39,095 bases of DNA, taken from positions 1 through 39,095 of the forward strand of contig JAKAYM010000003.1 of the NCBI GenBank assembly GCA_021826795.1, given 5' to 3'. The notes under the pieces are model-generated. The model was not told the DNA's origin. It did not search any database and worked only from the letters and a program-made list of their open reading frames with translations. This document shows, in pieces, positions 1 through 39,095 of the stretch (position 1 is its first letter; each line of letters opens with the position of its first letter). Source of the stretch: Thermoplasmata archaeon (GTDB lineage: Archaea; Thermoplasmatota; Thermoplasmata; Thermoplasmatales; Thermoplasmataceae). The position numbers and the translations under genes are program-made.

Positions 1-339
1 CATATAGTATATTATCCTGACAGGAAGAGGCATGACTTCTCCTTTTACACAAATATAGATGTAAATAAAGGCAATGTAAGGGAAATAGCTGAAACATACA
101 GGGAGAGATGGGGAATAGAGAACGGATACCTGGAGAAGAAGGATGTAAAGGAGAGGACACATTCACCTGATATGGGCGTAAGGCACTTTCTATTCTACCT
201 CTCAGTGCTGGTCTACAATATGTGGGTTCTTCTTAATCTTATTAGAAGAACAGCAGGCTATGGATGGATTACCCTCATGGACTTTATCATCTCCATGGGC
301 AGGGGTAAATTGAATATAATTATGAAGGGCAATGGATGA
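1..339 (+). CDS. IS4-superfamily transposase, C-terminal part (5' cut by window edge)
   Basis: The first reading frame is open from base 1 to TGA at 337-339 and gives the last 112 residues of a DDE transposase. It carries the IS4-superfamily YREK signature exactly as spaced in the family, Y-(2)-R-(3)-E-(6)-K, at Y33, R36, E40 and K47 of the visible part. This segment surrounds the catalytic glutamate. A hydrophobic stretch follows (FYLSVLVYNMWVLLNLI), as is usual after that motif. The catalytic aspartates lie outside the window, so activity cannot be judged. The fragment itself has no frameshift or stop. No terminal inverted repeat could be paired because only one end is visible. Confidence 0.85.
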   Translation, partial: HIVYYPDRKRHDFSFYTNIDVNKGNVREIAETYRERWGIENGYLEKKDVKERTHSPDMGVRHFLFYLSVLVYNMWVLLNLIRRTAGYGWITLMDFIISMGRGKLNIIMKGNG

Positions 340-625
340 TCAACAGTTAAGGCCAATAAGTTACAGGCATTCGATGTGCATTGATAGCTTCAGCCATGGA
401 GCTAAAGTATGTTTCTCCTGATGTTCCAGCAAAATATACGATTATATGTTATTTATAGTACTACAGTTATGGCAATTAATGCATCTAATGGATGGAATAA
501 CATGATGTTTTCATGTTAAAGGGCTGTATTACATCATCAGCTTTAACACATGCGGAGAGTCTGTATAGCAACAAATATTTAATTATAAAATTTGAATACC
601 ATGAATCTATCAGAAGGTAAAAGAG
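340..625. other. Non-coding stretch after the transposase
   Basis: This 286-base stretch between the transposase stop and the acetyltransferase start has no convincing ORF. It should contain the right end of the insertion sequence, but the boundary cannot be set without the left end. An A+T-rich segment at about 570-595 (aaatatttaattataaaa) is a plausible TATA region for the next gene. A 10-codon ORF starts at ATG 601 and ends in a TAA overlapping the first codons of the acetyltransferase; it may only be chance. Confidence 0.4.
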
Positions 626-1159
626 ATGAATAAGTACTCGTTAAAGGATGGTGAAATAGAGATTACAAATCAATTCCCTGACGGCCACATGGAAGAGTTT
701 ATCCGGAGTGCCAGTGACAGTGAGATGGCTTTCCAGTTGATGACGCATAGCTTTCCCTATCCATACACTGAGGAGGATGCACTTGCATTTATCCATAAGA
801 ACCGTGAATCAGGAAATGAAATGTTTGAGATAGATTTTTATATTATGTACATGAACAGATTGGTAGGTGTTATCGGGCTGTCTGACATAGATTGTGAAAA
901 TTCACGGGCACATATAGGATACTGGATAGCAAAAGATTGCAGGAATAAGGGGATAGGCAGGAAGGCACTTGGGCTTACAGTACAGTTCTCACGGGAAAAA
1001 TTAAAATTAAAGACCCTCTACACAACAGTGTTGACGTCAAACATCCCATCAATAATTATACTCACTGTGAATGGGTTCACAATGGATGGCTTTTCCAGGT
1101 ATCGTTTTAGATATGAGAATAAATTTTATTCTGCTTTTACTTTTTCTTTACTGCTGTAA
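626..1159 (+). CDS. GNAT-family N-acetyltransferase (RimJ/RimL-like)
   Basis: This is a 177-residue protein of the Acetyltransf_3 type, which transfers an acetyl group from acetyl-CoA to an amine such as a protein N-terminus or small molecule. The acetyl-CoA pyrophosphate-binding motif (R/Q-x-x-G-x-G/A) is R106-N-K-G-I-G111, inside the run HIGYWIAKDCRNKGIGRKAL. A later NIPSIIILTVNGF matches the family's N-x-x-S...NGF motif. The length is normal for single-domain GNATs. The start is ATG 626 with a weak Shine-Dalgarno-like gaaggt about 7 nt upstream. The gene stands alone next to an IS end. The acceptor substrate cannot be told from sequence. Confidence 0.85.
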   Translation: MNKYSLKDGEIEITNQFPDGHMEEFIRSASDSEMAFQLMTHSFPYPYTEEDALAFIHKNRESGNEMFEIDFYIMYMNRLVGVIGLSDIDCENSRAHIGYWIAKDCRNKGIGRKALGLTVQFSREKLKLKTLYTTVLTSNIPSIIILTVNGFTMDGFSRYRFRYENKFYSAFTFSLLL

Positions 1160-1283
1160 TATTTAGTGGTTCTACTAAATTTATGAAAAACCTTGTTATT
1201 ACTGGTAATCTAAAAAATCTCTATTTAAAAATAATTCTATTTATGACAATATTTATAAACAATAATTCTATAAGTGCTTTCAT

Positions 1284-2960
1284 ATGACGAAATACGTTTT
1301 AGTTTCGGACTCTACCTTGAGTTACGACTACAGAAATTTCCCGTTGCTGGACTTTTTACCGTGCGCTCCGGGAAGCAAGGTACCCGGAAAGGTTTACAGA
1401 TTCCTGAGAGGTCCATCCCCTGAGGCATTACCAAATGGCGAGGCAAAAAACGCACCATATGCAATAAGAAAAATAGAAGCAGGGCTTTTAAGGGATAACC
1501 CAAAAAAGGACGTTGCAGTTGCCCATATGGATTATCTTTCAAATTTTATCACAGATGATACGGAAATAATAGGCGTATCCACAATGGACCCGCTTGGTAT
1601 AGGTCCGACAACAATGTCATATGCCGCATTATTCGGAGGGGCACTTGATTCATGGGTAAGGCGTGAGTGGGATATACTCATGGAGAGGATCAATCAAATA
1701 AGAAAGGGTAAGAAGGCCAAACTTGTTGTTGGCGGACCCGGTGTGTGGGAATTTACAGTTTTAAGAGATGAAATTGACAAATACCACTTTGATTATGTAG
1801 TTTCCGGAGAGATGGATGATATAATATCAGATCTTTTCCGTGGCATAGAGCATGATGATATTGATAAAAATATGTTCACAAGGGGGTACATGACATACGA
1901 TGACCATTTCAGAAGAGTTGTAAAAAACGATGACCTATTTGTTGGCAGGGGAACAGGAATAAGAGCATATCCGGCACTAGAGGATATACCTGAAATTGTC
2001 AATCCCGCAACAAAGGGAATGGTAGAGGTCATGAGAGGTTGCGGTGTTGGATGTGATTTCTGTGAGGTTACACTGAGGCCTCTGAGATATTACTCACTGG
2101 ACAGAATAAAGAAAGAAATAGAAGTAAACGTAAAGGGTGGAAATGACCATGCATGGCTTCATTCAGATGAAATATTTGAATACAAGCATGAAAAGATGTT
2201 TACTCCCAATCAGGATGAATTGGTTGACCTGATGAATACAGTAATGTCTATAAAGGGGGTAACGGGATCAAATCCCACACATGGAAGAATATCAATACCT
2301 GCTGCATTCCCCGATCTTATAAAAAAGCTAAGTGAAATACTGAAGGCTGGGCCTGATAACTGGATAGGCATCCAGACCGGAGTTGAAACGGGAAGCGATT
2401 CGCTTGCATTAAAGCATATGCCCAATAAAACGATGCCACTGAGAATAGGTCCTGATGGGTCTTTTCATGAGATCGTCTGGGAAGGTGTCTACAATGAAAC
2501 TAAGTACTATTGGAGATCGGCTTTTACCATACAGGTCGGACAGCAGGAGGAAACCGACGAGGATAACTGGGACTCTATTGCGATGATTAACCAACTCAGC
2601 CATTCATATGTTGATGGAAGACCTTTTGAATTTACAGTTACACCATTAGTTAATGTGCCGCTTGGAAGGATAAAATCCAGAAGTCTGAACTCAATGCTGA
2701 ACACTACACAGCTCGGCGTTTATTATGCATCCTACAGGCATCTTGCAAAAATGGCAACCAGAGACGGATTCCGTGATACCCATGGAAATATATTTTCACG
2801 TGCAGGTACAGGGACAATTCTCAGCGTCGGTGGAGAATTAATGCTCAAGATGGTTGAGAAAATAGCCAGAAAGAATGGTGTTGATATAGATAAAGTAAAG
2901 AAATGGGGAATAGAAAATTCAAAGGAAATTTCCTCACTGAGTATGCTCTCTAGAGCATAA
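1284..2960 (+). CDS. B12-binding-type radical SAM protein; candidate GDGT ring synthase (GrsA/B-like)
   Basis: This is a 558-residue radical SAM enzyme. The cluster motif CxxxCxxC is C253-GVG-C257-DF-C260, within EVMRGCGVGCDFCEVTLRPL. The N-terminal 240 residues look like a Rossmann-type cobalamin-binding-like domain (IIGVSTMDPLGIGP near 95-108, LVVGGPG near 147-153), without a clear DxHxxG cobalamin motif. A C-terminal extension follows the radical SAM core. The architecture and length are those of the archaeal COG1032-type proteins that include GrsA/GrsB, which insert cyclopentane rings into tetraether lipids, and thermoplasmatal archaea make ringed tetraethers. The specific function is inferred; another B12-radical SAM methylase or cyclase is possible. 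A TATA-like tatttataaac at about 1250-1260 sits 25-30 nt before ATG 1284, which suggests a leaderless mRNA. Confidence 0.7.
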   Translation: MTKYVLVSDSTLSYDYRNFPLLDFLPCAPGSKVPGKVYRFLRGPSPEALPNGEAKNAPYAIRKIEAGLLRDNPKKDVAVAHMDYLSNFITDDTEIIGVSTMDPLGIGPTTMSYAALFGGALDSWVRREWDILMERINQIRKGKKAKLVVGGPGVWEFTVLRDEIDKYHFDYVVSGEMDDIISDLFRGIEHDDIDKNMFTRGYMTYDDHFRRVVKNDDLFVGRGTGIRAYPALEDIPEIVNPATKGMVEVMRGCGVGCDFCEVTLRPLRYYSLDRIKKEIEVNVKGGNDHAWLHSDEIFEYKHEKMFTPNQDELVDLMNTVMSIKGVTGSNPTHGRISIPAAFPDLIKKLSEILKAGPDNWIGIQTGVETGSDSLALKHMPNKTMPLRIGPDGSFHEIVWEGVYNETKYYWRSAFTIQVGQQEETDEDNWDSIAMINQLSHSYVDGRPFEFTVTPLVNVPLGRIKSRSLNSMLNTTQLGVYYASYRHLAKMATRDGFRDTHGNIFSRAGTGTILSVGGELMLKMVEKIARKNGVDIDKVKKWGIENSKEISSLSMLSRA

Positions 2961-2998
2961 ATCTTTAAAGTATTTATAGATAATTTTTATACACTGCC

Positions 2999-3679
2999 AT
3001 GGTAAATTACAATTTTTTGAAAAAAATTCTTGTTGTTGGTGAAAAAAATCTTTTATCGAGACTTTCAGAATATCCATTGATGGGAATAGAAAATTCTTCC
3101 AGTTTAATTTCAATGCTTAAAAATGCCCCCGCCAATATTGAAGCATATAATGAAAAAGTCAGAACCATGGAAAAGAAAGGGGATGAAATGAACATAGATT
3201 TTAGGCATGAGGTTACAAGCGGTGCCATAAGCTCAAGTTTAATGGATAATCTGCTGGACCTTATAGAGAAATGTGATGATATACTGGATAAAACATATTT
3301 TGTGAGCAGAGAATTGAATAGATTCAATATAAATTATAATATGTCTCCTGATGAAAAGGCTATACGTGATCATGCATACACTAATTTCATCGACATACTT
3401 GAATCCAATAAAAAAGCATTGGATTATGTTCATAGTATATTGAATGAAAACGATCTGGGCAAAATGAGATCTGATAGAAGAAACATAGAGGCAATAGAAG
3501 AACAGGTGGATGAAATCAAGGATGATATAATAGATTATACGTATAAAAATTCTGGAAAAATGTCATATCTTGTATTCGAACACTTGAACACGCTTGCACA
3601 TAAACTGGATGATTTACTGGATGATTGTGAGGATATTTCAGACCTTGTATTCACCATAATGCTTGCGGTGACAAGTTGA
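2999..3679 (+). CDS. DUF47 / PhoU-like phosphate-transport accessory protein
   Basis: This is a 226-residue, almost entirely alpha-helical acidic protein of the TIGR00153/DUF47 family, distantly related to PhoU. Such proteins are typically encoded beside Pit phosphate transporters and are thought to regulate them. The repeated family pattern of E/D-rich helices is visible, for example EKVRTMEKKGDEM near residue 54, LDLIEKCDDILD near 87 and LDDLLDDCEDISDLV near the C-terminus. The product is probably cytoplasmic or membrane-associated. The gene overlaps the following transporter by 4 nt (TTGA), so the two are surely co-transcribed and probably translationally coupled. A TATA-like tatttatagat lies about 22-28 nt before ATG 2999. 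Confidence 0.88.
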   Translation: MVNYNFLKKILVVGEKNLLSRLSEYPLMGIENSSSLISMLKNAPANIEAYNEKVRTMEKKGDEMNIDFRHEVTSGAISSSLMDNLLDLIEKCDDILDKTYFVSRELNRFNINYNMSPDEKAIRDHAYTNFIDILESNKKALDYVHSILNENDLGKMRSDRRNIEAIEEQVDEIKDDIIDYTYKNSGKMSYLVFEHLNTLAHKLDDLLDDCEDISDLVFTIMLAVTS

Positions 3680-4575
3680 TATTTTTTATTTTTTCGCTCA
3701 TACTAACATTCTTCCTCACGCTTCTTGTTTCGGGAAATAATCTTTCCGCAGCGGTAGGAACACTAATAGGTTCAAGAATAGTGGAAAGATATGCTGGAAT
3801 TTTGATTGGTTCTACGGGTTTTTTCATGGGTCTTATAATTGAGGGAAGATTCCTTCATGGCGCATCTCTTTCTCTGATACCGCATTCATATTTCTATATC
3901 ACATATGCATTTCTTATTTCATTTCTTATATTTCTTTTTGCGAATATAGGAAGGGCACCTCTATCGCTGACAATGGCACTTGCAGGTACTGCTCTTGGTA
4001 TAGATATCCGCATTCGCTATCCCGTCGATTATAATTTTGTTCTTCTCATGATTACCTTCTGGGTAATAGCGCCTATTATTTCCATAATTGTTTCATATAT
4101 AACGGAACGCGAAGTTTTTCACAGAAATTTCAAGAATGTCTGGGGTGTTGCAAAATGGCTTAAGTTCTTAATAATTGTTTCATCATTTTTAACAGCCTTT
4201 ACCCTGGGAGCGAATACACTTGGATTCATAGCAAATGTGGAGGGTTTTAATGTTACAACCATTTTAATTATGACTTTTGCAATATTTGCAGGATCCCTAT
4301 TCTTCAGCAGCGGAGTAATAAAAAGGGTGGGGGAGGAAATGTACTCTATGAGGTATTCAAACGCGCTGGTTTCACTGGTTGTGTCATCCCTGCTTGTTGA
4401 AATTGCTACACTATTTGCTGTACCGCTTTCAAATACCCAAACACTGACATCCAGTGTTTTCGGTGTTGGCATTTCCTATAAATACAAGGCCATTTATATG
4501 AAGCCATTTTTTATTATTATTCTGACATGGATATTATCACCGTCACTGGGATTTATACTTGGGTATATGGTCTGA
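3676..4575 (+). CDS. Pit-family inorganic phosphate transporter
   Basis: This is a 299-residue PHO4/Pit-family permease, predicted to import phosphate by coupling to H+ or Na+. The N-terminal family signature is present as SGNNLSAAVGTLIGSRIVER (residues about 19-38), corresponding to the GxNDxxNxxG signature of larger relatives. A second, weaker copy (FTLGANTLGFIANVEGF) begins the other half, as expected for the inverted-repeat fold. There are about eight to ten membrane segments. It is shorter than bacterial PitA (about 500) but typical for archaeal members. The only start consistent with the overlap is TTG 3676, inside the DUF47 stop. The stop at 4575 abuts the stop of the convergent SDR gene with no base between them. 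Confidence 0.88.
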   Translation: MIFFIFSLILTFFLTLLVSGNNLSAAVGTLIGSRIVERYAGILIGSTGFFMGLIIEGRFLHGASLSLIPHSYFYITYAFLISFLIFLFANIGRAPLSLTMALAGTALGIDIRIRYPVDYNFVLLMITFWVIAPIISIIVSYITEREVFHRNFKNVWGVAKWLKFLIIVSSFLTAFTLGANTLGFIANVEGFNVTTILIMTFAIFAGSLFFSSGVIKRVGEEMYSMRYSNALVSLVVSSLLVEIATLFAVPLSNTQTLTSSVFGVGISYKYKAIYMKPFFIIILTWILSPSLGFILGYMV

Positions 4576-5343
4576 CTACAGTCCATGTGTCAGGTTATCA
4601 ATTCTTCCTCCATCCACAACAAGTACCTGCCCATCCATATATTCAGATTCATTGCTGGCAAGGAATAAAGCTGCATCTGCTATATTTTCCGGTTTACCTG
4701 TCATATTGAGTTCAGTTCTCGATCTGAATGACTGCCTGAGCTTCTCTGCTTCTTCAGGACTCTTGCCACCAAGGGTCATATCTGATTCTATCCATCCAGG
4801 TGCAATGGCATTTACTCTAACATGCCATTCCATCAAATCAAATGCAAGCCTCTTTGTCAACATAGCAATTGCAGCCTTCGTCATTGAATAAATCGTAGTT
4901 CCCTTAGCTGCTGTGCCCACACCGGCATTTGATGACATATTAATTATTATGCCATGATTTTTCTTGAGATCGTTCAAACAGTTTTTCACAGTGTATATTG
5001 GTCCCATGAGATTTATATCGAATATTTTCCTCACCTTTTCTTCGTCAAACTCATCCCATGAAAATGAGCTGAGTATACCTGCATTGTTTACCAGAATATC
5101 TATGGTGCCCATCTTCTCATGTATATCTTTTATCATACGCTCGACTGAAGCATGATCTGATACATCGGCCTGAAAAATTTCTGAACCGGGAAGATCCTTT
5201 CTCAATTTTTCTGCAGATTCCCTGTCTCTATTGTAATTTATAGCTATCCTTGCACCCTCCTCTGTAAATTTCCTTGCTATTGCACTACCAAGACCTCTTG
5301 AAGATCCTGTTATCAATACTATTTTATTATCAAGTTTTGCCAT
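4576..5343 (-). CDS. Short-chain dehydrogenase/reductase (SDR)
   Basis: This is a 255-residue classical SDR, a soluble NAD(P)-dependent oxidoreductase. It has the cofactor motif TGxxxGxG (TGSSRGLG, about residues 12-19), NNAG (LVNNAG), the catalytic serine region (INMSSNAG), YxxxK (YSMTK) and the C-terminal MDGQVLVVDGG typical of 3-oxoacyl-ACP-reductase/glucose-dehydrogenase-like members. The substrate is unknown. ATG 5343 is preferred over an in-frame ATG at 5361, because a TATA-like element (tataaaaat on the plus strand at 5364-5372) lies 21-29 nt upstream of 5343 and would overlap the longer start. The first base of the stop touches the end of the convergent phosphate operon. Confidence 0.88.
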   Translation of the reverse strand: MAKLDNKIVLITGSSRGLGSAIARKFTEEGARIAINYNRDRESAEKLRKDLPGSEIFQADVSDHASVERMIKDIHEKMGTIDILVNNAGILSSFSWDEFDEEKVRKIFDINLMGPIYTVKNCLNDLKKNHGIIINMSSNAGVGTAAKGTTIYSMTKAAIAMLTKRLAFDLMEWHVRVNAIAPGWIESDMTLGGKSPEEAEKLRQSFRSRTELNMTGKPENIADAALFLASNESEYMDGQVLVVDGGRIDNLTHGL

Positions 5344-5444
5344 AATTAATAATATTGCCACCGTATAAAAATATGGTGCAAACCTGAAATTACATCGGTA
5401 ACTTTTCTAGTAAATGTTAAATATTCTTATTAAATTGGTAAATA

Positions 5445-6422
5445 ATGATCAACAATTATGAGGCCGTCTATAAAAAGCAGCATTACGGGCTGGTTGGGAG
5501 TCATTCTGCTGTAAAGGTTTGCCACTGGACGAAAAGTGAATTACTCGGTAAGGCCCCATGTTATAAAAACACATTTTATGGAATAAAATCACATCAGTGC
5601 GTACAGATGACCCCTGCACTGAATTCGTGCTCTGAGAACTGCGATTTTTGCTGGAGATTCCAGGGATTTGATTCCATGCATATAAATGAGGAAGATGATC
5701 CGGAATTCATACTGGAAGAGAGCATCAAAGCTCATCTCAAACTCATATCCGGCTTCAAGGGAAATCCCAAGGTAAAGAAAGAATTGTTTGAGGAGGCATC
5801 GCATCCGAGACATATGGCTATATCCCTGACAGGAGAACCCACGCTTTACACCAGGCTTGGTGAGCTAATAGAAGCGGCTACCAGGAGAGGAATAACAACA
5901 TTTGTTGTAACAAATGGAACCATGCCTAAGGTACTTGAGAATTTAAATCCGTTGCCTACTCAGTTATATGTGACCGTTGCAGGGCCTAATAAAGAGGTTT
6001 TCAATGATGTATTACATCCTGCCATAGGAAATGCATGGGAAAACTTCAATAAAACAATTGATCTACTGCCATCCCTGGATACCAGAACGGTAATAAGGCA
6101 TACCATGGTAAAAAATATTAATTTCCCGTATTATGATGAGTATGAAACTATAGACAGACGTGCCGATCCGGATTTCATAGAATCAAAGGGATATGTCCAT
6201 GTAGGGCAGTCAGCAGGGAGATTATCATACGAGAACATGCCAACACATGATGAAATCCTGGAATTTTCCGGTGAACTCGCCCGAAGGCTTGGGTATGTTG
6301 AATATGCCGATAGATTTGAGAGCAGGGTAGCCATGATAGCAAAAAATCCAGAAATCGCTAAAATAAATGTTGATGAAGAAATACAAAAAACTCTCAATAA
6401 ACTTGAAATAAAGAGAAAATGA
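5445..6422 (+). CDS. taw1: tRNA 4-demethylwyosine synthase (TYW1/Taw1), radical SAM
   Basis: This 325-residue enzyme joins two carbons from pyruvate to N1-methylguanosine-37 of tRNA-Phe to make the tricyclic base 4-demethylwyosine, the first step of archaeal wyosine synthesis. The radical SAM motif is C62-SEN-C66-DF-C69-W. Three further cysteines at C26, C39 and C52 match the positions known to hold the second 4Fe-4S cluster of archaeal Taw1. Other family segments include ISLTGEPTLY and FVVTNGTMP. The length is typical. The partner enzymes of the pathway are not in the window. ATG 5445 follows a TATA-like ttaaatatt by about 25 nt. Confidence 0.95.
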   Translation: MINNYEAVYKKQHYGLVGSHSAVKVCHWTKSELLGKAPCYKNTFYGIKSHQCVQMTPALNSCSENCDFCWRFQGFDSMHINEEDDPEFILEESIKAHLKLISGFKGNPKVKKELFEEASHPRHMAISLTGEPTLYTRLGELIEAATRRGITTFVVTNGTMPKVLENLNPLPTQLYVTVAGPNKEVFNDVLHPAIGNAWENFNKTIDLLPSLDTRTVIRHTMVKNINFPYYDEYETIDRRADPDFIESKGYVHVGQSAGRLSYENMPTHDEILEFSGELARRLGYVEYADRFESRVAMIAKNPEIAKINVDEEIQKTLNKLEIKRK

Positions 6423-6434
6423 GCATTGGCATAT

Positions 6435-6620
6435 CTATTTTATATCTATTTTCTTTAATTTTTTTACCGGTTCTGCAGGTGATACATTGTTGTTAAGCAT
6501 CCTGGAACCGAACCTTAAAAGCTCAAGTCCACCATCAAAAAACTTTTTGCCTTCCTGGAGGGCAGTTCCAACAATACGTGGTACCTCTATATTTATCTGT
6601 ATTACTGTTTTTTTATCCAT
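6435..6620 (-). CDS. Small hypothetical protein, last gene of the polyprenyl synthase-ArsA operon
   Basis: This is a 61-codon ORF starting 9 nt after the ArsA stop on the same strand, so it is probably co-transcribed with it. The product is basic, without a membrane segment. A beta-like N-terminus (KKTVIQINIEVP) is followed by an amphipathic helix (GTALQEGKKFFDGGLELLRF) and a lysine-rich tail. No family is recognised. No strong Shine-Dalgarno sequence is seen before ATG 6620. Its reality rests on operon position and coding-like composition; chance cannot be excluded. Confidence 0.5.
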   Translation of the reverse strand: MDKKTVIQINIEVPRIVGTALQEGKKFFDGGLELLRFGSRMLNNNVSPAEPVKKLKKIDIK

Positions 6621-6629
6621 ATCCAGTAA

Positions 6630-7790
6630 TTAACTTAATGTTATATATAGATAACCGTTTTTGAGTTCTGCCCCTGTAGGTTGCATATTGGCCATGGTCT
6701 GTGGAAGATAAAGTATACGTTTCCAGTTTTTTACCTCAACAATAAGTTCACCGGCTCTATTAAACAGATTCAGATTTTCTTTATCTGCAAATGGAAGCTT
6801 CATTTTGACTGTGGTTTTGCCATTCTCTCTTGTGAATTCTATGGGTTTTCCCTTATAAAAGACGGAATATGGATCCTCGGGACCATAAAGGTCATGAGCA
6901 AATTTGAGCACCTTCCCCTGGCCCATGAGTTCATAGTTTTGCAGATAACTTTTAAAAACCTTTATTTCTGGAAATGAGGCGTCGATTTCTCCAATTATTT
7001 GTGCCTGTGTTTCCCTCCAATTGCTGAAGAAATCGCCGGTATTTTCCGGATATATTTTATTTGCTATTATTGCATCCACAGGATATCCATAGAGAAGCAA
7101 ATATGTAAACGCACGCTTGGTTTCATTGAAAGACATCTGATCGGCGTTGGTTACCAGCCTTATGGAAGTGATATCCGGATCTTCCAGAATTTTATGTATT
7201 TCGCCCAGGTCATCGTAAAGTGTTTCCGCACTCTTGAATACCTTGTCATTAGGCATGGGTATACCAGTGAAAGGTCGCATTATGGGTCTGGCTATTTTGG
7301 CAGCAGTCCTGCTTATGGGAAATACCTTTTCCATGTACCAGCGCATAACCTCGGGAAATGAAAGCATCCTCAATGCCTCTCCTGTCGGGGCACTGTCCAC
7401 AACAATTACATCGTATTCATTGTTCTTTATATAATCATTTATGTACAGCAAATATGTGGCTTCCTCAAAACCTGGAAGTATAGCTATTTCATCTGCTGAA
7501 ATAGGATCGAGGCCCTGGTACTGGAATAGGGCTGTCAGGTACTCCCTGAGATCCTTCCAGTGTGATTCTATTGCATCGTTTATATTTATTTCCTGAGCAT
7601 ATAGATTCTCTGAAATCTTTGTAGCTTGAGATTTAATTTCTGTATTTAGAGAATCACTGAGGCTATGAGCAGGATCTGTTGACATCACTATGGTTTTCCT
7701 GTTGTTTTTTGCCAGCATTGACGCTGTAGATGCTGCAACACTTGTCTTGCCAACTCCACCTTTTCCTGTATACAATAATACCCTTGTCAT
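6630..7790 (-). CDS. ArsA/Get3-family ATPase with C-terminal HSP20-like domain
   Basis: This 386-residue protein begins with the deviant Walker A loop G9-KGGVGKT16 typical of ArsA/Get3/MinD ATPases. The switch I region MSTDPAHSLSDSLN and switch II VVDSAPTGEALRMLSFP follow. The last 70 residues (from about 318, running from GKPIEF to the C-terminal GYLYITLS) resemble the ArsA_HSP20 beta-sandwich appended to many archaeal and bacterial ArsA-like ATPases. Arsenite-site cysteines are not evident, so a Get3-like membrane-protein targeting or chaperone role is more likely than arsenite export; this is inference. The start ATG overlaps the upstream synthase stop in TAATG, with a good Shine-Dalgarno (aggagtgat) just before it. 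Confidence 0.88.
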   Translation of the reverse strand: MTRVLLYTGKGGVGKTSVAASTASMLAKNNRKTIVMSTDPAHSLSDSLNTEIKSQATKISENLYAQEININDAIESHWKDLREYLTALFQYQGLDPISADEIAILPGFEEATYLLYINDYIKNNEYDVIVVDSAPTGEALRMLSFPEVMRWYMEKVFPISRTAAKIARPIMRPFTGIPMPNDKVFKSAETLYDDLGEIHKILEDPDITSIRLVTNADQMSFNETKRAFTYLLLYGYPVDAIIANKIYPENTGDFFSNWRETQAQIIGEIDASFPEIKVFKSYLQNYELMGQGKVLKFAHDLYGPEDPYSVFYKGKPIEFTRENGKTTVKMKLPFADKENLNLFNRAGELIVEVKNWKRILYLPQTMANMQPTGAELKNGYLYITLS

Positions 7791-8782
7791 TATATCACTC
7801 CTGATTCATTAATTCTATCCACCACAATAAGTGCCAAGTCCATTAATAGACCCAGGTCTTCTGATCTGCCTATACCGTTTAAATTTTCTACTGATCTGAG
7901 AATATAGTCCTTTGCTATCTTGAAAGCATATTCCAGAGACCCTGATTTAAAAAGTAAATCCCTGAATTTAATTTTATAATCGGTTTCTTTATATTGACCG
8001 TGCAGTATACTTACCAGTATTTTCATATCTGCAGAATCTACATGGGATAAGGCGTGTATTATGGGAAGTGTTATAACGTCATGGTTTAAATCTACCATCG
8101 TTGGCTTCCCCATTTCCTTTTCATTGCCAACTATATCCAGTATATCATCTGTAATTTGAAATGCCATGCCCATGTTGAAGGCAAAATCACTTAATTTCTT
8201 TCTAACTGTTTTATCCGCCCTGCCGGCTATGGTTGCACCCTCTGCACATGCCGAAAAAAAGTACGCTGTCTTATTTTTTATTATATTGTTATATGTTTCA
8301 ATACTAAGTGAAAGATTTCCTATATTCAAAGCCTCTATAACCTGACCCTCAGCAAGATGTGAAGACCCATCAGCCATCACTTTTGATACCTCAGGCCCAT
8401 ATCTGGATCCGAGCTCGTATGCCTTTGCAAAAAGATAGTCTCCAACTACTATGGCATTGTCAATACCATCCCGGGAATACAGAGTTTCACGGCCACGTCT
8501 GTATTTTGATTTGTCTATTATGTCGTCATGTATGAGACTGGCAGTATGGATTAATTCGTAACCTGCGGCAAGGTCCAGAATTTTTTCGTATGGCTCGTAG
8601 CAGGATATTTCATATGACAGTATTGTTAGCAGGGGTCGGAACCTTTTGCCGCCGGCATCAATCGTATATTTTGCCATATCGAACAGATAATTCTGGTCAG
8701 TTTTTATGGATTCAAGAAGTCGTGAATTAACCTCATTAATCTTATCCCTGAGACCATACTGCCATTCATAGAAGTTTTTCAT
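7790..8782 (-). CDS. Polyprenyl (geranylgeranyl or longer) diphosphate synthase
   Basis: This is a 330-residue trans-isoprenyl diphosphate synthase, which condenses isopentenyl diphosphate onto allylic primers. The first aspartate-rich motif is D86-D-I-I-D90, within ELIHTASLIHDDIIDKSKYR, and the second is D212-D-I-L-D216. The GGKRFRP segment near residue 44 binds IPP. A geranylgeranyl product would feed ether-lipid synthesis. However, the residue five before the first motif is Ala81, whereas short-chain archaeal enzymes usually have an aromatic residue there; medium/long-chain synthases such as IspB have Ala. The gene leads an operon with the ArsA-like ATPase and overlaps its start codon by one base. 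Confidence 0.93.
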   Translation of the reverse strand: MKNFYEWQYGLRDKINEVNSRLLESIKTDQNYLFDMAKYTIDAGGKRFRPLLTILSYEISCYEPYEKILDLAAGYELIHTASLIHDDIIDKSKYRRGRETLYSRDGIDNAIVVGDYLFAKAYELGSRYGPEVSKVMADGSSHLAEGQVIEALNIGNLSLSIETYNNIIKNKTAYFFSACAEGATIAGRADKTVRKKLSDFAFNMGMAFQITDDILDIVGNEKEMGKPTMVDLNHDVITLPIIHALSHVDSADMKILVSILHGQYKETDYKIKFRDLLFKSGSLEYAFKIAKDYILRSVENLNGIGRSEDLGLLMDLALIVVDRINESGVI

Positions 8783-8861
8783 CGAAACACCAAGTGATAT
8801 TTATGTATAGAAAATTATGATTTAAGGTTTTGTAGAAATTTTTTTTACACATTATAAAAAT

Positions 8862-9134
8862 TTATTTTGTAAGTACTATTTCTATGGATGAAACGTTTGA
8901 AGGCCCATTTTCTCCTTCTAGCGTTTCTGTATCAAGCTTGATGCTTTCATATGTTGCTGTCTGGATAAATTTATGCTTGGTAATTTCTGCAATATCAACT
9001 GCCTTGCTTATGGCTTTTCCTCTTGCTTTTATCACTATTCTATTTATATCAGAATTATTAAACTGAGTCACAATAGCCAGTACATAGTTCATAGTTGGTT
9101 TTCTTCCCACAAAGATTATGTTTTCTTCAGACAT
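8862..9134 (-). CDS. albA: Alba (Sac10b) DNA/RNA-binding chromatin protein
   Basis: This is a 90-residue archaeal chromatin protein that coats double-stranded DNA and also binds RNA as a dimer. The N-terminal nucleic-acid-binding segment IIFVGRKPTMNYVLA (K12 corresponds to the acetylatable Lys16 of Sulfolobus Alba) and the following VIKARGKAISKAVDIAEI are diagnostic. The length is typical. The gene lies between the polyprenyl synthase operon and an Lrp-type regulator on the same strand, with gaps of 79 and 53 nt, so it probably has its own promoter; attatatatt lies about 35-40 nt before the start. Confidence 0.95.
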   Translation of the reverse strand: MSEENIIFVGRKPTMNYVLAIVTQFNNSDINRIVIKARGKAISKAVDIAEITKHKFIQTATYESIKLDTETLEGENGPSNVSSIEIVLTK

Positions 9135-9187
9135 GTAAATTACCCAATTCTACATTTATTCAGAATATATAATAATATCGTTAAATT

Positions 9188-9577
9188 TCATTTAAGCCTT
9201 ACCATTGTATCTGTGTTCAGTACACCACTCATATCTCTGATTTTATCTACCTCCATATTTAATTCATCAATTGTACTTTTCAGGATCCTCACAGCAACGT
9301 CAATTCTACCGGAAAATTCGTAAACATCCCTGTAAATGTTTTTCAAAAGTTTAATTGTGTTTGTTGCTATTCTTGAATCCAGTTTTATTAAAACTATACC
9401 CTCAATAGATATGGCAGTTTCCACGGTAAACTTTTGAATTACACCGGAACTTACCATATTAAATATACGCTTCCTTATGGTTCCCTCTGAAACGTTTAAA
9501 TTTCTTGCTATCTCCATATTTTTTTCTCTTGAATTTTCCCGCAACATGTCTAAAATCTTAAAATCCATTTCATCCAT
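9188..9577 (-). CDS. Lrp/AsnC-family transcriptional regulator
   Basis: This 129-residue protein has an N-terminal winged helix-turn-helix (MDEMDFKILDMLRENSREKN, then IARNLNVSEGTIRKRI as the recognition segment) and a C-terminal ligand-binding RAM domain (from about residue 60). The length is slightly below the usual 140-160. Family members form dimers or octamers and sense amino acids or other small metabolites. The target genes are unknown; the neighbouring alba gene on the same strand is a possible one. The RAM-domain effector residues cannot be assigned by eye. Confidence 0.9.
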   Translation of the reverse strand: MDEMDFKILDMLRENSREKNMEIARNLNVSEGTIRKRIFNMVSSGVIQKFTVETAISIEGIVLIKLDSRIATNTIKLLKNIYRDVYEFSGRIDVAVRILKSTIDELNMEVDKIRDMSGVLNTDTMVRLK

Positions 9578-9626
9578 TTTACTCTATTTCAGTAGATAAT
9601 TTAAATTTATTTGTACGAATATTTTC

Positions 9627-9881
9627 CTATCTATAAAGGCCTTTATCAGCTTCAGTTTTCTTTTTTATAGCTTCTTTCGGTACCTTCATGGTTCTTATCA
9701 TAGGTACTGCATTTATGCCATACTGTGGAAGCCCGGTGTTTGGATCGTTTCCAACTTTCATGATTGACATTATTTCCATTTTAATTTCCAGTACGGCTCC
9801 ATCATCCAGGGATACCCTTATCCATTTTGGCTCCTCCTCCATTTTAAATCCCATAACAGCATTATTATTTTCATCATCCAT
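9627..9881 (-). CDS. Small conserved-looking hypothetical protein (84 aa)
   Basis: This is an 84-codon ORF in the same direction as the Lrp-type regulator, 49 nt upstream of it. The protein appears to be an all-beta small domain: EPKWIRVSLDDGAVLEIKME followed by VGNDPNTGLPQYGI and a hydrophobic strand, then a basic C-terminus. No membrane segment or cysteine is present. It resembles small archaeal conserved hypotheticals in style, but no named family is recognised. It may be co-transcribed with the regulator. Confidence 0.6.
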   Translation of the reverse strand: MDDENNNAVMGFKMEEEPKWIRVSLDDGAVLEIKMEIMSIMKVGNDPNTGLPQYGINAVPMIRTMKVPKEAIKKKTEADKGLYR

Positions 9882-9974
9882 AATATCTTAGTGATATATC
9901 ATATAAATATTATATTATCTCTTCAGGATGCTCTTAAAAAAACTTATTAATCAAAAACATATTACTACCGGAAC

Positions 9975-10059
9975 GCAAGGGTAACTAAGCTTGGCCAAAG
10001 GTGTAGGACTTAAGATTCTATCTCGAAGGAGTTCGCGGGTTCAAATCCCGTCCCTTGCA
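9975..10059 (+). tRNA. tRNA-Leu (anticodon UAA)
   Basis: The 85-nt cloverleaf has acceptor arms gcaaggg/cccttgc, a five-pair anticodon stem (tagga/ttcta) closing the loop CTTAAGA, and hence anticodon TAA. A long class II variable arm (about tctcgaaggagttc) and the T arm cgggttcaaatcccg are present. Discriminator base A fits leucine. CCA is not encoded. No intron is seen. It marks the left edge of the accessory island. Confidence 0.95.
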
Positions 10060-10202
10060 TGATTATAAAAGTTCAATGCAGTAACATGCTAGGTTAGTGT
10101 TCTCAATTCTTTATTTATATACTTCCGATCCTGTTTTTGTAATATAAAAATAACATTATATAATTACTGGATTATATTATAAGTATGCTATAACGAAAAA
10201 TG

Positions 10203-10210
10203 TATATATA
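10203..10210 (+). promoter_or_regulatory. TATA box of the Panacea/RelE operon
   Basis: TATATATA lies 20 nt before ATG 10230, the spacing expected when transcription starts at or near the start codon, so the mRNA should be leaderless. The surrounding 150 bases are extremely A+T-rich. They contain short palindromic words where an autoregulating antitoxin could bind, but no single operator stands out. Confidence 0.5.
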
Positions 10211-10229
10211 GTGATTTTAATTGTAGTAT

Positions 10230-10799
10230 ATGGAGAAAGTAAAAATAAGCGGAGTAGACCTTGTTAAATATCTATTAAGCAAATATGGTCCATTGTCCCA
10301 GAAGAAATTACAAAAACTTTCTTATTTTGCTGAATATGAATATGTTAAAAAATATGGAAAAAGATTATCTGATCTATCATTCAAGCGTTATTATTTTGGT
10401 CCTTATTCTGAAGATATAAAAAACATTGAAGACCTTGAAGAAGATATTATAATTAAAGAACAGGCAGGTACCAATCCTGCAAAGGAATCAGAGCTTATTA
10501 ATGATGATTTTAAAATAGATAATAAAACCTCAGTTATTATAGATAATCTTATAAAACCATATATTAATAAAAATGGAAAGGAACTTGAGGAACTGGCAGA
10601 TAAAACGGAGCCTTATATCGATGCAGAAGATTTCGACAATCCTATAGACCTTGACAGCTTTGCATGGTTTTACAGTGAAGTTAATTCTGATGATTTCTGG
10701 AAAAATGCCGAAGAAATAGACAAAGAGAATATCCGAAAAGGAATATATGGTAGGCATATAATAAAAGATGATTCTGACATAGATTCTCTATTTTCATGA
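10230..10799 (+). CDS. Panacea-domain (DUF4065/SocA-like) antitoxin
   Basis: This is a 189-residue acidic protein with a Panacea domain over about residues 9-130. The family start LVKYLLSKYGPLSQKKLQKL is followed by SYFAEYEYVKKYGKRL and RYYFGPYSEDI, the conserved hallmark (a helix, then YxFGPYS). Panacea proteins act as antitoxins for many unrelated toxin folds; SocA is the best-known relative. The stop is 5 nt before a RelE-like ORF, giving the antitoxin-first order of type II modules. There is no separate HTH domain. Its location just after a tRNA gene and before IS debris suggests acquisition by transfer. Neutralisation of the partner is inferred. Confidence 0.85.
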   Translation: MEKVKISGVDLVKYLLSKYGPLSQKKLQKLSYFAEYEYVKKYGKRLSDLSFKRYYFGPYSEDIKNIEDLEEDIIIKEQAGTNPAKESELINDDFKIDNKTSVIIDNLIKPYINKNGKELEELADKTEPYIDAEDFDNPIDLDSFAWFYSEVNSDDFWKNAEEIDKENIRKGIYGRHIIKDDSDIDSLFS

Positions 10800-10804
10800 T
10801 TTAA

Positions 10805-11089
10805 ATGTGTGATAATTATTCTATTGATTTATCTGCTATAGAAGATTATATACAAAAGGTTAAAGATAAAAATATCAAAGAACAGATTAAAAAGAAAATA
10901 TATGCGGTGAAGGAAAATCCCTATATCGGTGCCACTAAAACAGGCCGTATCAAAAATTACAGAACAGTAAAAGTAAACAGGCAAAAAATCGTAATACTCT
11001 ATAGAATAGAGGAAGAAGACTGCATGGCCATATTTATAAAAATTGGCACACATGATGAAGTTTATAATAAAACCTATGGGAAAAGATAA
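10805..11089 (+). CDS. RelE/ParE-superfamily toxin
   Basis: This is a 94-residue basic protein with the compact RelE/ParE order: two N-terminal helices rich in Lys (DYIQKVKDKNIKEQIKKKI), then KTGRIKNYRTVKVNRQKIVI, ILYRIEEEDC and IFIKIGTHDEVY at the C-terminus. RelE members cleave mRNA on the ribosome and ParE members poison gyrase; which applies cannot be told. Candidate catalytic basic residues are in the RTVKVNRQK strand and the terminal H-x-x-x-Y. It starts 5 nt after the Panacea antitoxin, so the two are one operon. It appears intact. Confidence 0.8.
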   Translation: MCDNYSIDLSAIEDYIQKVKDKNIKEQIKKKIYAVKENPYIGATKTGRIKNYRTVKVNRQKIVILYRIEEEDCMAIFIKIGTHDEVYNKTYGKR

Positions 11090-11111
11090 AGGCCATTAAA
11101 AATAAATATTA

Positions 11112-11379
11112 TCATTCATCAGATCTGTATTCATGTCTCCTGGCCTTATCCACCAGGTACAATCGATAGGTTATGAAAAAGGCATTTCTCTGCATGGATT
11201 TATTCTCATCATTCCAGTTCCTTTCTTCCTCCTTCTAAGAACTGATCCTTCCATTTGTAGAACATTGATACAGCTATTCCATGGTTCCTGCATATCTCTG
11301 CTATGGTAATATCAGGATTCTGGAATGATTCCATTATAATATTATACTTCTCCTCACCGGTCCATATTCTTCCAGGCAT
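11112..11379 (-). pseudogene. Decayed IS3/IS911-type orfA (HTH transposase subunit)
   Basis: On the minus strand, ATG 11379 opens a 56-codon frame ending at 11209. Its product has the helix-turn-helix of IS3-type OrfA proteins: RIWTGEEKYNIIMESF, then ITIAEICRNHGIAVSMFYKW. Beyond the stop, coding-like sequence continues in the next frame (from codon 11219 to TGA at 11112), which suggests a frameshift. No orfB catalytic domain follows, so this is a remnant rather than a working element. Confidence 0.7.
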
Positions 11380-11748
11380 TTAGATTACCTTGCTAATATA
11401 TTTATATAAATTATTCTTTATATATATCTATTTAGATTTGCATAGGTTTAAACTATCTATAACTACTAATGAACTACACTTTGGAATTCTGAAGAAGCTT
11501 TCAATGAAGGAAATAGTGAAAAACTATAGAGTAGATAACGCTAAAGTGAATAACTATTTAGCGGTGGCATAAAGGAATGTTAAGTATAGGTTTTTCATAG
11601 AAGTAAAATAATTACATTATCCAAATTATTTATTTGAATTTAAGAGTAAAACATTTTGACTCAAATTAAGGCTAAGACTATTTATAATAGCCGTATATTG
11701 CAATACTTTAATTTCACCTTGGGATTCCTTACATAGTTTATGAATATT
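11380..11748. other. A+T-rich gap with no recognised gene
   Basis: This gap lies between the orfA remnant and the broken radical SAM gene. A plus-strand ORF (11390-11572) is open but begins with a low-complexity hydrophobic run. Its end (LSMKEIVKNYRVDNAKVNNYL) is helical and could be the remnant of another mobile-element protein. On the minus strand the radical SAM frame stays open past its TGA for about 40 codons with no cysteine motif of the expected kind. I see no RNA gene or long repeat. Confidence 0.35.
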
Positions 11749-12687
11749 TCAATTTTTAGACCTTAGTGGGCATTTTAGCTGTGCCGGATTCCCAGATAAC
11801 TGACCCCTAACCCAATATGTCAATTTATCAGTGTTTATATTTACTGTTCCATCTTCATTTATTTTCCATATAGTATTCTTATCGTCATATAAGGCTACAG
11901 TACATTTCTGTATGCTACCATCAGACCTTATAACATATTCCGAGAACGAGGCGTCATAACACATTATACAAGCATCTCTATACAATGTTAAATGTAATTT
12001 CCTCGCTTTTAATGTCAGGGTTGTTATCATATTTTTCACTATCTCAGGATTTTCTATAACCGGTAAATCATTGTCATTTTTCCCACCCAGTTTAGATAGC
12101 CCACGTATAAATAACAAAAATCTATCATCATATGCAAAATCCTCTGATAATTTGTCGATGAATTTTGATATACCTTCATAATTATTTTTATTTAAATGTA
12201 GCCGAATTATGATTGATGATCTTAAGTTACTATTATGTAGATTCACTAAATTCCGATATATAATTTTGAAAGAGCCATTTCCAACTCTGGTTATCCTGAG
12301 TTTATCGTGCAGATCCTGATTTCCATCAAAAGAAATTTGAAAGCGGTTAACTCCCAACTCATTCAATTCATATAACTTCTTTAATGTTAGTAAACTACCA
12401 TTTGTGGTCATAGATGATATGAGCGTAAAATTGTATTTCTCTGACAAGCGGTGTGAAAATTGCATTATATCTTTTATTATATTATATGCAAGCATGGGCT
12501 CTCCTCCAAACCAATCTATGGTTAATTCTTCAAGTGTAGGTGCTCTATTCAATATCTAATTTTTAATACCGTTAAAAGTTTTAGTTTCCATCTTTTTAAG
12601 AATAAAATTTTCATAACAATAAACACACCGAAAATTGCATAGCTCGGTAGGCATGATTATTAATATCAGATTTTTATTGTATATCAT
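11749..12687 (-). pseudogene. Radical SAM/SPASM peptide-maturase-like gene interrupted by an in-frame TAG
   Basis: Read from ATG 12687, the frame gives a radical SAM protein with CxxxCxxC at C17, C21 and C24 (IIMPTELCNFRCVYCYENF). Codon 44 is TAG (12556-12558). The same frame then continues with TIDWFGGEPML, the GGEP SAM-binding motif, and a 267-codon open stretch from TTG 12552. The C-terminus has SPASM-like cysteines (DACIMCYDAS, GSIQKC) but ends at LKCPLRSKN just where the final auxiliary-cluster cysteines should be. The architecture is that of anSME/peptide-maturase enzymes that modify ribosomal peptides. Because the amber separates the 4Fe-4S motif from the rest, the gene is probably dead unless the stop is read through. 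Replacement of a Tyr codon is the simplest origin. Confidence 0.75.
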
Positions 12688-12708
12688 AAATTTCAGAATA
12701 AAATAATA

Positions 12709-12849
12709 TTAATAAAGTATTTCAAGCTCTACGCCACATCTTAAGTTAGCCATTTTCGGGCTTATTGGATCATTCTCTCCATTAATTTCAGAATATTTTA
12801 TCACACCAAATCTATCAACTTCTATACTCCATTTTATATGTTCTTTCAT
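12709..12849 (-). CDS. 46-aa ORF heading the radical SAM locus; possible precursor peptide or N-terminal piece
   Basis: ATG 12849 to TAA 12709 encodes 46 residues: a charged N-terminal half (MKEHIKWSIEVDRFGVIKY), a Gly/Asn/Pro linker and a C-terminus with one Cys (ANLRCGVELEILY). It lies 21 nt upstream of the radical SAM ATG, downstream of a TATA-like element, and is the first gene after the divergent promoter. Position and size suit a modified-peptide precursor. However, its frame is the same as that of the radical SAM gene, so it could equally be the enzyme's own N-terminus cut off by a TAA. I do not recognise a leader family. Confidence 0.4.
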   Translation of the reverse strand: MKEHIKWSIEVDRFGVIKYSEINGENDPISPKMANLRCGVELEILY

Positions 12850-12905
12850 GTCTATCAAGATATTGATGCGATATATGTATATATAAAGGTTTGTATTTTA
12901 GGATT
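12850..12905. promoter_or_regulatory. Divergent promoter between the 46-aa ORF/radical SAM locus and the MFS exporter
   Basis: Only 56 bases separate the two divergent start codons. The run atatatgtatatataaagg (about 12871-12889) supplies TATA elements in both directions: about 20-27 nt before ATG 12906 rightward and about 25-35 nt before ATG 12849 leftward. Both mRNAs would then be leaderless or nearly so. The shared promoter suggests joint control of maturase and exporter. Confidence 0.5.
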
Positions 12906-14117
12906 ATGCTTAACAATTACGAAAAAATATATATTGCAATTTTTTTGAATTCTTTATTATATGGGGCAGCATTAATTTTCGTTGATTTAATTCTAATTAG
13001 AACCGGTTCGATATTGCTGGGGAGTATAACGTTATCTGTATTTTACATACCGGCTATATTTTCATTTATCATAGGGCCATTAACTGATAGCATAAAAAAT
13101 AAAAAATTACTATTAACATTTTCTGAAATGTTCAAGGTAGTTATTCTGTTTTTTATGCTTTTAGATCTGTTAAATTTTTCATTTAATAATTATATTATTT
13201 TTCTACTACTATTATTTATATTGCGGTTGTTATCAACTTTTTCTAATCTGAGTTTTATGGCTATCCAGCAACACATCGTTAAAAATGAAAGTTCCAAAAA
13301 ATATTTTAAAAATTTACATTCGGTGATTTTTATCTCATCAATTATTGGTCTTCTTTCACTTGGTATGTTATTAGCATATAATTATATATATTCAATACTA
13401 TTTATGCTTATAATTTATGGATTGGTGACCTCAGTTTTTCTATCGTTAGATGTTAGTGGAATAAAATTTGAAACCAAAAAATTCAGTTTAACTAAATTGA
13501 AGAGCCTTAGAGATAGCATACTATATTTAAAGAATAATAATACTATCGAACTTTTCACCATTTTGGCGATAGTTAATGGGGCGGCTATGGTAATGACTAT
13601 GCCCCTTATTGTGTTTATATCACATGATATAATAAAAGTAAGTGCAATTATATTAACATCATTCTATGTTTCTTCATTGCTTGGGAGCTTAATTGGTACG
13701 TTTTTAACTTCAAAAATAAAAACAGAGAGCAGGAAAATTATCCATAAATATTATATATTTATATCATTTTCATTTATATTCGTTTATTATATTATATATT
13801 TATCACATTATTATCTGTATTCAATCTATATTGTGTTGTTTGCAAGCGGATTTATGGAATCGATATTATCTTTATTCCATAGTCTTATTAATCTCAAGTA
13901 TATAGATAAAAATATCTCAGGCAGTATATATGGATTAAAAAATACATTAAATTCTATTGTTATCCCAATATTCGCCCTAATAATAGGATATATTTTATCG
14001 TCTTATATTTTAAAATACTCATTTATATTTATATCTGTCATTTTTTCTATAAATTTTTTTATTCTATTGTTCTTTAAAAATTTGCCTAAAGTACATAAAT
14101 CAACGACCCTCAATTGA
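12906..14117 (+). CDS. Major facilitator superfamily exporter
   Basis: This protein of about 403 residues has twelve predicted membrane segments in two halves and belongs to the MFS drug/macrolide-efflux type. The loop between segments 2 and 3 carries the MFS-like GPLTDSIKNKKLLL. The central loop (about residues 175-205) is basic. It is very A+T-rich and full of Ile/Leu/Tyr/Phe/Asn, unlike the neighbouring core genes, which suggests recent acquisition. ATG 12906 is chosen over TTG 12891 because TATATATAAA lies about 20-28 nt before it. Divergent pairing with a radical SAM/SPASM gene suggests export of a modified peptide, but the substrate is unproven. Confidence 0.8.
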   Translation: MLNNYEKIYIAIFLNSLLYGAALIFVDLILIRTGSILLGSITLSVFYIPAIFSFIIGPLTDSIKNKKLLLTFSEMFKVVILFFMLLDLLNFSFNNYIIFLLLLFILRLLSTFSNLSFMAIQQHIVKNESSKKYFKNLHSVIFISSIIGLLSLGMLLAYNYIYSILFMLIIYGLVTSVFLSLDVSGIKFETKKFSLTKLKSLRDSILYLKNNNTIELFTILAIVNGAAMVMTMPLIVFISHDIIKVSAIILTSFYVSSLLGSLIGTFLTSKIKTESRKIIHKYYIFISFSFIFVYYIIYLSHYYLYSIYIVLFASGFMESILSLFHSLINLKYIDKNISGSIYGLKNTLNSIVIPIFALIIGYILSSYILKYSFIFISVIFSINFFILLFFKNLPKVHKSTTLN

Positions 14118-14269
14118 TTTGATAGACTCATTCCAGAATATAACTTCGTGGAGATTTCCCGTGATGGATTCTCCTGTTTTACCTCACTTATCGATACACT
14201 TAATGATTTGTGAATTCAAAGCGGTATATTCCAATATTTTATTACCTCCTGGATTCAAAAGAGGTATTT

Positions 14270-14309
14270 CTCCCTGTTATTTAATGATCATTTCATTATT
14301 AACAGGGAG
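14270..14309. repeat. Strong 16-bp imperfect hairpin
   Basis: Outer arms CTCCCTGTTA (14270-14279) and TAACAGGGAG (14300-14309) are perfectly complementary. Inside them TAATGA (14282-14287) pairs with TCATTA (14293-14298), leaving a 5-nt loop and a 2/1-nt bulge. It stands in the 261-base gap between the MFS and TPP-enzyme genes and is followed by a T-rich stretch. It could be a terminator, the tip of a decayed mobile element, or a structured 5' leader; no transposase is attached. Confidence 0.7.
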
Positions 14310-14378
14310 GTTTATATTTACACATAATATGATACATAACCTTGGAAAGACTTAAATTCATAAAAGAGATTTGATTTA

Positions 14379-16115
14379 ATGGATAAAAATTATGAAATTA
14401 AAACACTGGCACAGGTTTTAATAAAATCTCTGAAATTATATGGAAATAATTTTATTTTCGGAACAACAGGAGCCGGAATGGCAGAAATTCAGGATGCAAT
14501 ATCTGTTGAAAAAGGGACGAAATGGGTACAGGCATTACATGAATTTACTGCAATAAGTTCTGCGGAAGGTTATGCTCTGGCAAAAAACAGGACCGGCATC
14601 GCACTCGTGGATAGGATAGTCGGAACACAGAATTCCATCGGTGCACTATATTCATCATACTTAAATATGGCACCTCTTCTGGTACTTGCTTCCAGAGATA
14701 TTCCCGGGACACATCTTCTGAATGATCCTACCAGCCATTATTCTTCAAAGCATCTTGATATCATCGAGCCATGGGTTAAATGGTCAAACAATTCACAGTC
14801 GGAGGAGATGATGGAGGAAGACTTATCAAAGGCATTTTTTATTACCCAACTCGAACCAAAAGGCATATCATTTCTGACATTGCGCCATGATCTCATGCAG
14901 AAACCCTACGATGGGATGGAAATCAGGACAAAGAAATTTTATTATAACAAAAGATTACCGGATATTGATACCATAAAAGTAATAATGGGCAAAATACTCG
15001 CTTCAAATAATCCTGAAATTTTTGTTTCGCATGCAGGAAGAAATATGGAATATGTGGATACAATGATTAAATTTGCCGATAATTTCGGAATAGGTGTTAA
15101 GGAACGCCGCTATTTCATGAGTTTTCCACTGCAAAATCGGATGCATCTGGGTTTTGTTCCAAGAATGTATGTACCCGAAACTGCAAACGATGACCTTCTG
15201 CTTCTATTTGAATTCGGGATACTTCCCGGAAATGCCTTCCCTGTGGATAAGGATATTATAGATTTTTCCACAGAATTTGTAAGAAGGAGGGATATCTATA
15301 GCGGTGGTGATTATGGATCCTCCAACCTGTTCAACTCTATTGATATAGAATGTGACCTTGGACCAACGCTGGAATTAATAATGAAAAAAACGGAACTGAA
15401 TCATAAAGAAAGGGAAGTTATCGAAAATAGGAAAGCCTCTGTTATTGAGAAACATGAGAAATTAATGAGAGATATAGAAAATTTGGCTGCTAAAGATATT
15501 GAAAAGGGCATACTATCTGACAATTCTATCGGGTATGTCCTCAATAAGGAATGGAAAGCGGGGATGGCACTTGTTAATGGCAGCATCAAATCATACAATG
15601 GATTGAACCAGCAGATAAACCTTAATACCCCCGGAACATTTTTCAGCAACCCCAGTGGGCATTTGGGTTCTCCTGTGGGCATGGCCTATGGTACATTTTT
15701 AGCCAGAAACGAAGAGAATTACATATCTGGTGTTAAAAATTACAAACCGGTGGTCTGCATAACGGGAGACGGAGATGCAATCTTCGGAAATATCACCTCT
15801 GCCTTGTGGAGTGTTAAACATTACGGGTTAGGAGTAATATATATTATTTTGAATAATGGGTCCTGGGCAATAGAGTGGCCGTATTTTGAAAACACAACGG
15901 AAAAATATATTAAAAATTCAAAGGACACGGAATTTATAGATATTGACAATCCCAGAATTAATTTTGCAACAATAGCAAAGGGTTTTAGTGTTGACTCATA
16001 CACCGTTAATGATATATCAGAACTTAAAGATGCATTCCAGAAGGCTGTTTCATCTGCTATTATTGGGAATCCGTCACTTATTGACATTATTTTACCTAAA
16101 TTCAGGGCAGATTAA
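14379..16115 (+). CDS. Thiamine-diphosphate-dependent enzyme (acetolactate synthase/decarboxylase-like)
   Basis: This 578-residue protein has the three-part layout of acetolactate synthase, benzoylformate decarboxylase and relatives. The N-terminal pyrimidine domain carries the activating glutamate E55 in ALHEFTAISSAEGYALA. The central domain covers about 190-350. The C-terminal domain holds the thiamine-diphosphate/Mg motif G463-DGDAIFGN, closing about 27 residues later with ILNNGSW. The middle domain is divergent, and FAD-site motifs of true acetolactate synthase are not obvious. The substrate is therefore open: a 2-oxo acid decarboxylase, carboligase or sulfopyruvate/oxalyl-type enzyme are all possible. 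It stands alone downstream of the hairpin and before tRNA-Arg. It appears intact. Confidence 0.75.
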   Translation: MDKNYEIKTLAQVLIKSLKLYGNNFIFGTTGAGMAEIQDAISVEKGTKWVQALHEFTAISSAEGYALAKNRTGIALVDRIVGTQNSIGALYSSYLNMAPLLVLASRDIPGTHLLNDPTSHYSSKHLDIIEPWVKWSNNSQSEEMMEEDLSKAFFITQLEPKGISFLTLRHDLMQKPYDGMEIRTKKFYYNKRLPDIDTIKVIMGKILASNNPEIFVSHAGRNMEYVDTMIKFADNFGIGVKERRYFMSFPLQNRMHLGFVPRMYVPETANDDLLLLFEFGILPGNAFPVDKDIIDFSTEFVRRRDIYSGGDYGSSNLFNSIDIECDLGPTLELIMKKTELNHKEREVIENRKASVIEKHEKLMRDIENLAAKDIEKGILSDNSIGYVLNKEWKAGMALVNGSIKSYNGLNQQINLNTPGTFFSNPSGHLGSPVGMAYGTFLARNEENYISGVKNYKPVVCITGDGDAIFGNITSALWSVKHYGLGVIYIILNNGSWAIEWPYFENTTEKYIKNSKDTEFIDIDNPRINFATIAKGFSVDSYTVNDISELKDAFQKAVSSAIIGNPSLIDIILPKFRAD

Positions 16116-16204
16116 TTTCATTTATAGTGCTGTCAGAATCTCCAACATATTCTTCTATTTATGTAAAATTATAAAGTTAAAATATGTATAAGCCATACTA
16201 ATGA

Positions 16205-16278
16205 GCCCGTGTGGGGTAATTTGGATATCCTGAAGGCCTGCGGAGCCTTAGATTCGGGTTCAAATCCCGGCGCGGGCG
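16205..16278 (+). tRNA. tRNA-Arg (anticodon GCG)
   Basis: The 74-nt cloverleaf has acceptor arms gcccgtg/cgcgggc with one U-G pair, anticodon stem aaggc/gcctt closing the loop CTGCGGA (anticodon GCG, reading CGC/CGU), and T arm cgggttcaaatcccg. Discriminator is G. CCA is not encoded and no intron is seen. A TATA-like aaaatatgtata lies about 15-30 nt upstream. It bounds the accessory island on the right. Confidence 0.94.
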
Positions 16279-16367
16279 CTTTGTACATTATTTAAATCCC
16301 TAGTGAAAAAGAATATACTCAATGTTATAAAAATTATACAATGTATGTACAGCCAATCTCTAAAATA

Positions 16368-17273
16368 TTATGAAAGTACGGTATATATTACTCCTTTTTC
16401 GCTGTAAAGCCTGTTTTCAGCCTCGTCAAATACGACACTGTGTATTCCCTCTATCACCTCATCGGTAACCTCAAGACCCCTTCTGGCAGGTAAACAGTGC
16501 ATGAATATATAGTTTTTATTTGCGAAATCCACCAGATTTTCATTAACCTGAAAATTCTTGAAGGCCTTTTCCTTTTTATCTTTTTCATTTTCTTCACCCA
16601 TGGAAACCCATACATCAGTATATACTATATCTGACGAATCAACTGCGGTTCTGGGATCCCTTACTATTTCTATCCTGCTTCCAGTTTTTAGGGCTATGTC
16701 CTTCGCTCTGTAAAGTATGTCCTGATCGGGATCGTGGTTTTCCGGACATGCAACTGATATATCCATTCCTGTGATGGCAGCACCAAGAAGAAGTGAATTT
16801 GCCATATTGTTTCCATCACCTATGTATGCCATTTTAAGGTTTTCAAGCCTGTGCCTCTTCTCCATTATGGTCATAAAATCTGCCACAATCTGCATGGGAT
16901 GCTCCTTGTTATCAAGAGCGTTGAGTACTGGTACAGTAGAATATTTTGCCAGTTCCCTTACATTCCTGTAATCGAACGCACGGTAAGAAATTACATCAAG
17001 AAATCTGGACATTACCCTTGCCGTATCAGCGATAGTCTCTCCGTCTCCAAGATGCATATCCTTGGGACTGAGATAAATGGCATGCCCGTTCAGCTGCTCC
17101 ATTGCAACCTCAAGGGATATCCTGGTTCTTGTGCTGGGTTTTTCAAAAATCATCCCAAGTATCTTCTTTTCCGAAAATTTAATGGTTCTATATTTCTTCA
17201 ATTTAATTGACAAATCGATTATATCTTCAAGATCATTCTGCATATCTGCAACGGAAAGTATGTCTCTCTTCAT
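16368..17273 (-). CDS. argF: Ornithine carbamoyltransferase
   Basis: This 301-residue cytosolic enzyme transfers the carbamoyl group of carbamoyl phosphate to ornithine, giving citrulline in arginine synthesis. Diagnostic motifs are the carbamoyl-phosphate loop S47-T-R-T-R51 (EKPSTRTRIS), the HPMQIVADF segment, and the C-terminal MHCLPARRG holding the ornithine-site Cys. The length is typical. It follows the thioredoxin reductase gene by 24 nt on the same strand and may share its transcript. No other arginine-pathway gene is in the window, so it is not part of an arg operon here. Confidence 0.96.
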   Translation of the reverse strand: MKRDILSVADMQNDLEDIIDLSIKLKKYRTIKFSEKKILGMIFEKPSTRTRISLEVAMEQLNGHAIYLSPKDMHLGDGETIADTARVMSRFLDVISYRAFDYRNVRELAKYSTVPVLNALDNKEHPMQIVADFMTIMEKRHRLENLKMAYIGDGNNMANSLLLGAAITGMDISVACPENHDPDQDILYRAKDIALKTGSRIEIVRDPRTAVDSSDIVYTDVWVSMGEENEKDKKEKAFKNFQVNENLVDFANKNYIFMHCLPARRGLEVTDEVIEGIHSVVFDEAENRLYSEKGVIYTVLS

Positions 17274-17297
17274 AGATTCGATAGAAAAAGAATAAAT

Positions 17298-18263
17298 TTA
17301 AAACTTTTTATTTATTATATCAGTATAAAGAGTTATTGCAGCTTTGCTCCCGTCACCTACTGCGGTGGCTATCTGCTCTTCACTGCCTGATAATACATCA
17401 CCTGCTGCATATATTCCCGGTATATTTGTCCTCCCCTTTTCATCGCCAATTATGAATCCGTGGTTATCCAGTTTCACACCTATGTTCTTAAGGAAAGCTG
17501 TCTGAGGTATAACACCGATATAAACAAAAATTCCATCCAGTTTAATAGTTTTCTCCTCACCGGTTTTCAGATCCTTGTACTTTAATTCAGTGAGTTTCTT
17601 TCCGTCTCCAACAAACTCCTCGGTTTCAGCGTTAAGTATAAAAGGAATCTTTTTTTCGTCAATGGATTTTACGTAGGCATCCTCACATTTTTTAATTTTA
17701 GAGTGGGCTATAATAGAAACACTTTTGGCTATACCGTCAAGGTAAAGTGCAGATATGGCACCAGAATTGCCTCCACCTATCACAGCAACATCCTTATCCT
17801 TGAATAAATATCCATCGCATGTTGAACAGTAGGATATACCTTTACCATAGTATTCATCCTCACCCTTCACATTCATTTTCCTATGGGTTGTTCCGGTTGT
17901 AACTATAACAGCCTTTGCAGTAAAGTCGGACCTGTTTGTGATAATCCGAAATTTATCTCCGTCTTTCTTTATATCACGCACATCAATTTCCGTAATTATT
18001 TTTCCATACTGCGCGTAGTGCTTCCTGAAATCCTCGGCCAGATCGGCTCCATCTATAGCCCTGTACCCGAGATAGTTCTCAACAAGAGGTGATACTGCAG
18101 TGTTTCCACCTGGGACTGCTTCGCGTTCAAGAATAGCAACACTCATTCCAGATCTTTTTATATATACCCCGGCAGAATAGCCGGCTGCACCTGCACCTAT
18201 TATAATTACATCGTAATCAGTCTCATAATCCCTTTCGGTAGAACTAATATTAAACTGCATCAT
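17298..18263 (-). CDS. trxB: Thioredoxin reductase (Thermoplasma-type, no NADPH-phosphate motif)
   Basis: This 321-residue flavoprotein has an N-terminal FAD loop (GAGAAGYSAG), the redox-active pair C146-ST-C149-D, a second dinucleotide fold (GGGNSGAISALYLDGIA) and the C-terminal FAD motif GIYAAGDV. In NADPH-using enzymes the second fold is followed by HRRxxxR, which grips the 2'-phosphate. Here the corresponding segment is IAHSKIKKC and lacks that motif, as in the Thermoplasma acidophilum enzyme, which was reported not to use NADPH or NADH. The electron donor is therefore uncertain. There are two in-frame ATGs at 18263 and 18260. Confidence 0.92.
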   Translation of the reverse strand: MMQFNISSTERDYETDYDVIIIGAGAAGYSAGVYIKRSGMSVAILEREAVPGGNTAVSPLVENYLGYRAIDGADLAEDFRKHYAQYGKIITEIDVRDIKKDGDKFRIITNRSDFTAKAVIVTTGTTHRKMNVKGEDEYYGKGISYCSTCDGYLFKDKDVAVIGGGNSGAISALYLDGIAKSVSIIAHSKIKKCEDAYVKSIDEKKIPFILNAETEEFVGDGKKLTELKYKDLKTGEEKTIKLDGIFVYIGVIPQTAFLKNIGVKLDNHGFIIGDEKGRTNIPGIYAAGDVLSGSEEQIATAVGDGSKAAITLYTDIINKKF

Positions 18264-18330
18264 TCTATGTCACCGTTAAAACATTGTTAAATAATATTTA
18301 TACTTTATAAAAAATGGAAAAATAAAAAAA

Positions 18331-19980
18331 TCAGTATCCGCCCATTCCACCGGGCATACCGCCACCCATGCCTCCTGGCATGCCACCGGCTCCACCTGCT
18401 GGTGCAGAGGATTTCTTGCTTGCAATGACATCGTCTATTCTGAGTATCATTGTGGCAACTTCCACAGCGCTTTCAATGGCATGGGTTTTAACACGGAATG
18501 TATCAAAGACGCCTGCTTTGAGCATATCGCTGATTTTATTTGCATCCATATCCACACCGAAGTTTTTGTTTCCCTTCTCGTGCTCTGATTTTAGTGATAT
18601 AAGGGTGTTTATTGGATCCATTCCGGCATTTTCTGCAAGAGTTCTGGGTATAATTTCAAGTGCCTTGGCAAATGCTTCTATGGATAACTGTTCCCTGCCA
18701 CCAACACTGTTGGAATATGATCTGAGTTTCATTGCAAGTTCAGCCTCAGTTGCGCCCCCTCCTGGAAGATATCTTCCATCTTCCTTGGTTATTGCAACAA
18801 CCCTGATTGCATCGTTTAGTGCTCTCTCTATTTCATCAACAACGTGCTCTGTTCCTCCTCTGATAAGTATATCTACAGCCTTGGGATTTTCACAGCCGGT
18901 TACAAATGTCATCCTATCATCGCCGATCTTTCTCTCTTCTACAGTTTCAGCCTTTCCCATTGTCTCATTGGAGATATCATCTAGGTCTGTTACCATCTTT
19001 GCGCCTGTTGCTTTTGCAAGCTTTTCCATATCACTCTGTTTAACTCTCCTTACAGCATATATTCCATATTTTGCAAGGTAATACTGAACTGTGTCATCTA
19101 TACCCTTCTGGCATAGAACAACGTTTGCTCCTGATTTGTGTATTTTTTCAGCCATTTCCTTGAGGGTGTCACTTTCCTGGTCAAGGAAGTCCTGTATCTT
19201 TGAGGGGTCTGTTATCTGGACCTTTGCATCTATTTCCGTTTTCTTGATTTCAAGTGCGGAATTTATTAATGCTATTTTTGCATTTTTTACAACAGAGGGC
19301 ATCTTTGAATGGACTTTTTCCTTATCTATTATAAGCCCGCTTATGAATTTTGTATCAGCTGCACTTCCACCGCTCTTTTTATCAACCTTTATATTTGCAG
19401 TGTCAACAACAATTTTTTTGCCATCTGTCTCTGAAACTGCATTTATAGCATTAACCACAAGGTCAGCAAGAAATTCGGCGCTGACACCGGTGTTTTTTCC
19501 AGAAAGTGCAGTAATTGCAATCTTTTTCAGTATTTCATCATTATTGGCATTTACAGACATTGCTATAAGCTGTCTTCTTGACTCCTCTGCTCCGAGGTGG
19601 TACCCGTCTGCTATTATGGTGGAATGAACTCCCTGATCAAGCAACGCCTCAGCCTGCTTAAGCAACTCTCCTGCGAGAACCACAACTGTGGTTGTACCGT
19701 CGCCTACAGCAGTATCCTGTGATTTTGATGCTTCAACAATCATTTTTGCAGTGGGATGATCTACATCCATTTCCTTAAGAATGGTTGCACCGTCATTGGA
19801 TATAATTATATCACCGATAGAATCAACCATCATCTTATCCATGCCCTTCGGACCCAGGGTTGTCCTTACAGCATCTGCAATAGCCTTGGCGGCTTCAATG
19901 TTGTTCTTCTGGGCATTCTTTCCCTGCTGCCTTTCTGTACCTTCCTTTAATATTAATATTGGGGTTTGACCTGACATCAT
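18331..19980 (-). CDS. thsA: Thermosome alpha subunit (group II chaperonin)
   Basis: This 549-residue ATP-driven folding chaperonin forms double-ring complexes with its beta partner, which is not encoded here. ATP-site motifs are [47 protein letters not shown] and [15 protein letters not shown]. The C-terminus is the usual Gly/Met-rich tail ([20 protein letters not shown]). The N-terminus [20 protein letters not shown] matches the alpha rather than the beta subunit of Thermoplasma. Two ATGs are adjacent; 19980 is kept by analogy with that subunit. The gene is monocistronic, with 67 nt before trxB. Confidence 0.96.
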
Positions 19981-20059
19981 AACAATCGATTCATAAATAT
20001 GTTCTTCAATATAAATTTTTCTAAAATTAGAATATTAAAATTAAATGATTAAAATAATT

Positions 20060-21613
20060 TTAATTTGACCTATCTGAAAAGACTTTTTTCTTTGTTTCCT
20101 TTCTTACCTCTGCTGGGAGGCGACCAAGACGGTAATCTCCAGTATCAATGTATTTTATAAGACCGACAAGTACGGGATGTACCACCTTTATTTCGTTGTA
20201 AATGTCAAATGCAACCCTTCTGAGGTCCGGATGCACCTGAGGATTTGAACGGAGTTCTATGAAATATGCAAGCTCATTTAGATTTGCGGTGAAAACCACT
20301 GGATATCTGAACGCGTATGGGACTACATACTGTGCCAGCTTTAATCCATACTTTTTCTGCAGTTCATTATGCATGTTCCGTGCCTGATCCATTAACTCCA
20401 CAAATCTCTTCCTTAGTTCCGGCATTTTACTTAAATTTTCAGGTATATCATAACCATAATCTGTGCTCAGGGGTTTTCTTATAATTGAAAAAAAACGGTG
20501 TCTCTGGAATTCCCGGAATGCACCATAGTTCATATTTACTTCAAATGTATAGTTAATTGACTCGAATGCCCGACCTATCTTGTGCCTCCGGTTTCCCCTG
20601 ATAGAAATGAGTTCCTTTATAAGAGAAATCTCCTCCTCAGGAGTAAGAGAAATACTTTCATACACTCCAGTATTCTGGTAAATTAACATTCTTACCGCCA
20701 TATCCATTGCCTGCTTCTCTTCCATGTAGTTTATCAACTTAACACTTCCTGGCTTAACCTCACTATTTACAATATTTGTACCAATAGAATCTCTGGCATT
20801 GATATAACTAACCTGATCCTTGCCGTGTGATGTTACGGCATCATCAATGAGCTCGGGAAGTTCTGGCTCCAATTCCCGGTAAATCATTTCAGCGTATTTC
20901 CTGCTTTCTGGTGTATCATAGGCATTGAGCCTTTCTATAAGTGAAATAAATGCTCTTCCGTTACCAGATAATCCCATATTTGTGAGTGTTGATGCTGGTA
21001 AAAGTGATCTTATCTCATCAAGCACCGCCGAACGCAGAGATGACCTGTATGACTTTTTTATTATTTCATCATCTACTGACTTCAAATTATTATAATTATA
21101 GTTTCTGCCACCTATCTCAAACATGAAGCTTTCCGGTGGATTTGCCTCTTCAAGATACTTCATCAGTTCCGGATAGGAACAAGAATAAAAATCAAAAAGA
21201 TCAGTACATATTTCATTGTATTCATCCTGGAGACCAGGAATACCTGCATCAGCCCCCTTTAAAAATAGATAGTCCCCCTTTACCTTCTTGTTATATTTTA
21301 CATACCTTGAGGATTTTTCCAGATACGATAATCCTATTCTGGGCTCTTCCATGACCTTGGAAAGAACATTTGAAATATTCTGAATGCCAAGCTGAGCCGT
21401 TGTGAGTTCAGCCACAGATTCATCACCATAATCAAGGAATATTCTTTTATAGAAGCTGCTAGCTTTTTCAGGATTGTTTTTGAATTCTTTTTCATAAACA
21501 TCTCTTATATCAAGATTTAGTGTTCTGCTATACCTGGACATCAAGGCACCCCTGTCTATCATATCTGTTTTTATGAGGAAAACGTCCCTGTCTGTATTGG
21601 AAAAATCTGCCAT
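20060..21613 (-). CDS. Tandem ThyX-like (FAD-dependent thymidylate synthase-like) protein
   Basis: This 517-residue protein has two ThyX-like halves; canonical ThyX (about 220-270 aa) has one domain and methylates dUMP to dTMP with FAD and methylene-tetrahydrofolate. The C-terminal half has REFQRHRFFSIIRKPLS, keeping RHRxxS but not the final SxRY, then LAQYVVPYAFRYPVVFTANL and LRSNPQVHPDLRR as in ThyX. The N-terminal half has PRIGLSYLEKSSRYVKY, keeping S-x-R-Y but not RHR, then LLPASTLTNMGLSGNGRAF. So each half holds part of the signature. Whether it makes dTMP is unproven; a structural or related flavin activity is possible. It sits alone between thsA and a divergent SDR. Confidence 0.75.
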   Translation of the reverse strand: MADFSNTDRDVFLIKTDMIDRGALMSRYSRTLNLDIRDVYEKEFKNNPEKASSFYKRIFLDYGDESVAELTTAQLGIQNISNVLSKVMEEPRIGLSYLEKSSRYVKYNKKVKGDYLFLKGADAGIPGLQDEYNEICTDLFDFYSCSYPELMKYLEEANPPESFMFEIGGRNYNYNNLKSVDDEIIKKSYRSSLRSAVLDEIRSLLPASTLTNMGLSGNGRAFISLIERLNAYDTPESRKYAEMIYRELEPELPELIDDAVTSHGKDQVSYINARDSIGTNIVNSEVKPGSVKLINYMEEKQAMDMAVRMLIYQNTGVYESISLTPEEEISLIKELISIRGNRRHKIGRAFESINYTFEVNMNYGAFREFQRHRFFSIIRKPLSTDYGYDIPENLSKMPELRKRFVELMDQARNMHNELQKKYGLKLAQYVVPYAFRYPVVFTANLNELAYFIELRSNPQVHPDLRRVAFDIYNEIKVVHPVLVGLIKYIDTGDYRLGRLPAEVRKETKKKVFSDRSN

Positions 21614-21720
21614 GATGATAGTAAGTGTTTAATGAATAAAAATATAGCGATGGCTTTGTGTCATATTTAGTAGTGTACTGCTTTGTAGAAGATTTTTATA
21701 TACATAGTCCATACAGTACC

Positions 21721-22566
21721 ATGAAATTGATAGTTCTGGGAGGATCAGGATTCGTTGGTAGCAACATCCTGAAGCAGATGGATGCCGAAGAAAAGGCTTA
21801 TTTTTCAAGGAATAATTCAGAGGAACTGGACAACCTCGGTATAAAATACATCAAGGGGGATATCAGAGAATATGATAACGTGAAAAATGCTATTGAAAAT
21901 TATGATGTTATTGTTCATGCTATTGATGTCCTTGTGGAAAAGGAAGAGACCCATGAGGATTTATCGCTGAAGGGCATGAAAAATATAGTCCAGGCCATGC
22001 AGGAATTGAGGGGAGACAGGAAACTCATTTACTTTTCTGCCATAAATGCCGATAAGGGAAAGACTGACTATTTCAGATACAAGAGACTTGCAGAGGACAA
22101 TGCAAGCATGGTAAAAACATCGCTTATAATCAGGCCATCCACAATGTTCGGTCCCGGTGATAAATTTACCAAAATGCTTCTTAATGCTGCAAAAGGTCAT
22201 GTTCCTTACCTCCCCAGAAGTGGAAATATGGCACCTGTTCATATCAACGATGTGATTACTGTGATAAAGAACTCCATGGAAAGATCAGGCATAATAGATA
22301 TATGCACCAGGGACGAAGTTTCCTTTGCAGACATGTTCAATATTATCCGTGCCAAACTAGGAATGAACCCTGTAAAGGAAATAACGCCCACAATATTCAA
22401 GCCTGTTTTAGGCTCACTGGAGAAAAAGGGGGTTCTGACAAAGGAACAATTCTATATGCTGCAGCTTGACTATTATAAAGAGAACACGTCATTATATAGA
22501 TATGTAAAGGAGCCCATAACTTATAAGGATTATATAAATTCCACGGATATTGAAAAATTAAAGTAA
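21721..22566 (+). CDS. NAD(P)-binding atypical SDR (NDUFA9/epimerase-like)
   Basis: This 281-residue protein begins with the dinucleotide motif GxxGxxG (LIVLGGSGFVGSNIL), followed by KGDIREYDNVKNAI and DVIVHAID, as in extended and atypical SDRs such as the complex I NDUFA9-like and nucleoside-sugar epimerase-like groups. The usual YxxxK is represented by a FRYKRLAE segment, where Y-K-R-x-A-E is typical of the NDUFA9-like branch. The substrate is unknown. ATG 21721 is used rather than an upstream in-frame start at 21658, because tttttatata at about 21690-21700 is a good TATA box for a leaderless start there. Its 3' end overlaps the convergent gene by 9 nt. Confidence 0.82.
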   Translation: MKLIVLGGSGFVGSNILKQMDAEEKAYFSRNNSEELDNLGIKYIKGDIREYDNVKNAIENYDVIVHAIDVLVEKEETHEDLSLKGMKNIVQAMQELRGDRKLIYFSAINADKGKTDYFRYKRLAEDNASMVKTSLIIRPSTMFGPGDKFTKMLLNAAKGHVPYLPRSGNMAPVHINDVITVIKNSMERSGIIDICTRDEVSFADMFNIIRAKLGMNPVKEITPTIFKPVLGSLEKKGVLTKEQFYMLQLDYYKENTSLYRYVKEPITYKDYINSTDIEKLK

Positions 22567-23025
22567 AACATTCCCAACGGCTTCATTATTTATCATATTT
22601 ATCAATTTTTGCATATATTCAACAGGATATTCTCCGATGTACTCTGAAAAGTCTTCATCTTTTTTCAGTGAAATCAAATATGATAATGCTATTCTCAGAT
22701 TTGAGGATGCAAGAACAAGGTAAGCTGTATATTTATCACCATTATCCATTTTTTGGTCTATATCAATCCACTCCTTTGTTTCCCTTCTCAGGCTCTTTCT
22801 CAAGGCATCGGGCAGTACTGTATCCTTATCGTAGATATTTTCGTTCAACGTATCAAGTATATCAAGCATCTCCCTTATTTTCTCTATATTCCTTGCCTCT
22901 GAAATGGCCAGACCAAGAAATGATTGTACAATTTTTATCTCAGCCTCATAAAGAAAGAATTTATGGTTAACGGGCAATTTTTTATCTATTAATTCACAGT
23001 ATTCAAGTAAAAGTTCATCTTCCAT
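22558..23025 (-). CDS. Helical hypothetical protein (155 aa)
   Basis: The protein appears all alpha-helical and acidic, with no membrane segment. Helices are visible at about 2-14, 20-52 (EAEIKIVQSFLGLAISEARN), 70-90 and 95-125 (TAYLVLASSNLRIALSYLIS), the last being an amphipathic helix rich in small residues. This pattern is common in DUF357/HEPN-like small archaeal proteins, but I do not recognise the family. The end overlaps the convergent SDR gene by 9 nt. The start ATG 23025 lies just before tRNA-Gln on the same strand. Confidence 0.65.
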   Translation of the reverse strand: MEDELLLEYCELIDKKLPVNHKFFLYEAEIKIVQSFLGLAISEARNIEKIREMLDILDTLNENIYDKDTVLPDALRKSLRRETKEWIDIDQKMDNGDKYTAYLVLASSNLRIALSYLISLKKDEDFSEYIGEYPVEYMQKLINMINNEAVGNVLL

Positions 23026-23078
23026 GGGAGTAAATTTGACACTCTTTAATTAAATTATTCAATATTTTTAAACTACAG

Positions 23079-23151
23079 TAGCTCCGGGCAGATTCGAACT
23101 GCCGTCTGCTGGTCCAGAGCCAGTAATGCTTGGCCGCTACACCACGGAGCT
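23079..23151 (-). tRNA. tRNA-Gln (anticodon CUG)
   Basis: On the minus strand the 73-nt cloverleaf begins AGCTCCG and closes with CGGAGCT. The initial A is typical of archaeal tRNA-Gln. The anticodon loop CTCTGGA gives CTG. The stem is four standard pairs plus an A/C mismatch at 27-43. The T arm is ggcagttcgaatctgcc and the discriminator is A. CCA is not encoded. Confidence 0.93.
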
Positions 23152-23211
23152 ATAATATGTCATTACATTGTAATATAAAAATATTAATAAATTATCAGTA
23201 CATCATAATTA

Positions 23212-24282
23212 ATGTTTTCAATAGGCAATGAGATAAAACTTACAGTTTTTGGTTCGTCCCATGGCCCTTATATAGGCGGAACATTGGACGGGTTACCTGC
23301 CGGAATAAAAATTAAAAGTGAATATATCCAGAAATGGCTGGACAGAAGAAGGCCGGGACAGAGTATTATAACCACGCAGAGAAACGAAGAAGATACCATG
23401 GAGATCATTGCAGGATCAAGAAATGGGTTTTCCGATGGGTCTCCATTCACGTTTATTTTTAAAAACAAGGATTATATAGACAAGCATTACGACGAACTCA
23501 TGAATAACCCGAGACCAGGTCATGCGGATTTGACCATGTTTTACAAATACGGCGAATACAGAAATTATGAAGGTGGTGGATTTTTCTCAGGAAGGATGAC
23601 ACTACCACTTGTGGCTGCTGGTGCAATGGCAATGGATATACTTAATGGTTATGGAATAAATATTGTAACTTATATAAAATCAGCAGGAAACATACATATG
23701 AAAGGGAAACCACCGATAGATCCTGAAGATGTATACAACTACAGAACAAGAATGCCAGACAAAGACCTCGATGGTATATTATATAATACTATCCTCAAAA
23801 TAATAAAGAATGGTGATAGCCTCGGGAGTATCATTAAAACTTCTGTATACGATATTCCTCCAGGAGTGGGAGAACCTTTTTTCAATTCTGTAGAGAGTGA
23901 AATATCTAAAGCAATGTTCTCTATACCTGGAATTAAAGGCATAGAATTTGGTGCAGGATTTGACCTGGGAAGCATGAGTGGATCAGAGGCCAATGATGAG
24001 TTTTATACAGATGGGCAAAAAATAATGACAAGAACAAACAATTGCGGTGGTGTTCTGGGTGGCATTACAGATGGGATGCCTGTTGAGTTCAACGTTGTAA
24101 TGAAGCCAGCCTCTTCAATTAGAATACCACAGAAAAGTGTTAATATTACAACAATGAAGCAATCGGAGATAAAAGTCACAGGTAGACATGATCCCTTTAT
24201 ATCTTTCAGGGCGGTTCCAGTTATCCAGACAATGACCGCATTTGTTATACTAGACCTGGTGCTTAGCAGAAAAAAATTATAA
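23212..24282 (+). CDS. aroC: Chorismate synthase
   Basis: This 356-residue FMN-dependent enzyme converts 5-enolpyruvylshikimate 3-phosphate to chorismate, the last shikimate-pathway step. Family blocks are clear: FGSSHGPYIGGTLDGLPAG at the N-terminus, WLDRRRPGQS, RPGHADLTMFYKYG, YEGGGFFSGRMTLPLVAAGA, the GGVLGGITDGMP block, and the C-terminal GRHDPFISFRAVPVI. The length is normal. No other shikimate gene is adjacent. Its stop overlaps the convergent DUF2070 gene by 6 nt. Confidence 0.97.
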   Translation: MFSIGNEIKLTVFGSSHGPYIGGTLDGLPAGIKIKSEYIQKWLDRRRPGQSIITTQRNEEDTMEIIAGSRNGFSDGSPFTFIFKNKDYIDKHYDELMNNPRPGHADLTMFYKYGEYRNYEGGGFFSGRMTLPLVAAGAMAMDILNGYGINIVTYIKSAGNIHMKGKPPIDPEDVYNYRTRMPDKDLDGILYNTILKIIKNGDSLGSIIKTSVYDIPPGVGEPFFNSVESEISKAMFSIPGIKGIEFGAGFDLGSMSGSEANDEFYTDGQKIMTRTNNCGGVLGGITDGMPVEFNVVMKPASSIRIPQKSVNITTMKQSEIKVTGRHDPFISFRAVPVIQTMTAFVILDLVLSRKKL

Positions 24283-26007
24283 GTGGAAAACCAGGTAACG
24301 GAATGACAGTACAGAAATAAACATGGAAATAAATAGAACAAAACCTATTGAATATTTTGCTGTACGTATAGAACTCAGAACCGTGTTTATTAGGTTGTGG
24401 AATGCATTTTCCTCTCCCATTGTAACATTTACATATTCTGTATTCATCCCTACAGATGCAGGGGCTGTTTTTTCAAGTGCATCGATCACTGTTTTATTTA
24501 TTAGATTAGCAACTTCGACAGGATCGCAATGCATGCCTAGGGGATTTATATCTAGTTGGCCAACATTTACAACATGGTTATCCGTGGTGTATATGTCCAT
24601 ATTTCTAATACGCTGATCCGATTTAGACCTTGCAAGTTTTATAATATCCCTGCTGATATTATTGGAATCTGTAAGAATTATAGCGTTATAATAATCCTTT
24701 ATTTTGAAAACCAGTGCCTGAATCCCCATGGATGCCAGACCATCTATTTTCTTATAATTTCTGGCGTAGCCGATAACAGCAGGATATTCTGATGGTATGG
24801 ATTTAAAATTCTTTATTATTGGTGATATCAGGAAATCACAGTCTTTAAGTTCTTCTGCGTCCTTCGTGAAACTGTTCTGCGCATCAAGCAGGGCAAAATT
24901 TTCTGCTCCGTTACTATGTAGTGCCTTCATTACCTTTAATCCAGATTCTAGTGATATATCATCAAAGGCCTTGCTATATGGTATAACAGCTGAAAATCCT
25001 GAATTTCCAAGTTTCTGAAGTGATACATCGTATCCATCGACATTGAATTTTATGAAATCTGACACGGTGTTTTCATATTTAATTTTTTGAAGCGATTTCG
25101 TAACAGAAGCTGCAATATTTTTTATATCGTTTCTCCCGCTGCAGTTATTGCTATTCGTAGTGGCTGTATGGAAAACCATTAAATTATCCCTCTTCGTCTC
25201 ATTTACCAGTTTCAACGGAAGATTGCTTGTGCATAGATTACCGAAAGGCCCAGGATGAACAAATGGGAACACTAGAGTTACAAGATCCTTATCCCCTGTT
25301 TTTATGTTTGCAGTAACAACGGGTACCTTCTTCTTCCTGTTATAAACACGATCAAAAAATTTTTCCCCTATCTCTCCATCATTATCCCTGTTAAGAAAGA
25401 ATTCTATGAGTTCAGATGGTTTTGATCTGTACCTTCTTGTGAACTTTCTGGTACTCAATATCAGAAATATGTATGAAGATACTATATATATAAGTGTTGC
25501 AACTACAAGCGGGACTATGAATTTCAATGCTTTACTTGTTATATAATAGAATGCGAATGATGATATAATATATGAAAATGTATAATTTGCCGAAAATAAC
25601 GTCGCCATTTTAATATTTGAAGGGTAATATATATAAAGCACGAGGAATCTGAGAAAAGCGGGAAATGCCATTGAAAGTGCTAGTATATAATAGTAAGGCA
25701 TGGATATTACCGGATTCAATCCCACAGCCACCCAAAAGAATAAAGTTGCCATTGCAATTGAAATAAAATCCATATAGAATATCCGGTTATTATTGAATTT
25801 TTTGTTGGTCTTCTTTATGGTTAAAAAATCTATTATAATTAAAATGAAAAACGGAATTATAAGCATGACGACAATATTCCGTATATTTTCTGTGATGAGA
25901 TAATCTATAACGAATATCAAAAAGAGTGGCAGCACAAAGTAATACCACTTTGGTGATTTTTTAACGTATTTTGACAATCCTGCTAGTGTTTTTCCTTTTT
26001 GCACCAT
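24277..26007 (-). CDS. DUF2070 family archaeal membrane protein
   Basis: This 576-residue protein has about seven hydrophobic segments in the first 190 residues, a soluble domain of about 340 residues, and one more membrane helix at the C-terminus (SIGFVLFISMFISVLSFRYL). The soluble part contains the family hallmark VFPFVHPGPFGNLCTSNLP and the later MGMNTEYVNVTMGEENAFH-like region. DUF2070 is widespread in archaea and its function is unknown. The HPGPF motif and conserved Asp/Asn/His residues suggest an enzymatic cytoplasmic domain. It is monocistronic. Confidence 0.88.
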   Translation of the reverse strand: MVQKGKTLAGLSKYVKKSPKWYYFVLPLFLIFVIDYLITENIRNIVVMLIIPFFILIIIDFLTIKKTNKKFNNNRIFYMDFISIAMATLFFWVAVGLNPVISMPYYYILALSMAFPAFLRFLVLYIYYPSNIKMATLFSANYTFSYIISSFAFYYITSKALKFIVPLVVATLIYIVSSYIFLILSTRKFTRRYRSKPSELIEFFLNRDNDGEIGEKFFDRVYNRKKKVPVVTANIKTGDKDLVTLVFPFVHPGPFGNLCTSNLPLKLVNETKRDNLMVFHTATTNSNNCSGRNDIKNIAASVTKSLQKIKYENTVSDFIKFNVDGYDVSLQKLGNSGFSAVIPYSKAFDDISLESGLKVMKALHSNGAENFALLDAQNSFTKDAEELKDCDFLISPIIKNFKSIPSEYPAVIGYARNYKKIDGLASMGIQALVFKIKDYYNAIILTDSNNISRDIIKLARSKSDQRIRNMDIYTTDNHVVNVGQLDINPLGMHCDPVEVANLINKTVIDALEKTAPASVGMNTEYVNVTMGEENAFHNLINTVLSSIRTAKYSIGFVLFISMFISVLSFRYLVFHL

Positions 26008-26135
26008 AGGGAATTAAAAAGTGAGATATAAATTATTATGATTATTTGCCAATTAAAAATTTAATCGGTGAAATATAATTGAGATTAAAATCCTTAAAAA
26101 ACAGGATTAATGAATTTTATAAAGACAATAACATA

Positions 26136-27200
26136 TTATTTAATAATTTTCATAATTTTAAACTGGCCATAACCGGTCACAATTCTTATGAATTCCGGGA
26201 TTATAATATTATCAGTATTTATATCAATAGATAATCCCTTAAGTTCTCTAAGCTTCTCGGGAGATGAAATAACGCATATATTTTTGAATCCACAACTTTC
26301 CATAACTCTGTGCGATAATTGCTGATTTCCCCTACCCAGTAGAAATCCCTGCCCTCCAATAACCGATATAATTATTTTTATTTTCTTTGTTGTAGCATAA
26401 TGATATATTTGTTCCTCTCCTGCATCGCTTACCAATAAATGTTTATTTTTTATTATATCGAAGCCAAGCATGTTTGTATGTGCGCCCATGGATTCTATTA
26501 AGGCCTTGCAGGTGCTGCCCGGTCCTATGATATAGTAAGTTTCAGGATCCATGTTATCCAGTAAATATTCAGCAATATCAAATGAGGATGAGACTGGATA
26601 CTCAGCCTTTGATGTGGTGATCATTCCTTCAGTATCCGGTATCAGCAATGAACCAAAATTCTTGACTTCCAGTATACCTGATCTGTATTTCTCTTCATCT
26701 ATATCATCTACCTCAGCATATATATAGTCAGTATCTATCTTACAAAGTTTATCAAAAATTTCAATGGCATGTTTTATATTCATAGCAAACACTGAACTAT
26801 ACATTTTAACTCCTGCCGGTATTCCCAGTACGGGTAAGTTTGTGCCTGCACTCAACACGTCTCTTGCTGTTCCGTCCCCGCCCACAAAGCAGATAATATC
26901 CACATCTGCCGTTACGCGAAGGAAATTAATAGTATCAATGCTACTAGATGGTTCCGCGGGGTTATAAGAAATACTGTAAGTATTTCCGGTCAGATCCATT
27001 TCACTGGAACCCATGGGCCCTGAAGGTATCTTGAATTCAATATTTTCTGCATTGATTCCCTTAAGAAATTCAATAGCGCGTTTAATAGATGTTGAATCAT
27101 CAATATTATCAAGTGATAAACCATCAGAGCCCTTATTATTCCTGATGCCCCCGTATCCAGCCAGAGGGTTGACAAAAAATGCAACTTTCCTAACTTTCAT
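26136..27200 (-). CDS. COG3199 ATP-NAD kinase-like protein
   Basis: This 354-residue protein is related to NAD kinases and diacylglycerol-kinase-type enzymes. The N-terminal KVAFFVNPLAGYGG and the nucleotide-binding motif VGGDGTARD (G107-G-D-G-T111) followed by LPVLGIPAGVKMYSSVFA are diagnostic of COG3199. IIGPGSTCKALIESMG and GQGFLLGRGNQQLSHRV are further conserved blocks. Whether it phosphorylates NAD or another substrate is unresolved. It overlaps the upstream MBL-fold gene by 4 nt (ATGA) and is therefore its operon partner. Confidence 0.88.
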   Translation of the reverse strand: MKVRKVAFFVNPLAGYGGIRNNKGSDGLSLDNIDDSTSIKRAIEFLKGINAENIEFKIPSGPMGSSEMDLTGNTYSISYNPAEPSSSIDTINFLRVTADVDIICFVGGDGTARDVLSAGTNLPVLGIPAGVKMYSSVFAMNIKHAIEIFDKLCKIDTDYIYAEVDDIDEEKYRSGILEVKNFGSLLIPDTEGMITTSKAEYPVSSSFDIAEYLLDNMDPETYYIIGPGSTCKALIESMGAHTNMLGFDIIKNKHLLVSDAGEEQIYHYATTKKIKIIISVIGGQGFLLGRGNQQLSHRVMESCGFKNICVISSPEKLRELKGLSIDINTDNIIIPEFIRIVTGYGQFKIMKIIK

Positions 27201-27901
27201 ATATAATACTCTTTTCCATCCTCAGGCACAATAATATTTTTATCCTTTATGGCTGAAATTTGCCGGAATGATTCAATGGACATGTGTGTTGGCATAAAAA
27301 TCCTGGATTTACTTCCCTTGAATGCCTTCAAGGCATCAGATACAGTTGAGTGCCCATATTTTATTGCTTCGTTTTCCATTGTATCCTGGTATGTTGCCTC
27401 GTGTATAAACAGATCACAATTTCTTCCAATTTCAACAGCCGCATCTGTGTAAGACGTATCGCCAGAGTAGAATATGGATTTTCCAGAAAGGTCCAACCTG
27501 TACATGTATTCATCCACAGAATGTATCCCAGGCATAATTTTTAAATTGTTTTCCATATTGTTGAAAGTAACTCCCTTCATCATAAAATCCGGGGTGTGAA
27601 AAAAACCAAGAATTCCAGTAACACCCCTGTATATCTCATCGGGACCGACTATATTGATATGAGTATCTATACTATGAAGACCTCTCTGCCAGACAAGTTC
27701 CGGAATTCCTCCAGCATGATCCAGATGCATATGGGTAACTAAAATTCTGTTAATGCCTGAAATATCCACATGTTTATCTATAAGGTATTCTGCTGTGTGC
27801 GGGCCACAATCCAGAAGTGTGTCACTATCAATTAAATATGTTGTGTTTCTTTTACCAGGTTTTAATCCAGATGCCCATGTTCCGATAGCAAGGATTTTCA
27901 T
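27197..27901 (-). CDS. MBL-fold metal-dependent hydrolase (RNase Z-like)
   Basis: This 234-residue metallo-beta-lactamase-fold hydrolase has the dizinc motif H57-M-H59-L-D61-H62 (VTHMHLDHAGG). Further ligands are likely the His in MPGIHSVDE, the Asp in FYSGDTSY, and the final His in MPTHMS. SGDTSYTD plus the HEATYQ segment resemble RNase Z/ElaC-type enzymes, but it is shorter than typical RNase Z (about 300) and lacks an obvious exosite arm, so a general phosphodiesterase is as likely. It starts at ATG 27901 and leads a two-gene operon with the COG3199 protein. Confidence 0.85.
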   Translation of the reverse strand: MKILAIGTWASGLKPGKRNTTYLIDSDTLLDCGPHTAEYLIDKHVDISGINRILVTHMHLDHAGGIPELVWQRGLHSIDTHINIVGPDEIYRGVTGILGFFHTPDFMMKGVTFNNMENNLKIMPGIHSVDEYMYRLDLSGKSIFYSGDTSYTDAAVEIGRNCDLFIHEATYQDTMENEAIKYGHSTVSDALKAFKGSKSRIFMPTHMSIESFRQISAIKDKNIIVPEDGKEYYI

Positions 27902-28020
27902 TTGTGTATATTTTATATAAATATTAAAGATTTGACATTAGATTTTGACCTTCAAACCTACAAATCCACTTATATAGGGGTTGACAGCATAAAGTTTTGG
28001 GATAAAATGTTATACACAAA
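27901..28020. repeat. 10-bp perfect inverted repeat around the MBL promoter
   Basis: TTTGTGTATA (27901-27910) is matched by its exact reverse complement TATACACAAA (28011-28020), 100 bases apart, in the non-coding gap before the MBL gene. The left arm touches the MBL start codon. TATA-like text (tttatataaatatt on the plus strand) lies between. The pairing may be chance in A+T-rich DNA, or it may mark paired regulator sites or a small mobile element. Confidence 0.35.
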
Positions 28021-28045
28021 TTATATATGATGAGAAGGAAATCAC

Positions 28046-28717
28046 TTAATGCCCGGTTAATTTATCAATAATATCATAAAGGTTTGTTGATTCCACCGTA
28101 AAATCAGAATATTGCAATGTCCTGTAATTTGAAGGGTTAAACGCAACAAAATATTTCGACTTTTTTCTCATGGAAAGATCCATGAATGAATCTCCGACAC
28201 TCACTGTTTCCCCCGGCAATATTTTAAATTTAGATTGTATAAAGCCCACATTTACATCTTTTCTGGCAGGATCGACATTTTTGATAAATTTATGTCCATT
28301 AACATCAACTTCGTTCCCTATATAATAATCGAAATCCAGCAATTCCGATATATAACCGGCAAATACATGCGATCCCGCAGATACTATGGCAGTTTTAATC
28401 TTTCTTTGCCTAAGATATTCAATGGTTCTCAATACATTGGACGACATATCGTTTAAATTGATGTATGATTTTATTCTGGATTCGGTTAAATTATTATAAA
28501 GATGATCAGGTATGCCCTTCCTGTGTATATAATCAAATGTGTATACCATATTTTCTCTGAAATTGCGTTTTTTCATGCACCTGTTTATTATTACATCCCA
28601 TGAATTTCTATCTTTTAATAGTACCCCGTCCATATCGAATACTACTAATTTTATGCCTTCCAGATAATCTATTGAAGGCATATTATACATATTATTTCTT
28701 TCTTCTATTTCTATCAT
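28046..28717 (-). CDS. HAD-superfamily phosphatase (phosphoserine phosphatase-like)
   Basis: This 223-residue hydrolase uses an aspartyl-phosphate intermediate. Motif I is VVFD28-M-D30-GVLL, motif II is the Ser in AIVSAGSH, a Lys follows in the FIKNVDPARKDV region, and motif IV is VSVGDSFMDLSM. An all-helical cap lies between I and II (about 36-90). This matches SerB-like class I HADs; the natural substrate is unknown. ATG 28717 is supported by a TATA-like atataaag about 22-29 nt upstream, though an inner ATG at codon 10 is possible. Confidence 0.85.
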   Translation of the reverse strand: MIEIEERNNMYNMPSIDYLEGIKLVVFDMDGVLLKDRNSWDVIINRCMKKRNFRENMVYTFDYIHRKGIPDHLYNNLTESRIKSYINLNDMSSNVLRTIEYLRQRKIKTAIVSAGSHVFAGYISELLDFDYYIGNEVDVNGHKFIKNVDPARKDVNVGFIQSKFKILPGETVSVGDSFMDLSMRKKSKYFVAFNPSNYRTLQYSDFTVESTNLYDIIDKLTGH

Positions 28718-28781
28718 TAAATATATATTTACTCTTTATATTAAGCATTTACTATATATATTTAAGATAAATATATATAAA

Positions 28782-28796
28782 AAGGATAGTATCCTT
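28782..28796. promoter_or_regulatory. Operator-like palindrome next to a TATA element
   Basis: AAGGATA-G-TATCCTT is a perfect 7-bp inverted repeat around a single base, directly after atatatataaaa. It stands in the 217-base gap between the leftward HAD gene and the rightward DUF92 gene, about 150 nt from the latter. A regulator site or a very short hairpin are both possible. The remaining gap holds no convincing gene. Confidence 0.4.
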
Positions 28797-28943
28797 ATAA
28801 TATCATTGTTGAATGCATAATTCATAAGTATAGCATAAATAATTTATACCTATGAAACATGTATTATGCAATGTGCGATGCTTTAATTTATCTTATTGTC
28901 AATGAAATCAGATACAAATTAAGAATAGTACCGGGTGGTACTA

Positions 28944-29657
28944 ATGAGCATTGATTATATTGTTGCATCTACAGTTATACTTGTAAGTCTCTTCATAGGG
29001 GCACTGGAATTCCATATTTTTGATTTTAAAGGGACTGTTGCTGCACTCATTGTGGGAATTATTATAGTTGTACTTGGCTCACTGTACTGGCTTATACTCA
29101 TGCTTATATTTGCCGTGACGGCTCAGTTGGCCACAAAATATAGAATAAAGGAGAAAACCAGACAAAAATTACAGGAGGGAAAGAACGGGGAAAGGCATGC
29201 TTCTAATGTTATTTATGCGGCATTGATAGGAATATTCATTGCGGCGATTAATGCAACTAAAATAGGAGGATTTCCGTATTTCCTTATATTTGCAGTTTCA
29301 TTTGCATCGGTAAATGCAGATACATTTGCATCAGAAATTGGTGTGTTTGATAAGAATGTATATATGATTACCAATTTAAAAAAGATAACGCCTGGAGTTA
29401 ACGGTGGTGTGTCTATACTTGGAGAAGCCATGGCATTACTTGGGGCACTCATAATAGCGATTTCTTATATTATTCTTGATTTTCACAGTTTTAAATTGAT
29501 TCCGTTGATAGTAATTACTTTACTGGGATTCCTCGGCTGTCAGGTAGATAGTGTCTTGGGATCCTTATTCGAAAACCGTGGCAAAATGTCCAAGGGCCAG
29601 GTGAATACATTTTCTACGCTGATTGTGGTTGCGATTGCGTTCATTATATATATTTAA
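28944..29657 (+). CDS. DUF92 family membrane protein (VTE6/phytyl-phosphate-kinase-like)
   Basis: This 237-residue integral membrane protein has about six hydrophobic segments. The family blocks SFASVNADTFASEIGVFDKN, KKITPGVNGGVSILGEAMA and FLGCQVDSVLGSLFENRG identify DUF92 (PF01940). A plant member, VTE6, phosphorylates phytyl phosphate. In archaea a matching role would be phosphorylation of geranylgeranyl phosphate for ether-lipid salvage; this is inference. ATG 28944 is chosen over GTG 28935 because gggtggt, a good archaeal ribosome-binding site, lies about 4 nt before it and overlaps the GTG. Confidence 0.87.
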   Translation: MSIDYIVASTVILVSLFIGALEFHIFDFKGTVAALIVGIIIVVLGSLYWLILMLIFAVTAQLATKYRIKEKTRQKLQEGKNGERHASNVIYAALIGIFIAAINATKIGGFPYFLIFAVSFASVNADTFASEIGVFDKNVYMITNLKKITPGVNGGVSILGEAMALLGALIIAISYIILDFHSFKLIPLIVITLLGFLGCQVDSVLGSLFENRGKMSKGQVNTFSTLIVVAIAFIIYI

Positions 29658-30078
29658 ATCCATAATTACTTTATTCAAAAATATTAATGAATGAATTAGT
29701 GCCATGCCTATAAAGCTTGATTATATTATAAATTGTGGTCGAAATACCCGTGTTCTTGAGGAGTGACAAAAATGAGCTGGAAACTGTAAATATTGGAACA
29801 AAATTTTCATATAATTTTGTTTAAATGCTCGTGCAACGTTTAATTTTATTTTCCTATTAAGAGTAGTTGAAAACCTGATAAAAGATTCACACGGAATGAA
29901 GCTTATATTAATAAAATGGACCAAATCATAAAGATAACTGATTACAATGTCTCTGCAGCGTAGCACGGAATCAATACTGAGAAATTTCTAGCAGACATAG
30001 AACAGTCAATAAGTGGTGTACGAATAGCAAAGAAAATAAATGGAGGTTTTTATGTAGTCGCATTATAGAGCATAAAAC
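29658..30078. other. 421-base gap containing decayed coding sequence
   Basis: This gap separates DUF92 from the end of the APC permease. Short plus-strand pieces look like gene debris: a 20-codon ORF from ATG 29703 (MPIKLDYIINCGRNTRVLEE), and an interrupted ORF at 29916-30068 listed separately. A minus-strand ORF over 29721-29966 has no recognisable features and is probably chance. No RNA gene or terminal repeat is visible. Confidence 0.4.
29916..30068 (+). pseudogene. Interrupted small ORF (unknown family)
   Basis: ATG 29916 opens a 51-codon frame that is broken by TAG at 29961-29963 and ends at TAG 30066. The pieces (MDQIIKITDYNVSAA, then HGINTEKFLADIEQSISGVR and IAKKINGGFYVVAL) read like one small alpha/beta protein with a nonsense mutation. 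The family is not recognised and no promoter is obvious. Confidence 0.4.
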
Positions 30079-31647
30079 TTATTTTGAACCCCCACTTAAT
30101 TTTTCTTCTGCTGCCAGATTTACTGTCATTCCGGCATTCTTTACCTTATCAGGTTTCGTTTTCTTAAGGTAAAGTGAATATCCAGCGGCGAAAAAGGAGT
30201 AAAGGGCTATGATGATAATCCCATCAGTTATAGGATAAACCGGTGGCACTACAGATTCATACAAGACAAATATGAAAATAACAGTTGCAATACTTGGAAA
30301 TATATAATGCTCGACGGGATGGATTATTTTTTTAATGCCTTTATGTTTCTCCTTTAATCTGTAGAACATTGTCATGACACTGGTATTAAGCAGTATATGA
30401 GTAATTATAAGTCCCCCGAGTGCCAGTGTTGTTAATAAATCAAAAGAGTCGGTAAGTGCAGTGACCACTACAGCAGAATCTGCATTTCCGCTCACAATAT
30501 CAATGACTGGAATGCCAGCCCCATATGTTACCAGGAAGGTAACTCCTACTGCCAGAACAGATGCCATTCCTGCCACAAATATTAATGCATTTGAAGGTGT
30601 TTGATATTTTTTATGGATCTTTGAAAAGAATTTTGGTAGTATATAATCACGGCCCATAGCATAATAAACTCTTCCTCCATTGGATTGCATGGCTACAGAG
30701 TCTGAAAATGCAGAGTTGAAAGCTACCAGAGAGAACATTATACCTCCAACTGCACCAGTATATACTGTGGCAGTGATAACTCCTGGAATTGCACTGCTTG
30801 TAAAGGATTGCATAAGTGGTATCCCCCACCCTACTATCTGTGCGTATGACACTTCAGTCAAGGTTATTCCGGTAATAAGAAGCCCGAACACCAAGGATCT
30901 CGTAATGGCTTTTGGATGTGTCGCCTCTTCGCCTAATGGCGCTGATCCGCCATAGCCTATAAAACTGGTAAGCCCGAAAACCATTCCAAGACCCACTCCT
31001 GCAATTGGCCCCCCCTCAGCAGAAAACCACGATCTATACTGGGGAAAACTGTAAGGATTGAATACATTTACAGTGTTATCCGGTGCCTTAATTATAATTA
31101 TTGTGGATAAAACAATTAAAAATATAATTTCAAAAAATGCTGCTACTCTGATATATTTCATCTGCGGCCTAATTCCGATTATTGCAACCGCAATCGGAAC
31201 TACAATAAATACGAGAATGAATGGAATCCAGATCCATGCAGGCATTCCAACGTGTATGAAGTACTGTACCACGCCCGGAAGAACAACACCCGCAACGAAG
31301 ACGGGGATTGCAGCTGTACTTACTATCTGATAAAATGGGTACATTAATCCTGAAAAGATCGCCGGAGTAGGACCGAAAGCTGTGGCAACATATCCGTAAT
31401 AACCTCCAGCACTAGCATGCCTCTTCGACAGATGGTAAAGAGTATTGACTTCAAGAAACATTGTTAATGTTGCTATTATAAATGATAGTGGAGTTAAAAA
31501 GAATGCAAATGCTGCAGATGCAACAACAAATGCCACTGAATCGCAGGCAGGTGCCATGGCAGAAATTTCCTCTGCAATTGCTCCGAATGTACCCACCTGA
31601 CCTCTCTTTAAAGTTTCAGGAATATCTTTAGATTTATTATTATCCAT
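30079..31647 (-). CDS. APC-superfamily amino acid permease
   Basis: This 522-residue transporter has twelve to fourteen membrane segments. The N-terminal TM1 region GTFGAIAEEISAMAPACDSV and SAGGYYGYVATAFGP (TM3) match amino acid/polyamine permeases, as does the TM6 region GLTSFIGYGGSAPLGEEATHP, whose FxGxxxxxxLGEEA pattern is characteristic. It probably imports amino acids or organic cations by proton symport. The C-terminal 35 residues are cytoplasmic and charged. ATG 31647 is preferred to TTG 31653 because a TATA box (tatataaa on the plus strand, 31671-31678) lies 24-31 nt upstream. An operator-like palindrome covers the start-site region. Confidence 0.9.
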   Translation of the reverse strand: MDNNKSKDIPETLKRGQVGTFGAIAEEISAMAPACDSVAFVVASAAFAFFLTPLSFIIATLTMFLEVNTLYHLSKRHASAGGYYGYVATAFGPTPAIFSGLMYPFYQIVSTAAIPVFVAGVVLPGVVQYFIHVGMPAWIWIPFILVFIVVPIAVAIIGIRPQMKYIRVAAFFEIIFLIVLSTIIIIKAPDNTVNVFNPYSFPQYRSWFSAEGGPIAGVGLGMVFGLTSFIGYGGSAPLGEEATHPKAITRSLVFGLLITGITLTEVSYAQIVGWGIPLMQSFTSSAIPGVITATVYTGAVGGIMFSLVAFNSAFSDSVAMQSNGGRVYYAMGRDYILPKFFSKIHKKYQTPSNALIFVAGMASVLAVGVTFLVTYGAGIPVIDIVSGNADSAVVVTALTDSFDLLTTLALGGLIITHILLNTSVMTMFYRLKEKHKGIKKIIHPVEHYIFPSIATVIFIFVLYESVVPPVYPITDGIIIIALYSFFAAGYSLYLKKTKPDKVKNAGMTVNLAAEEKLSGGSK

Positions 31648-31653
31648 AGGCAA

Positions 31654-31678
31654 TTAGTATTGTACTAAGGTATATAAA
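31654..31678 (-). promoter_or_regulatory. APC permease promoter with operator-like palindrome
   Basis: The TATA element tatataaa is at 31671-31678. Between it and the permease ATG (31647) lies TTAGTA-TTG-TACTAA (31654-31668), a perfect 6-bp inverted repeat with a 3-base centre. A protein bound there would cover the transcription start, the classic position for an archaeal repressor; an Lrp-type regulator is one candidate. Confidence 0.55.
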
Positions 31679-31785
31679 TGTTTTTGGCGGATTAATATAT
31701 GGAATTATTCATTAACAGGAATCCGATTATAAATATTAGATTCATGAAATAACAATAATTAAATAATATCTTTATCTCCTTAATT

Positions 31786-32100
31786 GTGTTCGATAATTGG
31801 AATTCCTTATGCGCTGTGGCACTTGCATATGGGAAAATTGATGTGCCAAAATCTGTGGGAAATCCCATGGAATCAGGAATTTTCTTCCGATCTGTCGGTA
31901 AGATAAGAGGGCAGATCAGTGACTATCGGGCAAGTGTTCAGGATGCAACCTTCGGCATACATGTGGTGGAATTTCTGGACAGATATGAGATACATATCGG
32001 TAGATTTGATCCTTACAAAAAACTACTGGAGCATCTGATTGTGGATAGCCCGGATACGCTCATGAAAATTCCAATTTTATTAAAATTTATTAAAAAATAA
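31786..32100 (+). CDS. Small hypothetical protein (104 aa)
   Basis: This 104-residue ORF starts with GTG 31786. The composition is coding-like, with a balanced mix of residues and a plausible alpha/beta pattern: AYGKIDVPKSVGNPMESGIF, RGQISDYRASVQDATFGIHV, EFLDRYEIHIGRFDPYKKLL and a hydrophobic helical tail. It has one Cys and no clear membrane segment. I do not recognise the family. It ends 8 bases before the acetyl-CoA synthetase stop, convergent with it. Confidence 0.6.
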   Translation: MFDNWNSLCAVALAYGKIDVPKSVGNPMESGIFFRSVGKIRGQISDYRASVQDATFGIHVVEFLDRYEIHIGRFDPYKKLLEHLIVDSPDTLMKIPILLKFIKK

Positions 32101-32108
32101 GGGGGTTG

Positions 32109-34031
32109 TTAATCGCCTGTTCCTTTTCTGATTATTTCCATGGCCCTCTGGATCTCCTCAACGGATGCCTCATTTTCCAGAGTACTGATATCCCCGGTTA
32201 CCTGATTCAAGTACACTGCCTTGATTACACGCCTCATAATTTTTCCCGACCTTGTTTTCGGCAGGGATTCAACTATGTGTATTTCCTCAGGAACCATGAT
32301 TGGCCCAAGTTCAGTCCTCATACGTTTTTTCAATGAATCTATTAATTCACTGCTCTTTTCATAACCTTCCTTGAGGGTTACAAAAGCTATGATGGTATCG
32401 CCCTTTATGGTATCGGGCTTGCCAAACACTGCTGCCTCAGCTATTTCCCTCATAGATACCAGGCCATCCTCGATTTCTATTGTACCTATTCTGTGGCCAG
32501 AGACCTTCAATACCTCATCGCTTCTGCCCAGGAGCCAGTAATAATCGTCCTCGTCCTTTATAGCATAATCACCCATTAGGTATTTTCCGGGGAATTTGGA
32601 GAAATAAACTTCTTGGTATCTTTTGTCGTCGTTGTTTACCGTGAGCATTAGCCCGGGCCATGGCCTGTCTATTACAATATACCCCTTTTCTCCACTCTTT
32701 GCAGGTTTCCCATCCTCTCTCAGTATCTCCGGGAAAATGCCCGGCATGGGGAATGTGGCTGACCCTGGCTTTAAATCCGGCATTCCCAGTTTCATGGATG
32801 GTGCTATTGTGAATCCTCCTGTCTCGGTTTGCCAGTATGTGTCTATGATCGGGCATCTGCTCTTTCCTATTTCCTCGTAGAACCAGTGCCATGCAGCAGG
32901 GTTTATGGGCTCTCCCACGGTGCCGAGCACCTTTAGTGATGAAAGGTCATGCATCAATGGATATTTATCACCATATTTCATTAAAAGCCTGATTGCCGTG
33001 GGGGATGTATATAGCATATTCACACCGTAACGTTCAACAATATCCCACATCCTATCTGGCTTCGGGAAATCTATTGCCCCCTCATACATTATGGATGTTA
33101 CACCTAAAAGCAGCGGTGCAAATACTATATAGCTATGTCCGGTTATCCAGCCTATATCTGCTGCACACCACCATCTATCCTCCTCCCCGGGATTGAATGC
33201 CCACTTCATGGTATTTGCTATCCATACAGGGTATCCACCATTGCCATGTACTATTCCCTTGGGTCTTCCTGTAGTTCCGGATGTGTATAATATGAAGAGC
33301 GGGTCATTTGAATCAAGTTCAGCCGGCTTGACGTATGAATCCTCTATTATATCATCATAATAGTAGTCACGCCCGGATTCCATTTTAATACTCTCCTTTG
33401 TATTTTTTACAACTATAACATTATCGACGCCCCTGCTGAGGTCTATTGCCGCATCAACTATTTTCTTCAGGTGTACCATTTTTCCTTTCCTGAAGCCGCC
33501 GTCCGCAGTAATGATGGTTCTAGATCCTGAATCATCTATCCTCTGTGCCAGTGCTTCCTCACCGAATCCGGAGAATACAACGTTGAATACCGCCCCGATT
33601 CTGGTACATGCGAGCATAGCTATAGGTGCTTCCAGAATCATTGGAAGATATATGGTTACTCCCTCACCCTTCTTTACACCAAGATTGAGAAGTGCCTTCG
33701 CCAGAGCATTTACCCGTCTGTAAAGCCCGAAATATGTGATCACTTTCTCTTCTCCGGTTTCCGGTATCCAGATAAAGGCAACCTTGTTCCTCTTCTCATT
33801 GTTGATATACCTATCCAGGCAGTTATATGACATATTTGTTTTGCCATTCACAAACCATTTGTAAAAAGGTTTTCCGGATTCGTCCAGAACCTGACCGAAT
33901 GGTGCAAACCAGTCTATTAATTTTGCTTTTTCTTTCCAGAAACTTTCAGACTCTTTGAATGATTTTTCATATTCCTCAAAATATTTTGTCATATGTATTC
34001 TGTATTTCTCATCTACAGGAAGCGTGTCTTT
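32109..34031 (-). CDS. acsA: Acetyl-CoA synthetase (AMP-forming)
   Basis: This 640-residue enzyme activates acetate with ATP and CoA through acetyl-AMP. The adenylate-forming signatures are YTSGTTGRPKGIVHGNGGY, YWQTETGGF, the domain-hinge region WLLGRSDEVLKVSGHRIG and the C-terminal LPKTRSGKIMRRVIKA, whose Lys is the one controlled by acetylation in relatives. ACS-specific ENNTER-domain sequence (WFAPFGQVLD... WFVNGKTNMSYNCLDR) is present at the N-terminus. ATG 34031 is chosen over TTG 34049: an A+T-rich TATA region at about 34055-34066 suits a leaderless start there. The gene is monocistronic. Confidence 0.95.
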   Translation of the reverse strand, partial: KDTLPVDEKYRIHMTKYFEEYEKSFKESESFWKEKAKLIDWFAPFGQVLDESGKPFYKWFVNGKTNMSYNCLDRYINNEKRNKVAFIWIPETGEEKVITYFGLYRRVNALAKALLNLGVKKGEGVTIYLPMILEAPIAMLACTRIGAVFNVVFSGFGEEALAQRIDDSGSRTIITADGGFRKGKMVHLKKIVDAAIDLSRGVDNVIVVKNTKESIKMESGRDYYYDDIIEDSYVKPAELDSNDPLFILYTSGTTGRPKGIVHGNGGYPVWIANTMKWAFNPGEEDRWWCAADIGWITGHSYIVFAPLLLGVTSIMYEGAIDFPKPDRMWDIVERYGVNMLYTSPTAIRLLMKYGDKYPLMHDLSSLKVLGTVGEPINPAAWHWFYEEIGKSRCPIIDTYWQTETGGFTIAPSMKLGMPDLKPGSATFPMPGIFPEILREDGKPAKSGEKGYIVIDRPWPGLMLTVNNDDKRYQEVYFSKFPGKYLMGDYAIKDEDDYYWLLGRSDEVLKVSGHRIGTIEIEDGLVSMREIAEAAVFGKPDTIKGDTIIAFVTLKEGYEKSSELIDSLKKRMRTELGPIMVPEEIHIVESLPKTRSGKIMRRVIKAVYLNQVTGDISTLENEASVEEIQRAMEIIRKGTGD

Positions 34032-34138
34032 CATAATAATTGAGAACAAGATATTATTTAAATTTTTATTCGCTGGAATTAATTGAAAATCACAATGATT
34101 GAAAATTCCACAGTATATAAGAAATTAAAAATTGATTT

Positions 34139-34456
34139 TTATAGCACAAGATACATATAACCTTCCTGTTTTCTTTTTATAATTTCTTTCAAACTTGCAG
34201 GTACATAAACTACGCCAGGCGCAAGTTCATCTTTTTCTATGTTTCTGCCAATCATTGAAGTACCGCAGGCAACAACCTGCACCTTTTTATTTTCAAGCAT
34301 GGGTTTAATTCTGTTTCTTTCCACAACTGCAGCTATTCCACCATTAAGATACACAACTTCTACGAGCTCAGTTTCCTCCATTTCTGAAAGATGCTCTGCC
34401 GCAGTAATTGACATCGCTATTTTTTCCTCTGAGTCTACTGTAAGTATTATTTTCAT
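34139..34456 (-). CDS. DsrE-family protein
   Basis: This 105-residue alpha/beta protein is of the DsrE/DsrF-like type. It has an N-terminal strand KIILTVDSEEKIAMSI, a middle EVVYLNGGIAAVVE and the family-typical Cys in VQVVACGTSMIGR. Family members relay sulfur as persulfide or bind metabolites; the lone cysteine (about residue 64) would be the candidate carrier. It stands alone between acetyl-CoA synthetase and the ETF operon, with 220 non-coding bases on the ETF side in which I see no gene. Confidence 0.8.
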   Translation of the reverse strand: MKIILTVDSEEKIAMSITAAEHLSEMEETELVEVVYLNGGIAAVVERNRIKPMLENKKVQVVACGTSMIGRNIEKDELAPGVVYVPASLKEIIKRKQEGYMYLVL

Positions 34457-34676
34457 AATATATATAGACTGATTCTTTATTTAAATGTTGTTAAATCGAA
34501 ATGTTCGGTTCATTTTCTAATGATTAAATCACTGAATAATAGTATTTCATATTTGAAGCTCGTTAAACTATGAAATGGATAATGTAGATGCAAAAATTTC
34601 ATTGCTTTTATGACGGATATTATTTTTAATTACAATAAAAATTTATGGTACTTCCATGGAAAACAATAACATAAAA

Positions 34677-35555
34677 TTATTTTAGTTTTTTAACAAGCTC
34701 GGGCACTACAGTAAACAGATCCCCGACAATACCATAATCGCACTCTTCAAATATGGGTGCGCTCTTATCCTTGTTTATTGCTATTATTGTTTTAGACCCA
34801 CGTATTCCTGCTATATGCTGTATTTGCCCTGATATTCCCAATGCTATGTAAAAATCTGGCCTTACTTTTTTGCCGGAAAGCCCCACCTGTTTATCCTCAC
34901 TGAGCCATTTATAGTCCAGGCAAACCGGTCTTGAACCTGCTATTTCAGCGTGGAGTTCATCAACCAATGGCTGTATCTTTTTGATATTTTCCTCGCTACC
35001 AAGGCCTCTTCCTATGGAAACAATAACTTTGGCATTTCTTATATCTGTTCCAGCTGTGTTCTTGCCTTTCACATTGATTATTTTATAATTGCTTTTATCG
35101 AGGTTTATATTTTCAATCTCTGATCTCTTGTCTGTTTTTTCAGCCTCGCATATGCTAGCCGATACAGTAAACATTTGAAAATCGCTTTCCTCCTCTACAA
35201 CTGTTTTACCACCGTGGAAGAATCTCTTTGTTACTGTTTTACCACCATGCTCAAATGAGAATATTTCCGGCATGCATTTCATTTTCAGTTTGTATGATAG
35301 TATGCCTGCCAGCTCCCTGCCGGTATTTGTGGAAGAAATGAATACAAAATCATATTTGTTTTTTGTTATGTGATCTGCAAGGAATTTGCTGAGGTTATCA
35401 ACAAATCCGTCCTTGTAGAAATATACTTTCTGAGCCCCGTATTCAGGCAATTCCTTATCTTCAGTCGATATAACATCTATATCCATCTTTCCACGGAGAT
35501 ATGTTATGATTTCTCTGGCGTTTTTAGGTTCGTCTGAAAATACCAATGCTTTCAT
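34677..35555 (-). CDS. etfA: Electron transfer flavoprotein, alpha subunit
   Basis: This 292-residue subunit binds FAD and, with EtfB, passes electrons from acyl-CoA and other dehydrogenases to the quinone pool. The C-terminal FAD domain shows VSIGRGLGSEENIKKIQPLV, SRPVCLDYKWL, VGLSGKKVRPDFYIALGISG, QHIAGIRGSKTIIAINKDK and APIFEECDYGIVGDLFTVVP, the classic EtfA blocks. No extra ferredoxin domain is present. Its start overlaps the etfB stop by 4 nt (ATGA). Confidence 0.95.
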   Translation of the reverse strand: MKALVFSDEPKNAREIITYLRGKMDIDVISTEDKELPEYGAQKVYFYKDGFVDNLSKFLADHITKNKYDFVFISSTNTGRELAGILSYKLKMKCMPEIFSFEHGGKTVTKRFFHGGKTVVEEESDFQMFTVSASICEAEKTDKRSEIENINLDKSNYKIINVKGKNTAGTDIRNAKVIVSIGRGLGSEENIKKIQPLVDELHAEIAGSRPVCLDYKWLSEDKQVGLSGKKVRPDFYIALGISGQIQHIAGIRGSKTIIAINKDKSAPIFEECDYGIVGDLFTVVPELVKKLK

Positions 35556-36283
35556 TTGACCACCTTTAAGATTTTTGCAACCTCATCTATTCCCTTTCCA
35601 TCCTCATATATAATCTTCTTTCTCTGACTTTCCGGTGCCTTATCCGATAGTATTCTGGAATCATCCCTGTAATCGGGTTTTCCCTCAACTATGTTAATAG
35701 GTTTCTTTCCTGCTGCCATTATCTGCATTACCTTGGGAAGCCTTGCCTCATTTATTTCCTGAGCTACAGAAACTATTGCCGGTAGTTTAGTTTCTACGGT
35801 GATATCTTCATTTTCTGATTCCACTGTAACGTTTGCTATTTTATCCTTTATTTCGATGTTAATGGCATTGGTTACAACATCCAATCCCAATTCAGATGAC
35901 AGTATACCAGCCAGGAGTCCTGAGTAGGAATCTGAGGACTGGTCACCCAGTATAATAATATCGAATTTAGATTTTTTCAGCTCTTCTGCCAGAACAGAAG
36001 CAGTAACAGTGGGATCGGATTTCTGATATCCTTTTATGACTGTACCATCATCAACACCCATGGCATATGCCTCTTTCATGGTAGATGTTGACCGTTCCGT
36101 TCCGAATATAAAAGCTGTCACCTTACCTGTGTATTTTTCCTTTAACTGCACAGCGGCTTCAACTGCGTTTTTACTCAAAATATCCATTTTTAACGGTAGA
36201 TCATCCAGTATCGGCTCATTGTTGTCATTTAACTTTATCTGATCCATATCTACTGTCTGTTTAACTAGGACTGCTATATCCAT
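35552..36283 (-). CDS. etfB: Electron transfer flavoprotein, beta subunit
   Basis: This is a 243-residue partner of EtfA. Family features are the N-terminal IAVLVKQTVDMDQIKL, the NAVEAAVQLKE block, AYAMGVDDGTVI, and the nucleotide-binding GDQSSDSYSGLLAGILSSEL; the usual EARLPKVMQIMAAGKKPI follows. In bifurcating ETFs the AMP site of this subunit is replaced by FAD; that cannot be decided by eye. The start is ATG 36283. A TATA-like tttaatataaa lies about 20 nt upstream, and a 7-bp palindrome covers the start codon. Confidence 0.95.
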   Translation of the reverse strand: MDIAVLVKQTVDMDQIKLNDNNEPILDDLPLKMDILSKNAVEAAVQLKEKYTGKVTAFIFGTERSTSTMKEAYAMGVDDGTVIKGYQKSDPTVTASVLAEELKKSKFDIIILGDQSSDSYSGLLAGILSSELGLDVVTNAINIEIKDKIANVTVESENEDITVETKLPAIVSVAQEINEARLPKVMQIMAAGKKPINIVEGKPDYRDDSRILSDKAPESQRKKIIYEDGKGIDEVAKILKVVK

Positions 36284-36288
36284 AGCAG
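36271..36288. promoter_or_regulatory. Palindrome across the etfB start codon
   Basis: CTGCTAT-ATCC-ATAGCAG is a perfect 7-bp inverted repeat with a 4-base centre. It contains the etfB ATG (36281-36283 on the minus strand), which is also the likely transcription start. It could serve as a repressor site or 5' hairpin, though part of it encodes the conserved MDIAV N-terminus, so codon constraint may explain it. Confidence 0.35.
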
Positions 36289-36377
36289 TTTATATTAAAA
36301 CCATATTTAATATTTTCAATAAAGGAAATAACACTCCTACAATATGAAAAATTCTTTTCTGGTAATTAGTAAGGGAC

Positions 36378-36653
36378 TTATTTTTCTAATGTTTCTATGA
36401 ATTCCCCTGACCTTCTTTCGATTATTTTAGTTATTTCATCTATATCCTCTTCCGTCAGCATAAAATTTTTGTTTATTGTTTTGTTTTTGTCAATTACTCC
36501 CATGGTAAAACTTCCGAAGATATAACCCTTTAAAAAGGCAACAAATTCATTCTCATCTTTGAAATTCCATAGTTTGTATGCTTCCTTGCTAGTATCCTTC
36601 AATTCATCAATAAAATTTTCAAGGTCTCCCCTTTCCTGGGATTTAAGCGTCAT
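36378..36653 (-). CDS. Small hypothetical protein (91 aa)
   Basis: Starting at ATG 36653, the 91-residue product is helical and charged: RGDLENFIDELKDTSKEAYK, WNFKDENEFVAFLKGYIFGS, then LTEEDIDEITKIIERRSGEF. The middle helix is moderately hydrophobic (YIFGSFTMGV). The family is not recognised; the length and style suit a small regulatory or structural protein. A longer frame upstream would overlap the reductase gene and encode an unlikely Ile/Tyr-rich run, so the inner ATG is used. It follows the class II reductase on the same strand by 52 nt. Confidence 0.6.
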   Translation of the reverse strand: MTLKSQERGDLENFIDELKDTSKEAYKLWNFKDENEFVAFLKGYIFGSFTMGVIDKNKTINKNFMLTEEDIDEITKIIERRSGEFIETLEK

Positions 36654-36705
36654 ATATATTATAATATAATATAGAATAAATATTTTATGTGTTTTCAATA
36701 GAAAA

Positions 36706-39018
36706 TTAAAGGTCACATTTTCCAGTCGGACATGCAGGGTCAAACGTGGCACCTAATTTTAGGAGTTTATCGGGCATTTTCATGGTAAGGTCAATTTTTT
36801 TTTCCTCATCACTCTTCTTCTGACCTGTACCTGCATAGAGTACCTGCTGGCTCTTGCTTCTGTCCCTGTATACTGTTATTCCCTTACAGTGAAGCTCCTT
36901 TGCAAGGCGGTATGATTTTGCTATATCATCTGGTGTTGCCTCGAATGGCAGGTTTATGGTTTTTGAAACGCCTGAATCACAGTATTTCTGGAATGTTGCC
37001 TGCATGAGTACGTGCCAGTCCGGATCGATTTCCTGGGCTGTTACGAAGAGTTTTTTTATGTCGTCAGGCAGATCAAGATTTCCCAGCTTTCCGGTTTCTG
37101 CTATCTTTTCCATGATCACCTGCGAGAACAGGTTTCTGGATTTCAGTGCATCTTCCAGCAGGGGGTTTACCTCAAGGAGTTCCTGTCCATTCAGCACATG
37201 CCTCACAAATGCCAGTGCAAACAGTGGCTCTATTGAGGAAGAGCATCCAGCAATTATGGATATGGTTCCCGTCGGGGCTATTGTTGTTGTTGTGGAATTC
37301 CTCATCTTTATTCCTTTTTCTTCATATTCTGATCCATACCAGCCCGGGAACACTCCTCTTTCCCCTGCAAGTTTCTGGGATTCAAGGTGTGATTCATCAT
37401 TAAGTGTTTTCATCACCTTTTCTCCGAATTCCAGGGCCTCGTTACTGTTATACGGTATGCCCAGCATTATGAGTGCATCTGCGAATCCCATTATACCGAG
37501 CCCTATTTTTCTTGTTCTTCTTGTCATGTTCTTTATGGACTCAACCGGGAATTTATTTGCATCAACAACGTTTTCAAGGAATCTGGTTGCAACATCTATT
37601 GTATCCCTGTATCTGTCATAGTTGAATTTCCCATTCTCGACAAACTTTGCCAGATTTATTGAACCAAGATTACATGATTCGTAAGGCAAAAGCGGCTGCT
37701 CTCCACACGGGTTAGTTGATGCGATATATCCTATATTCTTTACTGGATTCTTCTTATTGATTTCGTCAAGAAATATCATTCCTGGATCACCAGTTGTCCA
37801 TGCATGATTGACGATAGAGTTCCACAGGGTTGATGCCTTTATTCTGTTCATTACCTTTCCATCCCTCGGATTTATCAGGTCAATGTTATCATCATTATCC
37901 AGTTTCTCGAAAAATTCATCATCTACACCAACTGATATGTTGAAGTTGCTCAGTATCTTGTTCTCGGAATCCTTGCTAGTTATAAAATCCATTATATTAG
38001 GATGGTTATAGTTGAGAATTCCCATATTGGCTCCCCTTCTCTTTCCACCCTGCTTTATTACATCGGTTGTAACATCGAATATTCTCATGAATGATACTGG
38101 TCCTGATGCAACGCCCTTGGTAGATGCTACTATATCATCGCTTGCACGGAGCCTGGTAAACGAGAACCCAGTTCCTCCACCGGACTTGTGTATTTCCGCA
38201 GTTGCCTTGAGTGTGTCAAATATAGAATCTATGCTGTCATCCACGGGAAGTACAAAGCATGCACTGAGCTGCCCCAGTGGACCGCCAGCATTCATCAGGG
38301 TAGGCGAATTAGGCACATATTCAAGATTTGTCATCATGGTTTCAAATCTATCAATCCAGTAGTTTACCATTGTTTTTTTGGTCTGAATAAAATCCAGGAA
38401 TTCCTCATATGTGCCATCCAGGCTCTTCTCCTGCTTGAGTTCGCTGAACGCCCTTCTGAGCTCCTCATCCTGGGTTTTTGTTATGCCGGTATAAACTGTT
38501 CCCTTTTCCGGAACCTTCCCAGTTTTTCTATATGTTATATAATCATAAAGTCCCTGTATAATGCCCAGATGCACTGCTACTCTATGGAACATCTGTTTAG
38601 GGGTTTCTATTATTTTTCCCTCTGAATCCTTGAAGAGGTATCTTGCTTCAAGCACCTTGACTGCATTTACACTCAGTTTCAAATCATCCTTTACACCGAG
38701 AAATTCTTTCTCCTGCCTGACAGTATTTCTCTTTTCCCTGTAAAGTATGTATGCTTTTGCAACAGATATGTATGAAACTCCGTTGATTTTATGTGTCATG
38801 AGCACATTTTCGACAGTATCCTGTATAACCTCAACGGTGGGTTCCTTGCCCGTTTTTTCAAGGTCTTTTGTAACGTAATCGGCCAGCTTGTTAGCCTCTC
38901 CCATGGAGCCAGTTTTCACAGAAAGCATTGCCTTGAATATTGCCATTGCTATCTTTTTCTTATCGAACGGAACGCTGGAGCCGTCTCTTTTTATAACCTT
39001 ATCTAAAACATTTATCAT
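36706..39018 (-). CDS. nrdJ: Adenosylcobalamin-dependent (class II) ribonucleoside-diphosphate reductase
   Basis: This 770-residue enzyme reduces ribonucleotides to deoxyribonucleotides using a cobalamin-generated thiyl radical. An N-terminal ATP-cone (KVIKRDGSSVPFDKKKIAMA) gives allosteric control. The core holds C254 (QLSAC) and C449 (YESCN) as the reducible pair, and N436-P-C438-G-E440 with the thiyl-radical cysteine. STTTTIAPTGTISIIAGCSS is the phosphate-binding region. The C-terminal FDPACPTGKCDL carries the CxxxxC shuttle pair. The length is typical of archaeal NrdJ. ATG 39018 is the first codon, with 77 bases of upstream sequence to the window edge that hold only A+T-rich promoter-like text. 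Confidence 0.95.
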   Translation of the reverse strand: MINVLDKVIKRDGSSVPFDKKKIAMAIFKAMLSVKTGSMGEANKLADYVTKDLEKTGKEPTVEVIQDTVENVLMTHKINGVSYISVAKAYILYREKRNTVRQEKEFLGVKDDLKLSVNAVKVLEARYLFKDSEGKIIETPKQMFHRVAVHLGIIQGLYDYITYRKTGKVPEKGTVYTGITKTQDEELRRAFSELKQEKSLDGTYEEFLDFIQTKKTMVNYWIDRFETMMTNLEYVPNSPTLMNAGGPLGQLSACFVLPVDDSIDSIFDTLKATAEIHKSGGGTGFSFTRLRASDDIVASTKGVASGPVSFMRIFDVTTDVIKQGGKRRGANMGILNYNHPNIMDFITSKDSENKILSNFNISVGVDDEFFEKLDNDDNIDLINPRDGKVMNRIKASTLWNSIVNHAWTTGDPGMIFLDEINKKNPVKNIGYIASTNPCGEQPLLPYESCNLGSINLAKFVENGKFNYDRYRDTIDVATRFLENVVDANKFPVESIKNMTRRTRKIGLGIMGFADALIMLGIPYNSNEALEFGEKVMKTLNDESHLESQKLAGERGVFPGWYGSEYEEKGIKMRNSTTTTIAPTGTISIIAGCSSSIEPLFALAFVRHVLNGQELLEVNPLLEDALKSRNLFSQVIMEKIAETGKLGNLDLPDDIKKLFVTAQEIDPDWHVLMQATFQKYCDSGVSKTINLPFEATPDDIAKSYRLAKELHCKGITVYRDRSKSQQVLYAGTGQKKSDEEKKIDLTMKMPDKLLKLGATFDPACPTGKCDL

Positions 39019-39095
39019 TTCGCATCACGAGTGTATACTAAAAATACATAAAAGAATTTAATACTTTTTCATACCTGATATTTTACCGTGATAAA

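What the first reader, a model, noticed from the sequence alone, without database searches (positions are those of the whole stretch)
11749..12849. Radical SAM/SPASM maturase locus split by two in-frame stops, with a possible peptide precursor at its head
One minus-strand frame from 12849 to 11749 reads: a 46-codon ORF, TAA (12709), a radical SAM start with CNFRCVYC, TAG at codon 44 (12556), then the GGEP motif and SPASM-like cysteines. The C-terminus stops where the last auxiliary-cluster cysteines should lie. Established: SPASM radical SAM enzymes often modify short ribosomal peptides encoded just upstream, with a dedicated exporter nearby, and an MFS gene diverges here. Inference: either a newly decayed modified-peptide pathway with its precursor still visible, or a single enzyme broken twice.
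Basis: partly seen in the sequence, partly recalled or inferred. Interest (0 to 1): 0.72.

Follow-up and report, generated by a model that had tools for sequence, protein, structure and literature searches.

The report
Recently broken archaeal peptide-modifying gene cassette
An archaeon carries a small inserted gene set that probably once made a chemically modified peptide; its transporter gene is still whole, but the modifying enzyme is interrupted by one stop codon, and intact versions of the set exist in related archaea.

Summary
The minus-strand frame holds a 46-codon ORF, TAA (12709), a radical SAM start and TAG (12556). The nearest intact relatives start at the Met aligned with 12687, so the TAA ends a separate upstream gene and only the TAG breaks the enzyme. 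The C-terminus is complete: relatives share its three-Cys, twitch-like tail, not a SPASM tail. In 7 Thermoplasmatales orthologous places, 6 have upstream DNA held and all 6 carry a 34-40 aa ORF with a shared leader motif and a Cys/Asn core; an MFS gene adjoins at 7 of 7. Across wider relatives the leader motif plus a later Cys lies upstream at 21 of 89 loci (4 of 55 among loci not used to define it) against 7 of 1950 control windows. This is a precursor/maturase/transporter RiPP-type cassette in a low-GC island after tRNA-Leu (site empty in 4 of 10 congeners). The enzyme is a young pseudogene; the window precursor has lost the second half of the conserved core; the MFS frame is open (dN/dS 0.21 to its nearest relative). 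Two congeners keep an MFS gene (open in one, broken in the other) and a precursor remnant without the enzyme. The chemistry is unknown; Asn-x-x-Cys is the likeliest target.

The parts
12709..12858 (-). Small precursor-like ORF, 46 codons from ATG 12849 (49 from TTG 12858, which aligns with the MID start of G006), with leader motif VDRFGVI and a core CGVELEILY that lacks the conserved Asn and last Cys; TAA at 12711-12709 is its own stop
   Evidence: found as one unique sequence on 16 contigs
11749..12687 (-). Compact radical SAM/twitch-like peptide maturase, interrupted by TAG at 12558-12556 (young pseudogene)
12891..14117 (+). MFS transporter gene, open frame, divergent from the precursor (likely start ATG 12906)
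12859..12905 (.). Divergent intergenic stretch between precursor and MFS, with a TATA-like TTTATATATA at 12887-12878 on the minus strand (by inspection)
9975..10059 (+). tRNA-Leu (TAA), left border of the island
10060..14345 (.). Low-GC island (28.4% against 36.7% for the window), absent from the same site in 4 of 10 congeners

Best explanation
A three-gene RiPP-type cassette that has recently died. In its intact form, seen in relatives, a 34-40 aa precursor is made; its N-terminal leader motif (hydrophobic-[DN]-x-[YFH]-G-x-hydrophobic) brings it to a compact radical SAM/twitch enzyme that has no room for an RRE domain; the enzyme makes a radical-based modification in the C-terminal core, most likely at Asn-x-x-Cys; and an MFS protein exports the product or protects the cell. 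In the window the enzyme carries one stop codon, the precursor is still an open frame but lacks the conserved Asn and last Cys of the core, and the MFS gene is open. The locus is therefore most likely a non-producer that keeps the transporter. Shown: gene order, motifs, stop, island, remnants elsewhere. Inferred: leader recognition, the chemistry, export or immunity, the non-producer state.
For: Nearest intact relatives start at Met 12687. Small ORFs with the leader motif at 6 of 6 orthologous places with upstream DNA held, stop-to-start gaps 20 nt in G006 and 21 nt in the window. MFS adjacent at 7 of 7 and MFS of the window's type found at E<=1e-20 in 3 of 12 genomes, all with the cassette or its remnant. 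Leader motif plus later Cys upstream at 21 of 89 wider relatives against 7 of 1950 control windows. Asn-x(2-3)-Cys in 25 of 30 precursor tails, shuffles mean 10.0, maximum 18. Decay: TAG; window differs at 2 columns invariant in the other 25 rows, G003:C56 (also with a stop) at 3, the 24 unbroken rows at 7 in all; remnants without the enzyme in G003:C31 and G009:C8. Empty site in 4 of 10 congeners.
Against: No biochemical proof of any step. The window precursor scores weakly against the profiles. By a looser count of departures from near-invariant columns the window (3) is not exceptional; three unbroken rows have 6-7. Enzyme dN/dS to G006 is still low (0.13, dS near saturation), so decay rests mostly on the stop. 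62 of 90 wider relatives show no motif ORF on either side. The remnants in G003:C31 and G009:C8 lack the core Asn and last Cys too, so the core change may be older than the stop or be a different core. The MFS is broken in G003:C31, so it is not always kept.
Confidence: 0.74

Rival explanations
1. One enzyme broken twice: the 46 codons are the N-terminus of the same radical SAM protein.
For: Same reading frame; some larger maturase models extend 70-80 positions further upstream (profile start 73-86).
Against: P0002 and P0003 start at the aligned Met, and relatives have a separate small ORF in front, sometimes in another frame.
Confidence: 0.03
2. The TAG is a sequencing or assembly error and the cassette works.
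For: Enzyme otherwise intact, dN/dS to G006 0.13; window DNA only, reads not available.
Against: The only near-identical protein found (P0001, 3 sequences on 5 contigs) is 248 aa long and starts after the TAG; no full-length relative above 58% identity was found; two otherwise invariant columns changed; the precursor core lacks conserved residues. The 5 contigs could not be read, and a search with the 43-aa first fragment found no candidate.
Confidence: 0.1
3. The stop is read through or recoded (for example pyrrolysine), or the two pieces act as a split enzyme restarted at TTG 12552.
For: G003:C56 also has an internal TAG; a TTG follows the window's TAG closely.
Against: No PylS over the cut-off in 61 genomes of the family, against 1 of 14 control genomes (the window's own genome is not held); the two TAGs lie at different positions; both broken copies depart at invariant columns.
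Confidence: 0.04
4. The 46-codon ORF is not a precursor but chance coding or leader sequence next to the MFS promoter, and the enzyme acts on something else.
For: Weak profile scores; the leader motif occurs in 4 of 828 window ORFs; core incomplete.
Against: The motif sits in the one ORF directly before the enzyme, as at 6 of 6 orthologous places, with a stop-to-start gap like that of G006, and the stretch is similar in DNA to G003:C31 and G009:C8.
Confidence: 0.09

Closest known systems
CteB, thioether maturase (PDB 5wgg/5why)
   Same: Closest solved structure by profile (E 1.3e-26) and by fold (E 1.1e-15, TMq 0.75); peptide maturase with Cys-rich substrate (recalled)
   Different: 21% identity; 418-440 residues against 311; CteB has an extra N-terminal domain and a SPASM domain (recalled)
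TIGR04463 family radical SAM/SPASM RiPP maturase
   Same: Best NCBIfam match of 5 of 5 intact relatives tested
   Different: 119-141 bits against a cut-off of 525; the match starts at profile position 68-80 of 438
PapB-type ranthipeptide maturases (NF047865)
   Same: Among the best NCBIfam matches, 93-112 bits in 5 of 5; similar size (330 positions)
   Different: Cut-off 340 bits not reached; PapB makes Cys-Asp/Glu thioethers (PMC9413430, start of abstract in the listing), while the conserved core here is Asn-x-x-Cys
ChlB with its precursor leader (PDB 9gm3/9gmc)
   Same: Radical SAM enzyme solved with the leader region of its own precursor (title); fold match E 2.0e-12; profile match E 3e-12
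   Different: 16% identity; no paper on it found in the library, so the leaders could not be compared

Membership tests
Radical SAM superfamily | CxxxCxxC and GGEP motifs, Pfam PF04055 | tested here: met
   Motifs; piece after the TAG 41 bits, cut-off 29.5. The two motifs lie on opposite sides of the TAG
SPASM-domain enzymes | Seven-Cys C-terminal domain (recalled) or a SPASM NCBIfam model over its cut-off | tested here: not met
   Three invariant C-terminal Cys in 21 relatives; none of the 25 shown families per protein over its cut-off
Twitch-type radical SAM enzymes | C-x(9-15)-G-x4-C and one later Cys (recalled) | tested here: met
   C243-x13-G257-x4-C262 and C306 in P0002 numbering, same in the window; cluster binding not testable
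TIGR04463 maturases | Score over 525 bits | tested here: not met
   119-141 bits for 5 of 5 relatives
Radical SAM RiPP cassettes | Short precursor gene next to the maturase with a conserved leader and core | tested here: met
   6 of 6 orthologous places with upstream DNA held; wider relatives 21 of 89 upstream
Radical SAM RiPP cassettes | The enzyme modifies the precursor | not testable with these tools
   needs expression and mass spectrometry
Ranthipeptides or sactipeptides | Thioether from Cys to a side-chain or alpha carbon | not testable with these tools
   only the core motif is known
Pyrrolysine-decoding genes | PylS in the genome | tested here: not met
   0 of 61 family genomes over the cut-off; the window's own assembly is not held

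The most novel reading that the evidence does not exclude
The window holds a dying member of a widespread, so far unnamed RiPP class of bacteria and archaea: precursors with a hydrophobic-x-hydrophobic-[DN]-xx-G-x-hydrophobic leader and an Asn-x-x-Cys core, modified by a compact radical SAM/twitch enzyme without an RRE, with an MFS partner in Thermoplasmatales, where the maturase is lost repeatedly (stops at two different positions, two full losses) while the transporter outlasts it for a time, as expected of immune non-producers.
Probability: 0.33. Interest if true: 0.65.

Novelty: new variant of a known kind. Interest (0 to 1): 0.45.

Why it matters
It gives a concrete, testable precursor/maturase/transporter set in Thermoplasmatales, and a leader and core signature by which relatives can be found in bacteria and other archaea. 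If the MFS protein gives immunity, the intact, stop-carrying and remnant loci within one genus are a natural series for studying how peptide producers turn into non-producers.

Tried and rejected
Rejected: enzyme broken twice and missing C-terminal cysteines; SPASM membership; pyrrolysine. Tried without result: nine relatives' precursors and the window's ORF against NCBIfam and Pfam (weak matches, none over a cut-off); one bacterial precursor against the PDB (no meaningful match); the 43-aa first enzyme fragment against the protein collection (no candidate); the DNA round the TAG, with N at the stop, in viral contigs (0 matches); the window's own assembly (not held). A frameshift as the reason for the odd precursor core: the other two frames of the window show no Cys-rich continuation (by inspection). 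A duplicated tRNA end at the right border of the island: none evident. A class-wide search of 400 genomes at E<=1e-80 added no genome beyond the order search. Paper searches: (listings with the start of abstracts); passages only of PMC12350378, PMC9062424 and PMC12144867. Nothing seen there describes this cassette; most subscription papers are not in the library.

Full report
What is there. The piece after the TAG alone matches the radical SAM domain (PF04055, 41 bits, cut-off 29.5), and its best NCBIfam matches are peptide maturases, none of the 25 shown of 46 over its cut-off. An MFS gene diverges from the small ORF.

The host. A neighbouring gene is archaeal (AlbA, 8862-9134). The window's assembly is not held. 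So: a Thermoplasmata archaeon; the genus was not settled.

Where the enzyme begins and ends. The nearest full-length relatives, P0002 and P0003 (58% identical, 311 and 312 aa), start at the residue aligned with Met 12687, and the 21 aligned relatives share three invariant C-terminal cysteines that the window also has. So the TAA is outside the enzyme, the C-terminus is complete, and only the TAG breaks it. The tail is twitch-like rather than SPASM. An AlphaFold2 model of P0002 (mean pLDDT 90.7) is closest in the PDB to CteB, then anSME and ChlB.

Orthologous loci. Of 117 genomes of the order, 8 match at E<=1e-30; 7 places in 4 genomes (G003, G006, G068, G069) reach E<=3.2e-122. Six are open. 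G003:C56 has an internal TAG at another position; the TAG reported in G068:C72 is its terminal stop. At 6 of the 7 the DNA before the enzyme is held (G069 is cut by the contig end), and each has a small ORF of 34 to 40 aa with [ILVF]-D-x-[YFH]-G-x-[ITV] near its start and a core such as CPVVNFIC, CTIRNYAC, CKVINAGAC or CGCINISC at its end. Stop to chosen enzyme start is 10, 10, 10, 20 and 30 nt, and an 11-nt overlap in G068:C59; 21 nt in the window. An MFS gene adjoins at 7 of 7, downstream at six and divergent in G006, as in the window; those tested, 10 of 10 proteins including one from G009, pass the MFS_1 cut-off. In G003:C10 and G006 there is a second MFS gene.

The wider family. One scan of genome contigs (the best 80 of 498 relatives kept) and one of viral contigs (78) gave 158 loci; 90 have a long enzyme match on the expected strand. 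A small ORF with [ILVFM]x[ILVFM][DN]xxGx[ILVFMT] and a later Cys lies upstream at 21 of 89 and downstream at 7 of 88 (one of these, L058, looks spurious; L104 repeats L103), against 7 of 1950 control windows of the same size. The motif was written after 34 of these 90 loci had been viewed: among them it is upstream at 17 of 34, among the others at 4 of 55. The 21 lie in relatives at least 35% identical to one of the two query enzymes; 62 of 90 show none on either side. Some apparent precursors seen by eye (L031, L047, L102) are missed by the expression. The carriers include other archaea (records titled Marsarchaeota and Micrarchaeota), cyanobacteria, Pseudoalteromonas and actinobacteria. In the tails Asn-x(2-3)-Cys occurs in 25 of 30 precursors against a mean of 10.0 and a maximum of 18 in 2000 shuffles, and Cys-x(1-5)-Asn-x(2-4)-Cys in 19 of 30 against 3.4 and 10. 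Most of these were selected for having a Cys, none for having an Asn.

The window's own precursor. It has the leader motif (VDRFGVI), which occurs in 4 of 828 window ORFs. A profile of the six Thermoplasmatales precursors ranks it 2nd of 828 (E 0.22), one of 15 other leaders 4th of 828 (E 2.1). So profile evidence alone is weak; position, spacing and DNA similarity carry the case. Its tail CGVELEILY is as long as CGCINISCM of G006 but lacks the Asn and the later Cys; NLRC stands just before. The remnants in G003:C31 and G009:C8 also lack them, so the change may be older than the stop, or this branch had a different core.

Decay. Besides the TAG the window enzyme departs at 2 columns invariant in the other 25 rows, G003:C56 at 3, the 24 unbroken rows at 7 in all; by a looser count (near-invariant columns) the window has 3 and G003:C56 6, while three unbroken rows have 6 or 7, so that measure does not single it out. 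Pairwise dN/dS to G006 is still 0.13 with dS near saturation, so any break is recent. The only near-identical protein found is 248 aa long, starts after the TAG, and stands for 3 sequences on 5 contigs; the 46-aa product is one sequence on 16 contigs. Those contigs could not be read. In G003:C31 and G009:C8, which share their neighbour genes, there is an MFS gene 79-81% identical in DNA to the window's, a disrupted precursor remnant and no enzyme. That MFS is open in G009 and broken in G003. The MFS type was found at E<=1e-20 in 3 of 12 genomes, all three with the cassette or its remnant; dN/dS between window and G009 is 0.21. P0076 joins the first half of a P0003-like enzyme to an MFS-like end, probably another wrecked copy.

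The island. In 4 of 10 congeners (G001, G004, G007, G008) the DNA matching the window up to 10059, the end of tRNA-Leu, and the DNA from 14346 or 14379 onward lie next to each other (three of them looked at); the other six were not resolved. The window's extra 4.3 kb has 28.4% G+C against 36.7% for the window and also holds a SocA/ParE-like pair, a transposase-like fragment and a dispersed repeat.

Mechanism and limits. By the usual logic of radical SAM RiPP pathways (established knowledge) the leader binds the enzyme and the core is modified; the conserved Asn-x-x-Cys makes a cross-link at Cys or Asn the first guess. This and the role of the MFS protein are inference. The most economical reading of the loci is repeated loss of the maturase with the transporter kept for a time; G003:C31 shows that the transporter decays too.

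Novelty. Radical SAM RiPP cassettes are a known kind, and archaeal ones have been predicted in large numbers (PMC12144867, passages). Beyond the general radical SAM domain neither enzyme nor precursors reach a curated NCBIfam or Pfam cut-off among the families shown, and the nine paper searches did not show this cassette. I rate it a new variant of a known kind.

Noticed in passing
window 14226-14341: A stretch of about 116 bp that recurs in many places in at least 9 of the 10 genus genomes searched (listed rows; the list is cut); probably an IS end or other small dispersed repeat.
   Followed up: no
window 11209-11379 and 11220-11467: A 56-codon ORF that looks by eye like the start of a transposase (no family search made), in a stretch that is multi-copy in relatives.
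   Followed up: no
window 10230-11089: SocA/Panacea-like gene followed by a ParE-like toxin gene; 10056-11215 is 96% identical to the end of a contig of G001, whose tRNA-Leu site is empty, so this pair looks mobile.
   Followed up: partly
L218 (G003:C31) and L219 (G009:C8): MFS gene with a disrupted precursor remnant and no maturase, in the same gene neighbourhood in both genomes.
   Followed up: partly
L045, L081, L102, L105: Bacterial and viral-contig precursor-like ORFs with repeats of the type CTNxxxC; L045 and L102 have a second such ORF on the other side of the enzyme.
   Followed up: no
L046 around its enzyme: A precursor-like ORF (VTSHISLDQYGRPAVKG...) that starts with what looks like a signal peptide, upstream of the enzyme in a Sphingomonadales record.
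   Followed up: no
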